NCBI GenBank assembly: GCA_903875445.1
Contig: CAIQWD010000056.1
Coordinates: 50,003-114,002, forward strand
Origin: an uncultured delta proteobacterium
GTDB lineage: Bacteria > Desulfobacterota > Desulfobulbia > Desulfobulbales > Desulfocapsaceae
Length of the DNA stretch: 64,000 nucleotides
Direction: 5' to 3'
This document shows positions 1 to 64,000 of the stretch, one piece after another; positions within the stretch are counted from its first letter, which is position 1, and each line of letters starts with the position of its first letter. The notes under the pieces are model-generated. The model worked only from the letters and a program-made list of their open reading frames with translations. It was not told where the DNA came from and did not search any database. A program made the position numbers and the translations under genes.

Positions 1-974
1 ACCATCGCCCTCTCTACGATTGGGTATTAGATATCCTCAAAACCCCATGCCACCCGCGCCAGATCGAATTCGCCCGACTGAACCTGACATATACGGTCAT
101 GAGCAAGCGCAAGCTTTTGAAGATGGTGGTGGGGAAATTTGTCGATGGCTGGGACGATCCACGGATGCTGACCATTTCCGGCTTGCGTCGCCGCGGCTAT
201 ACCCCGGCCTCACTCCGCAATTTTTGCAAGACGATCGGTATCGGCAAAAGTGAAAGCCGTATCGACATGGGAGTTCTGGAAAATGAGATCCGCAATGATC
301 TTAACGTCAGCGCGCCGCGCAGAATGTGTGTTCTCGACCCGGTCAAGGTAATAATCGACAATTACCCCGCCGGTCAAGTCGAGGAAATGGTGGCAATGAA
401 TCATCCCCAAGCCCCGGAGATGGGCGAACGTAAGGTGCCTTTCAGCCGCGAACTGTATATTGAACGTGACGATTTCATGGAAGACCCGCCGAAAAAATAT
501 CACCGCCTCGGACCGGGCCGTGAAGTGCGGTTGCGTTTTGCCTATCTGGTTCGCTATGTATCCCATGTGAAAGACGCAAGCAGCGGAAAAATCACTGAAA
601 TCCACTGTACCTACGACCCGGAAACTCGGGGTGGTTCCGCCCCGGATGGCCGCAAAGTAAAGGGAACAATACACTGGGTATCGGCAAGCGAAGGGACACC
701 GGTAACCGTCCGCCTCTTCGACCGACTCTTTTTGGTTGAAGATCCCGAAGCCGACAAAGACATTGATTTTCTCGATCAAATGAACCCGCACTCCAAGGTC
801 GTGGTCAGCAATGCTATTGCCGAACCGAGCCTCATGGAACTGCAGCCCGGTGACAAAATTCAGTTCGAGCGCCTTGGGTATTTTTGCGCCGATCATGTCG
901 AGTCGCAACTTGGGCGACCGATATTTAATAGAACAGTGACCCTCAAAGACTCTTGGGAGGCTGTACGAAAATAA
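1..974 (+). CDS. glnS: Glutaminyl-tRNA synthetase, C-terminal part (5' truncated by window edge)
   Basis: Frame is open from base 3: HRPLYDWVLDILKTPCHPRQIEFARLNLTYTVMSKRKL..., including the class I VMSKRK signature; C-terminal anticodon-binding beta-barrels follow. Confidence 0.93.
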   Translation, partial: HRPLYDWVLDILKTPCHPRQIEFARLNLTYTVMSKRKLLKMVVGKFVDGWDDPRMLTISGLRRRGYTPASLRNFCKTIGIGKSESRIDMGVLENEIRNDLNVSAPRRMCVLDPVKVIIDNYPAGQVEEMVAMNHPQAPEMGERKVPFSRELYIERDDFMEDPPKKYHRLGPGREVRLRFAYLVRYVSHVKDASSGKITEIHCTYDPETRGGSAPDGRKVKGTIHWVSASEGTPVTVRLFDRLFLVEDPEADKDIDFLDQMNPHSKVVVSNAIAEPSLMELQPGDKIQFERLGYFCADHVESQLGRPIFNRTVTLKDSWEAVRK

Positions 975-1156
975 CACCGAGGTGAGAGGGCCATAACCGG
1001 CACAAGTACATGAATTTTAATTACATTACGGTGGAGGTGGAAGCCTCTATTTAAAAAGTTTGTTAGCTATCCCTAAAAATATTTCGGCCCATTGAAAAAC
1101 CTGTTGACTGAAGTTAATGTTTGGAGTACCTAAAGGATCACAACAGGGAGAATACC

Positions 1157-1468
1157 ATGCTGCGAAAAAGAGAAAAAAACATCGGTGGTTGTTTTACCGA
1201 TACAGTGAAACGATGTTTTACTAGAAATCACTGCAGCGATTTGGTCTCTCCACTGTCTAATAGAGGTACAACCGGGCGTATAAAAATCTGCAAGGTCACA
1301 GGTGACCGGAGGGTATGCAGTCGCATTGCGGCAATGGGAGTGTATCCCGGGGTTGAAGCCGATATCATCTGTTCCGGCAAAGGCCACAGCTGTGTATTAA
1401 AGGTAAACGGTGGCACAGTCAGCCTCGACGCTGACGTCTCCGAGAATATCTTAGTTACCAGCCTGTAG
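1157..1468 (+). CDS. feoA: FeoA-domain protein (ORF track starts at 1121; internal ATG at 1157 preferred)
   Basis: GRIKICKVTGDRRVCSRIAAMGVYPGVEADIIC...VSLDADVSENILV is FeoA/SH3-like. Confidence 0.8.
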   Translation: MLRKREKNIGGCFTDTVKRCFTRNHCSDLVSPLSNRGTTGRIKICKVTGDRRVCSRIAAMGVYPGVEADIICSGKGHSCVLKVNGGTVSLDADVSENILVTSL

Positions 1469-1479
1469 GAGAAATCTTT

Positions 1480-1507
1480 AAGTCCGATTGTTCGGGCTTA
1501 TTTTTTT
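1480..1507 (+). terminator. Rho-independent terminator after first feoA
   Basis: aagtccga-ttgt-tcgggctt followed by attttttt. Confidence 0.7.
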
Positions 1508-1553
1508 GCCCATCAAGTTAGGGGCATCTAACTAACCGTGTGGGGTCAAGACT

Positions 1554-1724
1554 ATGGTGGAGAACTTATTGATTTGGACGATTATTGGAATAAGCGCCTT
1601 TTTTACCGGTCGTAGTTTTTACCGACAATGGCGAGCAGCACTCGATAAAAAAGCGCAAATTTCCTGCGGGCAAGGTTGTTGTTCCTGCGGTGCAGCTTCA
1701 AGTTGCTCGACCAAGAGCCAATAA
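1554..1724 (+). CDS. FeoB-associated Cys-rich membrane protein (56 aa, missing from the ORF track)
   Basis: MVENLLIWTIIGISAFFTGRSFYRQWRAALDKKAQISCGQGCCSCGAASSCSTKSQ: one TM helix plus Cys-rich tail. Confidence 0.8.
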   Translation: MVENLLIWTIIGISAFFTGRSFYRQWRAALDKKAQISCGQGCCSCGAASSCSTKSQ

Positions 1725-1755
1725 AAGAGCAAAGGGATTTCTGCAAGGATAGATA

Positions 1756-1989
1756 ATGGACACTATTTGCTTACGACAAATGCACAAAAACCAGCACGGC
1801 ATTATCACGGCAATCAGTGTTGCCGGTGAACTGGGAAGGCGCTTACGCGAGATGGGGCTTGTCCCGGGCACCCGCATAAAGGTTTGCGGTCGCGCCCCGC
1901 TACGTGACCCGGTAGCAATCCGCATTCTCGATAGTACGATCACTCTGCGCAACAATGAGGCTGACCACATTCTCGTCGAGATTGAATAA
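1756..1989 (+). CDS. feoA: FeoA ferrous iron transport protein
   Basis: LGRRLREMGLVPGTRIKVCGRAPLRDPVAIRILDSTITLRNNEADHILVEIE; directly upstream of feoB. Confidence 0.9.
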   Translation: MDTICLRQMHKNQHGIITAISVAGELGRRLREMGLVPGTRIKVCGRAPLRDPVAIRILDSTITLRNNEADHILVEIE

Positions 1990-2047
1990 TTTTCCAGCCA
2001 GTCCTGCTCACATCATCATTTCAAAATCATCAGCAATTTAAAGACCC

Positions 2048-4255
2048 ATGCAACTGAAAATGGCCCTGGCGGGCAACCCGAACGCAGGCAAGACGACCCT
2101 CTTCAATCAATTGACGGGAGCCAGACAGCATGTCGGCAATTATCCTGGGATAACCGTAGATCACAAGGAAGGTCACCTGCAGTATCAAGGGCAAACAATC
2201 ACCATCACCGATCTGCCGGGAACCTACTCGATGACCGCCTATTCGGCGGAAGAACTGGTGGCACGCGATTATCTGGTTTACAACCGCCCCCAGGTGGTAA
2301 TCAATATTGTCGATGCCTCAAACCTTGAGCGCAACCTCTATCTCACTTGTCAACTCCTCGAACTTGGTGCACCTCTGGTTGTGGCTCTCAATATGATCGA
2401 TGTTGCCGAGGCGCGGGGCATTGAAATTAATGCGGCTGTTCTCGCACAACATCTCCAAGTTCCGGTCGTACCGATAATCGCCCGCTCCGGATTTGGCAAA
2501 GACGCCCTCCTGAGTGCCGCCTTACAGGTAGCCTCGACAAATCAGCAATGGAATCCCTTAAGTATTTCCTACGGAGATGATCTTGATACCACTCTTTCCG
2601 AGTTAATCAAGATCATTACCGCCGCAGACCTGATGACCGAAACCTACCATGCCAGATATACGGCCATCAAATATTTAGAAAATGATGATCAGATTCAGGC
2701 CAAAGGTCGGGAGATCTCCCCACAAACCGCGCACCTACTTGAGCAACTTGTTGAAAAGACGGCAGATCATAGCCGACTGACCCTCGATGTTTATCCCGAA
2801 GCAATTATCGCCGATCACCGCTACGGCTATATCAAATCCCTCCTCCGACAGGGAGTGATCACCCGAAAATTCGACGCCGACCGTCTCTACACCTCGGACA
2901 AGATTGACAAAGTGCTGACCAATCGGTTGCTCGGACCGGTGCTGATGCTCGCCATCCTCTTCGCCCTCTACCAGTTCACTTTCAGCTGGAGCGAAATACC
3001 TGGCACCTGGCTGAAAAATGCATTCACTTGGCTGAGCGGTTTGGTTGAAACAACATTGCCGAACGGCACCCTCAAATCCTTGATCATCTCCGGAATAATC
3101 AACGGAGTCGGTGGAGTTATCGGCTTTGTACCGCTGATTATGTTCATGTTTTTCGGCATTGCCATTCTTGAGGACTCCGGCTACCTTGCCCGAGTCGCCT
3201 TCATGATGGACAGAATCTTCAGGATCTTCGGCCTGCATGGCTCCTCGGTGATGCCCTTTATCGTCTCCGGCGGTATTGCCGGCGGCTGCGCGGTTCCGGG
3301 AGTTATGGCCACAAGAACCCTCCGTTCGCCGAAGGAACGGATGGCAACTTTGCTTACCGTTCCCTTCATGAATTGCGGCGCCAAGCTTCCGGTCCTCGCT
3401 CTCCTGATAGGCACTTTCTTCGGTGAAAACAAAGCCAGATACATGTTTTTTTTCACAATGCTTGCATGGATTGTGGCTATGCTTGCCGCCAAACTCCTGC
3501 GCTCGACGGTGCTCAGGGGGGCTCCAACGCCCTTCGTCATGGAACTCCCCCCCTACCGCTTCCCAACTATTCGCGGCCTTTGCATCCATACCTGGGAGCG
3601 TACCTATCAATATGTTAAGAAAGCCGGAACTGTCATTCTCGGCATTTCCATCCTGCTCTGGGCGATGATGACCTTTCCCGGCCTGTCCGAGGAGGTTTCA
3701 ACCTCCTTTGCCATGAAACGTCAGGAAGTTATGGCTGCCGCTGCCCCGGATACCCGCGCCGAACTGCAGATAAAGAAGGAACCATTATCGGAACAGGCCC
3801 AAGCTCTGAACAAAGCCATAACCCTGATAGGCAACGAAGAAGCCGAGATGGCCCTGCGCCATTCGATAGCGGGAAAGATCGGCATCAGCCTGGAATCGGT
3901 CTCGCGGCTGGCAGGATTTGACTGGCGGACGGATATTGCCCTCATCGGCGGTTTTGCCGCCAAGGAGGTTATAGTTTCTACCCTCGGGACGGCATATTCG
4001 ATGGGGAAAGTCGATTCGAAGGATGCTCAATCCCTCAGCGACCGCCTGAAGGAAGATAGCAATTGGAACAAGGTGACTGCCGTTGCAGCCTTGGTCTTTA
4101 TCATGTTTTACTCGCCCTGTTTCATCACCTTGGTATGCATTGCCAAAGAGGCATCGTGGAAATGGGCGGCTTTTTCGATGGCCTTCAATACCATTCTTGC
4201 CTATCTCATGGCAGTTGCCGTTTTTCAGATCGGGACCTTTTTTAGCCTTGGATGA
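2048..4255 (+). CDS. feoB: Ferrous iron transporter FeoB
   Basis: N-terminal G domain ALAGNPNAGKTTLFNQLTGARQHVGNYPGITVDHKEG and C-terminal gate domains. Confidence 0.97.
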   Translation: MQLKMALAGNPNAGKTTLFNQLTGARQHVGNYPGITVDHKEGHLQYQGQTITITDLPGTYSMTAYSAEELVARDYLVYNRPQVVINIVDASNLERNLYLTCQLLELGAPLVVALNMIDVAEARGIEINAAVLAQHLQVPVVPIIARSGFGKDALLSAALQVASTNQQWNPLSISYGDDLDTTLSELIKIITAADLMTETYHARYTAIKYLENDDQIQAKGREISPQTAHLLEQLVEKTADHSRLTLDVYPEAIIADHRYGYIKSLLRQGVITRKFDADRLYTSDKIDKVLTNRLLGPVLMLAILFALYQFTFSWSEIPGTWLKNAFTWLSGLVETTLPNGTLKSLIISGIINGVGGVIGFVPLIMFMFFGIAILEDSGYLARVAFMMDRIFRIFGLHGSSVMPFIVSGGIAGGCAVPGVMATRTLRSPKERMATLLTVPFMNCGAKLPVLALLIGTFFGENKARYMFFFTMLAWIVAMLAAKLLRSTVLRGAPTPFVMELPPYRFPTIRGLCIHTWERTYQYVKKAGTVILGISILLWAMMTFPGLSEEVSTSFAMKRQEVMAAAAPDTRAELQIKKEPLSEQAQALNKAITLIGNEEAEMALRHSIAGKIGISLESVSRLAGFDWRTDIALIGGFAAKEVIVSTLGTAYSMGKVDSKDAQSLSDRLKEDSNWNKVTAVAALVFIMFYSPCFITLVCIAKEASWKWAAFSMAFNTILAYLMAVAVFQIGTFFSLG

Positions 4256-4279
4256 GGAGCGTTTTTCGGGCAATTGTCC

Positions 4280-4744
4280 CTACTCGATACGAATTGAACC
4301 AATATCATCCTTTGCCGGTGGTTTTTTCTCCTCCTCCTCTTCATCAACGACAATTTCATATTCATCAATCGGCACCACTGCTGACTCTACCTTTCCGGCT
4401 TTTTTCCCACTCTTTCCGGGATCGGGCTCCAGGGTAAAATCGTCCTTTTTCGGTTGAAGTGGTACATATTGCCGCTCCGCCTCTTCTTCCGCAAAATAGG
4501 TTGTTTGCCTGCCAACTTCGAGCGGTTGTTTAAAGACGGCAATCAGGCCATCCTGGGTCTCGAGTATCGAAACCAGCTCCCATCCCGCCTTGCCATACTC
4601 GTTAAGCGATAACTCAACCTCCGATTCATCAAGAAAAGAACCACCCAGCAACCCCTCTTTTTTCAACTCGTAGTGTACTGTTTTATAACTCCAACGCATA
4701 GTTACATCCTGTTTATTGTGCTTTTCCGGGCATCTTGTCGACAC
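4280..4744 (-). CDS. DUF4177-like small protein with acidic tail
   Basis: MRWSYKTVHYELKKEG...LNEYGKAGWELVSILETQDGLIAVFKQP; the real start may be the internal Met of MRWSYK. Confidence 0.6.
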   Translation of the reverse strand: MSTRCPEKHNKQDVTMRWSYKTVHYELKKEGLLGGSFLDESEVELSLNEYGKAGWELVSILETQDGLIAVFKQPLEVGRQTTYFAEEEAERQYVPLQPKKDDFTLEPDPGKSGKKAGKVESAVVPIDEYEIVVDEEEEEKKPPAKDDIGSIRIE

Positions 4745-4749
4745 AGCCC

Positions 4750-6555
4750 CTATTTTTTTTGCGTAAATTTGTCATTCTCGAAAACACCTTCAAATATCCG
4801 TCCATCCGCGCGCATCAGGCGCCCCTGTCCCTCACGACGACCGAGCTTGAAGGCACCCTCATACCGACTGCCATCGGCGGAGGTCAAAACTCCCCTGCCA
4901 TGCGGCAGGTCATTGCTGAAATCGCCTTTATAAATGCTGCCATCGGAGTAGACAAGCTCCCCCTCACCACTGAAACTCCCATTTACATATTCACCTTTAT
5001 AGTGACTGCCATCGGCAAAATCATATTCCCCGTTTCCTGAATAAAGATCATTTCTAAATTCACCAACATAGCGAGTACCATCAGGGTAGGTGAAAACCCC
5101 GTTTCCATGTTTTTTGCCTTTGATAAAATCTCCGGTATATTCACGACCGTCGCTGTACCGATACGTCCCATAGCCATGAATTTGGCCATTCGCCATCTCA
5201 CCGTCGTAGCGATCACCACCGGCAAAGTCGAGCCTACCCGGTCCATGCATCAACCCTTTCAAAAACTGGCCGCGATACTCCCGCCCATCCGGAAAGAGCA
5301 CCTGCCCGGTTCCCTCCAAAAGAGGTCCTCCTTCGCCGGTATAAACAAGTCCATCTTTGACAAAATAGCCTTTGTCAGCCTTAGCTACAGGAGCCGAGAC
5401 GGTTGCAACTTCGACAATTTTTTCCGGTTGAATATTCTGGATGGGCGCTGCTGGCGTCGGTGGTGCCGATATTTTCTCGACACTCTCCTTGGCGACTACA
5501 GGGAATTTCTCTTCCTTCACAACCGGTGCTTCTTTCTTGGCCGATGCGTCGTTCGGCACCTGGGGCTGGCCATCGATAAATTTACCGGAAAAACTTTTCC
5601 CGTCACTGTAGACTATGGTTCCTTCGCCATGCATTTTATTGTCGAGGAATTCGCCTTTATAGAGCGATCCATCGGCAGAGCGCAGTTCACCGCGACCGTT
5701 CCTCATACCGACCAAAAACTTCCCGCGGTAAACCGTACCATCTGGATATTCCTGTGTGCCCTCGCCGTGGAAAAGACCTTCACGAAAATCACCCTCATAC
5801 CGCGATCCATCGCTATATTGCAGGGTACCGCGCCCATGACTTGCTCCCTCCTTGAATTCGCCTTTGTAAAGGCGGCCATCGCGATATTTTAGGGTACCCT
5901 CGCCTTGGTATTTATCATCAACAAACTTGCCTTCATAACGCTCCCCGCCAGGAGTCTCGAAGACACCCTGGCCCTGGCGATTCATCCCTTTCATCTCACC
6001 GACATAGCTTGAGCCATCGAGGTATTTTCTCGTCCCCTTGCCATCGGGTTGCCCGTCGTGAAACACCCCTTCAAACCAGGTGCCATCGGCATAGATCAGT
6101 TTCCCCTGACCATCAATAATATCATTGCGAAAATCCCCTTGGTATTCGCGCCCATCGGCAAAAAAGAGAATTCCCCTGCCCTGAAACCGTCCGAAGCTGA
6201 AATCCCCCATATACTGGGAACCGTCAGGACGAACCAGTGTTCCTTCCCCATGGATGACATTATCAAGAAACTGCCCCTGGTACCTTCGCCCATCCGGGCT
6301 TTTCAGCCGCCCCTGGCCATGGAACTTACCGTCATGAAACTCGCCGATATATTGGCTTCCTTCCGGTAAAACAAGAGTCCCGGTACCGTTGGCAAGGCCG
6401 TTTTTAAACTCCCCTTCGTAACGTCGACCATTGGCAGCAACGAACACACCTTTACCGTTACTACAGTCGCCTTGCACACATTCACCGAGACTTTGCGTCG
6501 GTATCAGGCATACTGCCAGTAAAAATAGCAATCCCTGTAAACCCGTTTTCTTCAT
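4750..6555 (-). CDS. Secreted MORN-repeat protein (start corrected to MKKTGLQGLLFLLAVCLIPTQSLG)
   Basis: About 21 repeats of the form DGSxYxGxFxxGxxHGxGxL in two blocks; N-terminal signal peptide. The upstream extension to 6708 would overlap avtA. Confidence 0.9.
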   Translation of the reverse strand: MKKTGLQGLLFLLAVCLIPTQSLGECVQGDCSNGKGVFVAANGRRYEGEFKNGLANGTGTLVLPEGSQYIGEFHDGKFHGQGRLKSPDGRRYQGQFLDNVIHGEGTLVRPDGSQYMGDFSFGRFQGRGILFFADGREYQGDFRNDIIDGQGKLIYADGTWFEGVFHDGQPDGKGTRKYLDGSSYVGEMKGMNRQGQGVFETPGGERYEGKFVDDKYQGEGTLKYRDGRLYKGEFKEGASHGRGTLQYSDGSRYEGDFREGLFHGEGTQEYPDGTVYRGKFLVGMRNGRGELRSADGSLYKGEFLDNKMHGEGTIVYSDGKSFSGKFIDGQPQVPNDASAKKEAPVVKEEKFPVVAKESVEKISAPPTPAAPIQNIQPEKIVEVATVSAPVAKADKGYFVKDGLVYTGEGGPLLEGTGQVLFPDGREYRGQFLKGLMHGPGRLDFAGGDRYDGEMANGQIHGYGTYRYSDGREYTGDFIKGKKHGNGVFTYPDGTRYVGEFRNDLYSGNGEYDFADGSHYKGEYVNGSFSGEGELVYSDGSIYKGDFSNDLPHGRGVLTSADGSRYEGAFKLGRREGQGRLMRADGRIFEGVFENDKFTQKK

Positions 6556-6604
6556 CAATGGCTCTCTCCATCTCTTATGCCGTTCCGGCATTCCTACTGC
6601 CATG

Positions 6605-7897
6605 TTATTTCTTGACAACGGCCTGCTCTTTGTTTCCACCATGTTCCGCATATGTCCGCCGCACCACTTCGGCAATAATCGCAAGCCCACGCTGTATATC
6701 GTCATCACTCTGCGAATACGTCACTCTGATACACTCATCCTTATGCTGCCACTCTTCACCAAGACCCGGGAAAAAATAATGGCCGGAAACCACCAAAACC
6801 CCATTTTCTTTCAATTGCCGATACAATTCCAGGCTGGTTATGGGCAGACCTTCGAACCAGAGCCACAAAAACATGGCTCCCTCCGGTTTATGAATGCGAC
6901 AGGGGATGCCGATAAATTTTTCACGAACCACGGCGACCGCCTTCTCCATCTTTTTCCGGTAAAAGGGTTGAATAAGTTCCCTGCTAAGAGACGTTAGCTC
7001 CTGCTTTATAACCAAATTACGGGCAAGAACCGCAGCAAAGCTGGTCGGGGTAAGCGAGATAATGGCATTCATGGCCGTAAGTGCCTCGACGATTTCCTTC
7101 TTCGCCACGACAATGCCTGTTCGCAAGGACGGCAAGCCCAATTTGGAAAGGGAAAAACAGAGGATGAGGTTATCGTTCCAGATCGGTTCCGCTCCTACGT
7201 ACACCATGCCCGGGAAGGGCAGCCCGTAGGCGCTGTCGACAATGAGGGGGATTTTCCGTTTGGCCGTCAAGTCGACAAGCCGAGCCAACTCCGCATCGGT
7301 TACCACATTGCCGGTCGGGTTGGTCGGGCGGGAAATGCAGACGGCACCGATGTCATCACCAATCTCTAATTTATTGAAATCAATATGATATTTAAAAAAA
7401 CCTCCGTCCAGGAGTTCAATCTCCGGTCTGGTCGATACAAACATATCATCGACCAGACCAAGATCGGCATAGCCGATATATTCAGGTGCCATGGGCAGGC
7501 AGATTTTCTTTTTCCGCCCATCGGCAAGAATCCCGGCAAACAGATTAAACAACATAAAAAAAGCGGTTTGACTGCCGTTGGTGAGACAGATGTTTTCCGG
7601 GCCGATATCCCAGCCCTGTTCTTTTTTCAGGAGAGCCGCCACGCCTTCGATAAAGGCCTTTTCCCCCTGAGGTGGCGCATAGCCACTGATGAGTTGCTGA
7701 AAACTCTGTCTATCCTCGCCGATCGCCAGGAACTCTCGGCGTATTATTTCCTGAAATTCAGGGACCTGTCCGGGATTGCCGCCGCCCATCATGATAAGAG
7801 GCTTGCTGCCGGGCGCAGTGGCCTTGCCGAGATCATCCATCAAGGAAAGGATCCCTGCCTTGCCGGTCATTTTCCTGCCGAATTGAGTGAATTCCAT
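6605..7897 (-). CDS. avtA: Valine--pyruvate aminotransferase
   Basis: PLP fold-type I aminotransferase: MGGGNPGQVPEF, ISRPTNPTGNVVT, SLSKLGLPSLRTG. Confidence 0.9.
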   Translation of the reverse strand: MEFTQFGRKMTGKAGILSLMDDLGKATAPGSKPLIMMGGGNPGQVPEFQEIIRREFLAIGEDRQSFQQLISGYAPPQGEKAFIEGVAALLKKEQGWDIGPENICLTNGSQTAFFMLFNLFAGILADGRKKKICLPMAPEYIGYADLGLVDDMFVSTRPEIELLDGGFFKYHIDFNKLEIGDDIGAVCISRPTNPTGNVVTDAELARLVDLTAKRKIPLIVDSAYGLPFPGMVYVGAEPIWNDNLILCFSLSKLGLPSLRTGIVVAKKEIVEALTAMNAIISLTPTSFAAVLARNLVIKQELTSLSRELIQPFYRKKMEKAVAVVREKFIGIPCRIHKPEGAMFLWLWFEGLPITSLELYRQLKENGVLVVSGHYFFPGLGEEWQHKDECIRVTYSQSDDDIQRGLAIIAEVVRRTYAEHGGNKEQAVVKK

Positions 7898-7948
7898 GCT
7901 CTTGTTATTAAAAGATTTTCTTTGTTTTTAATGTCTTTGCGCCTTGGC

Positions 7949-8929
7949 CTATTCGTCTGCCGCCAGAAGATGCAGCCCCCTTACCAACAAATAGGTGACG
8001 ATGAGGGAGAAGACAATCCTTCCCCACAGAATCCCCCCGAATTTTCCGCCTATCGCCGCCATGATGAGGGTGTCCTCCACCAATCCATGACAGAGCCCCA
8101 TCAGCGCCATGGAGTTAAAAACCTCTTCCTTGGCCAGTTTGCCGGTACTGGTCTCCCGGATAATCAATGCCCCACCATAACCGATCCCCATAATCATACC
8201 GACAACAGTGATTGGCGCAGCACGGTGGCTCATACCGAAAAACGGCAGCACGGGAGCCAAGATTTTCTCCAGCAGCCGAAGAAAACCGATGGCCCGAAAG
8301 AGCCGCATGCAAACGACGATAAGGAAGATGACAACAACGATCATTCCCTGGTTCTGTCCCTGATCGAGTCCCCATTGCAGGAGGTCGCCGGACTTGGCAG
8401 TAGCCTTAAATAAGAGCACCGCCGGCTGCTGCCAAAGAGCAAAGGCCAGACAGATGCGATTCAGCAAAAAGCCATAGATAACCGCACCGAGCAGACGGAT
8501 AAGGGCTATCGGTAGAAGCGCTGCCCCAGCCCGTTTGCTGACGCTCAACTCAACAGGTAAGGAGTGGGCAATAAGCATAGCCGAGCAGAGCACGGTCACC
8601 TGAGCGCTGGTAAGCGCAAGCCCCGGCAGCAGGGCGGCAAAGACCGCAATGCCGCCATACATATTGGTCAGCAGGGCGGTTGCCCAGACCAGGCCAAGAG
8701 CACCCGGCAGCCCGAGAACCGCCATCACCGGCTCCAAAACGATGCTCAAGGAGGAAATAAGGCCAAGCTCTTCAAGGATCTTCGTGGCGATGGCGACCGG
8801 AATGGTTATCCGGATGAGTTCCCAACTGGTCAACCACGTTTCGCGGCCAAGCGACTGCGCAAGCTCTTTCAGCTGGTTCCATCGGTTTTTGTAGCAATCG
8901 GTAATCATTAAATAAATATGCTCGATCAA
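7949..8929 (-). CDS. Nucleoside-recognition (Gate) domain membrane protein
   Basis: Hydrophobic, SpmA/B-like: ...GIGYGGALIIRETSTGKLAKEEVFNSMALMGLCHGLVEDTLIMAAIGG. Confidence 0.7.
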   Translation of the reverse strand: MIEHIYLMITDCYKNRWNQLKELAQSLGRETWLTSWELIRITIPVAIATKILEELGLISSLSIVLEPVMAVLGLPGALGLVWATALLTNMYGGIAVFAALLPGLALTSAQVTVLCSAMLIAHSLPVELSVSKRAGAALLPIALIRLLGAVIYGFLLNRICLAFALWQQPAVLLFKATAKSGDLLQWGLDQGQNQGMIVVVIFLIVVCMRLFRAIGFLRLLEKILAPVLPFFGMSHRAAPITVVGMIMGIGYGGALIIRETSTGKLAKEEVFNSMALMGLCHGLVEDTLIMAAIGGKFGGILWGRIVFSLIVTYLLVRGLHLLAADE

Positions 8930-8934
8930 CTGAG

Positions 8935-9156
8935 TTAGGCCACCCTCGAAGACCCGGAATCGTCATTTTGTCGCTTCTTAGCAGAAAACAACTGACAGTG
9001 CATGCCGGAAGATTCGTACACCACCAGCGCCGGACTGATTCGACTTTTAAATCCCAAAGCCCGGCAGCCGTAAGGTTTGGTCGGGTCGTGGGTGATGAAA
9101 TAATTCATGCATTTTATACAATTTGGTAGTGATTCCATCATCGTTACTAGATCCAC
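8935..9156 (-). CDS. Small conserved Cys-containing protein
   Basis: CIKCMNYFITHDPTKPYGCRALGFKSRISPALVVYESSGMHCQLF: conserved CxxC...GC...C pattern. Confidence 0.6.
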   Translation of the reverse strand: MDLVTMMESLPNCIKCMNYFITHDPTKPYGCRALGFKSRISPALVVYESSGMHCQLFSAKKRQNDDSGSSRVA

Positions 9157-9182
9157 AGCTTCTCGCCTTGTATCACATCCAC

Positions 9183-9689
9183 CTACTTGGGCAGACCGCC
9201 ATGATCTTTGGGGAACCAGAAGAACATGAGTTTGCCGCCCCCTGCCGCCTCGGAGAATCTCTCTGTATCCGAATAATCCAGAGCAACGATACCACAGGTC
9301 GGCACATTGCCGAGAACACGACCGGAAAGATGCCCGGCAAGTTCGCTAATGGTATTGTTATGCCCCACCAGGAAAAGCACATCGACCTGTTCAAGAAGAG
9401 TGGCAATTAAACGACAATAGTAAGTGAACGAGCCCAGGTAGAGGTTCTTATCGTATTGAATAGCATCCTCGTCAAAACCGGTCCCCTCTGCCATCAATCG
9501 GGCGGTTTTCTTTGTTCTGACGGCAGGACTTGCGACAATCAATTCGGGCCGAATTCCGGCGGCAGCAAGCCTTTTAGCCATTGCCACGCCATCATTTTTG
9601 CCGCGATGGTTGAGTGGCCGGTGAAAATCATCGAGACCCGGTTCGGACCAACTAGATTTGCCATGACGAATCAAATACAACCGCTTCAT
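9183..9689 (-). CDS. sixA: SixA-type phosphohistidine phosphatase
   Basis: MKRLYLIRHGKSSW RHG motif; VLFLVGHNNTISELAGHL. Confidence 0.88.
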   Translation of the reverse strand: MKRLYLIRHGKSSWSEPGLDDFHRPLNHRGKNDGVAMAKRLAAAGIRPELIVASPAVRTKKTARLMAEGTGFDEDAIQYDKNLYLGSFTYYCRLIATLLEQVDVLFLVGHNNTISELAGHLSGRVLGNVPTCGIVALDYSDTERFSEAAGGGKLMFFWFPKDHGGLPK

Positions 9690-9935
9690 TGCCGCTCCCC
9701 TCTATCACTGTCTTGCTCCCAAAGGCCATATTTTTCCTGGGTGTGGTTCCAGGCAAACTGCGCCACCGGCAAGAGAGTTTTACCTGTTTTTATCATATTA
9801 CCGATATATGTCACCATTTTCTTGCACCGATCGGAAAAGAGCGCACCGATCAGAAGAATCTCGACAAATAACTGTACACAGCACCAACAGCCCGGCCAGC
9901 TGGGGATAAGAAAAAAACGCTTACCGCACCTGCTC

Positions 9936-11360
<1,425 letters not shown>

Positions 11361-11393
11361 GCTGAAATCCTTGATGAAAGGGTTAGTCGGTGT

Positions 11394-12704
11394 TCAGTCC
11401 CTGTCCTGGTGGGCGGGAAGATAGACAGTGAAGCAGGCACCCTGACCGGGCGTGCTGTCAACCTTGATATAGCCGCCGAAGCTGCGGACGATCCGGTCAA
11501 CGATGGACAGACCGAGCCCCATGCCGGAACCGGTCGCCCTGGTGGTAAAAAATGGATCAAAGATCTTCTCCTGATTGGCCTGGGAGATACCCTCGCCATT
11601 ATCGCACACGGCTATAAGGACAAAGGGTTCTTCCCGCAGGGTCGTAGGATTGATGGAGGCCTTGATGGTCGTGCTGATGGTCAAGCGCGGCTCGGCAATC
11701 TTACCCATGGAAAGAATGGCGTTCTGGATAAGATTGAAAAAGACCTGTTCGAATTTGACCTCCTGCCCCATAACCTCAATAGTCTGCTGGGTATCGAGCT
11801 GCAGATAGAGGCCAATGTCGGAGAGGGTCATCTGCGACTCGAAAAAGTTGAGGATATCGAGAATGATGACGTTGATGTTCACCGGGACCATGGTATCCCT
11901 GGCCTTGCTGGCGAAGCTCTTCAGGCTGTTGATGATGCTTGAGGCCTTGTTCACCCGATCAATGATAATACTGAGATTTTCTTCCAGCATCTTATGGTTT
12001 TTCAGAGGATCCTGCATGGCCTTCAGACCGTTTCTGGCAAGCAGGAGGATGGCATTTAACGGCTGGGTCAATTCGTGGCCGATACCGGCGGCCATTTCTC
12101 CCAGGCTGGCGAGGCGGGCCGAGTGGGTCAGCTGATCCTGAACCTCGCGCATCCTAGCCATCATCTTGTAAAAATCGCTTTTGTCCGAGGCGATAAGCAT
12201 GTGCAGCACCCGTCCCGACTCGGTAACATAGGTTGAACCCTTGAGGGTTACCGGAATCTCCCGACCGCCAACCGCCCGGAGATTGGTCTCGATGATTTGA
12301 AATTCCCCGTCAGCCAGGGCCTCGCGAATCATTGTACAATTTTCCCGATCGACCAGGTCGGATAGATTGAGAGGTTCATTCTTATTGAGGACATAGCCGA
12401 GACAGCGGGTAAATTCGTTGTTACACTGGACCACATACAGATCCTTGTCGAGGAGGAAAAACAACTCGGCCAGGCTCGTGAGAATCTTGTTGGTAAATTC
12501 CTTACCTGCCTGTAGTTCCTCATGTTTTTTCAAAACCCGGATAACCAGATCGGTCTTCTGTTTTTCGAGAAGTTTGACCAGGCTGTTTTCTATGTTTTCC
12601 GGATCTTGCCGTTTGGGCAATTCCTGTTTGCGGTCGTCCACGGATTCCTTCTTTGTCACCTTTTTTCTCCATTGCCCTGATTTTTGCTCGGGACCTGTCA
12701 CCAT
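11394..12704 (-). CDS. PAS sensor histidine kinase (ORF track extends to 12827; start near [10 protein letters not shown] preferred)
   Basis: [21 protein letters not shown]-box; [19 protein letters not shown]-box; no transmembrane segment seen. Confidence 0.9.
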
Positions 12705-12891
12705 TTCTGCACATAGTCTATTTCTACGGGAAATACAATAGCATAACTGTTTAAGAGAGTCTTTTCCGGCACCAAAGCTATACAGCCTTGGTCGGTGGTA
12801 TTGGTTATTACGACTCCTACCTATCATATATTCATCTAATATCTATTTGTAATAATTACATATAATAAAACATTTCCGGAGATTTTCCCTT

Positions 12892-12907
12892 TGGCCCGAA
12901 AGTTGCT
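12892..12907 (+). promoter_or_regulatory. Sigma-54 (-24/-12) promoter
   Basis: TGGCCCGAAAGTTGCT: GG-N10-GC spacing, near consensus TGGCACG-N4-TTGCW; 100 bp upstream of the ORF at 13007. Confidence 0.8.
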
Positions 12908-13006
12908 TTTAATAGTGACAAGGAACTGGTACGGGCCTCTACCGGCACACCGGAACTGTAGGCTGAGGGAAATTTCTAAAAGGTCGCTTGACGGATTCAG
13001 GTTTAA

Positions 13007-13633
13007 ATGATGACGGAAAAGATAAAAAAAGAAGAGCCGCAGGCATTGAGGATCGAACAGGTGGCTCTCCTATGCGGCGTCTCCGTAGCCCGAGTTGACA
13101 ACTGGATCGAGAAAAACGGCCTCAAATTCATTGTCTCGCTAGGAGAGTTAAAGGTACGACAGGAAGATCTCGTAGGGTTTCTCATGCACTACAATATGCC
13201 CATCCCAGGAGGTATCCTGCCTATCAACTCAAAAAAGGTTCTCTTCATCTGTCCCGGCAAAAGAGGCAGAAAGGCCGGAAATAAGTTTTTCCGACTGTTC
13301 TCCGAACAGTTCAGCCGAAAGGCCAACTGCTTCATGGACAGTGTCACATTTGGCAAGGGTGCGGAATATAAAATCCTTACCTTTCTGCCCGATCTCATCC
13401 TGGCGGACGCGGTGAATGGTGACGAAGAGGCGCTGAACGTTATCCGTTTTGTCAAAAGTATCGGCGGCATGCGGGCCGTAGCCCTGGTACGACGTAATCT
13501 GGCCGGGGCGAAAAGGGAGCGGATACTCGCTGCCGGTGCCAATGCGGTGGTGGAACGAAATACGGCCTGGGATGAACTCCTTGCCTGTTTCAACAGGGTC
13601 TTCAACTCCCTCGGCGACAACCCCTCACGGTAG
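13007..13633 (+). CDS. HTH (MerR/excisionase-like) protein with C-terminal degenerate receiver-like domain
   Basis: LRIEQVALLCGVSVARVDNWIEKNGLKF...RQEDLVGFL; then KKVLFICPG...PDLILADAVNGDEEALNVIRFVKSIGGMRAVALVRRN...AAGANAVVERN. Confidence 0.7.
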   Translation: MMTEKIKKEEPQALRIEQVALLCGVSVARVDNWIEKNGLKFIVSLGELKVRQEDLVGFLMHYNMPIPGGILPINSKKVLFICPGKRGRKAGNKFFRLFSEQFSRKANCFMDSVTFGKGAEYKILTFLPDLILADAVNGDEEALNVIRFVKSIGGMRAVALVRRNLAGAKRERILAAGANAVVERNTAWDELLACFNRVFNSLGDNPSR

Positions 13634-13708
13634 CTGGTCGGGTTGCGCAGTTTTTAATAACATAACAGATTTTTACAAACAGTTCCAAGCAGATAAGAGC
13701 GAAGCCGA

Positions 13709-15421
13709 ATGGAAACCACCCAATACAAAAGAGTCTGGCTGCGATTGACCGGGGTCTTTTGTCTTCTCATCACCGTGCCGGTGGCGATTCTGGTTCTGGT
13801 TACCACCAATAGCCTGAGGGATGCGGCGATCAACAAGATCGAGGTATCTCTTGGCCGGCTCATCGAACACAAAAGGGATGTGGTCAACCTTTTTTTGAAA
13901 GAAAAAGAAGATCTCCTCACCATGATGGTCGGCATGTATCCCATTACCTACCTCGGTCGCCAGGAAAATCTCGACAACCTCTTTATTGCCGTCAATAAAA
14001 CCGGCAGTATAGTCGATCTGCACGTCATTGATTCTTCCGGCAAACAATTGGCCTATGTCGGGCCTTACGCCCAAAGCCTCATCGGCAAAAATTACTATGA
14101 TGCTCAATGGTTTCAGGATGTCCTTATCAACGGTAGCCATGTCAGCGATGTTTTTCTCGGTTTTCGCAATGTCCCCCACTTCATTGTAGCGGTCGCCGAT
14201 CCTCTGAAAACCTATGTGCTGCGGGCAACTATTAACTCGGAACAATTTAATCGACTCCTCCTCAGTTCGCAGATCGGCCCGCACGGCGACTCCTTTATCG
14301 TCAATCGAGAGGGTACCCTGCAAACCCCCAGCCGGGCAGGGCTCAGCGAATTAAACAGTGAAGACAGGCTCTTGCTCGAACACCACGAAGGAACCACCAT
14401 TGTCAAAAGAGATGAAAACGTTGTTGTGCCGGGCGACGACAAGGTCGTGACCGATTTAGGCAAAACGTCGATAGTCAAAAGAGGAGAGAGTATCGTCGCC
14501 ACCAGATGGGTGAAAGACGGCCAGTGGTGCCTCATTGTCAAGGCCTTGATCGAGGATTCGCTCGGGCCATTCTATAAGGTCCGCAATAACATCATCATTG
14601 TCATTATTGTGACAAGTGCTGTCTTCCTAGCCATTGCCGTACTTTTCGCCAACTATTTTCTGCAAAGGATCGAAAAAGAGGATCGCAACAGGGCTGAACT
14701 TGGCCACCAGATGGTACAGATGGAAAAAATGGCGACAGTCGGCAGGCTTGCCACCGGCATCGCCCATGAGATCAACAATCCGCTGCAGATCATTACCAGT
14801 CAGGCCGGTTGGATCGGCGAATTGCTGCCTGAGGAAGAGCCGGACAAGGTCAAACATCTTGAGGAATATCAAAAAGCAATCGAGCAGATCAAGCACCATG
14901 TGCGCCGAGCCGGGACTATTACCCACAGGCTCCTCGGATTTTCTCGCAAGATTTCGGCGGAAAAACAGAATGTCCACCTCAACGAACTGATCGAAGAGAC
15001 CATCTCCTTTGTTGAAAAGGAAGCCGAGTACAACAACGTTTCAATCGTCAGAGAATATACCGAAAATCTCCCCGGCACCATGACCGATGGTCCACAGCTG
15101 CAGCAGGTATTTCTCAATCTCATCAATAATGCGATTGATGAAATCGGCCAGGGCGGGATTATCGAGATCCGCACGGCGATCGAGAGAAACACAAAACTGG
15201 TTGCCGAGTTCGCCGATAATGGCCACGGCATCAAGCCGGAAAACCTGAAAAGAATCTTCGATCCCTTTTTTACCACTAAGGACCCGGGCAAGGGCACCGG
15301 CCTTGGTCTCTATATCAGTTACGACATTGTCAAAAAACTTGGCGGGACAATAAGTGTCGCCAACAGAAACAGCGGGGGTGCGGTCTTTACCATCGTTCTG
15401 CCGATCATCAACGTCGACTAA
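13709..15421 (+). CDS. Membrane sensor histidine kinase with periplasmic Cache-like domain
   Basis: Two TM segments around ~250 aa; [21 protein letters not shown]-box; [20 protein letters not shown]. Confidence 0.93.
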
Positions 15422-15484
15422 TCGGCAATCGGGACGAGGGAAGCTTTCGCAAAAAGAAATTATTAACCAAAAAGGAGAAATACC

Positions 15485-15913
15485 GTGAGAGAATTTAATG
15501 TGCTGGTAGTCGACGATGAGCAGGAGTTTCTCGATATCACCGTTAAAAGACTGGAAAAACGAGGGCTGAAGGTGCAGGGGGCCGAAAGTGGCGAAAAGGC
15601 CCTGCAGATCCTTCTGCACAGTTCCACCGACGTCGTTCTGCTCGATGTAAAAATGCCGGGCATAGACGGTATCGAAACCTTGCGTCGTATTCGCAGCATG
15701 AAACCTCTGACCGAGGTGGTGCTGCTGACCGGTCATGCCTCCGTCGACTCGGGAATTGAAGGCATGAAACTGGGCGCCTTTGATTATCTGATGAAACCCA
15801 TCGAACTTGAGCCTCTTCTCGAGAAGCTGGCTGACGCCTACGAAAAGAAACGATTGCATCAGGAAAAAATAGAACAAGCAGAAATTAAGAGGAATATGTC
15901 GAAGCCCGCTTGA
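15485..15913 (+). CDS. Stand-alone receiver-domain response regulator
   Basis: VLVVDDEQEFLDIT...VVLLDVKMPGIDG...LTGHAS...LMKPIE; no output domain. Confidence 0.93.
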   Translation: MREFNVLVVDDEQEFLDITVKRLEKRGLKVQGAESGEKALQILLHSSTDVVLLDVKMPGIDGIETLRRIRSMKPLTEVVLLTGHASVDSGIEGMKLGAFDYLMKPIELEPLLEKLADAYEKKRLHQEKIEQAEIKRNMSKPA

Positions 15914-15988
15914 TCCGCCTTCCAGGCGGAGTATTTCGAGCTTGATTGTATTCTGTAAATATTACTTTAACTTGAAGAGGAGTGCATT

Positions 15989-17260
15989 ATGAGTTGTTTC
16001 AAAGACTTTTACAACCTGATGGTGCAGGGGTCGCAGGAATATGCCCGCTGGGACCTGGAGATGTCAACCAACATTTTGAAGAGTCGCAAGAGGAAGGGTG
16101 TTCTCCTCCTCATGCTACTGCCGATACTCATCGGTGGCATTGCTATTGCCGCTGGCGACGGGTCCGGATTACCCAGTGTTCTTGGCGGAAAGTCGGCATA
16201 CATGCCGTCCTACTACACCAACTTAATCTTTTTCGCCTCGATCTTTGTCGGGGTTTGCGCCGGTCTTATCACCGGCTGCATCGGCGCCGGTGGCGGTTTC
16301 ATCATCGCCCCCGCTCTGATGAGCGCCGGGGTCAAAGGTATTTTAGCGGTCGGCACCGATCTCTTCCATATCTTTGCCAAGGCGATCATGGGCAGTGTAC
16401 TGCATCGCAAACTCGGCAATATCTCGGTATCGCTGGCAGTGACCTTTCTTGTCGGCTCGCTGGTCGGAGCGACACTCGGCGGCATGCTCAACCGCTACCT
16501 CTATGACCTCAACCCGGTGTTGAGCGATATGTTCATCACTGCGGTGTATGTCTTCATCCTCGGTTTTTTGTCCTTTTATGCCCTCATCGACTACTTCAAG
16601 GCGAGAAGAGGTGAAGCCAAAGGCAAAAAGGTGGTGGAGGGTGAAGAAATCGCGCCGATGGGCAAAAAGGTACAATCGGTACATATCCCGCCGATGCTGA
16701 CCTTCGACGAAGGTGTCACCCCCGGTGGCCGTAAAATTTCGGCAATTTTCCTGGTGGTGGCCGGTCTCATCGTTGGCCTTGCCGCCTCGATCATGGGCGT
16801 CGGTGGTGGTTTTCTTACCTTCCCGATCTTTGTCTACGGCCTCGGCGTCTCGTCGATGACCACCGTCGGTACCGACATTTTCCAGATCGTCTTCACCGCC
16901 GGTTACAGCGCCCTCAGTCAGTACGCCCTCTACGGTTTCGTCTTCTACACCCTGGCCATGGGCATGCTGCTCGGTTCCCTCATCGGCGTACAGATCGGTT
17001 CCCTCGTTACCAAGGTTGTTCCGGGCATCATGATCCGCGGCTTTTTCGCCTTGGCGGTAACAGCCGGTTTTATCAACCGCCTCTTCGCCCTGCCGGAAAA
17101 ACTGCAGAGCCTTGGCATTATCAAGATCACCAAGGAACTTGGCGATCTTTCCAACACGGTAGGCAATGTCTTGTTTTTCATCGTTATCGGTGCCTTTGCC
17201 ATCTGGGTATTCTACGCATTTTTCAGTAATGTTTCCAAATTGAAAACGGAGGGCAACTAA
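15989..17260 (+). CDS. TauE/SafE family membrane permease (sulfite/organosulfonate exporter-like)
   Basis: Two-fold repeated GAGGGFIIAPALMSAGV / GVGGGFLTFPIFVYGLGVSS motifs; multi-TM. Confidence 0.88.
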   Translation: MSCFKDFYNLMVQGSQEYARWDLEMSTNILKSRKRKGVLLLMLLPILIGGIAIAAGDGSGLPSVLGGKSAYMPSYYTNLIFFASIFVGVCAGLITGCIGAGGGFIIAPALMSAGVKGILAVGTDLFHIFAKAIMGSVLHRKLGNISVSLAVTFLVGSLVGATLGGMLNRYLYDLNPVLSDMFITAVYVFILGFLSFYALIDYFKARRGEAKGKKVVEGEEIAPMGKKVQSVHIPPMLTFDEGVTPGGRKISAIFLVVAGLIVGLAASIMGVGGGFLTFPIFVYGLGVSSMTTVGTDIFQIVFTAGYSALSQYALYGFVFYTLAMGMLLGSLIGVQIGSLVTKVVPGIMIRGFFALAVTAGFINRLFALPEKLQSLGIIKITKELGDLSNTVGNVLFFIVIGAFAIWVFYAFFSNVSKLKTEGN

Positions 17261-17261
17261 T

Positions 17262-17951
17262 ATGAGCATGCAAGCAAAACTCAAAACCCGCGGCATCATC
17301 ATGCTGCTGACCTTCTTCATCCTCCTGGCGGTCATCTTCAGCCCGGTTTTCCCTGGAAAGATCAATGGTCTTGATTTTATGGACAATCTATTCAATATGA
17401 TCTCCAAAGGTTCATCATACTTCATCCCCGAATCGATGAAGAAAAGTGAAAAGTATGCCGGTAAGACAATCGAGGTTAAACTAAAATTCGACGATGAAAA
17501 AAGGGTGGCCGAGACAGCTAAACAGCTTGCCGGCACTGGTGCACAGGTGACGGCTTCCGGCAAAGATTTGGCAATTAAAGGGGATGTGGGTCAGATTCTC
17601 AAGGCCAGTCTCATTGATTCCGACTTTATGTTCAAAAACGATGGCAAGCCGGTCGCCGAAAAATACGGTTTCTCAGAAAAACAAGCCATGGTCAATTGGC
17701 ATATCTTGTTCAAAAAAATCAGCACCGATCTGACCAAACAGGAGAAGTTTGCGGATGCTAAGCCCTTTGCTGATGTCCAGAAAAAGGCTTTGGAGCCGGC
17801 CTATAACTACTATGGTGTAAAGGCCGAAGACTGGAAGGAAAAAATAGCGATGGTGTGTTTCGCTCTAGCCTTTTATGTGTTCTATACCGTATGGTATGGT
17901 TTTGGACTCATGTACCTCTTTGAGGGACTTGGCCTGAAGATCGGTCATTAA
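17262..17951 (+). CDS. TauE-linked membrane protein with two terminal TM helices and a periplasmic-sized middle region
   Basis: N- and C-terminal hydrophobic helices; start lies immediately after the permease stop codon. Confidence 0.6.
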   Translation: MSMQAKLKTRGIIMLLTFFILLAVIFSPVFPGKINGLDFMDNLFNMISKGSSYFIPESMKKSEKYAGKTIEVKLKFDDEKRVAETAKQLAGTGAQVTASGKDLAIKGDVGQILKASLIDSDFMFKNDGKPVAEKYGFSEKQAMVNWHILFKKISTDLTKQEKFADAKPFADVQKKALEPAYNYYGVKAEDWKEKIAMVCFALAFYVFYTVWYGFGLMYLFEGLGLKIGH

Positions 17952-18026
17952 CACCCGGTTCGACAACAGGGCGGGCCAGGTAAGGGATATTTAACCGGGA
18001 CCCGCCCTTGCTCGAAAGGGTAATAT

Positions 18027-20654
18027 ATGAAGAAGATATTCAATTATTTAAAGTACATATTTTCATCAACTCCCCCAGAGGAGCCTCTCGACCCCGAGGA
18101 ACTCAAGGTAAGTTTCAAGCGCCGTTACGGCAATTTCCGCAGTCTTCTCACCGCCAATAACAACGCTCTGCAGGCCATGGCCGAGCTGGAGAAAATTTAC
18201 TACAGCGGCGATTCCTACCGGATGGCAACGATTCGTTCCAAGGTCACCACCATCCTCGTCAATGTCTATAAAATGGTCCGCAATCTCAGAGAGATGGCGG
18301 ATGGCAGATACCAAGACCTGGAGACGATCTTCGAGCAAATCGGTCACGATCTCGTGGCGATCTTAGAACAAAAACCGGCCCGCCATGAAGGGCCTTTCAT
18401 CCTGCCGCTCGCTGAAATCGGCAGAGGGCAGAGGAGCCAGACCGGCGAGAAGATGGCGAATCTCGGTGAGGTTGCCGCCATCCCCGGTCTTATGGTCCCG
18501 GCAGGCTTTGTCGTCACCGCCTCGGCTACCGGTCATTTTCTTACCACCACTCTGCTCGACGAAATCAATCGCCGCCTGCAGATTCTCGACCCTGACGACC
18601 TTGACCGCCTCTTCCAGACCTGTGAAGAAATAAAAAAAATAGTGAGAGAAAGCCCCCTGCCCCGCGATCTCGAAGAATTGCTGCATGTCCATTACGGTCG
18701 CCTTGAAAAACTGACCCATGCCGGAGTTAAGGTAGCCATGCGCTCAAGCGCCATCGGTGAGGATTCCGCCGGAGTCTCCTTTGCAGGGCTGTATCGCTCG
18801 GTTTTACACATCGACAAGGAGTCCCTTGCCACAGCCTATAAAGAGGTCATTGCCGGAAAATACGGCACCAAGGCCGTCGCCTACAGGCGCAAGCGGGGCT
18901 ACCGCCATGAGGATATCGAGATGTGCGTCGGTTGCATGACCATGATCGACGCCCTAGTCAGCGGAGTAACCTATTCCAGCGATCCTTCCGGCGATGAAAA
19001 CGAGACCATCCGCATCAACGCCGTGTCCGGCCTTGCCACCAGCGTGGTTGATGGCACCAGACCCACCGATCTCTATCTGGTCAGTCGAGTAAAGCCCCAT
19101 ACCCTGGTGTATAGCGAAATCCGCCAGGATCGCGACAATTCGGCAAATCCCCATGCCGCACCCTCTACCCTCACCTATGGCCAACTGAAAAAGCTGGCAG
19201 AGACGGCCATGACGCTCGAGCAGCATTTCGCTGCACCCCAGGATATCGAATGGTCTTTTGATCATCAGGGAAGGCTTTTTATCTTACAGAGCCGGTCGAT
19301 TCCTTTCCATCACCGACAAATCGCCGAGCAACCCAAGGAAATTACGGACGGTGGGGATGGTGGCGAAGAGCCCATTCTCTTCGGAGGGATTTGCGCTTCC
19401 AAAGGTATTGTCTGCGGCGAGGTAATGCGGATCGACTCGGTAACCCAATTACAAAGTTTCCCGCAAGGTGCGGTGTTGCTGGTTGAACATCCGCTGCCGG
19501 AATGGGCGCCCCTGCTTGGTCGAGCGGCGGCATTGATCGCCGGGCATGGCAGCGAGGCCGGGCATCTGGCCACCGTGGCCCGAGAATTTGCCATCCCCGC
19601 TCTCCTTAATCTGCCGGAGGCGCTGACGACCCTCGGTAACGGCCAGACCATCACCGTCAACGCCGCGGCCCGGGCAATTTACAGCGGTTGCCGGGAAGAT
19701 CTGCTGCGAGCCAGGGAGGTAAAAAAAGACATCATGGCCGGCAGCCCGGTACAGCGCCTCGTCACCGAGACCCTGCAGCATATCACGCCGCTCAATCTGA
19801 GCGACCCGGCCTCACACCAGTTTAAATCCAAGTGGTGCGAAACCCTCCACGACATCACCCGGTTTTGCCACGAGAAATCGGTGACCGAGATGTTCAATTT
19901 TGGAGAAAAACACCATTTCCACGAGGGTGCGGCCAAACGGCTGGTCGGCAAGGTGCCACTCGAATGGTGGGTGATCGATCTGGCCGACGGTTTTCAGGAA
20001 GGCGCCGACGTCAGTGGTTCGACGGTGCGGGTCGAGGAAATTGTCTCGGTGCCGATGCAGGCGATCTGGCGCGGCATTTCCGCCTTCCCCTGGGAAGGAC
20101 CACCGCGGGTGAGTATGCGGGGATTCGGGGCCATTATTTTTCAATCGGCCATGCGGCCGGACCTTGATCCGGCGGTAGCCTCGAACCTGACCACTAAAAA
20201 TTATTTTCTCATTTCAAAAAATTTCTGCAATCTCAGCGTCCGTCTGGGGTATCATTACGCGATGATCGAGGCGTATCTCAGCGACCTCCTCACCGAGAAT
20301 TATGTAACTTTTCGTTTCAAAGGAGGGGCAGCGGACATGCGACGCAAGGCGGTGCGGGCAAAACTTTTGGCCGAGATCCTGGAGTCCTTCGATTTCCGTA
20401 TCGAACTGAGGTCCGATGCGCTGCTGGCAAGGATCAAGAAGCGGCCAAGGGGTTTTCTTGAAGAGCGCCTGCAGATCCTTGGGTATCTGACCCTGCACGC
20501 TCGCCAGCTTGATATGGTCATGGACGATCCACACATGGTCGAAAGATATAAGCAAAAATTTCTGACGGACATTGCCGAAATGCTTGCCCGCCGTGATCCA
20601 TTAATCCAAGGAGAGGCTGGAAATGGCGAAGAACAACAAAGTGTTGCTGGTTGA
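18027..20654 (+). CDS. PEP synthase/PPDK-like protein (ATP-grasp plus swivelling His domain, unusual C-terminus)
   Basis: GEKMANLGEVAAIPGLMVPAGFVVTA; VAMRSSAIGEDSAGVSFAGLY; GHGSEAGHLATVAREFAIPAL. Confidence 0.85.
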   Translation: MKKIFNYLKYIFSSTPPEEPLDPEELKVSFKRRYGNFRSLLTANNNALQAMAELEKIYYSGDSYRMATIRSKVTTILVNVYKMVRNLREMADGRYQDLETIFEQIGHDLVAILEQKPARHEGPFILPLAEIGRGQRSQTGEKMANLGEVAAIPGLMVPAGFVVTASATGHFLTTTLLDEINRRLQILDPDDLDRLFQTCEEIKKIVRESPLPRDLEELLHVHYGRLEKLTHAGVKVAMRSSAIGEDSAGVSFAGLYRSVLHIDKESLATAYKEVIAGKYGTKAVAYRRKRGYRHEDIEMCVGCMTMIDALVSGVTYSSDPSGDENETIRINAVSGLATSVVDGTRPTDLYLVSRVKPHTLVYSEIRQDRDNSANPHAAPSTLTYGQLKKLAETAMTLEQHFAAPQDIEWSFDHQGRLFILQSRSIPFHHRQIAEQPKEITDGGDGGEEPILFGGICASKGIVCGEVMRIDSVTQLQSFPQGAVLLVEHPLPEWAPLLGRAAALIAGHGSEAGHLATVAREFAIPALLNLPEALTTLGNGQTITVNAAARAIYSGCREDLLRAREVKKDIMAGSPVQRLVTETLQHITPLNLSDPASHQFKSKWCETLHDITRFCHEKSVTEMFNFGEKHHFHEGAAKRLVGKVPLEWWVIDLADGFQEGADVSGSTVRVEEIVSVPMQAIWRGISAFPWEGPPRVSMRGFGAIIFQSAMRPDLDPAVASNLTTKNYFLISKNFCNLSVRLGYHYAMIEAYLSDLLTENYVTFRFKGGAADMRRKAVRAKLLAEILESFDFRIELRSDALLARIKKRPRGFLEERLQILGYLTLHARQLDMVMDDPHMVERYKQKFLTDIAEMLARRDPLIQGEAGNGEEQQSVAG

Positions 20655-21015
20655 CGACGAGGCCGATTTCCGTGAAATCATGGGCTCTTTTCTCAAACGG
20701 CGGAAAATCGCCTACGAAACCGCGGGTGGATGCATGGAGGCATTAGACTGGCTGGGGCAAGACCACTTCAATGTGGTGGTTATGGACGTGGTCATGCCCG
20801 GCCTCGACGGACTCAAGTGTATGGCCGAAATGAAAAAGCTCCAACCCGAACTGGCGATCATTATCCTCACCGGCAATGCCTCGATCAACACCGGGGTCAT
20901 GAGCATGAAACAGGGGGCCTTCGACTTTTGCATGAAACCGGTCGATTTCGAAGAACTGCTGGAGAGGATCATCCTCGCAGGGGAGAAAAGTGGTTTAAGG
21001 GCAACACCACAGTGA
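20623..21015 (+). CDS. Stand-alone receiver-domain response regulator
   Basis: VLLVDDEADFREIM...VVVMDVVMPGLDG...LTGNAS...MKPVD; overlaps the 3' end of the preceding gene. Confidence 0.92.
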   Translation: MAKNNKVLLVDDEADFREIMGSFLKRRKIAYETAGGCMEALDWLGQDHFNVVVMDVVMPGLDGLKCMAEMKKLQPELAIIILTGNASINTGVMSMKQGAFDFCMKPVDFEELLERIILAGEKSGLRATPQ

Positions 21016-21918
21016 GGCCTTATCCAATTTGACAATGAGCTTGGCTGTGGTTCCACCGGCAAGGACCGTTTGCTTTTCCCGCTCCTGCCTTTCCCCTCTC
21101 AGTCCCATGGCTACCGCAGCATAACGGCCCTTACCCAGTTCGCCAAGAATCGTTCCGGCCACCGACAAACCCCAGCTGGTTTTTCTGTTGATCCGTTCTC
21201 GACCGATGGAGTGAGCGTGAAGCAGCGCCTCGGCACGTTGAAATAAGTGGTCTGTTTTGCTGTCCATTCCGATGGCCGCATGGAACAGGGTGATTGTGTG
21301 CTGCTCCTGTCCGGCGAGAATATAGCCGACATGATCAACCGCCCGGAGTGAATTCTCCGAGTTATCGAGGCATACTAGGACGTTTTTCCTTCCCGGTTCG
21401 AGTTCAGGGCAAATCCACAACGGGGTTGTGCAACAACTGTCTTTGATAATCGCCTGGAGGGTTTCGTCGGCCGGACGTTCGAACATCCACTGCAAGGAGT
21501 AAGCCGCCCTCCTCCCGAGGACGATGGCATCATAGAGCCCCCGCGAACCTTCACCGAGAATATCCTTGACCTTGCCGTAACGCTCGGCAAAGGTCTTGGT
21601 CATCATATGCTCTATGGCCATTTTATGCTGACCGAGCATCTCCTTAGCCTTGAAGATCGCCCTCCTCGCCTGAACCGTGACCCGGCCCTCGATACCCTCG
21701 TCCGGGCCCTTCCACATCTGGTTCAAGGTTTTCGCCATTGCGCTGTCGTCGGTCCGGCAGATGTGGAACAGGGTGACCTGCTGCTCCCCGATGGTATTAA
21801 AAAATGAACAGAGGAAGCGGACCCCAAAGAGATGTTCGATATCATTACTTATAGTGACAAGAAAGTGCTTTTTCATACGTTCAAGTGTTGTTTGTAATTG
21901 GCAAGGAGAGGCTGCCAA
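20995..21918 (-). CDS. Tandem universal stress (UspA-like) protein
   Basis: Two Usp-like halves: FLVTISNDIEHLFGVRFLCSFF... and NVLVCLDNSENSLRAVDHVGYI...AVAMGLRG. Confidence 0.8.
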   Translation of the reverse strand: MAASPCQLQTTLERMKKHFLVTISNDIEHLFGVRFLCSFFNTIGEQQVTLFHICRTDDSAMAKTLNQMWKGPDEGIEGRVTVQARRAIFKAKEMLGQHKMAIEHMMTKTFAERYGKVKDILGEGSRGLYDAIVLGRRAAYSLQWMFERPADETLQAIIKDSCCTTPLWICPELEPGRKNVLVCLDNSENSLRAVDHVGYILAGQEQHTITLFHAAIGMDSKTDHLFQRAEALLHAHSIGRERINRKTSWGLSVAGTILGELGKGRYAAVAMGLRGERQEREKQTVLAGGTTAKLIVKLDKASLWCCP

Positions 21919-21948
21919 CCTGACAAAACCAGCGTCACGAGCCTTCTC

Positions 21949-24648
21949 TCAATCCTCCAGTTCTGCCTTGGCAAGATCAATATCGAGGTCATAGGCCCCC
22001 TCCTCGCTGTTGAACTTCATGGTAAATCCGGCTTTTTTCCCCAGTCGCTGCATCTGGGTATTCTCCCGCAGAACAGTGCCCCAGACCCTCTCCACTCCCT
22101 GCTTCTTGGCTGCCTTCAGGAGATTGACAAGCAAGGCGGCTCCCACTCCCTGCCCATGCCAGGGATCACCGACCATGATGGAAAACTCGGTATGCGACAG
22201 ATCCGGGTCGGCAATGACCCTCGCCACACCCAGCATTTTCTCTGTCGGCGAAGAAAGATCCAAGGCGACCAGAGCGAGATGCCGGTCGTAGTCAACCTGG
22301 GTGAGCATAGCCAACAACTCCGGGGTCAGTGATTTCATGTGGCGAAAGAAGCGATAATAGACACTGGTGGGCGACAGGGTTTTGAACAGCTCGGTAAAGA
22401 GTTCGGCGTCCTCAGGTTGGATGGGGCGAATAGCCAGCCGCAGCCCGCTCCTGGTGGTGGTGCATACTTCATATTGCACTGGATAGGGGCTGATCACCAG
22501 GTGCAAGGGGGACGGTTGCGGCGACGGTCGCAAGAGAATTCGGGCGTCCACCACTACCGGTATACCGTTTTTGACAATCACCGGATTCATGTCGAGTTCG
22601 GCAATTTCCGGAATATCGATCGCCAATTGCGAGAGCTGCAGCAGCATTGCCTCAAGAGCGGCCATATCGATCGGCGCACGGTTACGATAGCCGCTCAGAA
22701 GTTTGGCAACCCGGGTCTCCTCGACAAGCCGGCGAATCAGCAGTCCATTGAGCGGCGGCAGAGCGAGAGCCCGATCGCCGATGATCTCGCTATAAACACC
22801 GCCACTTCCAAACAACAGTACCGGCCCGAAAAGATCGTCCCGCTTGATCCCAAGCAACAGTTCGAAATCGGGCCGGGCAAGATACGGCTGCACGGTGACG
22901 CCCTCAATGCGGGCGTTTTCAGAAACGCGCTTTGCCCCGGCCATGATTCTGGCATAGGCTGCACGCACTTCCCCGGCATCACGCAGATCGAGGTGCACTC
23001 CGTCGGCCTCGGTCTTGTGGGTGATATCCGGTGAGAGGATCTTTAAAGCCACCGGCCAGCCGATCGCCTCTGCCACTGCCACCGCAGCCTCCGGCGAATC
23101 GGCCGTTCGCGTCGGATTGACATGGATGCCGTAGGCCAAAAGAAGCTCTTTGCTCCGCGATTCGCTTAAAAACCCGCCCTCGGCAAGATCGGTCGCCGCG
23201 ACAATCGCCTTTGCCGTCGCCCTATCAAAGAACAGCTGGCGTTGCGATCGCGCTGGAATCTCTTTCAGCATTTCGAGGTTGCGGGTATGCTGGACCAGGG
23301 TCGCAAACGCTTGCACCGCTCGTTCGGGAGTGGCGTAGGTGGCAATACCGGCATCGTTTAGGAACTGTACCGCGCCCGCCACATCCCGACCGCCCATCCA
23401 TACCGCAAAGATGGGGAAAGGCCGTCCTTTCAAATCCTGCACCAGCCGCTTGGCAACCGCCAGGGGATCGGTCAAGGCCTGGGGCAGAAAAATGACCATC
23501 AGGCCATGCAGCTCACCTTCTTTGGAGAGAATTTCCATTACCTGGCCATACCGATCGGCGCTGGCATCGCCCATGATATCCACCGGATTGCTGTGACTCC
23601 AGTGTTGCGGCAGGATCTCATTTAAGGCTTTCAGGGTAGCAGCGCCAAGGACGGCCGGTTCCAAACCATGACGGACCATGGCGTCGACCGCCATGACACC
23701 GGGTCCGCCACCATTGGTCATTACCGCCAGCCGGGGGCCGGCGGGTCGTGGTTGTTTGCCGGTCAATTCGGCACTATCGAACAACTCCTCAATGGTATCA
23801 ACCCGTATCACCCCAGCCCGCCTGAAAGCCGCGTCATAAATGGCATCCTCGCCTGCTAGGGCGCCGGTATGGGAGGAGGCCGCCTTGGCTCCGGCGGCAC
23901 TGCTGCCTGCCTTAAGGACAATGATCGGCTTGATCCGCGATACCGCACGGGCGGCGCTCATGAACCTTCTGATGTTGGAAAGCTGTTCAATGTAGAGAAG
24001 GATGCTTTTCGCCGCCGGCTCTCTGCCCAGGTAGTCGATCATATCACCGATATCAACGTCGAGCATCGAACCGATACTGACGAAATGACTGAACCCGATC
24101 CCCACCTGGAAGGACATATCAAGGATGGCCGTACAGATTCCGCCACTCTGCGAGACAAAGGCCAGATTGCCGAGATTGGGCATATCGGCGGTAAAACTGG
24201 CGTTCAGTTTCGCACAGGGTGCCATGATCCCCAGACAGTTTGGTCCGAGGATGCGGATTCCTCCCGCCAAGGCAGCCCTGCGTATCCGCTCTTCCACCTG
24301 CCGGCCGGCTTCCCCGGTCTCCTTGCCCCCGGAAGAGATGACGATAGCTGCCTTGACACTGGCGGCCGCACATTGGTCGATAATCTCGGGCACCTGGTGA
24401 ATCGGCACTGCCACGACCGCCAGATCTACCTTGGTGTCGACTTCGCCGATAGTAGGTGCGGTCGGTAATCCCATGATCTGCAGATACTTGGGATTGATCG
24501 GCAGCAATCGACCGGTAAAGCCGCCACGGATAAGATTGTGCATCAGGGCCGTACCGATTCGCCCCGGCTGCTCACTGGCACCGATTACCGCAATTGACTC
24601 CGGATGAAAGAACTTATCGAGATTCCGGATACCCATACCATCTCTCAC
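21949..24648 (-). CDS. ADP-forming acyl-CoA synthetase fused to GNAT acetyltransferase (Pat-like)
   Basis: FFHPESIAVIGASEQPGRIG...; SSHTGALAGED; ATP-grasp EAIGWPVALKILSPDITHKTEADGV; C-terminal GNAT GDPWHGQGVGAALLVNLLKAAKKQG. Confidence 0.92.
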   Translation of the reverse strand: MRDGMGIRNLDKFFHPESIAVIGASEQPGRIGTALMHNLIRGGFTGRLLPINPKYLQIMGLPTAPTIGEVDTKVDLAVVAVPIHQVPEIIDQCAAASVKAAIVISSGGKETGEAGRQVEERIRRAALAGGIRILGPNCLGIMAPCAKLNASFTADMPNLGNLAFVSQSGGICTAILDMSFQVGIGFSHFVSIGSMLDVDIGDMIDYLGREPAAKSILLYIEQLSNIRRFMSAARAVSRIKPIIVLKAGSSAAGAKAASSHTGALAGEDAIYDAAFRRAGVIRVDTIEELFDSAELTGKQPRPAGPRLAVMTNGGGPGVMAVDAMVRHGLEPAVLGAATLKALNEILPQHWSHSNPVDIMGDASADRYGQVMEILSKEGELHGLMVIFLPQALTDPLAVAKRLVQDLKGRPFPIFAVWMGGRDVAGAVQFLNDAGIATYATPERAVQAFATLVQHTRNLEMLKEIPARSQRQLFFDRATAKAIVAATDLAEGGFLSESRSKELLLAYGIHVNPTRTADSPEAAVAVAEAIGWPVALKILSPDITHKTEADGVHLDLRDAGEVRAAYARIMAGAKRVSENARIEGVTVQPYLARPDFELLLGIKRDDLFGPVLLFGSGGVYSEIIGDRALALPPLNGLLIRRLVEETRVAKLLSGYRNRAPIDMAALEAMLLQLSQLAIDIPEIAELDMNPVIVKNGIPVVVDARILLRPSPQPSPLHLVISPYPVQYEVCTTTRSGLRLAIRPIQPEDAELFTELFKTLSPTSVYYRFFRHMKSLTPELLAMLTQVDYDRHLALVALDLSSPTEKMLGVARVIADPDLSHTEFSIMVGDPWHGQGVGAALLVNLLKAAKKQGVERVWGTVLRENTQMQRLGKKAGFTMKFNSEEGAYDLDIDLAKAELED

Positions 24649-25832
24649 TACGATCGATAATCGGCATTGATTTTCACGTAATCAAGCGAAAAATCACAGG
24701 TCAAAACCTCCGCACAGGCCTTGCCGTCATATAAATCGATAGTGACGGTAATCTCTTTTTCCTTGAGTACCTTGCTGGCCGCGGCCTCAGCATCCTTTCC
24801 GACCGCGAGGCCGTTTTTAACAATCAGCACATCGCCGAAAGCGATATCGACATGGTCGGGTGAGAATTTCACTCCCGATCGTCCCATGGCCGCGAGAATC
24901 CTGCCCCAGTTGGCGTCTTCGCCAAAAAAAGCGGTTTTAACGAGACTCGAGGTGGCCACGGTTCTGGCGATCTGTTCGGCCTGATCCTCCTCCTTGGCAC
25001 CACACACTCTGATGGTGATGGTCTTGGTTGCCCCCTCGCCATCAGCGACAATCTGCAGAGCGAGGTCTTTCAAGACGAGTTCCAGGGCATTTTGAAAAGT
25101 TTGCCGATCAGCCTCCGAATCACCATCGATCCAAGGATTTTCCGCGGCGCCGTTGGCCATGACCAGAACCATATCGTTAGTACTGGTATCGCCGTCGACG
25201 GTGATGCGGTTAAAGGTGCGCTCGACCCCTTTGACCAGTGATTTATGGAGTTCCGGATAGTTAATGCGCGCATCGGTGACGACAAAGGCCAGCATGGTCG
25301 CCATATTGGGCATGATCATCCCCGCCCCTTTGGCCATTCCCATGATTTTAATTTCCTTCTTGCCGATGGTGACTGTAGTTGAGGCGATTTTCCGAACCGT
25401 GTCGGTGGTCATGATGGCTTTGGCTACCAGTTCGAAATTGTCTGCATTAAGACTCTCGGCGAGCCCGGGAATGCCTTTTTCAAAGGCCGCCAGGTTAAGC
25501 TGTTCGCCGATCACTCCGGTCGAGGCCAGTTGAATCATGGCTTCGGGAATGTTCAGTTTGGCCGCCAGCATCGCACTGGTCAGGCGAGCCGCCTCCATAC
25601 CTTTTTCCCCAGTGCAGGCGTTGGCACAACCGCTGTTGACCAGGATGGCCTGGGCTCGGCCGGCCTTAAGCCGCTCTTTGTCGAGGACAACCGGTGCAGC
25701 CTTGACCTGATTGGTGGTGAACACCCCTGCGGTAACGCAGGGGGTATCGCTTACTATAAGTCCGAGATCCAGCCTATTGGCATAGCGAATGCCGGATTCA
25801 ATGGCGGAAAAAGAAAACCCCTTGATATTCAT
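24648..25832 (-). CDS. argJ: Bifunctional ornithine acetyltransferase/N-acetylglutamate synthase
   Basis: ITVDGDTSTNDMVLVMANGAA; MAKGAGMIMPNMATMLAFV; conserved ArgJ cleavage region. Confidence 0.95.
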   Translation of the reverse strand: MNIKGFSFSAIESGIRYANRLDLGLIVSDTPCVTAGVFTTNQVKAAPVVLDKERLKAGRAQAILVNSGCANACTGEKGMEAARLTSAMLAAKLNIPEAMIQLASTGVIGEQLNLAAFEKGIPGLAESLNADNFELVAKAIMTTDTVRKIASTTVTIGKKEIKIMGMAKGAGMIMPNMATMLAFVVTDARINYPELHKSLVKGVERTFNRITVDGDTSTNDMVLVMANGAAENPWIDGDSEADRQTFQNALELVLKDLALQIVADGEGATKTITIRVCGAKEEDQAEQIARTVATSSLVKTAFFGEDANWGRILAAMGRSGVKFSPDHVDIAFGDVLIVKNGLAVGKDAEAAASKVLKEKEITVTIDLYDGKACAEVLTCDFSLDYVKINADYRS

Positions 25833-26047
25833 ACGAAATGATCCTTTGATGACAAAAAATATACGGCCAGGGCGGCAGCTTCCGGAAACCGATCCGAACG
25901 GCGAGAAAAAACCGTAAGAAAACCGTTGCCGAACCGAAACAATAAAATAAATCTACCACTTATCCGACTGATTATGCTACTTTAAAATGGAGAGATCAAG
26001 CTGAGAGATTCTCTCTTTGGCAAACGCTGCAATTTCTATGAGCTCTT

Positions 26048-26104
26048 TGTAGGGTGCACTTTGTGCACCATCCTTTTTCCATGGTGCACAAAGTGCATCC
26101 TACA
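26048..26104. repeat. REP/MITE-like inverted repeat
   Basis: TGTAGGGTGCACTTTGTGCACCAT-cctttttcc-ATGGTGCACAAAGTGCATCCTACA: 24-nt arms with one mismatch. Confidence 0.8.
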
Positions 26105-26153
26105 GAACAAATACATTTTCATGAATGCAACTTAGAATAAGCAGGATTTTCAC

Positions 26154-27638
26154 TTGAATTATTCCCTTTTTTCAACGGTATTGCTCCTGGCCGATCTGGT
26201 TATCCGCATCGGATTATCATTTCGGGTAATCATGCGTAAGCGCCCCTATGGTGTATCCCTGGCATGGTTGGTGGTCATCCTCTTGATACCTTTTCTCGGC
26301 GGCTTTTTCTACCTGCTGTTCGGCGAAAATCGGATACCCGAGAGACGTACCGAGCGCGCCAGAGTGTCCTACAAATATTACCAGCGCTGGCTGAAAACCC
26401 TCCGACAACGCGCTCCGGTTTCCTGGACCGGTCTCAATCCCGAATGTGCGCCTCTGCACCGCCAGGCGGAAACCCTGGTCGGTTTGCCGGCCATGGCAGG
26501 CAACAAACTCACCCTCATTACCAACCCGGAAGAGATCACCCGTTCGATCATCGTCGAAATTGAAGGGGCCGTTTCGACCTGTCATTTGCAATTTTATATC
26601 TGGCAGGAGGGTGGCTTGATAGACAGGGTCATAGATGTTTTAATCGCCGCCGCCGCCCGGGGCGTTACCTGTCGCCTACTCCTCGACGCCATCGGCAGCC
26701 GTGACTTTCTCGGCAGCACAACGGCTGCAAGGATGCAGGAGGCCGGTATAAAGGTTCGAGAATCGTTGCCGGCGGGGCTGATCAAGGCCCTCTTTTCCCG
26801 CATTGATATCCGCAACCATCGAAAGATAGTGGTAATCGACGGGAAGATAGCTTTTACCGGCAGCCAAAATATGGTCGACCCGGAGGTTTTTAAAAAAGAT
26901 GCCGGGGTGGGAAACTGGATCGATGTGATGGTCAAGGCGGAGGGACCGGTCGTCGAGAGCCTTGCCGGCACCTTCATCAGTGATTGGTATCTTGACTCCG
27001 AGGAAGACGAGTACCAAAGCGAATCGCTGCAGAAGGATATCGAAACAGTTCGGCAAAAGGGCGATATCCACCCCCTGCCCAGCGCCGGCCAATGCCCGGT
27101 CCAACTTGTTCCTTCCGGTCCGGGATTTGCTCCGGAAACCATTCACAGCCTGTTGCTCACCACCATCTACGCGGCGCGCAAAGAACTGATCATGACCACC
27201 CCTTACTTCATTCCCGACGAGCCCCTGCTTATTGCCTTGAAGGCAGCCGCCCAGCGAGGGGTTCAGGTAACCATCATCGTACCGCAAAGAAATGACTCCA
27301 GGCTGGTCCACTATGCCAGCCAGGCCCGCTTCGAGGAACTTGCCGAATCGGGGGTGAGAATCCAGCTTTTCCATGGCGGACTGCTGCACTCGAAGACCAT
27401 AACCGTTGATCGGAACTTTGCCCTTTTCGGTTCCGTCAACCTCGATATGCGCAGTTTCTGGCTGAATTTTGAAGCCACTCTGTTCATTTACTGCGAAGAT
27501 TTCACTAACCGGCTTTTGGCCGTGCAGAAGAGCTACCTCGATCAATCGCTGGCCCTCGACTTGACAACTTTTTGCCGCCGAGGAAACCTCACAAAATTCA
27601 AGGAAAATGCATGCTTACTGGTGTCACCACTCCTCTGA
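26154..27638 (+). CDS. cls: Cardiolipin synthase (two HKD motifs, TTG start)
   Basis: NHRKIVVIDGKIAFTGSQNM and LHSKTITVDRNFALFGSVNLDMRSFWLNFE. Confidence 0.95.
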   Translation: MNYSLFSTVLLLADLVIRIGLSFRVIMRKRPYGVSLAWLVVILLIPFLGGFFYLLFGENRIPERRTERARVSYKYYQRWLKTLRQRAPVSWTGLNPECAPLHRQAETLVGLPAMAGNKLTLITNPEEITRSIIVEIEGAVSTCHLQFYIWQEGGLIDRVIDVLIAAAARGVTCRLLLDAIGSRDFLGSTTAARMQEAGIKVRESLPAGLIKALFSRIDIRNHRKIVVIDGKIAFTGSQNMVDPEVFKKDAGVGNWIDVMVKAEGPVVESLAGTFISDWYLDSEEDEYQSESLQKDIETVRQKGDIHPLPSAGQCPVQLVPSGPGFAPETIHSLLLTTIYAARKELIMTTPYFIPDEPLLIALKAAAQRGVQVTIIVPQRNDSRLVHYASQARFEELAESGVRIQLFHGGLLHSKTITVDRNFALFGSVNLDMRSFWLNFEATLFIYCEDFTNRLLAVQKSYLDQSLALDLTTFCRRGNLTKFKENACLLVSPLL

Positions 27639-28375
27639 TACCGACCCGGATACTGCTGCTCTCCGACATTCACGGCAATTATCCGGCACTGGCAGCCATC
27701 GATCAAGAATTGGACGCCGCGACTTTTGACTCTATCGTCAACTGTGGCGATTCCCTCGTTTACGCCCCTTTCCCCAATGAAACACTGGGCTGGCTGCTCC
27801 GCCATAAGGTCATTTCCATCCTTGGCAATACCGACAAGAAGGTCATCGACATTCTCAAAGGTCAACCGTTCAAAAAACCAAAAAATCCGGAAAAACGCAT
27901 CATGTATTCTTCCACCGCCAAGGCCCTTGACGAGGCAGGACGCCGCGCCCTTTTAACTTTCGGTGAATCGGAATCCCTTGTCCTGCACGATTCATCAAAA
28001 AAACAGCATCGCCTGGGTGTTTTCCATGGCAGCCCCACCGACCCCGAGGAATTCTTATTTGCCGATACCCCGGACGACCGGTTCCATGAACTTGCCGCAA
28101 CTGTCGATTGCCGGATTGTCGTCACCGGTCACTCGCACAGTCCGTATCATAAGTTCCTCTCCGGCGTCCATTTCATCAATCCGGGATCGGCGGGAAGGAT
28201 GTTCGATGGCGATCCGCGGGCAAGTTGTGCAATTCTCGAAATAGCGGAGGAGCGCGTCGAAGTCCACCACCTCAGGATAGGATATGACATAGCCGAAGTC
28301 GTTGCCGCCATACGCCGCCAGCAACTTCCGGAAATCTATGCGACAATGTATTTACAGGGTAGAAAACTGAATTGA
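27611..28375 (+). CDS. YfcE/MJ0936-type metallophosphoesterase
   Basis: RILLLSDIHGNYPAL; NCGDSLVY; GNTDKK; GHSHSPY. Confidence 0.85.
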   Translation: MLTGVTTPLIPTRILLLSDIHGNYPALAAIDQELDAATFDSIVNCGDSLVYAPFPNETLGWLLRHKVISILGNTDKKVIDILKGQPFKKPKNPEKRIMYSSTAKALDEAGRRALLTFGESESLVLHDSSKKQHRLGVFHGSPTDPEEFLFADTPDDRFHELAATVDCRIVVTGHSHSPYHKFLSGVHFINPGSAGRMFDGDPRASCAILEIAEERVEVHHLRIGYDIAEVVAAIRRQQLPEIYATMYLQGRKLN

Positions 28376-28412
28376 TCAATTTTTTCAACCTCTACAAACA
28401 AGGGCAATCAAT

Positions 28413-29321
28413 ATGAGTAAAAAGAAGAGCGACAACAAGGGAAAACATGCCATAGAGGATTTCAGACTCGCCGAGGGAACCGCCGCTGACAACATTCTCA
28501 CCCAGAATAGCGACGAAACAACAGCTATCAACATTAAAAATTCCCAGCTGCAGTACGAAATAGAGTTAAAAAAACTGCAGATAGAGCTGATGAAACTGCA
28601 AAACTCGATGAAGGTCAACGGTCAGCGAGTTCTGGCGATCTTTGAAGGACGAGATGCCGCCGGCAAGGGTGGCACCATAAAGAGGATTACCGCCAATCTC
28701 AATCCCCGCAGCGCCCGCGTCGTCGCTCTGATGAAACCGAATGAGACGGAGATGACCCAATGGTATTTCCAACGCTACGTCACCCATCTCCCCTCGGCCG
28801 GCGAAATTGTCATTTTCGACCGCAGCTGGTACAATCGGGCCATGGTCGAGCCGATTATGGGCTTCTGCACCGATGAGCAAAACAAACGGTTTCTGAAAGA
28901 CGTGCCCTTGTTTGAAGAAATGCTGGTCAAGGATGGCATCAAGCTTTTCAAGTTTTATTTTTCCGTCTCAAAAGAGATGCAGAAGGGACGCTTCGATTCG
29001 CGCAAAGAAGATCCCTTAAAACAATACAAACTCTCTCCGGTCGACAATCTGGCACAAGAATACTGGAATCAGTACTCCGTCCGCAAGTTCCAGATGCTCT
29101 CCGAAACCAACCGGACCATTGCTCCCTGGACAATTATCCGTTCAGACGATAAAAAGAAGGCCCGCCTCAACTGTATGAAACATATTCTCAGCCACTTGGG
29201 GTATGAAGACAAGCTGCCACTGGAAAAATTGGAGACCGATCCGAAAGTGGTAATCTCAGGCATCGATGAATTGAAACACATGGAAGACAATTTGATGCGG
29301 CCGGAGCAATTGCACGGATAG
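28413..29321 (+). CDS. ppk2: Polyphosphate kinase 2
   Basis: VLAIFEGRDAAGKGGTIKRITANLNPRSARVVAL...FDRSWYNRAMVEPIMGF. Confidence 0.95.
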   Translation: MSKKKSDNKGKHAIEDFRLAEGTAADNILTQNSDETTAINIKNSQLQYEIELKKLQIELMKLQNSMKVNGQRVLAIFEGRDAAGKGGTIKRITANLNPRSARVVALMKPNETEMTQWYFQRYVTHLPSAGEIVIFDRSWYNRAMVEPIMGFCTDEQNKRFLKDVPLFEEMLVKDGIKLFKFYFSVSKEMQKGRFDSRKEDPLKQYKLSPVDNLAQEYWNQYSVRKFQMLSETNRTIAPWTIIRSDDKKKARLNCMKHILSHLGYEDKLPLEKLETDPKVVISGIDELKHMEDNLMRPEQLHG

Positions 29322-29344
29322 CACTTCACCCCCCCTCAAAACGA

Positions 29345-29376
29345 AAAAAGGGGCTGGCACACATGGCGCCAGCCCC
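29345..29376 (-). terminator. Rho-independent terminator oriented for secA
   Basis: GGGGCTGGC...GCCAGCCCC followed on the minus strand by TTTTTT. Confidence 0.65.
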
Positions 29377-29453
29377 CACCAACCTGAAGAGCTTTCGACT
29401 TCTAAGCCGTCGTACAACAATAATTAATCCGTTTCCATGTCATGAACGACATA

Positions 29454-29506
29454 AGGGGCCGTAAAGAAATGGTCAAAATTGTAACAGTTATTTCTTAACG
29501 GCCCCT
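29454..29506. other. Hairpin overlapping the secA stop codon
   Basis: aggggccgtaaagaaat ... atttcttaacggcccct: 17-nt arms, one mismatch. Confidence 0.6.
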
Positions 29507-32057
29507 AAGCTTCCTTGCCGCAACACCTCTTGTATTTCTTGCCGGAACCACAGGTACACAGGGCGTTTCTGCCGATCTTATCGACTTCACGCCGCACCGG
29601 TTTAGGTGGCTGAGGAGCCTCCCCAGCCGCGCCTCTGTTCAGGCGTAACTGTTCCTGCTCCTGCTTACGGCGACGCTCTTCTTCCATACGCTCGACATCA
29701 TCCTCACGGACAATACGGACACGCATCAAACTGGATATGGTTTGGGCCTTCACCGTTTCGATCATACTTTGAAACATTTCAAATCCTTCACGTTTATATT
29801 CGTTGAGAGGATTTTTCTGACCGTAACCGCGTAGGCCAATGCCTTCCTTTAAATGATCCATAGACAGGAGGTGGTCTTTCCAGTGGCTGTCGACCACCTG
29901 GAGGAGTATCAGTTTTTCGATCTGGCGCTGGGTTTCCGGTCCGTTGTTGATATCCTGGGCAGCATAAGCCTGTTTCACAAAATCGAGGGTTTTCTCTCGG
30001 AAAGAATCGTGGTTCAGACCTGTTACTTCCTCCTCCGACCACTCCGGAAGAGTATGAAATACCTCCCCCATCCGGGCTTTAAATTCCGGCCATTGCCATT
30101 CCTGCGAGTCAAGCCGTTCCTGATAGAATTCGCCGGTCACACCATCAACCAGATCCTCAATCATATCCTGGACTACCTGCACTACATCTTCTCCGACCAA
30201 GACATCGCGCCGCTGCCGGTAAATGATCTCCCGCTGCTTGTTCATAACATCGTCATATTCAAGCAGATGTTTGCGGATATCGAAGTTATGACCTTCGACC
30301 TTGCGTTGAGCATTCTCGATGGCTCGGGAGATCATGCCATGCTCGATCGGCTCATCCTCTTCCATCCCAAGTTTGTTCATGATGCCGCTGATCCGGTCGG
30401 AGCCGAAGATACGCAACAGATCATCCTCAAGAGAGAGATAAAACCTGGAAGACCCCGGATCTCCCTGGCGTCCGGCCCGCCCACGCAGCTGGTTGTCGAT
30501 CCGCCGCGATTCATGGCGGGAAGTCCCAAGGATATGCAGGCCGCCGACCTCGACAACGCCTGGTCCAAGCTTGATATCCGTGCCGCGTCCGGCCATATTG
30601 GTGGCAATAGTTACCTTACCCAGTTGCCCGGCACCGGCGATGATCTCCGCCTCTCGTTCATGATGCTTGGCATTGAGGACCTCATGCTCGACCTTGATCT
30701 TTTTCAGCATGGTGGAAATCTTCTCGCTGACGTCGATGGAGATGGTTCCCACCAGAACCGGTTGGCCTTTGGTGTGCAGCTCGCCGATTTCCTTGATCAC
30801 CGCCCGGTACTTGGCCGCTTCGTTTTTATAGATAACGTCGGCAAAATCAATCCTGACCATCGGCTGGTTGGTCGGCATGACCACGACGTCGAGATTGTAG
30901 ATCTTCTTGAACTCGGCGGCCTCGGTATCGGCGGTACCGGTCATACCCGCCAGCTTTTTATACATCCGGAAGTAGTTCTGAAAGGTGATGGAGGCAAGGG
31001 TCTGGTTTTCCTGCTCGATCTTCACTCTTTCTTTCGCTTCCAGCGCCTGATGCAGTCCATCGCTGTATCGCCGCCCCTCCATGGTCCGACCGGTAAATTC
31101 ATCGACAATAATAACCTGATTGTCGCGAACAATATAATCGACATCCTTTTTGAAGAGGATATGGGCCTTTAAAGACTGGTTGAGATGGTGGAGTTTCTCG
31201 ATGTTTATCGGGTCGTAGAGATTATCCACCTCGAGCATCTCTTCGCCGAGAGCAACACCCTCCTCGGTCATGGAAACCTGTTTGGCCTTCTCATCGACGG
31301 TGTAGTGCTCATCTATTTTAAATTTCGGGATAATCCGGTCGACGTTTTTATACAAGTCGGTGGAAAGCTCCGCCGGCCCGGAAATGATCAGAGGGGTTCT
31401 CGCCTCATCGATGAGGATAGAGTCAACCTCATCGACGATGGCGTAGTTAAAGCCGCGCTGGCAGTAATCGCTCAGCTCGAATTTCATATTATCGCGCAGA
31501 TAGTCGAAGCCGAACTCGTTATTGGTGCCGTAGGTAATATCGGCCGCATAGGCGGCGCGCCGTTCGGCATCGTTCAGACCATGGATGATTTTTCCACAGT
31601 TCATCCCGAGAAAATTGTAAATTTGGCCCATCCATTGACTGTCACGGGCTGCCAGGTAATCATTGACGGTTACCAGGTGCACCCCTTTTCCGCTCAAGCC
31701 ATTGAGATAGACGGCGAGTGTCGATGTCAGGGTTTTACCTTCACCGGTCCTCATTTCGGCAATTTTGCCCTGATGCAGTACTATTCCACCCAGCAGCTGT
31801 ACATCGAAATGGCGTTCGCCGAGAACCCGTTTGCCCGCCTCCCGGACCACCGCAAAGGCCTCCGGCAACAGATCGTCGAGAGACTCACCTTTTTCCAGCC
31901 GCTCCTTGAACAGTACCGTTTTTGCCGCGAGAGATGCATCGTCCAGGACCTGGATTTCCTCTTCCAGTCCGTTTATCCGCGCCACGAGAGGTCTGAGTTG
32001 TTTAAGGTACCTGTCGTTACTGCTGCCAAAAACCTTCGTGAGTATTTTTCCGATCAT
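29505..32057 (-). CDS. secA: Preprotein translocase ATPase SecA
   Basis: [36 protein letters not shown]-terminal zinc motif [14 protein letters not shown]. Confidence 0.98.
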
Positions 32058-32183
32058 AGTATTCAGCCTGTTGTGGTATGTAAATCGTCCTCAAATAAGC
32101 ATTATCAAATGCATATCGTCTCGGAAGCAGGTCTGCTCCCCGTCCTTTGTCGTCCCGAACATTCTTTCACCCAAGGTCCCACC

Positions 32184-32438
32184 CTATTCCGTTTTCTTCA
32201 GGCTCTTCTTTTCCGCCTTGATCACTGGTGGTTCCGGGACTTTGCTTTTCTCCTCGGTGACCAAGGCCTTTTTCTCATAGGTGGGCAGGAGAAGCGATTG
32301 CCCGGCCCATACGCCAAGCAGAAACATCCACAGAAAAAGGCAAAAAACGATCACCGCAACACCGGCAATCGCACTTTTAGTCAGCTCAAACCTGATCTTT
32401 TTTGCCTGATTTTTTCTTACCGTAGCCATCAGGACCAA
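32184..32438 (-). CDS. Small single-TM protein downstream of argS
   Basis: SAIAGVAVIVFCLFLWMFLLGVWAGQSLLLP; lies 6 bp from argS. Confidence 0.55.
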   Translation of the reverse strand: MVLMATVRKNQAKKIRFELTKSAIAGVAVIVFCLFLWMFLLGVWAGQSLLLPTYEKKALVTEEKSKVPEPPVIKAEKKSLKKTE

Positions 32439-32443
32439 CCGTT

Positions 32444-34102
32444 CTACATTCTTTCCGGAGCGGACAAGCCGACCATGTTCAGACCGTTTCTCAACACCCC
32501 CTGCAGGGCTTTTATCAGACAGAGCCTGGCCCGACTGAGAGGCAGATCGTCGGTAATAACTTTGTGCTTGTTATAGTAGCTGTGCAACTGGCCGGCAAGC
32601 TCCATGAGATAAAAAATGATTTTATGCGGTGCCAACTCCAGGGCACTGTTCTCAACGGTTGCCGGGAAGGTTGACAGGGTTTTCAGCAGTTTCAGCTCTT
32701 CCGGCTCAACCAACAGGGCCGTCTCGGTTGTGGCAGGATCGACCTCGGCAAGCCCTTTTTCCGCAGCCTGACGGAGGATTGAACAGAGTCTCGCGTAGCC
32801 GTATTGCACATAGTAGACCGGATTTTCTTGGCTCTCCTTGGTTGCTAAAGCGAGATCGAACTCCATCTGGCTATCGGCTTTGCGCATCATAAAGAAGAAG
32901 CGGACCGGGTCCACTCCCACCTCGTCGATAAGTTCATCGACTGTGACGAAATTGGCCTTGCGGGTGGACATCTTCACCGTCTTGCCATCCCGGGTCAGCG
33001 TAACAAACTGATGCAAAACCACCGTCACCTTGCCCGGATCATAACCGAGAGCGCTGACCCCGGCGAGAACATCCGGTACCGTGGCAATATGGTCGGAACC
33101 GAAGATATCGATGAGCCAGTCAAAATTGCGGCGGAACTTTTCCCGGTGATAGGCAATGTCCGGCAATCGATAGGTCGGCTCCCCGGAGCTTTTGATGATG
33201 ACCCGGTCCTGTTCGTGGCCGAAGGCGGTGGTTTTGAACCACACCGCGTTATCCTTTTCGTAGACATAGCCTTTGTCGCGGAGAATGGCAACGACATCGT
33301 CGATATGGCCATTTTCATACAGGGAATGCTCGTTGTAATAGTTGTCGAAAACGATCCCCAGGCGTTCAAGGGTGGCGGAGATATCCTTAAAAATGTGTTC
33401 CTCAGCCTGCTTCTTGAACGGAGTCACATCGGCATGGTTCTTGAGAGAATCCCCATGTTCGTCGATAAGTGATTGGGCGATGTCAACGATGTATTGGCCT
33501 TGATAGCCATCCTCCGGAAACTCACTCTTTTCTCCCAGCAGCTCCAGATATCTGGCCCGGGTCGACTCGCCGAGAACGCGCATCTGCCGACCGGCATCGT
33601 TGAAGTAGTATTCGCGGAAAACATCGTGGCCGGTAGCCGTTAGCAGCCTGGCGATGGAATCGCCAAGAATCGCCTGCCTGCCGTGACCGACGCTCAGCGG
33701 TCCAGTAGGATTGGCGCTGACAAATTCGACCATGACCCGGCGCTTGCCGCCGATCGTACTTTTGCCGAAGTTTTCGCCGGCCGCGAAAATTGTCGGAATG
33801 AGCCGACGCCACACCTCGGGATTGATGAAGATATTAATAAATCCGGGACCGGCAATATCGACGCGGGCAATAAGGTCGCTATCCTTCGCCAGTTTTTCGA
33901 CTATGATTTTCGCGAAGTCCCGTGGGTTTTTCTTCTCGGCACCGGCCACAACCAAGGCCATATTGGTGGAGAAATCGCCCATCCCCTCATGCTTGGGAAG
34001 TTCGACGGTAAATTTAGCGGCGGCGCCATTTGTCCACAGGCCCTCGGCAACGCCCTGGTCAAAACACCCATCAAGCGCATCTTTCAATCGTGCTCGGATC
34101 AT
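32444..34102 (-). CDS. argS: Arginyl-tRNA synthetase
   Basis: VEFVSANPTGPLSVGHGRQAILGDSIARLL; KMSTRKANFVTVDELIDEVG. Confidence 0.97.
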   Translation of the reverse strand: MIRARLKDALDGCFDQGVAEGLWTNGAAAKFTVELPKHEGMGDFSTNMALVVAGAEKKNPRDFAKIIVEKLAKDSDLIARVDIAGPGFINIFINPEVWRRLIPTIFAAGENFGKSTIGGKRRVMVEFVSANPTGPLSVGHGRQAILGDSIARLLTATGHDVFREYYFNDAGRQMRVLGESTRARYLELLGEKSEFPEDGYQGQYIVDIAQSLIDEHGDSLKNHADVTPFKKQAEEHIFKDISATLERLGIVFDNYYNEHSLYENGHIDDVVAILRDKGYVYEKDNAVWFKTTAFGHEQDRVIIKSSGEPTYRLPDIAYHREKFRRNFDWLIDIFGSDHIATVPDVLAGVSALGYDPGKVTVVLHQFVTLTRDGKTVKMSTRKANFVTVDELIDEVGVDPVRFFFMMRKADSQMEFDLALATKESQENPVYYVQYGYARLCSILRQAAEKGLAEVDPATTETALLVEPEELKLLKTLSTFPATVENSALELAPHKIIFYLMELAGQLHSYYNKHKVITDDLPLSRARLCLIKALQGVLRNGLNMVGLSAPERM

Positions 34103-34107
34103 TGCTG

Positions 34108-35277
34108 TTACTCGATATATTCTCGTTGATTATTATTGCCAAGCAGACAAAGCACTTCATAGCTGATGCTTGTCATTCCTTCCGCCAGGTCCTCGGCACT
34201 GATGACCTCGCTACCCTGACGACCCATCACAACGACCTCGTCACCGGCCCGGACATCTTCTATTCCGGTTACATCTACCATGCACATATTCATGCAGACC
34301 CGGCCGAGCACCGGTACTCGCCGCCCGTGGATCAACACCTGGCCGCGATTGGAGAATAACCGGGAAAATCCGTCCTCATAGCCGACGGGCAAAACCGCCA
34401 GGGTAATCGGCCCCTCGGCGCGGTAGGTATGGCCGTAACTGACTCCGCTTCCGGCGGGAAGGGTCTTCACCTGCATGATTCTGGTGACAAAAGACATCGC
34501 GGGTATCAAGTTTGCCGCATTTTTATCATCCCCCACACTGCGTCCCGCGGGATGGTATCCGTACAGAGCAATGCCACTGCGCACTATGTCACAGTAGCTG
34601 GCGGGGAAATTAAGCACTGCGCCGGAATTAGCAATGTGGCAGATACCGCCGAACCGGCTTTTTATCTCCCGGCAAACCTCGGAAAAGATTTGGTAGCCTC
34701 GGGCGGTGCTCGCCGAGCCGGAGATGTCGGCCTCGGGGAAATGGCTCATCATACCGGCTATCCTGATGCCCGGCAAGGTGGCAATCCCGGCAACAAACCC
34801 TGGCAATTCGTCCGGCAACCAGCCTAATCGGCTCATCCCCGAATCAATTTTGATATGGACGCCGATTTCCTGCCCCAAGGCCGTCGCCTTATCCGCCAGA
34901 AGGCGGGCTGTTTCATAGGTGTATATGACCGGAATGAGGTCATAACGAAAGAGCAGCTCGATATCCTCGGGGAGAAAACCAAGGGTGACATAGATTGCTC
35001 CTTTGATGCCCGCCTCTCGGAGGATGACCGCTTCACGTAGTTCGGCAACCCCGAAGGTGCCACAGCCGGCGCGGGCAAAGGCGCGGGCGGCCATAACCAT
35101 GCCGTGTCCGTAGGCATCCGCCTTGACCATCGCCATCACCGGCACATCCGTCCCGGCGAGGTTCTTGATAACAGTGTAATTGTGTTGCAAGGCCGAGCTG
35201 CTTACTCGTATGCAATTAAAGGATTTTTCATTCATGCCGGTAACAACGGGGGTGGGGGAAATTACCGCTTCAGCCAT
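34108..35277 (-). CDS. alr: Alanine racemase (start corrected from 35412)
   Basis: VMAMVKADAYGHGMVMAARAFARAGCGTFGVAEL; C-terminal SYGHTYRAEGPITLAVLPVGYEDGFSR. Confidence 0.95.
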   Translation of the reverse strand: MAEAVISPTPVVTGMNEKSFNCIRVSSSALQHNYTVIKNLAGTDVPVMAMVKADAYGHGMVMAARAFARAGCGTFGVAELREAVILREAGIKGAIYVTLGFLPEDIELLFRYDLIPVIYTYETARLLADKATALGQEIGVHIKIDSGMSRLGWLPDELPGFVAGIATLPGIRIAGMMSHFPEADISGSASTARGYQIFSEVCREIKSRFGGICHIANSGAVLNFPASYCDIVRSGIALYGYHPAGRSVGDDKNAANLIPAMSFVTRIMQVKTLPAGSGVSYGHTYRAEGPITLAVLPVGYEDGFSRLFSNRGQVLIHGRRVPVLGRVCMNMCMVDVTGIEDVRAGDEVVVMGRQGSEVISAEDLAEGMTSISYEVLCLLGNNNQREYIE

Positions 35278-35693
35278 TCTTTCCAGGCGAGCCTGCTGGA
35301 TAAAAGCAGCGCCCAACCAATGGTGAAATAAAAAAAGCAGAGCAGCTGAACGGGAAAAGAAGAGTTCCGCAAAATAACACCCAAACTCATCATGCACAAT
35401 ACCAATAACCATGTTTTGCTTGAGTAAACCGCGCCGAGGCAGGTACCATCGGCAAAATTGAGAATACGATCGATCCCGCGTCGGGCAGATTTATCGAGTA
35501 TCCAAAACGACTTAATACTGCCTGCAAGAATTCCCGCGGCAATGATGAGGGGATGAGAGTCGGGAAGTTGATACCAACGATAGCCTCCTTTTACCAGTAA
35601 AAGCAGGCCAATGACCGTCCATAGACAGGCGGAGGATAAGAGCAGGGTATTCCTTCGCACCGCCGGTTTGAACCGAGCTATCCCTTTCAGCAT
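35262..35693 (-). CDS. Small membrane protein (track start 35726 lies inside a hairpin; Met at 35693 preferred)
   Basis: Multiple hydrophobic segments: LLLSSACLWTVIGLLLLVKGG...LLVLCMMSLGVIL. Confidence 0.55.
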   Translation of the reverse strand: MLKGIARFKPAVRRNTLLLSSACLWTVIGLLLLVKGGYRWYQLPDSHPLIIAAGILAGSIKSFWILDKSARRGIDRILNFADGTCLGAVYSSKTWLLVLCMMSLGVILRNSSFPVQLLCFFYFTIGWALLLSSRLAWKEWLKR

Positions 35694-35718
35694 CTCCACC
35701 CCATCAACACCAATAAGA

Positions 35719-35750
35719 AAGCCCATCCCCCTTGTTCAGGAGATGGGCTT
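35719..35750 (-). terminator. Terminator-like hairpin downstream of ferredoxin gene
   Basis: aagcccatc...gatgggctt followed on minus strand by tcttatt. Confidence 0.5.
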
Positions 35751-35778
35751 GTCCATTTCGGATGAGACGTAATCGAAC

Positions 35779-35964
35779 TTAAATTTCGTTTACGGTGATA
35801 GCACCCTCGGGGCAGACTTCAACACAGGTCTCACAACCGAGACACTCATCGGCCTCGGCAGGCTCGGCTTTGCCGTCTTCCATTACAAACACCTGAGCCG
35901 GGCAAGCAGCTACACATTCCTCGTCGCCGATGCACTTATCTTTGTCAACTATTACCTCAAACAT
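35779..35964 (-). CDS. 2[4Fe-4S] ferredoxin
   Basis: [16 protein letters not shown] and [16 protein letters not shown]. Confidence 0.92.
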
Positions 35965-36212
35965 AATTCACCTCCAGAAGTGAGATTTAAAAAAAAGTAT
36001 TCATGATACTTAATCGTCAGTTCGAACACAGTCCCGAACCCGTCGTCAATATTCGATGTATGCTGTAATTCACGGCCAGATTTTTGTCAAGCAAAAACGG
36101 CTTCCGATTGCAAACCGGTTTAAGTCTGTAAACAATATGATTTATAATGTGTTTTCCAAATGTTACACAACAAACAACAGTATTTCAGTGATGGTTGAGT
36201 CGTACATATCTC

Positions 36213-36242
36213 TTGACCGGTCAGTATTTTTTTAGCTATAGT
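36213..36242 (+). promoter_or_regulatory. Sigma-70-like promoter with overlapping palindrome
   Basis: TTGACC-N18-TATAGT; TGACCGGTCA (36214-36223) is a perfect palindrome over the -35 box. Confidence 0.5.
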
Positions 36243-36262
36243 AAGGGTTCTTTTGCGCAACG

Positions 36263-36682
36263 GTGCGACAATCAGTCGGGCCAGGCAACATACCCGAAAT
36301 TACCAATTCAACCACCTATAATTATTATAATTTAAACAAAATGAAAGAGAACAAAGGTAAAAAAGTCCTTCTGGCGGAAAAACGCGAGCAGGCAATGATT
36401 GAAGGTATTCTCGAGGGCAGCCCGGATGGCATCGGTGTCGTAGTGGTTCGATTGGACTGTGGTTGCCGAAAGATGGCCGCCGTCTCCAAGGAAGGGGATC
36501 CGGCCTCAAAAATCATCATGTATCGGGATCAGGCGGAGACTATTTGCGCCAAGTGCAAAGAGGATAACGGCAGCTTCGTGCGCGTCACCGAGTCATTTAT
36601 TCATTGGGTAGAACCCGCCCCCAGCGAAAAACTCCAGCAGGAGATTAGTCTTAAGGTGCTCGGCTCCAATACCGCCAACTGA
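36263..36682 (+). CDS. Small Cys-containing protein of unknown function (start may be 36341)
   Basis: GIGVVVVRLDCGCRKMAAV...AETICAKCKEDNG: CxC and CxxC metal-binding-like pairs. Confidence 0.55.
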   Translation: MRQSVGPGNIPEITNSTTYNYYNLNKMKENKGKKVLLAEKREQAMIEGILEGSPDGIGVVVVRLDCGCRKMAAVSKEGDPASKIIMYRDQAETICAKCKEDNGSFVRVTESFIHWVEPAPSEKLQQEISLKVLGSNTAN

Positions 36683-36689
36683 CCCTTCT

Positions 36690-38069
36690 TTATTTCCATC
36701 CTTTTTCCGGTCGGCGGCAACGTTGCACAAATTTTCCGGCCCATTCCGGTGTGCCATCGGCATGCACATGGGTATATAAGGCCAGGACATTGTTGTAGAC
36801 CAAGCCATCGCGACCATTGATAAAGCCGGTCCCTCTCTCCATCTTCAAAACCAATTGTTCCTCTGTTCCCCGCCACTCAAGAATTTTTGAATAGCGAAAT
36901 TCATGCCCTTTCACTTTCTCGCCCACACTATAAAAGGCATTCTCCCTCTCCACCCGAAAAGCCGTGTAGCCGTGCGCCTGCGGCTTTTTTGCCATGGCGA
37001 AACGCACGGGAAAGACGCCTGCCAAAGGGAATTCCTCGCCTTCCATCATAATTGAGGTACCGAGGTAGATCAGTCCGCCGCATTCGGCATAGATGGGCAT
37101 CCCCTGGTCCGCAGCCTTTTTAATCGATAGACGAAACCCGGTGTTGGCCGCCAGCTCCCTGGCCCCGGTCTCCGGAAAACCGCCGCCGATATACAAACCA
37201 TCAATGGCCGGAAGACCTTCATCCTGCATGGCATTGATGTATATAAGCTCGGCACCCGCCCGTTCCAAGGCCTCGAGGTTTTCCGAATAATAAAACTGGA
37301 AGGCCGCATCCTGGAGAACACCGATTCGCACCAAAGACTGCGGTGCCGGACCTTGACCTGCATCGGTCGCTGCCGTATCCGCCAGCGGAGCCATAAGTTC
37401 CGTAAATCGGCTAAGGTCGATATTGGTTGTGACCAGATGGGCGAGATAGGTCAGGGCCTCCCCACTGTTCCCGTATTCCTGATGAGGGATCATACCCAGA
37501 TGGCGCATGGGAAAGATATCCCTTTTCAATCGCGGCACCGACCCAAGTACCGGAATGCCGGTGTATTTTTCCACCGCCTCGGTGATCAGCAAACGCTGGC
37601 GCTCGGTGGCAATCTGATTGAGGATAACGCCCCGGATATCCAACCGCTCATCAAACTTCTGACAGCCGAGGACCAAGGCGGCGACCGTCCGGGTGGTCTT
37701 GGTGCAATCGACCACCAGAATGACCGGCAGCCCCAGAGTCAAGGCCAGATCGGCTGTGGAATAGCCGCCGGCGGCATTCACCCCGTCAAACAAGCCTCGG
37801 TTGCCTTCGACAATGACCCTCTCGGCCGCAGCCGACCGACGAGCGAAGGAATCGATAACGGCAGCTTGCGACATCAGATAAGGATCAAGATTATAGCACT
37901 TCCGCCCGGCGGCCAGCTGCAGCCAGCCGGCATCTATATAGTCCGGCCCCTTTTTAAAAGGTACGACCGTATAGCCCTGACGCGCCAATGCGGCGGTGAT
38001 TCCCACGGCAACAACACTCTTTCCCGATCCCCCGGCAAGGCCGGCGATTACCACTCCTCTTTTCTGCAT
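36690..38069 (-). CDS. Cobyrinate a,c-diamide synthase family protein (CbiA / DsrN-like)
   Basis: GLAGGSGKSVVAVGITAALARQGYTVVPFKKGPDYIDAGW; C-terminal GATase IGGGFPETGARELAAN...AECGGLIYLG. Confidence 0.9.
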   Translation of the reverse strand: MQKRGVVIAGLAGGSGKSVVAVGITAALARQGYTVVPFKKGPDYIDAGWLQLAAGRKCYNLDPYLMSQAAVIDSFARRSAAAERVIVEGNRGLFDGVNAAGGYSTADLALTLGLPVILVVDCTKTTRTVAALVLGCQKFDERLDIRGVILNQIATERQRLLITEAVEKYTGIPVLGSVPRLKRDIFPMRHLGMIPHQEYGNSGEALTYLAHLVTTNIDLSRFTELMAPLADTAATDAGQGPAPQSLVRIGVLQDAAFQFYYSENLEALERAGAELIYINAMQDEGLPAIDGLYIGGGFPETGARELAANTGFRLSIKKAADQGMPIYAECGGLIYLGTSIMMEGEEFPLAGVFPVRFAMAKKPQAHGYTAFRVERENAFYSVGEKVKGHEFRYSKILEWRGTEEQLVLKMERGTGFINGRDGLVYNNVLALYTHVHADGTPEWAGKFVQRCRRPEKGWK

Positions 38070-38142
38070 TACCAGCTATATCCTTTTTTAATCTCAAGCC
38101 AGTGGACAACCCGGCGCAACACCGGGCAGCCCCCCATTTTTC

Positions 38143-38814
38143 TCAATGCCCGGCCTTATTATATTGCCCCCAAGCCTCGGCGTAAAGCGCGTTCAGCCGT
38201 TGTTCAAGAAGCAGCCGGTATTCCTCGATACCGTCCGCCTTGAGGTCGGCCGGGACAAAAATCGCTTCCCCATAATAATATTCGATCCGGGAGAACGGTT
38301 TGGGAATAACCGTCTTATCCCAGGAATGCACAGTGAAATACCGTTCGGCCGACCACACCATGGGCAACACCGGGGCCCCGCTCCGGGAGGCGAGAAGAAT
38401 CGCCCCCGGCTGGGCGATTCTCGGTGGCCCCTGGGAACCGTCGGCGACCAAAGCGCAGTTGTCGCCACTGCGGATTGCCCGGAACAGGGCCTTCAGCCCC
38501 TCGGTCCCTTTGTTATTCCGTGAACCGCGCGCTGCCGTATAGCCGAATTGCTTCGCCAGCCTGGCAATATATTCCCCGTCCCTGCTGGCACTGACCATCG
38601 CGGTAACCCGATAGTCGCGAACAAAATAGAAAAAATAGATAATCGAATAGTGCCAGAAAGAGGCAATAACCGGCTTCCCGGTTTTCTTCGGATCGGGAAA
38701 ATCATGGGGGATATGGACCCGCACCCGGCAGGTAGAAAACCATAGCCGCATGATGAGGGCAAGAGTGACGGGCACCACCCGCAGCAGTATACTGTTCAAC
38801 ACCCCTTCGGTCAT
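38143..38814 (-). CDS. DUF374 / lysophospholipid acyltransferase-like protein
   Basis: [16 protein letters not shown]...[37 protein letters not shown]...[16 protein letters not shown] overlap with uvrB stop. Confidence 0.85.
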
Positions 38815-40829
38815 CCGAGTTCAATCTCCATAAGACGAATTTTCTTGATACGGTCGCGCAATGCGGCCGCCTGTTCAAAGGCCAATTCCTTGGCGGCGGT
38901 ACGCATTTCTACTTCCAGTTTGCGAATCTCTTTCTCCAGATCTTTGATGGAAGAGAAAAAAGGAACGTCCTCTGCCGTAGCAAGCAAGTGTTGCTGGTAA
39001 TCTTCAACAAGATACCCAGAATTTTTGAGGTGTTGCTGCATGGAATCCTTGACCGAGGAGATAATGGTCTTGGGCTCGATGCCGTGTTGCCGGTTGTAGG
39101 CTTCCTGGATTTTTCGTCGCCGCTCGGTCTCCTCAATGGTGTACCGCATGGAGCCGGTAACGACATCGGCGTACATGATCACCATGCCCTCGGAGTTGCG
39201 CGCCGCTCGGCCACAGGTCTGGATAAGCGAGCGCTCGGAACGAAGAAAACCTTCCTTGTCGGCGTCGAGAATGGCCACCAGCGACACCTCCGGAATATCC
39301 AAGCCTTCCCGCAGCAGGTTGATGCCGATAAGGACGTCGAATTCTCCTTTGCGCAGATCGCGAATAAGTTCGACCCGCTCAAGGGTTTTAATATCTGAGT
39401 GCAGGTAACGGACCCGAATGCCCAGTTTTTCATAATAGTCAGTGAGATCCTCGGCCATGCGCTTGGTCAGGGTCGTCACCAGCACCGCCTCGCCGCGATC
39501 GGCGCGGAGGCGAATTTCTTCAAGCAGATCATCGACCTGACTGGTGGCCGGTCGGACTTCAATGCGCGGATCGAGGAGCCCGGTCGGGCGGATCACCTGT
39601 TCGACAACCCGGCCCTGCGCCTGCTCCAGTTCATAGCTGCCGGGGGTTGCGGAAACGTATACCACCTGGTTGATGCGCCCGACAAATTCATCAAAGCGTA
39701 AGGGCCGGTTATCGAGGGCGGACGGCAGGCGAAAACCGTAATCCACCAAGGTCTGTTTCCGCGACCGATCACCGTTGTACATGCCGTTCAGTTGGCCAAT
39801 GGCTATGTGGCTTTCATCGATAAAAATGAGGTAATCCTCGGGAAAATAGTCGAGAAGGTTGGGGGGCGGGGCACCCGGTTTCTTGCCGGTCAGATGCCGA
39901 CTGTAGTTTTCGATGCCGTTGCAATAGCCCAGCTCGTGGATCATTTCCAGATCGAACATGGTTCGCTGTTCGAGCCGTTGCGCCTCGACCAGTCGATTGC
40001 CCTGATGAAAATCCTCAAGCCGCAGCCGCAGTTCGTCCTTGATCGTCGCACAGGCTGTTTGCAAACGATCCTTTGAGGTGACGAAGTGACTGCCGGGAAA
40101 GACCGAATATTCCTGGAGCCGCTCAACAACTACCCCGCGCAGGGGATCGAGAATCGCCAAGGCCTCGATTGTGTCGCCGAAAAACTCGACACGAATCGAC
40201 CGGTCTTCTTCATGCACCGGAAAAATATCGAGTACGTCACCACGCACCCGGAAGGTGCCGCGGTGAAACGACATGTCATTGCGCTCATATTGCATGAAGA
40301 CCAGGCGGCGTTGCACCTCCTCGACCGGATACTCATCTCCGACCCGCAGGAAAAGGTGCATATTCTTATATTCGTCCGGCGAACCGAGGCCATAGATGCA
40401 GGACACCGAGGCGACAATCAGGACATCCTTGCGGGTCAAGAGAGACCGGGTTGCCGAGTGGCGCATCTTATCGATGGCCTCATTTATCGACGAATCCTTT
40501 TCGATATAGCTGTCGGATTGGGGGATATAGGCCTCCGGCTGGTAATAGTCGTAGTAGGAGACAAAATACTCAACCGCATTGTGGGGAAAGAGTTCCTTGA
40601 ATTCACTGAAGAGTTGCGCGGCCAGGGTCTTGTTGGGGGCAATCACCAGGGATGGTCGCTGCACCTTGGCGATGACGTTGGCGATGGTAAAGGTCTTGCC
40701 GGAGCCGGTAACCCCGAGAAGCACCTGGCCGGGAAGTCCGGCCCTGATGCCGTCGGCCAGCATTTCAATGGCAGCGGGCTGGTCGCCGGCCGGCTTGAAT
40801 TCTGTTATAAGTTGAAAGGGAACGTCCAT
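38811..40829 (-). CDS. uvrB: Excinuclease ABC subunit B
   Basis: [65 protein letters not shown]. Confidence 0.98.
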
Positions 40830-41002
40830 AAAATTCTCTCGTGGTTGAACCTCTGCGCCGCGCCCATACTAACAAAAGGTCACGGGTAAATCCACATCTC
40901 TGCACATCGCCCAAGAAAGAAGAATAATCATGGCTCGGGAAAACTTAGGGTGGAAAAGTATTTTAACAGAAACAAATCAGGAAAATGGCCAGTGCGGTAT
41001 AA

Positions 41003-42835
41003 TCATCTTGCCGCGGGCGGGTCAAGGGTTGCTGCCCGGCTGATTGGGATATGGATAGTGAAAACAGTGCCTTTGCCTTCTTCGCTCACAAAGGTGAGTG
41101 TTCCACCCAGTCCCATTATGCTCCCGTAGGCCACCGATAAGCCAAGCCCTTTGCCTTCCACTTCCGGCTTGGTTGAGAAAAACGGCTCAAAAATGAAGTC
41201 CTGATGCTCTTTTTTGATACCTCCTCCAGTGTCACTTATCAAGACCCGGAGGAAATCCCCTTCCAGGGCGGTGGAGATGTGCAGGATTCCGCCGCTTTTT
41301 GCCATGCTCTCGGCAGCATTAATCACTATATTTCGCAGTACCACGGACAACTTGCCTTTATTACCGACAATTCCCCGGGTATTTTCTGGAAACTCACAGA
41401 AGGTATTTATTTTGTGAGTAGCAAATAAGGGCTCGACATCTTCCAAAACAGCCGTAATGATCTGCGTAACTTCGACAATTTCTTCCCTGGCCGGGGTCTG
41501 CCGGTCCAGTCGCTGAATCTCCCTGACCATACTTCGCATCCTCTCGCATTCGCCGTGGGCAAGCTCCAGCAGATATTTATCATTTTCAGAAAAAGTAATG
41601 CGGTCACAAATATCCCGTAACACTGAGCGCACGCCAAAAAGAGGGTTGCCGAATTCATGGGCAAAGCTCGCCGATAGTCGACCGACAGCCTCCATCTTCT
41701 TGGCATTGATCATTTCGTTCTGCAGAGCGATTTCGCAGGACACTTCTCTCGATACCGAGATCAGGTTTACCACCTCTTTCCTGTCATCAAATACCGGCGA
41801 GATCACCGAAAAAAACTTCAACGGTTTCCCCCACTTCGACCTGGTTTCCAAGATGCCTTCCCACTGCTGCCCCTTACGAAGACTGTCTTTGACAGGAGCG
41901 AGGTCTGCATCACCTTCGGGAAATCTGCCATCCACCAGAAAAATCGACTGGTCGACCAATTCCTCTCGGGTAAATCCGGTTAAACGCTCGGTGCCGCTGT
42001 TGGCATAGTGAATGCGATGATCACTATCGGCTATTATGATCATCACCGGCACCTGCTCGATTGCCTGGCTCAACAGTTCCCGATCCCGACGCAATTGTCG
42101 TTTTTCGCTGTTATCATTAATGAAAAGCAAGGCTCCGGAGACCTCTCCGGCCTTGAAAACCGGATAGGCACGGATTGCCACGAAGAGATTTTTTCCGAAT
42201 GGCAAGGAGATGAAACCGTCTTCACACTGCAAAGCCAGGCCCTTGGTCATCGCCTGGCGGATGAGGTCTTGACCATCAACCTGATGCGGGTTTTTATAAT
42301 CCGAATGGTTAAAAAGGGTATGCAACTCTTTGCCGATTACCGCCTCATAATCTTTCTGCGCCAATAACTGCAGACAAGCGTCATTGGCAAAGGTACAGAT
42401 ACCATCCCGGTCGACCCCTATGATCGCCTCTTCCGTGGAATCGAAAAACAGCAACAGTCGCTGCTCGTTTCCGGCCAGGGTCTTGTAGGCCCCGCGCGCC
42501 CGCGCCAAGGTGGTGTTAAGCCCGGACACAACAGCATCAAGTTCATCATCTCCTTCGCAACTCTTGCGACTTAGGATCAGGGCAGATTCGGGGTCGGAGA
42601 AGTCGAGACGAGCAATTTGCCTTGCCAGGGATTCAAGGTGCCTGGTAACAAAAAAATAAAACAGAACAAGTGCACACCCGGCGATGAGAAATATGCTGAT
42701 TCCGTTGGCCAGTAAATCTCTCCGGAAATCGCCATACATCTGAGCTACGGTTCCGGCAATGGTCACCATGGAGCTCAGCAACACCAGCCATAAAGCCAAT
42801 TTCAGGGTTACCCCGTGGAACAATTTTTGTGTCAT
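41003..42835 (-). CDS. Membrane PAS sensor histidine kinase (start corrected)
   Basis: Two TM, two PAS, SFAHEFGNPLFGVRSVLRDI H-box, GKGLGLSVAYGSIMGLGG. Confidence 0.9.
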   Translation of the reverse strand: MTQKLFHGVTLKLALWLVLLSSMVTIAGTVAQMYGDFRRDLLANGISIFLIAGCALVLFYFFVTRHLESLARQIARLDFSDPESALILSRKSCEGDDELDAVVSGLNTTLARARGAYKTLAGNEQRLLLFFDSTEEAIIGVDRDGICTFANDACLQLLAQKDYEAVIGKELHTLFNHSDYKNPHQVDGQDLIRQAMTKGLALQCEDGFISLPFGKNLFVAIRAYPVFKAGEVSGALLFINDNSEKRQLRRDRELLSQAIEQVPVMIIIADSDHRIHYANSGTERLTGFTREELVDQSIFLVDGRFPEGDADLAPVKDSLRKGQQWEGILETRSKWGKPLKFFSVISPVFDDRKEVVNLISVSREVSCEIALQNEMINAKKMEAVGRLSASFAHEFGNPLFGVRSVLRDICDRITFSENDKYLLELAHGECERMRSMVREIQRLDRQTPAREEIVEVTQIITAVLEDVEPLFATHKINTFCEFPENTRGIVGNKGKLSVVLRNIVINAAESMAKSGGILHISTALEGDFLRVLISDTGGGIKKEHQDFIFEPFFSTKPEVEGKGLGLSVAYGSIMGLGGTLTFVSEEGKGTVFTIHIPISRAATLDPPAAR

Positions 42836-43006
42836 ACCGTGAGCCAAAGCAGCCGTCGGCGAGATAAGGATGAAAATCGAAAAAAACCTGCCATAATTAT
42901 TGAAGAATTCACATGAATTACTGCTTTTCCGGAAAAAAAACAAGCTGACAGGAATACCCTCTCGGCAACTGAGTATTTTTGCCTATTGACAGCGAAGGAC
43001 AAAGGT

Positions 43007-43228
43007 CTATGCCGGCTTGCTTGTCGGATATTCACCCACCTCCCAGGAAATACAGTCTTCGGGACAATTCTTTATTGCCTCATTGACCAGATCCTCAGGA
43101 TATTCCTCCTGTTCGATCACTTCCATCATCCCGGTGGACGGATTATAACAAAACACTGTGGGGGCAATTTCGATACAGCCTTTACATTCGGTACATCTGC
43201 CAAGATCGATTGATGGAAATTTTTTCAT
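43007..43228 (-). CDS. Small [4Fe-4S] ferredoxin
   Basis: DLGRCTECKGCIEIAPTVF...IKNCPEDCISW. Confidence 0.85.
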   Translation of the reverse strand: MKKFPSIDLGRCTECKGCIEIAPTVFCYNPSTGMMEVIEQEEYPEDLVNEAIKNCPEDCISWEVGEYPTSKPA

Positions 43229-43362
43229 TAATAGGGTCTCCTCACGTCGCAGAAAATTCACAAATGGATATCCTCCTATTGTAATACGTTTTCCTGTCCA
43301 TTATCATATAGACCATGTTTTTTATTCTAAGGGACTAACAATACTCTCATGATGGAGCCACA

Positions 43363-44568
43363 ATGAGCACAAGTGAACTTGCCAAAGGAATTTACTGGGT
43401 TGGAGCTATAGACTGGGATCAACGGGATTTCCACGGATATTCAACTTACCGGGGAACCACCTACAACGCCTTTCTCATTATCGATGAAAAAGTAACCCTC
43501 TTCGATACCGTGAAAAGTTCCCATACCGATGAAATGTTACAAAACATCAGGAAGATAATTGACCCTGCTAAAATTGATTACATTGTCGTCAACCATGTCG
43601 AAATGGACCATTCCGGGGCTCTGCCGACGATGATGGACCTCGTCAAACCGGAAAAACTCATCTGTTCACCAATGGGCCAAAAAGCCATCATAGACCACTT
43701 CCACCGTGAAGACTGGCCTTTCGAGGTTGTGAAATCAGGCAGCGAAATCAGCCTCGGGAAACGGACCATACAGTTTCTCGAGACCAGGATGCTGCACTGG
43801 CCCGATTCGATGTTCAGTTTTATCAAAGAAGACGGCATTCTCTTTTCAAGCGATGCCTTCGGCCAGCATTACGCCACCAGCGAACGGTTCGATGACCAGG
43901 TGGACATGTCCGAGGTCATGCATGAAAGTGCCAAATACTACGCCAACATCCTCTACCTTTACTCCCCGCTAATTAAAAAACTGTTGGCGACGGTCAGTTC
44001 CATGAACCTTGATATCAAAATGATTGCGCCGGACCATGGGATTATTTGGCGGACGCACCTGAACAAAATCCTTGAGGCATACGACCACTGGAGTCGCAAC
44101 GAGGCAGGGAAAAAGGTTCTGGTTATCTATGACTCGATGTGGCATTCGACCGAAAGTATGGCCCACTCCGTCGAAGCCGGACTGCGAGAAACCGGTGTAA
44201 GCACCAAGCTTATTAACCTCAAGGTCCATCACCGCAGCGATGTCATGACCGAGGTGCTCGGAGCCAAGGCAGTGATTCTTGGGTCTTCAACCCTCAATAA
44301 CGGCCTGCTGCCGCGTATGGCAGGGTTCCTTATGTATATGCGAGGACTGAAACCCACCAACAAGTTCGGGGCAGCCTTCGGCTCCTATGGCTGGAGCGGA
44401 GAGGCGGTCGGTTTGATGAACGCGGCCCTGGAGGACATGCGAATCGATGTCATTGAGGAAGGGTTGCGCCTGAAATATGTGCCGAGCGACCAACAGCTGG
44501 AAGAATGTGTGGCAATGGGCCGAAGAATCGGCAAACGGGTCGTTGAGAGTCTGGCGGAACAGGAATAA
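43363..44568 (+). CDS. Flavodiiron protein (A-type, FprA/ROO-like)
   Basis: Diiron ligand motifs VNHVEMDHSGALP; ...SSDAFGQHYA; APDHGIIWR; C-terminal flavodoxin VLVIYDSMWHSTESMA. Confidence 0.94.
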   Translation: MSTSELAKGIYWVGAIDWDQRDFHGYSTYRGTTYNAFLIIDEKVTLFDTVKSSHTDEMLQNIRKIIDPAKIDYIVVNHVEMDHSGALPTMMDLVKPEKLICSPMGQKAIIDHFHREDWPFEVVKSGSEISLGKRTIQFLETRMLHWPDSMFSFIKEDGILFSSDAFGQHYATSERFDDQVDMSEVMHESAKYYANILYLYSPLIKKLLATVSSMNLDIKMIAPDHGIIWRTHLNKILEAYDHWSRNEAGKKVLVIYDSMWHSTESMAHSVEAGLRETGVSTKLINLKVHHRSDVMTEVLGAKAVILGSSTLNNGLLPRMAGFLMYMRGLKPTNKFGAAFGSYGWSGEAVGLMNAALEDMRIDVIEEGLRLKYVPSDQQLEECVAMGRRIGKRVVESLAEQE

Positions 44569-44574
44569 AGTATC

Positions 44575-45057
44575 ATGGAAAGGCTTTCCCAGCATAAGGT
44601 TCTCCTCGCAGGGGAGTCGTTCGAGCATTGCTGCGACCAGCTGCACAGGTTTTTCGACCTCACCTCCCTGGTGATCTATGACTGCATCGAGACCCGGAAG
44701 GAGCACTCTTTTTCCGGCCTCGATGGCACATTCTTCACCCGTATTGCGGCAGCGGAAAAACGTAACCGCAAAATGATTGCAGATCTGCTTGCCGAGCTTG
44801 AAAAAGCCGGCATCGAAAAAACAGGTGACCTGCGACACATCCCCCAGGGCTATTTGAGTAAGACCCTGCATATTCTCAGCCATTTTCTCGACGGCTTCAT
44901 CGGCATCGACTCCTATTTTTATAATATCCTCGACGACAGCCACTGGCTGCCACCCCAGACTCTCCGGGCGATTCAGGAAAATCCGGCCCACTACTGGCTG
45001 ATTCATATCGACTGCTACTCGGCTACCCCGGAAGAAGCCGGTCTCCTGCACTTTTAG
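44575..45057 (+). CDS. Hypothetical protein downstream of flavodiiron protein
   Basis: 160-aa ORF, 6 bp after the previous stop; consistent codon usage; family not recognised. Confidence 0.6.
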   Translation: MERLSQHKVLLAGESFEHCCDQLHRFFDLTSLVIYDCIETRKEHSFSGLDGTFFTRIAAAEKRNRKMIADLLAELEKAGIEKTGDLRHIPQGYLSKTLHILSHFLDGFIGIDSYFYNILDDSHWLPPQTLRAIQENPAHYWLIHIDCYSATPEEAGLLHF

Positions 45058-45107
45058 AAATTCCATTCCTTTGAAACACGACGGCACAGGCTTTCCACTG
45101 AACGAAT

Positions 45108-45905
45108 ATGGTAACAATTTACCATGATTATCAAGACGAACCGGCTGATGTGTTCCTGCGTCTGCCGGAAGAACTTGCCGCCGGTCTCTATGCCCTTGAG
45201 ATGGAAAACTTCTCGGAAGACTGTGTCTTCTTCGACAAGGTGCTCCCCGAACACGGCGCAGTTCTGGAAATGGGTTGCGGCACCGGCCGGGTCGCCCGTT
45301 ATTTGGGGAAAATGAGCCGACCGGTCACCGGCATCGACATATCCCTGTCGATGCTCCGACTGGCGATGCAGCACCAAAGCCCCTATTGTTCTTTCGTCTG
45401 TATGGACATGCTGGCACCCGCCTTTCGCCAACCTTTTGCTGCCATCCTCATTCCCTACAATACCTTGAACCTGCTGCCGACTGAAGAGAAAATCCGCCGC
45501 TGCCTGCTTGGCTGCAAGGCTCATCTCCGCAGGGAAGGCACCCTTATCGTCCAGCTTTTCATTCCCACCGAGGATTTTCTCGGCAAGGATCGTACCACCT
45601 TCCAGTTTCAGATGTTTGATCGTCAGGGCGGCGGCCGGATCATCAAGGAGATTCTCAAAAAATATCTGCCGGATTCACAAACCGTGCAATTGGAAGAACG
45701 TTTTCGCATCCGTCCCATGCAGGCGGGGCTGCCGAACGAGGATTACCATACCATCACGGCCATCGCCGGGTTCCCCCTCGAAAAATGGCTCACCCTCTTT
45801 ACCGAAGCGAACTTCGAACCGCAACATATTTGGGGGAATTACAACAATGCGACCTATGCTGGGTCAGCATCCTCATGTTGTCTGCTTGTCCTCAAACAGC
45901 AATAA
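45108..45905 (+). CDS. Class I SAM-dependent methyltransferase
   Basis: AVLEMGCGTGRVARYLGKMSRPVTGIDISLSMLRLA. Confidence 0.85.
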   Translation: MVTIYHDYQDEPADVFLRLPEELAAGLYALEMENFSEDCVFFDKVLPEHGAVLEMGCGTGRVARYLGKMSRPVTGIDISLSMLRLAMQHQSPYCSFVCMDMLAPAFRQPFAAILIPYNTLNLLPTEEKIRRCLLGCKAHLRREGTLIVQLFIPTEDFLGKDRTTFQFQMFDRQGGGRIIKEILKKYLPDSQTVQLEERFRIRPMQAGLPNEDYHTITAIAGFPLEKWLTLFTEANFEPQHIWGNYNNATYAGSASSCCLLVLKQQ

Positions 45906-45925
45906 TTTTCAAAAATATTTTATTC

Positions 45926-45967
45926 TTGACCTACATCAAAGATCCTGAGACACTCTTAGGGTACTCT
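45926..45967 (+). promoter_or_regulatory. FNR/HcpR-type palindrome plus -10 upstream of hcp
   Basis: TTGAC-CTAC-ATCAA (45926-45939); TACTCT at 45962-45967. Confidence 0.65.
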
Positions 45968-46070
45968 CCCTCTTAATCCCGATAGACAAAAAGGGATCCC
46001 CCGAAACAACAGCCCGTACAACCACCGTATTCGCCCGGCGAATACCCAACCTAGTCACAGGAGAGAAAAA

Positions 46071-47705
46071 ATGTTTTGTAATCAATGCGAACAAACGGCC
46101 AAAGGAAGCGGCTGCACAAAAATCGGCGTATGTGGAAAAACCGGTGAAACTGCCGCCCTGCAGGATCTCCTCACCTATGCGATCCAGGGGCTTTCTCTGG
46201 TAGCCACCGAAGCGCGAAGACTCGGCCTGACCGATGCCGCTGTTAATCGCTTTACCGCCGAAGCGATCTTCGCCTGCCTGACCAACGTCGATTTCGACCC
46301 TCTGCGTTTCCAGGTCTGGATCAAGAAAACCGTGGAACTGCGTGAAGCGATGAAGGGTAAAGTGAAGACCGCCGGCGGCAATGTCCAGTTCGCCGCTGCA
46401 AATGCCTCCTTCACCCCCGCTCCGACCCTGGATGGCTTGATCGCTCAAGGGCAAACGCTTGACTTTATGAACACCCTCGACGCCAATGAAGATCTTCGCT
46501 CGCTCAAGCAGATTGCCGTTTACGGCATCCGCGGTCTGGCCGCCTATGCCGATCATGCAGCAATTCTCGGCAAGGAGGATGATTCCATCTATGCATATAT
46601 CCATGCCACCTTGGCGGAACTGACCCACGGGGGCCAAGATCTGGGTCAATTGGTCGGCATGGTTCTGAAGTGCGGCGAAGTCAACCTCAAGGCGATGGAG
46701 CTGCTCGATGCCGGCAATACCGGCACTTACGGTCATCCGACGCCTACACCGGTGCCGCTCGGAGTCAAAGCCGGCAAAGCCATTCTGATCACGGGACACG
46801 ATTTGCGCGATCTCGAACTGCTGCTCAAACAAACCGAAGGCAAAGGCATCAATATCTACACCCATGGGGAGATGCTGCCCTGTCACGGTTATCCGGAACT
46901 GAAAAAATACAGTCACTTCTTCGGTCATTTCGGTACCGCTTGGCAGAACCAGGCCAAAGAATTCCCGACCTTCCCCGGGGCAATTCTCTTTACCACCAAC
47001 TGCATCCAGAGACCTGCCGACAGCTACAAAGCCAATGTCTTCACAACCGGCCTGGTCGGTTGGCCGGATCTGGTGCATATCGGTGCCGACAAGGATTTCA
47101 GCCCAGTCATTAAACGTGCCCTCGAACTGCCCGGTTTTGCTGCCGATGTCGACAAGGATACGGTACTGGTCGGTTTTGCCCGCAATACCGTCCTCGGAGT
47201 CGCCGACAAGGTGATCGAGGCGGTGAAAAGCAAGGCGATTCGCCACTTCTTCCTGGTCGGCGGCTGCGACGGCGCCAAACCCGGTCGTAACTACTACACC
47301 GAGTTTGTCGAGAAGGTGCCTGCCGACTGCATGATCCTGACCCTCGCCTGCGGCAAATTCCGTTTCTTTGACAAAAAACTCGGCGATATCGGCGGCATTC
47401 CCCGTCTCCTCGATGTCGGCCAGTGCAACGATGCCTACTCGGCGATTCAGATTGCCGTTGCCCTTGCCGGCGCTTTCAACTGCGGCGTCAATGACCTGCC
47501 GCTGTCCATGGTGCTCTCCTGGTACGAGCAGAAGGCGGTGGTTATCTTACTGACCCTCTTCAGCCTTGGAATTAAAGACATACGCCTCGGACCCTCCCTG
47601 CCGGCCTTTATCACCCCCAATGTTCTCAATGTCTTGGTTGAGAATTTTGCATGTAAACCGATCGCCGCAACCCCGGAGGAAGACCTGAAGGCCATCCTCG
47701 GGTAA
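46071..47705 (+). CDS. hcp: Hybrid cluster protein (hydroxylamine reductase)
   Basis: MFCNQCEQTAKGSGCTKIGVCGKTGE; ...GGCDGAKPGRNYYTEF...LACGKFRF...QCNDAYSAIQIA. Confidence 0.97.
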   Translation: MFCNQCEQTAKGSGCTKIGVCGKTGETAALQDLLTYAIQGLSLVATEARRLGLTDAAVNRFTAEAIFACLTNVDFDPLRFQVWIKKTVELREAMKGKVKTAGGNVQFAAANASFTPAPTLDGLIAQGQTLDFMNTLDANEDLRSLKQIAVYGIRGLAAYADHAAILGKEDDSIYAYIHATLAELTHGGQDLGQLVGMVLKCGEVNLKAMELLDAGNTGTYGHPTPTPVPLGVKAGKAILITGHDLRDLELLLKQTEGKGINIYTHGEMLPCHGYPELKKYSHFFGHFGTAWQNQAKEFPTFPGAILFTTNCIQRPADSYKANVFTTGLVGWPDLVHIGADKDFSPVIKRALELPGFAADVDKDTVLVGFARNTVLGVADKVIEAVKSKAIRHFFLVGGCDGAKPGRNYYTEFVEKVPADCMILTLACGKFRFFDKKLGDIGGIPRLLDVGQCNDAYSAIQIAVALAGAFNCGVNDLPLSMVLSWYEQKAVVILLTLFSLGIKDIRLGPSLPAFITPNVLNVLVENFACKPIAATPEEDLKAILG

Positions 47706-47732
47706 GCATCGGTACTGTCTGTTCCAGACGCC

Positions 47733-47760
47733 AAGGCGGGGTACCTACCCCGCCTTTTTT
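47733..47760 (+). terminator. Rho-independent terminator after hcp
   Basis: aggcggggta-cc-taccccgcct followed by tttttt. Confidence 0.85.
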
Positions 47761-47787
47761 GTTCTTTTTTTTAAAAAATGATGCAAC

Positions 47788-47828
47788 TTGACCCAGATCA
47801 AAGATCTTCCGGCCCGCTGTGTTATTCT
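47788..47828 (+). promoter_or_regulatory. FNR/HcpR-type palindrome plus -10 upstream of the ferredoxin gene
   Basis: TTGAC-CCAG-ATCAA (47788-47801); TATTCT at 47823-47828. Confidence 0.68.
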
Positions 47829-47927
47829 ATCATCATGAACAGCGCACCTTGTGCTGCCGGCGAAGCGCTCCGATAACGGATGGCCCGCCCAACCTTGTTT
47901 CCAATCACCTGACCGGGAGAATAGAAT

Positions 47928-48704
47928 ATGAAAAATGTACGGAAAATTATCAGAATTGATGAAGAACTCTGTAACGGATGTGGCCAATGTGTGCCGGATT
48001 GTGCCGAAGGTTCCCTGAAGATCATCGACGGCAAGGCAAGACTGGTCGCCGATAAACTCTGCGACGGCCTGGGCGCCTGTCTTGGCTCCTGCCCCACCGG
48101 AGCCCTGAAGATCATCGAACGCCCGGCCGAGGAATTTGACGAAAAGGCGGTCGAGGAATATCTTGCCGAAGAGAAAAAAAAGGCCAAGAAAAGCCCGGCG
48201 AAAACCATGGATTGCGGCTGTGCCTCAAGCCATATCCAATCCTTCAGGCCCATGCCCCAGGCCGCCATATCACCCTGTCAGTCGGCCAACGCCCCAAGTC
48301 GAATCCCTATGGCCGGGGCGGGAGGTTCCGAATTGACCCACTGGCCGGTGCAGATCCGTCTCATTCCGCCGCACGCACCGTTCCTGCAAAATGCCGATGT
48401 CCTGGTGGCTGCCGATTGCACGGTGGTCGCGGTCCGCAATTTCCAGGAAAAATATCTCGCCGGAAAGACGGTGATGATGGGCTGTCCCAAATTTGACGAC
48501 GCCGACAGCTATGTCCAGAGATTCGCCGAGATTATCGGTACCTGCAACCTGAAAAGCCTCACTGTGCTGATCATGGAGGTCCCATGCTGCTCGGCTATGA
48601 ACGTCATCATCAAAAAGGCCATGGAAGTCGCGGGAAAAACCGTTCCGGTAGAGCAGATAACCATTTCCACGAGAGGCGAGGAAATAGCACGAAAAATCTG
48701 GTGA
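47928..48704 (+). CDS. Hcp-associated 2[4Fe-4S] ferredoxin-domain protein
   Basis: CNGCGQCVPDCAEGSL / CDGLGACLGSCPTGALKI plus ~190-aa C-terminal domain with further cysteines. Confidence 0.85.
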   Translation: MKNVRKIIRIDEELCNGCGQCVPDCAEGSLKIIDGKARLVADKLCDGLGACLGSCPTGALKIIERPAEEFDEKAVEEYLAEEKKKAKKSPAKTMDCGCASSHIQSFRPMPQAAISPCQSANAPSRIPMAGAGGSELTHWPVQIRLIPPHAPFLQNADVLVAADCTVVAVRNFQEKYLAGKTVMMGCPKFDDADSYVQRFAEIIGTCNLKSLTVLIMEVPCCSAMNVIIKKAMEVAGKTVPVEQITISTRGEEIARKIW

Positions 48705-48746
48705 TTACAACAGCGCTCCAGCGTACCGAAAAAGGAGGTTGGAGCG

Positions 48747-49403
48747 CTATCTCTCCCAGTGCAGTCGAATCCCCGTCGGAGATTCGGAAACCCGCACCCC
48801 GAGCGCCTGCAGCAGTTGAAAAAATGGCCGACCGAAATAGAAAAGTTCGTCACAGAGCGCTAACTGAAAATCGGCAACGGCCCGCAGGCGAAACTGCATC
48901 TCTTCGTCTGCCCTTTTTTCCAATTCTTTCTTTGTTTTTTCAGATATATCCTGTCCTGCAGTATGCAGCTGCTGCAGGTCATCGCAGGGACAAAGCGAAC
49001 CATGCTCCCGGATCATCGGGAGAAGGAAATGATCTTCCGGTAGAATATCCATACGGCTCAGAGTATCCTTTGCCACCAGGGCAAGAATCTCTTCATTGTC
49101 CCAACATTTCAACACCCGACATGCCTGCGGCCGGTGTTCGTAGATGGTACATCCCTTGCTGCCGTCATAATAACAGCAATCCCACTGCCTTCCCACTCCG
49201 GCAATTTTCACCAATTCAACAGGCACCGGCTGCACGGACCCGGTCAGCGGGTCATGCACCAATTCCCCTTTACGGATGGTGATGAGTTTGCCGATCGGGA
49301 TTTTTCTGTTCCTCAGGAGATGCAGATCCGCGTTATGCAAAGCGGGGCCACCCTCTTTGCAACACTTGCCGCACTGTTCACAGCCTTTTTCTATCGTAGT
49401 CAT
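48747..49403 (-). CDS. YkgJ-type cysteine-cluster protein
   Basis: GCEQCGKCCKEGGPALHNADL...CCYYDGSKGCTIYEHRPQACRVLKCW. Confidence 0.85.
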   Translation of the reverse strand: MTTIEKGCEQCGKCCKEGGPALHNADLHLLRNRKIPIGKLITIRKGELVHDPLTGSVQPVPVELVKIAGVGRQWDCCYYDGSKGCTIYEHRPQACRVLKCWDNEEILALVAKDTLSRMDILPEDHFLLPMIREHGSLCPCDDLQQLHTAGQDISEKTKKELEKRADEEMQFRLRAVADFQLALCDELFYFGRPFFQLLQALGVRVSESPTGIRLHWER

Positions 49404-49411
49404 AAATTTAC

Positions 49412-50050
49412 TTATTGCAGGAGCGTGAATCCTTGCATTTTTAAAAGCTTATAAACATCTGCCGGTCTCTGGCTGTTAATCCGCATATAGATCTTTGCGG
49501 CATCTTTACTCTCTACAAGTCGGATCAGGCGGGTAAGGACAATGTCGTTTTTCTCCAGCAACGTTACGATCTCACTCAATATATTATCACGACCATCATC
49601 TTCCACACCAATGAGCACCGAGCCTCTTTCATCCATTCCGAAGAGCCTGCGATAGGCAGCGGTTAGATCGAGGATAGAAAAAAAACCTAGTACCACACCC
49701 TCCTCGCTCAAGATGGGGATACCGCCGATTTTTTCCCGATCAAAGAGAAGCAGGGCATCGTCAAGAGAAGCCTCCGGACCGAGGGCCGCGCAGGTTGTGG
49801 TCATGATATCGGCCACCGTCGTTTGCTCAACCTGTTCGAATGCAAGGGTTTTATCATGCTTTGAGGTTACCGAGGAAGGATAGGCCGACCTCAGGTCCCG
49901 GTCGGTGACGATGCCGACCAGTTTTTTATCCCGATCGACCACCGGCAAGTGGCGGATGTGATAGGTATTGAGGATCAATCGTGCCTCCGGCAGCAACATG
50001 TCGGGCGATACGGTAATTGGGTCGGGAGTCATGTATTCTGCGATATACAT
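49412..50050 (-). CDS. Tandem CBS-domain protein
   Basis: YMTPDPITVSPDMLLPEARLILNTYHIRHLPVVDRDKKLVGIVTDRDLR and second CBS copy. Confidence 0.9.
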   Translation of the reverse strand: MYIAEYMTPDPITVSPDMLLPEARLILNTYHIRHLPVVDRDKKLVGIVTDRDLRSAYPSSVTSKHDKTLAFEQVEQTTVADIMTTTCAALGPEASLDDALLLFDREKIGGIPILSEEGVVLGFFSILDLTAAYRRLFGMDERGSVLIGVEDDGRDNILSEIVTLLEKNDIVLTRLIRLVESKDAAKIYMRINSQRPADVYKLLKMQGFTLLQ

Positions 50051-50326
50051 ATGGCCTCCATTGCCGAGATTAGGAACCGTTGAGGTTTTCAGTTTTCGAA
50101 TCCGCCTCTAGAGTTAAGCGCAAACGACAGCCTCTCTTCCAACATTATAGCATAAGGACCGATCGAATAAGCAAACACATTTCATTCTTCCTGTGATTGC
50201 CGATCAACCCGGCTCCACCACCCTTCTTCGGCACATTCTTTTGTTGTGTGAAATGGCCGTATCCGGTACCTTTGCTTCTTCAAACCACTGCACCGCCGCC
50301 ACCTCTCCCAACAGGAAGCAACCACT

Positions 50327-50584
50327 ATGCACCTTATTTTTTACAAATCAGCTCTTTGCCCCCGCTGTTTTCTTGCAAAAAGACATCTCCTCACCCTGCG
50401 CTCCACCCATCCAGACCTGCGGATTGAAGAGGTCGAAATCCTCACAGCACCACTGCGGGCTTGGCGGGATGGCATAAAAATGGTGCCGGCACTGAAGGCC
50501 GGCAATGCTGTTCTCAGTGGCCTTTATTTAAACAAACAGGAGATAACCGACTTTGTGACACGCATCTCCACAACCGACAAGTGA
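50327..50584 (+). CDS. Glutaredoxin/thioredoxin-fold small protein
   Basis: MHLIFYKSALCPRCFLAKRHLLTL: CPRC active-site-like motif; VPAL cis-Pro position. Confidence 0.7.
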   Translation: MHLIFYKSALCPRCFLAKRHLLTLRSTHPDLRIEEVEILTAPLRAWRDGIKMVPALKAGNAVLSGLYLNKQEITDFVTRISTTDK

Positions 50585-50714
50585 CGCATTCCTCGTTTTC
50601 CCTTGCAATTGCTCTTTTCTTTCCGCTAGAATTATACTGAATTAAAAACGTTTTTCGGCAATGTTCTGCTGGAAAGCATGAACGTTCTTCAACAAAAATA
50701 CTAACGAACAGCTT

Positions 50715-51455
50715 ATGAAGTACCTTTATATTATTCTGGTAATCATCGGAGTGACGACAATTCTTACCGTCTTTTTTGTCTTCCCGGAGAAGAGAGCCGC
50801 GCAAAAGGATATCGCCATCTCCATCAATGGCCATGAATTTGCCAAAAACACCGTTACCGTTGAAGGCAAGAAGTACGGCTACCACGCCGATCAACAGTCT
50901 GAAGTTTTTGATACCCTGATAACCAGAGAACTGCTCATCCAAGAAGCGGAACGACAAGCAATACACAAAGAGGAAAGTTTCCGCCAATCCTTGAAAAATT
51001 ATTATGAAAATTCTTTGGTTAAAACCCTCCTTGATCGCCAGAACAGCAAGCTGCAGGTAGCTGTCACCGATGTGGATATTGATAACTACATAAGCTTTCT
51101 CGGCAAAATCGTTACCTTTACCCGACTTGAGAAAATCCCCCAGTATGTTTCAGAAGCGGCGACCAGCAAAGGTTTGAGCAATACTGCTCTGTTTTCTGAT
51201 CTGGCCACCCCGGTCCGCCTCCTCCTTTCATCGCTTCAACCCGGCCAATATGGAGTGAGATTTGATACAGGCAGTGAAAATTATGCCCTCAGGCTGGACA
51301 GCGTCCAGCCTTCTCCGGACTATGTAACAAAACCGGTCGATAGGCAAAGGATACAAGAGATGCTGGAGGAGGACCAAAAAGAGCAGCAGATGAAGCGTTG
51401 GCTTTTGGAATTACGACAAAACGCAACAATCACCATCCACAAAGAGCAAGAGTAG
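50715..51455 (+). CDS. Membrane-anchored SurA/PrsA-like (peptidylprolyl isomerase-type) protein
   Basis: N-terminal TM anchor; FDTLITRELLIQEAERQAIHKEESFRQSLKNYYENSLVKTLLDR chaperone-like helix; basis is fold-style resemblance. Confidence 0.55.
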   Translation: MKYLYIILVIIGVTTILTVFFVFPEKRAAQKDIAISINGHEFAKNTVTVEGKKYGYHADQQSEVFDTLITRELLIQEAERQAIHKEESFRQSLKNYYENSLVKTLLDRQNSKLQVAVTDVDIDNYISFLGKIVTFTRLEKIPQYVSEAATSKGLSNTALFSDLATPVRLLLSSLQPGQYGVRFDTGSENYALRLDSVQPSPDYVTKPVDRQRIQEMLEEDQKEQQMKRWLLELRQNATITIHKEQE

Positions 51456-51457
51456 CC

Positions 51458-52066
51458 ATGGCGCAAAAGTACAAAAGAAGAAATTTTTTTATTAAAAAAG
51501 ATTTTCAAGGCAAGTTGATACTCGGTTACTTCCTTTTCGTAACCGGTGGCTGCCTCTTTTTCCTCTTCCTCCTTGGTCTTTTTTCGGCGGACACCCTGAC
51601 GATTTCGTACAACAATCACGATCTGCAGTTGGGCCAGACACCGATCATGCTCATCAGGGAAACCCTTGCCGCCCACTGGGTATTCATTGTCTTAGGCGGT
51701 GCCTTTCTGGTGGCGGCTGCCATGCTCCTTACCCATCGAATCGCCGGACCTCTTTTTCGACTCGAAAGAACTCTTGATAATATGCTCAAAGGCAAATTGG
51801 ATGACACAATTTATTTGCGTATCAACGACGAAGGCAAGGATCTCGCAAAAAAAATCAATGACTTCAACTCAGAATTGTCATTGGCTGTGAAAAATCTCCA
51901 GGGCAATGCCGATGCCATTGCCGGCCTTCTCGAATTGGCCCGGGAAAAAACCGAGAATCTGGGTCATGGCCAACAAGAAGAATTGCAGGGTATTTACTGG
52001 AATATCGATGAAAAGAATAAGAGAATAAAGGCAATTTGCTCATCGTACACCTTGAAGGATGTCTAG
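51458..52066 (+). CDS. Two-TM HAMP-domain protein without recognised output domain (start corrected)
   Basis: LLTHRIAGPLFRLERTLDNMLKGKLDDTIYLRINDEGKDLAKKINDFN. Confidence 0.75.
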   Translation: MAQKYKRRNFFIKKDFQGKLILGYFLFVTGGCLFFLFLLGLFSADTLTISYNNHDLQLGQTPIMLIRETLAAHWVFIVLGGAFLVAAAMLLTHRIAGPLFRLERTLDNMLKGKLDDTIYLRINDEGKDLAKKINDFNSELSLAVKNLQGNADAIAGLLELAREKTENLGHGQQEELQGIYWNIDEKNKRIKAICSSYTLKDV

Positions 52067-52589
52067 AATACTCTTCTGCATTGCACTTTGTTCCTTTCTT
52101 TTTTTTCCGCATTTGCTCATGGCAAAGGAAGCAAAGAGCAGGTATGCCTCCCTGCAGTACAGCAGCCAAAAATTGCTCACCGATTTCAATGCGGAGATTG
52201 AACTAGGAAGAAATCTCAAAGCCTTTGTCAGAAAAACGAATATCGTTACCGTCGAAGACGAGGTCCTGGTAAAGATAGACACAATCATTGAAAAGGCGGA
52301 GACTATTTTGGAAATGTTTCCCGATCAGCTCCATATGAGGATTGTTTTGCTGGAAAATTCTGCGGATGTGGCAAGGGTGTTCAAGGAAAAGTATGGGAAG
52401 AATGTAAATTACTTGGCCTTCTACTCACTGTCTGAGGACACCATTTATATCTCTGTTGATGATGTCAAACTGGCGATACTGGCTCATGAAATAGGCCATG
52501 CGATCGTCGACCACTATTTCAAGGTCCGACCTCCCTATAATGTGCACGAACTGATGGCCCAGTTCGTAGAAAAACGCATCAGCGATTGA
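52059..52589 (+). CDS. Secreted HExxH metallopeptidase-like protein
   Basis: Signal peptide; DTIYISVDDVKLAILAHEIGHAIVDHYF. Confidence 0.7.
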   Translation: MSRILFCIALCSFLFFPHLLMAKEAKSRYASLQYSSQKLLTDFNAEIELGRNLKAFVRKTNIVTVEDEVLVKIDTIIEKAETILEMFPDQLHMRIVLLENSADVARVFKEKYGKNVNYLAFYSLSEDTIYISVDDVKLAILAHEIGHAIVDHYFKVRPPYNVHELMAQFVEKRISD

Positions 52590-52670
52590 CGATTTTTACG
52601 TTTCACTTCATTTTGTGAGTGAACTTAGCCTACTTCCTCTTCCCATGGTGTGCACGGAACATCCCCCAGG

Positions 52671-55022
52671 CTATTTCAGTTGCGGTTTTTGTAATTTCTC
52701 TACCTTTCCGCGAATCGACTCATTCAGAGGTTCAAGCAGCAGCACCTGCTGGTATTCCTCCAATGCCCGATAAATAATCCCCTCACCGGCGTAATAATCG
52801 CCCAGCCATTCATGAAAGCGGGGATAATCCGGGATTTTTTCGATACCGAGCCGGAGAATCTCTAAAGCCTTCTCACTGTCTTTCTGCTGTCTGTAATAAG
52901 TATAGAGCGGGTCAAACCATTGGGGCAGAATTTTTCTTTCGTTGCAAAGAAAATCGAGGGCATGTTGCCAAAAATAAACCGCATCTTCAAGATTGCCCGT
53001 CCTCTCCAAAAAAGAACCGCACTGCATCCAACTGTCAACACTATTCGGTAAAATAGCGGCTAGCTCTTCCCTGGTGAAAGAAAAACTTTGCAGCAAGGGT
53101 ATCACCACTTTCACCAAATCGGGCGTCACAGCGATCGACTCGCGAAGAACCTCTATCGCTTTGGTCCGTTGCCTGGTTGCCAAGAGCCATTCGACGCGAG
53201 TTAACATAAGCTGATCTTTTTTGAGCGTCCGTTGCGAGCCCATTTTCAAAAAATAGTCTGCCTCTTTATGCCTGTCTTGCGGCAGTAATAATCCGATTCG
53301 TTGGAGAAAGGCCCCATCCAGGGGATCTTTCAGACTGGCGGTGACATACGAGCTCAGGGCCTCTTCAGGGTTTTTCAAATATCTCTGCACTTCTCCCTGA
53401 AAAAATGGATACAGACCCTCAGAGGGATCGAGCCGCGCCGCACTCTGCAGGGCTGAGGAAACCTCATGAAGACGTTGCTCCGACAGTTGTCTGCTTAGGT
53501 AGATGTTCTTCACGCTGTTATATTTGTACTGAGCCAGGGTCACACCCCCCTGCCCGAACAGCACTAGGCAGAAAAGAACGCCTCCGGAAAACATGAAAAT
53601 ATTTCGCGACAACCACGGACTTCTGGGTAGAAGGGTGGCATTCATTTGATAATGAAATCTTGTGTTCCCAGCCGCAACAAGAAGCCCGCAGATAAAGAAA
53701 AAATAGAGTCCGACAGCACCGTTATGCAAATTAAAATCGCTAATACTGTGGATCAGCGTGGCGACTATACCGGTAAGTGCCCCGATGCTCAAAAGTATCG
53801 AATAGCGATCCCGCCGACGTCGCAGCATTTGCCACCCTGAACGGATAATAACGATGACAAAGCAAGAAACGAGAAAGAAACTAATTATCCCGCCGTCAGT
53901 CAACAATTCAAGATAATCGTTATGGGCATGGTCATAAATTTCACTTCCTGGAAGAGTTCTATAATTCGGGAAAATAGCTATAAAAGTGCCAAAACCGCTG
54001 CCGGTCAGCCAAAATTCTTTAACTATCTGCCAGGAATTTACCCAGATCGGAAAACGGTTAATATCCACCTCACCGGAACTATTGATTATGCTGTCAAACC
54101 GTTGCACAATCGGATCCCAGCCAAACCACGAAACCGAGAGGATCAAACAGGAAATGATACCCACATAAAAGAGGCTGGAATATCGTGCCTCCTTCCAAGC
54201 CAGTAAAACAAAAAAGAACAGAAAGGACAGGGAAAAAGCAATAATCCCCCCCCTGCTCAGACTGATAAAGGTGGACGACGCCAAGATTAAGAGTCCGAAA
54301 CCAAGCAAAATGTAAAGATTACCGCCATCCTTTGAGAAAAAAGCGGCAATTCGCATGCGCAGGGATTCCCCGGAACTGACAACAGGCCGGTAATAGAGGG
54401 ACAGCGCAAGCACCAGAGGTGCGATAAGCTCTATATAGCCGCAGTATTGAGAACGATAAATCCACGGTCCGACTACCTGTTGGGCATTGGCTGGACCTGA
54501 GCGTAACCAATAGATTTTCCCCGGCGATGAAAACATTTGCAGAATAGCAATAAATCCGATACCGATAGCCAGCCAAGAGCAGATCATTACCGTCCGTTTC
54601 AAGCGATCTCCCTGACTGAGGGTCTGCACCGTCAAGATATAGAAGAATATATACATTGTTATTCGTATACTCTCCAGGACCGTGCCCTTTACATGAACGG
54701 AAAGCGGCATCCACCTATTCCCTTCAAGCAGGTCGTAAACAGGTTTATAAATCTGATATGTTTCCGGAGATAGAAATTTTACTGCACCTACCGGTAGAGG
54801 AATGATCTGTACGACCATCCACCCGACCAGAAGAAGGAGAGGAATGAGACCAGGAACATGGAGAAGCTTCTCAGCGGATTTGGTCTTTCGCAGACAGAAA
54901 GTAAAGACTGAAGCGGCAATGAAGATCTGCAGAATCAACAGGGACCACTGTTCCGCAGTGCCAAATGCCAGAGGCGCAAAAATCAGGGTAATGATAAAGA
55001 GGACATAGGAAGTTTTTGTCAC
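52671..55022 (-). CDS. O-antigen ligase/polymerase (Wzy/WaaL) with C-terminal TPR-like repeats
   Basis: Multi-TM; ...GSGFGTFIAIFPNYRTLPGSEIYDHAHNDYLELLTDGGI; TPR-like tail. Confidence 0.9.
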   Translation of the reverse strand: MTKTSYVLFIITLIFAPLAFGTAEQWSLLILQIFIAASVFTFCLRKTKSAEKLLHVPGLIPLLLLVGWMVVQIIPLPVGAVKFLSPETYQIYKPVYDLLEGNRWMPLSVHVKGTVLESIRITMYIFFYILTVQTLSQGDRLKRTVMICSWLAIGIGFIAILQMFSSPGKIYWLRSGPANAQQVVGPWIYRSQYCGYIELIAPLVLALSLYYRPVVSSGESLRMRIAAFFSKDGGNLYILLGFGLLILASSTFISLSRGGIIAFSLSFLFFFVLLAWKEARYSSLFYVGIISCLILSVSWFGWDPIVQRFDSIINSSGEVDINRFPIWVNSWQIVKEFWLTGSGFGTFIAIFPNYRTLPGSEIYDHAHNDYLELLTDGGIISFFLVSCFVIVIIRSGWQMLRRRRDRYSILLSIGALTGIVATLIHSISDFNLHNGAVGLYFFFICGLLVAAGNTRFHYQMNATLLPRSPWLSRNIFMFSGGVLFCLVLFGQGGVTLAQYKYNSVKNIYLSRQLSEQRLHEVSSALQSAARLDPSEGLYPFFQGEVQRYLKNPEEALSSYVTASLKDPLDGAFLQRIGLLLPQDRHKEADYFLKMGSQRTLKKDQLMLTRVEWLLATRQRTKAIEVLRESIAVTPDLVKVVIPLLQSFSFTREELAAILPNSVDSWMQCGSFLERTGNLEDAVYFWQHALDFLCNERKILPQWFDPLYTYYRQQKDSEKALEILRLGIEKIPDYPRFHEWLGDYYAGEGIIYRALEEYQQVLLLEPLNESIRGKVEKLQKPQLK

Positions 55023-55058
55023 GACCGGGCCGAAATGTAAAATAATCCTGCAATAATT

Positions 55059-57308
55059 CTAGCCGACATTGTCCTTGGCATAATACGCTGTATATCCGGA
55101 GTAATAGGACCCAGCGCTGTGGCTTTTATTCAACCCGTTCAAGACAAACCCGAGGAAATGGCACTGCACATCCTTCAATTTTTTCAAGCCGCTCTGCATT
55201 ATATCATAGGTCGTTACCCCGGCCTTAACCACAACCACCGTACCATCGACCAGTTGCGTCAGAATCAGGCTATCGGTAACACTCTGTACCGGTGGCGAAT
55301 CGATCAGAACAAAATCGAAGTTCTCAGCCATTTTTTCAATAAGAACCTTCAGTTTTTTTGAACCTACCAGCTCGGACGGGTTGGGAGGGATAGTTCCCGA
55401 AGTAATTACAAAAATCTCTTCACCGGCAACCTTGTGAACAATATTTTCATTGAGATTGCCGGTTAGATAGTTGCTCAATCCCTTGTCATTTTGCATAGCG
55501 AACACTGAATGGACTCTCGGTCTCCGCAGGTCGCAATCGATTATTAGAACCTTTTTGTTACCCTGACTAAACACCCGGGCAATATTGATGGTCGTCGAGG
55601 TCTTCCCCTCACCCGGCCCCATGCTGGTCACCAAGATCGTTCTCGGAGGGTGCTCAGCCGATGACAGCAACAGTCCGGAGCGGATGAGTCGATAGCTTTC
55701 GGCAAGCGGCGACAGCGGTTTTTGGACAATATACGACTCAATATTCTTGCTCTTTTCCTTGAGTTTTTCCACAGCCCCAAGGACGGTCAAACCATAGCGG
55801 CTTTCCAAATCCTTTTCCGACTGAATCGTATTATCGAGATACTCTATCAGAAAAACACAGCCAATACCGGCGACCAACCCCAAAAGAAGACCGATGGCCA
55901 GGTTGCTTGTTTTATTCGGTGTTGAGGGTGCACCAGGCAAGGCAGCATTTTTTATTACCCAGACATTGACGCTCTGTGACTGCTCGGTAACTCCTTCTTT
56001 TTTAATGCTGGAGGTCAGGGATTCGTATACCACGCGATTGGCGTCGACATCCCGCTTCATTATCGAATATTGGATGAACTTCTCGTTCAGGTTGAGCAGT
56101 TCACCCTTGGTCGAAGTGAGCATTTCTTCGAGGTTTTTCTCCTGCGACTTTGCCAATTCATAAGAATTCTTGGTCGCGGCAATGACCCGATTGATCTCAG
56201 CCTGCTGTTGACTTATCAGTTCTCTGAGTTCATCATTTGCCTTGATCATCACCGGATGTTTCTCGCCATATTTTTTTGACAATTCGCTGATATTTTGCCG
56301 GGACTTAAAGATAGTCTCTCTCAGGCTTTTCAGTACTTCATTGCCGGCGAACAGCGGGATATTTTCCAGTTGAAAGACATTTTTGCCAGCTGCCTCAATC
56401 TGTTTCAATACCCCTTCCAACACTCTTCTGTCTGTCTGTGCTTTGGACAGTTGCGAACTGAACTCCGTCAACCGCTGCGGAGAAATTGCCAGTTTATTCT
56501 CAACCGTTACCAGATCGTTGGCCCGCATATAGTTCTGCATGGCCATTTCCGATGCCTCAAGCTTCTTTCTCTCATCCTGGGCCTTGCTCGTCATCCATTG
56601 CAGAGCATAACGGCTGGTGGTGAGTTTCATATCGAGAATTTCTTCCATATATGCCTTGGCTACCGCATCGGCTACCAGTTTGGCGATGGCTGGAGACTTG
56701 TCGCTAAAGGAGATACGTACTATTTTAGTGTTTTTCACAGGCTCGACCAGCAGCCTGCCTTGCACCATTGAGGCAATGGTATCCTCATCCGACAGGGGTT
56801 CAACGCTTAATCCGGACCCCTCACCATTCTGCCGTTTTTCACCTTGTACCTCACCTTTCAAGGGAATTATGATTTTCTCGACAAAGTCTTGCAGCCCGGA
56901 TTTAATGTCGCTGAAAAATGACGGGGTGTCATTTTTCCCCTCAAGGAAAAAGCTTCGGTAGGTGGTGCTCAGTTTCAGGCTGTCCACGACTCTTCTTGCT
57001 ACCTTGGCGCTTCTAATAATCGCCGACTGGGTGTCGAGAAAATCGGGGTCATAAGAGGAGTAGTATTGTCTTTCAAGACCGGATTGAGCATTGTTCCGTT
57101 CTATCAAAACATCGGTGTCCGAAGTATAAATAGGAACGGTTGAGAAGGTCTTGATAACCGTGATCAAAAAGATGACAATCAGAAAGGTGAAAACAATAAA
57201 TTTTCTTTTCCGGAGAATTATGAAATAATCTCGGATATTAATCTCCTGCTCGACATCCTCCTCGCGAAAACGTTCCTGCTCCTGATAATTCTGCATGCTG
57301 GTATTCAC
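55059..57308 (-). CDS. Wzz-BY-kinase fusion (polysaccharide co-polymerase / tyrosine autokinase)
   Basis: Wzz N-terminus; Walker A SMGPGEGKTSTTINIARVF; Walker A' LIIDCDLRRPRVH; Tyr-rich tail YYSGYTAYY. Confidence 0.95.
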   Translation of the reverse strand: MNTSMQNYQEQERFREEDVEQEINIRDYFIILRKRKFIVFTFLIVIFLITVIKTFSTVPIYTSDTDVLIERNNAQSGLERQYYSSYDPDFLDTQSAIIRSAKVARRVVDSLKLSTTYRSFFLEGKNDTPSFFSDIKSGLQDFVEKIIIPLKGEVQGEKRQNGEGSGLSVEPLSDEDTIASMVQGRLLVEPVKNTKIVRISFSDKSPAIAKLVADAVAKAYMEEILDMKLTTSRYALQWMTSKAQDERKKLEASEMAMQNYMRANDLVTVENKLAISPQRLTEFSSQLSKAQTDRRVLEGVLKQIEAAGKNVFQLENIPLFAGNEVLKSLRETIFKSRQNISELSKKYGEKHPVMIKANDELRELISQQQAEINRVIAATKNSYELAKSQEKNLEEMLTSTKGELLNLNEKFIQYSIMKRDVDANRVVYESLTSSIKKEGVTEQSQSVNVWVIKNAALPGAPSTPNKTSNLAIGLLLGLVAGIGCVFLIEYLDNTIQSEKDLESRYGLTVLGAVEKLKEKSKNIESYIVQKPLSPLAESYRLIRSGLLLSSAEHPPRTILVTSMGPGEGKTSTTINIARVFSQGNKKVLIIDCDLRRPRVHSVFAMQNDKGLSNYLTGNLNENIVHKVAGEEIFVITSGTIPPNPSELVGSKKLKVLIEKMAENFDFVLIDSPPVQSVTDSLILTQLVDGTVVVVKAGVTTYDIMQSGLKKLKDVQCHFLGFVLNGLNKSHSAGSYYSGYTAYYAKDNVG

Positions 57309-57341
57309 TTAATAGAAAAATAAGAGGGGAAAATAGACTTA

Positions 57342-58151
57342 CTAAAAGAAGCTTTCCGGAACGACAATTACATCATTTTTAAGAACGGCTGTATCAAGAT
57401 TGACATCCTTCATCACGTTCTTCTTGTCACCCTCCATGCGGATGATGGAAACGCTGGACTTTGAAGCCTTGCCGGTAAACCCTCTGGCAAGGGCCACCAA
57501 TTTGAGAACCGTGGTGCCGTCGCCACAGGGATAAGTGCCGGGAGTACCTACTTCACCGGTGACATAACACATCCCGGCCCCGGAGATATAGACGGTATCT
57601 TCGTCATTGATCTGGATGTTTTGATCCAAATCGCCACCTTTGACAAGTGAAATCAAATTAATGGGGATTACCGAATCCTTATCACCGACCTTTCTCTTGA
57701 TCGTAGCGGTATCTCCGGCATCCTTGTCTAAACCGCCTGCTTTGGAAACCAACTCAAGAAAAGTGGTCGGTCCACTCAATTCGATAATACCGGGGTTTCT
57801 GACATTGCCGAGAATAACCACCTTCCTGCTGCGGAATTCATCGACAAAGACGTTGATCTGCGGATTGACGATATAACCGTTAGCAAAAAGCCCGGTTAAT
57901 TTTTCGGTAATGGCGGAAATGGATAATTTGTTGACATTCACTGCTCCCAGCAACGGTACAACAATCGTGCCGTTGCTGGAAACTCGAACTTTGGTTTTGA
58001 GATCATCATTGTTATAAACAATGATACTGATGACATCACCGGGCCCTACCTGATACTCTCCACTGAATACCTGATTTTTTCCAAACAAAACCAGAAAGGC
58101 CAAAAAAACAGTCGGAAGTATTTTTTTAAAACGACTCGTCATCAGATGCAA
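57342..58151 (-). CDS. Polysaccharide export outer-membrane protein (Wza-like, SLBB)
   Basis: YQVGPGDVISIIVYNNDDLKTKVRVSSNGTIVVPLLGAVNVNKLS; SLBB repeats. Confidence 0.93.
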   Translation of the reverse strand: MHLMTSRFKKILPTVFLAFLVLFGKNQVFSGEYQVGPGDVISIIVYNNDDLKTKVRVSSNGTIVVPLLGAVNVNKLSISAITEKLTGLFANGYIVNPQINVFVDEFRSRKVVILGNVRNPGIIELSGPTTFLELVSKAGGLDKDAGDTATIKRKVGDKDSVIPINLISLVKGGDLDQNIQINDEDTVYISGAGMCYVTGEVGTPGTYPCGDGTTVLKLVALARGFTGKASKSSVSIIRMEGDKKNVMKDVNLDTAVLKNDVIVVPESFF

Positions 58152-58232
58152 AATAACCTGGCAAAAGGAAAAATACCTCTACGCTTCTCCGGAGATATTC
58201 AATCGATATTTACTAGTTTATCGGGGTTAGGA

Positions 58233-59666
58233 TCATAAGGCAAATTTAATATTCGCAAAAACCGTGTTCGTTTGATAGTCAAAGAGATTATCAGTCGAAT
58301 CGCGTTTTTCAAATTGATATGACACCTCACCCATCAGCCATTCACGAAAAAGATATTGGGCTGCCGGTTTTAAAGAAAAGTAGGTATCATCCCTATTCTG
58401 GGAGATAAGTTGCGAATACTTGGCATCCTCAAATTTGGCGTCAAAAGTGCCGCTGATTTTATCGGTAAATTTTTGATTATAACCAAGGGTTACACCCAGA
58501 ACAGTTTTGTCGGAAGCGACCGTACTATCGGTTTCTTCGTTTGTTCTATATGCATCCAAGGAAAATTTGGTCTTTTCGGTCATCTTGTAGACAGCCTGTA
58601 CATCAGCGGCTAGCCCAGTGAAATCACTCCGTTTAGTAGCAACGTTATCATTGTTTTGATATTCCTTATTCTGAACACCGGCTTTGGCAAACAATGCCAC
58701 TTTTTCTGTAGTATCCCACTTAAAACCACCGTAGATAAAATTCTGTCGGTTATCATTTTGCGTTGCAGTATCGTACTTGACATCGACAAATTTCCCCTCA
58801 AGAAAGACCGCGGTCTTTACACTATAGTTGAAGTACCCATACAGATCAAAAGCATTATCAACACGATCCTTAAAAGCATCGAGATCTTTATCATAAGAAA
58901 GATAAAAATTTGAATAATCTAACTTAGCACGCAATTTCTCGGTAATATTCCAATCTGCGGTTGCTACTCCGATATTAGAATCAAACTTGCTCTCAAAAAC
59001 ACTGCCGTTGGAACCGGGATTGGAGCCAACATCAAAGCGATCCGCACCGCGAGTAAATCTGTCCACAGCCATCAACGACAAGCCACCACGCATATTATAG
59101 CGGAACATCCCCTCGCCGAGGCCATTAACCGTATTTAACTCGGAATCAGTGGAATAAAGCTTAAAATCCGCCCCCCCAAGGGCATATGCTTGAAAGCGAT
59201 CAGTTCCTTCATAATCTTTGGATTGTAAGGCCAAGCCTCCCGGAGAGGTATTGTTGGTAGCCAAGGTCACCGGAATATCCTTCTTTCTTGGTAACGAGAA
59301 CCAAACAGCCGGCGACAAAGTCGTTAAGACATTGGAGGTTTTGTTTTTTTCCAAATTATAAAGATTGTCGGTATACTCTTCCTGCACCATAGCATTGATA
59401 TGGATATACCCGCCATTGCCGCCAAGGAGGTTATCTTCTTCAGACATTTTTGCGTCTTCCGGTAACAGCGAAACCTTATCTCCAGCGCTATGTCCTACCG
59501 GTATGTCCTGCACTACCCCGATTCCACCAGCGGGAGCCGGACCATTACCGGAACCGACAACCGTCAGTTGTTGAATCTGAATAGCCTGGACAGGACTATT
59601 CAGCATCAACAACCCGGAACAGGCTACAACCCCTGCGAACAAAGAAGTAACTTTTTTCGACCCCAT
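58233..59666 (-). CDS. Outer-membrane beta-barrel protein of EPS locus
   Basis: Signal peptide, alternating hydrophobic strands, terminal ...TVFANIKFAL. Confidence 0.75.
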   Translation of the reverse strand: MGSKKVTSLFAGVVACSGLLMLNSPVQAIQIQQLTVVGSGNGPAPAGGIGVVQDIPVGHSAGDKVSLLPEDAKMSEEDNLLGGNGGYIHINAMVQEEYTDNLYNLEKNKTSNVLTTLSPAVWFSLPRKKDIPVTLATNNTSPGGLALQSKDYEGTDRFQAYALGGADFKLYSTDSELNTVNGLGEGMFRYNMRGGLSLMAVDRFTRGADRFDVGSNPGSNGSVFESKFDSNIGVATADWNITEKLRAKLDYSNFYLSYDKDLDAFKDRVDNAFDLYGYFNYSVKTAVFLEGKFVDVKYDTATQNDNRQNFIYGGFKWDTTEKVALFAKAGVQNKEYQNNDNVATKRSDFTGLAADVQAVYKMTEKTKFSLDAYRTNEETDSTVASDKTVLGVTLGYNQKFTDKISGTFDAKFEDAKYSQLISQNRDDTYFSLKPAAQYLFREWLMGEVSYQFEKRDSTDNLFDYQTNTVFANIKFAL

Positions 59667-59689
59667 TCTCCCCCCCCTTTTTAAGCACA

Positions 59690-59733
59690 GAAAAAAGTCG
59701 TTACCAGCAGCACATTAGCTTTGATAACGACTT
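59690..59733 (-). terminator. Terminator after the 142-aa secreted protein gene
   Basis: aagtcgtta...taacgactt; minus strand continues ttttttc. Confidence 0.7.
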
Positions 59734-59759
59734 CAATTCCCCCTAACTCCCTGCCAACA

Positions 59760-60188
59760 TCAAAAAGTTGACGGACTAGCGAAAGAACCACCTCGCCCAC
59801 CACTGGGGGTCGCGAAACTCGGACCGGTGGCAACTGGTGTATATGCCTGACTGTCGGCAACCCGGTCTCCACACTCGTCGATGCTCTTTTTGTAACCGGC
59901 AACAACAATAGGTTCCGAGATTTTCCATTTTTCTGCCGCCGCCCTGATGTCCTGACCGCTGGCCCCGGCACAGTACAGCGCTCGCACTAGATTTTGCGGG
60001 TTGAGCCCTTCGATTTCAAGACCAACCTCAACAATCAAGTCTGGGTTTCTTCCATCTTTTAAAGCTTTTTCTACTGCCTTATCAATACCTTCGGTGCTAT
60101 AAGTATCACGAAAATCGACCATCCATTCCGCGCAGGCAATGGAAACGCTGAAAAGAACCATTACACAAGCAATCCCAAATTTTTTCAT
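59760..60188 (-). CDS. Small secreted protein of unknown function
   Basis: Signal peptide MKKFGIACVMVLFSVSIACA; conserved-looking core with two Cys; Gly/Ser-rich tail; RBS aaggaggt. Confidence 0.65.
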   Translation of the reverse strand: MKKFGIACVMVLFSVSIACAEWMVDFRDTYSTEGIDKAVEKALKDGRNPDLIVEVGLEIEGLNPQNLVRALYCAGASGQDIRAAAEKWKISEPIVVAGYKKSIDECGDRVADSQAYTPVATGPSFATPSGGRGGSFASPSTF

Positions 60189-60301
60189 AGGTACCTCCTT
60201 GAAGTAGAAACCGTGGCAATCTCATCCTTCAAATTATTATTTTAAAATCTGATCGTATATCCACATAGTAAACAACATCATTAATTCATCTACAATCTTT
60301 T

Positions 60302-60317
60302 TGCAATGACTATACCA
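60302..60317 (-). promoter_or_regulatory. Possible sigma-54 promoter for the small secreted protein
   Basis: Minus strand TGGTATAGTCATTGCA: GG-N10-GC with TTGCA at -12; -24 box weak. Confidence 0.35.
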
Positions 60318-60541
60318 TTATAAAATAATTTCAAAAACATCAAAATACTGGTTAATTAACGTCGAACTCGTCTTATCCGGCCTATCCGTCACCTGATTTT
60401 TCGGATTCGCGGAAAAAACTGTTCCGTAAATACGGAAGAACATGCTCTTCGTCGTCACATAACAAAGCCAATTTTCACCAGAATCTTCAATAAACTTCGC
60501 GAATGGCGAATTGTTCCAAGATATTTAGAAAATCGCAACAA

Positions 60542-62002
60542 TCATTTCTTTTTGAATTTCACTAAAAACTTAAAAACCACCTGCTCCTGATCACCACCAA
60601 ACTCCAGGAACCTGAAACCATGGTAGTAAGTATTGCCATGCTCTGAAAACCACAGGTGTTCGGCAGGCAACTCAAGAGAGTGGAATTCCGAATCAAGGGG
60701 AAAGGTAATTTTTGCAACCACTCTGTCAAGGAGGCAATCTAATTGCGGAAGAGAGGCCATAAATCCATCATTGGAGATGTTCAAAACGCTGCCGGAAAAC
60801 ACCAAATTTCTATCGCGTTCCTGGCAGGTGAATGAAAGTTCGACATCATACCTCGGTGACTTTCTGAGAATACGGAAAAAATTCAACCTGCTCGACAGAA
60901 TTCGATGAACCCAAAAAGCTCGGCCGCCTGTTTCTTCATGTTTCTTGGTATATTTAAGACTGGCCCGCATCAAACGTATGATGAAGAAGGAAGATATGAC
61001 ATACACAATAAAATAAACGAGAAATACAGCGAAAAGGCTGGCATCCGACAATTTGTAGAGAGGCCCGAGTAGGCTGGTAAGGCTCAGCAGGGTGGTAACA
61101 CCTAGGATCACTTTGACGGCCAGGACTCTGCCCATACCTAACCTCATAAAAATATGGTGCAAGTGGTAACGGTCAGCTTTGAAGGGATTCTGGCCACGAA
61201 GTATTCTTTTCCCCATGACCGTAATGGTATCGGTTATCGGCACGGCGAGAATCAGTAGAGGGACAACGGGACTGACATGGGCGTTGCTGCCCTGAGTCAA
61301 TGCCAGCGCCATAAATGCAAGCGAAAACCCCAGGCACAAGCTCCCCGCATCACCCATGAACATCGTCGAAGGATACCAGTTGAACCGTAGAAAACCTAGG
61401 ACCGCGCCAGCCAACGCCAGATTGAGCAGCATCAGTGTCTCATCTCCCCCAATCGATGCATGGATGGCAAAAATGATAAAAGCGACAAAAGAAATCCCGC
61501 CAGCCAACCCATCAAGACCGTCGACCAGATTTATGGCATTGATGACGCCTACGACACAAAAAATGGTCACTCCCCAGATAAGCCAGGAAATGTCCGGCAA
61601 AATGATCGGCCCCAAACCGCATAAATCACCAAAGGAAACAAGACTCACCTTGCTGAAATATATCAATAAAAGGCTGGCGAGAATCTGCGCGAGAAACTTT
61701 TGCTTATGGCCCATTTCCTTAAAATCGTCGAGAAAACCGACAAAAAGCAAGATGGACAATCCGAGGAAATAACCCCGCAGGCCGGCAATGGGAATAAAGA
61801 TAAGCGAACAGAAGGTGGCCGAGATCACCATACCTATACCACCAACCAAAGGCCGAGGGATTTTATGAATCTTTCTTTTTTCGGAAGGCTTATCTAAGAG
61901 ACCGATAACCTTGGCAATCCGTGCCAATTTGGGGAGCACGAGCATTGAAGAAAACAGGGCGACCAGAAAGACCAAAAAAATTCTTATTTCAAGATTGAGC
62001 AT
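60542..62002 (-). CDS. WecA/MraY-type undecaprenyl-phosphate glycosyl-1-phosphate transferase with C-terminal PilZ domain
   Basis: DKPSEKRKIHKIPRPLVGG; NAINLVDGLDGLAGG; FMGDAGSLCLG; HHIFMRLGM; then RKSPR...NISNDG PilZ signature. Confidence 0.92.
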   Translation of the reverse strand: MLNLEIRIFLVFLVALFSSMLVLPKLARIAKVIGLLDKPSEKRKIHKIPRPLVGGIGMVISATFCSLIFIPIAGLRGYFLGLSILLFVGFLDDFKEMGHKQKFLAQILASLLLIYFSKVSLVSFGDLCGLGPIILPDISWLIWGVTIFCVVGVINAINLVDGLDGLAGGISFVAFIIFAIHASIGGDETLMLLNLALAGAVLGFLRFNWYPSTMFMGDAGSLCLGFSLAFMALALTQGSNAHVSPVVPLLILAVPITDTITVMGKRILRGQNPFKADRYHLHHIFMRLGMGRVLAVKVILGVTTLLSLTSLLGPLYKLSDASLFAVFLVYFIVYVISSFFIIRLMRASLKYTKKHEETGGRAFWVHRILSSRLNFFRILRKSPRYDVELSFTCQERDRNLVFSGSVLNISNDGFMASLPQLDCLLDRVVAKITFPLDSEFHSLELPAEHLWFSEHGNTYYHGFRFLEFGGDQEQVVFKFLVKFKKK

Positions 62003-62422
62003 GATTCAGCTCCGCAGCAAAATGACACATTACAAAACAGTATAAAACGGATATTCCTATTTGACGGCAACTGTTTGATTGGATTTGATTCGATTATCAA
62101 TAACCGATTGTCTCACAATGCATGTTGTCATTCATTAAAAGCGAGGAGAAACCATCGGACAGTTGTGTTGTAAGCAAACGCTCCTCGCCTGACAGTAAAA
62201 ACCCTTTATGTTAGCATACATACGAAGGAGATGACAGTCGTTTTTTCTTTACGTTGACAAAAAAGATGATGAATCCATACTATGGCATTATAAGAGCAAA
62301 TATCGTGCCGAAGGAAAATGGGATCATTATCTGGAATTCATCAGAAGTTGAAACCTGCCCCGGTTGAGCTGCTTTTGACACCCAACGCGCTCATCCGAAT
62401 GCTCGTAGAAGACGATCCCAAC

Positions 62423-62728
62423 CTAGCAAAACCTGCCTTTCCGCTTTCTGTCGGCATCAACCACTCCCCTGAGCACCTTGAACAAGTCCGAGTATTGTTG
62501 GGCCTCATCAATGATTACCTGATCCGTGTTCAGGCTAAAAAAGGCAACAGGATCGCCGCTGATAAGCTGGTAGTCATCCGGGCTTTCAAGGTCATAGTAT
62601 TTCCAGTCACCTCGTAATCCACGAACCAAGGTCGATTTTCCGCATTGTCTCGGCCCGATGATGGCCACTACCGGAAACATATCGAGCAGCCGCGTGATTT
62701 TCTCTTCAAGAACCCGTTTCTTATCCAT
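62423..62728 (-). pseudogene. Truncated AAA_14/DUF4143-type ATPase (N-terminal fragment)
   Basis: VVAIIGPRQCGKSTLVRGLRGDWKYYDLESPDDYQLISGDPVAFFSLNTDQVIIDEAQQYSDLFKVLRGVVDADRKRKGRF then premature stop. Confidence 0.8.
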
Positions 62729-62856
62729 GATACAGCCAATAATAAATAACCATTGGTCTTTTTCCGTTTAAACAAAAAGACGACCTTATAACTGATTGTA
62801 ATTCGATAAAAACTCAGGTAGTGTCAAATAAGGAAATTTTCATTCATGAGGCTTCA

Positions 62857-63258
62857 ATGAATCGGCAGGACCATATCCGATATTGGCTAGACAGCGCGGC
62901 GCATGACTGGGATACCGCAACTAGCCTTTTTATCTCAGAAAAATATGACTGGTGCCTTTTTATTGGGCATTTGGTTCTCGAAAAAATCCTCAAGGCACTT
63001 TTTGTGCAAAATAGTGCCGATCTCCTTCCGCCGAAGACCCACAATCTTGTCAAACTTGCGGAAAACGCCAAGATTCCTTTGACCGATAAGCAGAGGTTTC
63101 TTCTCGACGAGGTGAATGATTTCAATATTGAGATACGCTATCCCCAGTTTAGAGATGAGCTCTACAAAAAATGTACAAGAGAATTTTCACAACATTATTT
63201 CAAACAAATCGAGGACCTAGCGGAATGGCTCAAATCCCGGCTGACATATCTTCCATAA
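62857..63258 (+). CDS. HEPN-domain protein
   Basis: DHIRYWLDSAAHDWDTATSLFISEKYDWCLFIGHLVLEKILKALFVQ...HNLVKLAENA...DFNIEIRYPQ. Confidence 0.88.
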   Translation: MNRQDHIRYWLDSAAHDWDTATSLFISEKYDWCLFIGHLVLEKILKALFVQNSADLLPPKTHNLVKLAENAKIPLTDKQRFLLDEVNDFNIEIRYPQFRDELYKKCTREFSQHYFKQIEDLAEWLKSRLTYLP

Positions 63259-63563
63259 TTGACATCTTCCTGAAAGAACTTGAAAAAGAGAATATTTCCA
63301 TCGAAAGAGCCATTCTATTCGGTAGTTATGCCCAAGGAACGAATACACCTTGGAGCGATATCGATCTTGCCCTCTTTTCCTCAGATTTCGAAGGAGATCG
63401 TTTCAAAGACAGAAATAAAATCCGGAGGATTAAGCTGCAAATCTCAAGCAGCCTTGAACCTATCCCTTTTCCATCTCATCAATACTTCAATTCTGATCCC
63501 TTAGTGGAACAGATTAAAAAAACCGGAATAGCCGTGTTTCCTAAAAAACAGCAGTCCGTTTGA
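63225..63563 (+). CDS. MNT-type minimal nucleotidyltransferase
   Basis: AILFGSYAQGTNTPWSDIDLALFSSDF; overlaps HEPN gene by 34 bp. Confidence 0.88.
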   Translation: MAQIPADISSIIDIFLKELEKENISIERAILFGSYAQGTNTPWSDIDLALFSSDFEGDRFKDRNKIRRIKLQISSSLEPIPFPSHQYFNSDPLVEQIKKTGIAVFPKKQQSV

Positions 63564-63574
63564 ATCAAGTACAC

Positions 63575-63902
63575 TTCCATCCTCCAGAAGTGCTGGAAAA
63601 ATTCAAAAAACACCGGCCACAGGGACGTTGCAATTTCTATTATCACCCTTTTCGAGCTTGAACACGGGGTTGAAAAAAGTCGACAGCAGCGTCGCGCCCA
63701 AAAAGCCCTTGAGCAATTTCTCCTCCCATTGAATATTCTTGATCTTGATCGGAGCGCCGCAACCGAAGCAGCAATAATCCGAGCTCAACTTGAATGCAAA
63801 GGAACTCCCATCGGTCCGTATGATATCCTTATTGCCGGGCAAGCCAGATCTCAAGCTATGACGCTGGTTACCAACAACACCTTCAACGCTAATCAAAATT
63901 GA
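63575..63902 (+). pseudogene. VapC-like PIN-domain toxin remnant (no N-terminus, frameshifted, 3' truncated)
   Basis: HPPEVLEKFKKHRP in one frame, then VAISIITLFELEHGVEKSRQQRRAQKALEQFLLPLNILDLDRSAATEAAIIRAQLECKGTPIGPYDILIAGQARSQAMTLVTNNT in another. Confidence 0.85.
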
Positions 63903-63933
63903 ACCACCTCTGCTAACGAAAACTGAGCCACCT
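63897..63933. mobile_element. Possible insertion-sequence end
   Basis: Direct repeat AATTGAACCACCT / AACTGAGCCACCT at 24-bp period, exactly where vapC similarity ends. Confidence 0.4.
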
Positions 63934-64000
63934 GCGCCATCTCTTTTTTTCTGAAATCCTGCATTCCCCTCCTTTTTATTTTCCCATCTGATTGCTGATC

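Follow-up and report, generated by a model that had tools for sequence, protein, structure and literature searches.

A WecA/MraY-type transferase fused to a C-terminal PilZ domain: a candidate c-di-GMP-controlled initiating enzyme of exopolysaccharide synthesis in the class Desulfobulbia

The control of polysaccharide synthases by c-di-GMP is well characterised, whereas the post-translational control of Wzx/Wzy pathways was still described in 2025 as incompletely understood (mBio; PMC12802240). In one described case, a monotopic initiating transferase is activated by a response regulator (PMC12802240). Control by PilZ domains is established in synthase pathways, and is not known for an initiating transferase of the polytopic kind. 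Here we describe an open reading frame of an uncultured member of the Desulfocapsaceae, found in a stretch of 64,000 nucleotides that was analysed as a whole (hereafter, the window), in which a polytopic transferase domain (PF00953) is joined to a C-terminal PilZ domain (PF07238). Full-text searches returned no paper in which these two accessions appear together, and no description of such a fusion was found in the literature searched; most subscription journals lay outside the coverage. The opinion given in the preliminary description, that this architecture is uncharacterised, agrees with that literature, and the fusion is also carried by some 25 relatives.

The fused gene and its two domains

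The gene, its domains and its motifs are listed below. Conservation was read from an alignment of 21 full-length orthologues; all come from genomes of the class to which the window belongs, and the window copy is one of them.

60542-62002, minus strand: WecA/MraY-type polyprenyl-phosphate glycosyl-1-phosphate transferase (predicted) fused to PilZ, 486 aa
60947-62002, minus strand: membrane transferase domain, residues 1-352, with about 11 predicted membrane helices (PF00953 and MraY-like model)
61724-61729, minus strand: catalytic Asp pair D92-D93, invariant in the 21 orthologues
61508-61540, minus strand: NxxNLVDGLDG, residues 155-165; N155, N158, D161, G162, D164 and G165 invariant in the 21 orthologues
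61349-61360, minus strand: FMGD, residues 215-218, invariant in the 21 orthologues
61154-61165, minus strand: HLHH, residues 280-283, the WecA-type HxHH loop; H280, H282 and H283 invariant in the 21 orthologues
60872-60946, minus strand: variable basic linker, residues 353-377, of low column identity and low pLDDT
60545-60871, minus strand: PilZ domain, residues 378-486 (PF07238, modelled barrel, Foldseek)
60851-60865, minus strand: RxxxR motif RKSPR, residues 380-384; R380 in 20/21 and R384 in 21/21 orthologues
60764-60781, minus strand: [N/D]xSxxG motif NISNDG, residues 408-413; N/D408, S410 and G413 in 21/21 orthologues

The limits of the gene had been given exactly in the preliminary description, which left out that it lies on the minus strand. 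The reading frame belongs to the PF00953 polytopic phosphoglycosyl transferases (WecA/MraY superfamily), and its enzymatic function is predicted from sequence. The transferase motifs proposed earlier for the N-terminal part are borne out by a Pfam match well over the cut-off (PF00953, residues 77-235, E 4.8e-40, 137.6 bits against 27) and by the invariance of the catalytic residues in all 21 orthologues. The nearest NCBIfam model is that of WecA (TIGR02380), and as its score of 214.9 bits lies below the curated cut-off of 326.05, the transferase is WecA-like rather than WecA proper. Sequence matches in the PDB were to MraY and DPAGT1. At the C-terminal end, a PilZ HMM hit, the lack of which had been named beforehand as grounds for rejecting the domain, was found above the cut-off (PF07238, residues 379-479, E 1.5e-7, 32.1 bits against 22.5), and RKSPR and NISNDG lie 23 residues apart, as had been claimed.

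The modelled structure is in keeping with both assignments. AlphaFold2, run on the 21-sequence alignment, gave a mean pLDDT of 81.6. Residues 1-352 match MraY crystal structures (Foldseek E ~1e-10, target TM-score 0.7-0.8; 0.75-0.80 for 6oyh/6oyz), and the PilZ part consists of six strands within residues 385-465 and a C-terminal helix (470-485). The beta-barrel sought in the model is thus present, and it resembles PilZ structures with bound c-di-GMP: Foldseek matched it to BcsA, MotI (5vx6), the Alg44 PilZ domain (4rt0) and 4xrn, with a target TM-score of 0.77 between the C-terminal part and the c-di-GMP-bound Alg44 domain (4rt0). Much of the linker (about residues 353-380) has a pLDDT below 50, and the placement of the domains relative to each other is not fixed by the model. 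The active site and HxHH loop of MraY and WecA are cytosolic. Since two membrane helices separate this loop from the PilZ domain in the fusion and the tail is basic, the PilZ domain should also be cytosolic in the modelled topology.

Mean column identity among the 21 orthologues is 70% in the membrane domain, 36% in the linker (residues 346-377) and 48% in the PilZ domain. At least 90% identity is reached by only 14 of the 103 PilZ columns, and R380, R384, N408, S410 and G413 are all among them (hypergeometric P 2e-5 for all five motif positions falling in the best-conserved columns). When the C-terminal 140 aa were shuffled 20,000 times, the regular expression for the motif, taken alone, arose in 51 cases; a chance motif is ruled out by the HMM match, the modelled barrel and the conservation among orthologues together.

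Operon context and the proposed action of c-di-GMP

The fused gene is the first of an operon that continues on the minus strand as follows.

59760-60188, minus strand: hyp142, a small conserved protein with a putative signal peptide and no Pfam match; second operon gene in most relatives
58233-59666, minus strand: BBP2-type outer-membrane beta-barrel (porin; PF10082, E 1.3e-11), syntenic
57342-58151, minus strand: Wza-like polysaccharide export protein (PF02563 and SLBB), syntenic
55059-57308, minus strand: Wzc-like chain-length determinant/BY-kinase (Wzz, GNVR and AAA_31), syntenic
52671-55022, minus strand: O-antigen ligase/Wzy-like protein with TPR repeats (PF04932, E 2e-19), syntenic

This order, from transferase-PilZ through hyp142, BBP2 and the Wza-like and Wzc-like proteins to the O-antigen ligase/Wzy-like protein, recurs, with minor differences, in most of the relatives examined. 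Of the gene set of a Wzx/Wzy-type exopolysaccharide locus, the exporter, the co-polymerase and the polymerase/ligase are present, as the Wza-, Wzc- and Wzy_C-type neighbours. In a relative of 74% identity (G032), the genes ahead of the fusion encode GT2 and GT1 glycosyltransferases, a hexapeptide-repeat protein, a Wzx-type flippase and a PEP-CTERM protein. In the genome of the window, neither glycosyltransferases nor a flippase adjoin the fusion, the Wzx matches being on different contigs; local glycosyltransferases were not seen because the window stops at the contig end. Two genomes (L207 and L212) keep the fusion with no Wza or Wzc neighbours within the stretch read. Around unfused relatives the operon partners were not found, most of the flanks covered being short.

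Some further features of the neighbourhood were recorded. The tail of hyp142 (59760-60188, minus strand) is rich in Gly, Ser and Pro (GGRGGSFASPSTF), and in a genome of the Nitrospirota sample (L227) an unfused transferase is followed by a protein whose tail is similar. Upstream of the operon, positions 62423-63563 hold an AAA_14 ATPase fragment, a HEPN protein and a nucleotidyltransferase (MNT); the last two are likely a toxin-antitoxin pair.

We propose that the fusion would be the phosphoglycosyl transferase that initiates a Wzx/Wzy-type exopolysaccharide pathway. The membrane domain would transfer a sugar-1-phosphate, probably of an N-acetylated sugar by analogy with WecA, from a UDP-sugar to undecaprenyl phosphate at the cytosolic face. 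The cytosolic C-terminal PilZ domain is predicted from its motif and fold to bind c-di-GMP through RKSPR and NISNDG, and binding would shift the position or dimer state of this domain relative to the active site, so that loading of the carrier is switched. The allosteric step is postulated by analogy with BcsA and Alg44, and so is its direction: activation by c-di-GMP, as in those two proteins, is the likelier (PMC8461298). Three observations support an action of c-di-GMP on carrier loading: the motif is conserved, the exopolysaccharide operon is conserved, and the genome encodes many GGDEF proteins. Signalling by c-di-GMP is well developed in this genome, as judged from its 19 PilZ and 27 GGDEF matches. 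Two of its PilZ proteins (L013 and L017, on contigs C66 and C110; 488 and 339 aa) have a middle part that resembles, by eye, a cyclic-nucleotide-binding domain, with a C-terminal PilZ domain after it.

We regard the account as a whole, an initiating exopolysaccharide transferase whose carrier loading is switched by c-di-GMP through its own PilZ domain, as probable. With slightly less confidence, we favour the narrower statement that the switch is allosteric and that it controls undecaprenyl-phosphate loading as the first committed step of the pathway. The PilZ domain could instead bind c-di-GMP and dock partners such as glycosyltransferases, Wzx or Wzc at the transferase, leaving catalysis unchanged. 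A long, variable and poorly modelled linker would suit such a role, as would a PilZ motif conserved in its own right, and docking and allostery are otherwise hard to tell apart by sequence. However, docking gives no reason for joining the sensor to the committing enzyme and not to a scaffold, and we consider it unlikely.

More doubtful still is the idea that c-di-GMP represses the transferase, so that at high c-di-GMP carrier lipid would be left for peptidoglycan or some other polymer. Repression has a precedent in HfsK of the Caulobacter holdfast pathway, which is proposed to be inactive at high c-di-GMP (PMC5362036). The genome of the window also encodes three monotopic PF02397 transferases, so that the fusion is not its sole possible priming enzyme; one further PF00953 gene, of 360 aa, probably encodes MraY. 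However, the PilZ-linked polysaccharide enzymes so far described, BcsA and Alg44, are activated by c-di-GMP (PMC8461298).

Distribution and loss of the binding motif

Among 263 genomes from the class Desulfobulbia, about 26 carry the fusion; most belong to the family of the window, and single cases occur in two other families of the class. Outside the class, 396 sampled genomes of the phylum yielded no further full-length match at E <= 1e-60. A search centred on a MAG titled Geobacteraceae, again of 396 genomes, added nothing; it apparently resampled the same phylum, as contig coordinates recur. No plasmid record covered 80% of the query. A contig scan with two peptide patterns was of little use for distribution, both patterns being widespread among PF00953 proteins; uncultured Desulfobulbaceae was the title of one near record among the matches listed. 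Finally, in 198 genomes of the phylum to which a MAG titled Nitrospirae HyVt-450 belongs, two fusions were found, both with degenerate motifs.

The complete RxxxR...[N/D]xSxxG signature is present in 23 of the 25 readable fusions, the window protein among them. The two exceptions are L063, in which the first Arg is gone, and L065 (which is cut by a contig end), in which residues are lost from both halves of the motif. Motif residues are also lost in L172, whose tail has diverged, and the Nitrospirota fusions carry KRTKR or KRTNR with NIGTCG. In view of these losses one could see the PilZ domain as a structural remnant that has lost c-di-GMP binding. This reading is very improbable, as no motif residue is missing from the window protein or from 22 other readable fusions, and the motif residues rank among the best-conserved PilZ positions. 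The PilZ domains of L069 and L223 are still recognised by Pfam; together with L063, L065 and L172, in which the binding motif is likewise partly lost, they are possibly independent of c-di-GMP and could serve as useful natural controls. Although the window comes from a draft assembly of 117 contigs, an assembly artefact or sequencing error uniting two genes can safely be set aside, since more than 20 other genomes, including some single-contig assemblies (G020, G028, G029 and G175), carry full-length fusions in a single frame.

Close homologues without a PilZ domain occur in the same class (L035, L066 and L067), which argues that PilZ is unnecessary for catalysis in general. More common in the phylum is a homologue of about 550 aa with a different C-terminal part of about 200 aa (L037, L038, L173-L180 and others); L037, the one protein of this kind that was scanned, had no Pfam match besides PF00953. 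Backbone support in the membrane-domain tree was 25-58 across fused and unfused groups, and with support this low the tree does not settle between one origin and several. The Nitrospirota fusions cluster with an unfused protein (support 96), a hint that the fusion was gained separately or lost repeatedly. Motif loss in some fusions, the PilZ-less homologues, the unplaced domains and the lack of a flippase and glycosyltransferases beside the gene in the genome of the window all count against the proposed switch by c-di-GMP.

Comparison with described systems

The fusion shares with WecA and MraY (PF00953) the same membrane fold, the catalytic Asp/Asn motifs, FMGD and the HxHH loop. To our knowledge, no characterised WecA/MraY member has a PilZ domain. 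If the proposed control is real, the superfamily of MraY, an enzyme of known structure, would gain a member that responds to c-di-GMP. The syntheses of peptidoglycan, lipopolysaccharide and exopolysaccharide all draw on undecaprenyl phosphate and UDP-sugars. With a sensor placed on the priming enzyme, a single soluble domain and two point mutations would be enough to put the question of Wzx/Wzy control to the test.

Like the fusion, BcsA is an inner-membrane polysaccharide enzyme with a C-terminal cytosolic PilZ domain and an RxxxR...[N/D]xSxxG motif, but BcsA is a GT2 polymerase/synthase, whereas the fusion is predicted to load the lipid carrier of a Wzx/Wzy-type pathway. Alg44 has a PilZ domain of similar structure (4rt0) and also controls a polysaccharide pathway; unlike the fusion, it is a separate, non-catalytic subunit of its synthase. 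In Myxococcus xanthus, the EpsZ-EpsW pair offers a Wzx/Wzy initiating transferase under post-translational control, as we propose here, although EpsZ is monotopic and its activator is a phosphorylated response regulator, while the fusion is polytopic and would respond to c-di-GMP through PilZ (PMC12802240). HfsK of Caulobacter is a c-di-GMP effector within an exopolysaccharide assembly pathway, but it belongs to an N-acetyltransferase family and seems to act by modifying the polymer; c-di-GMP is proposed to inactivate it (PMC5362036).
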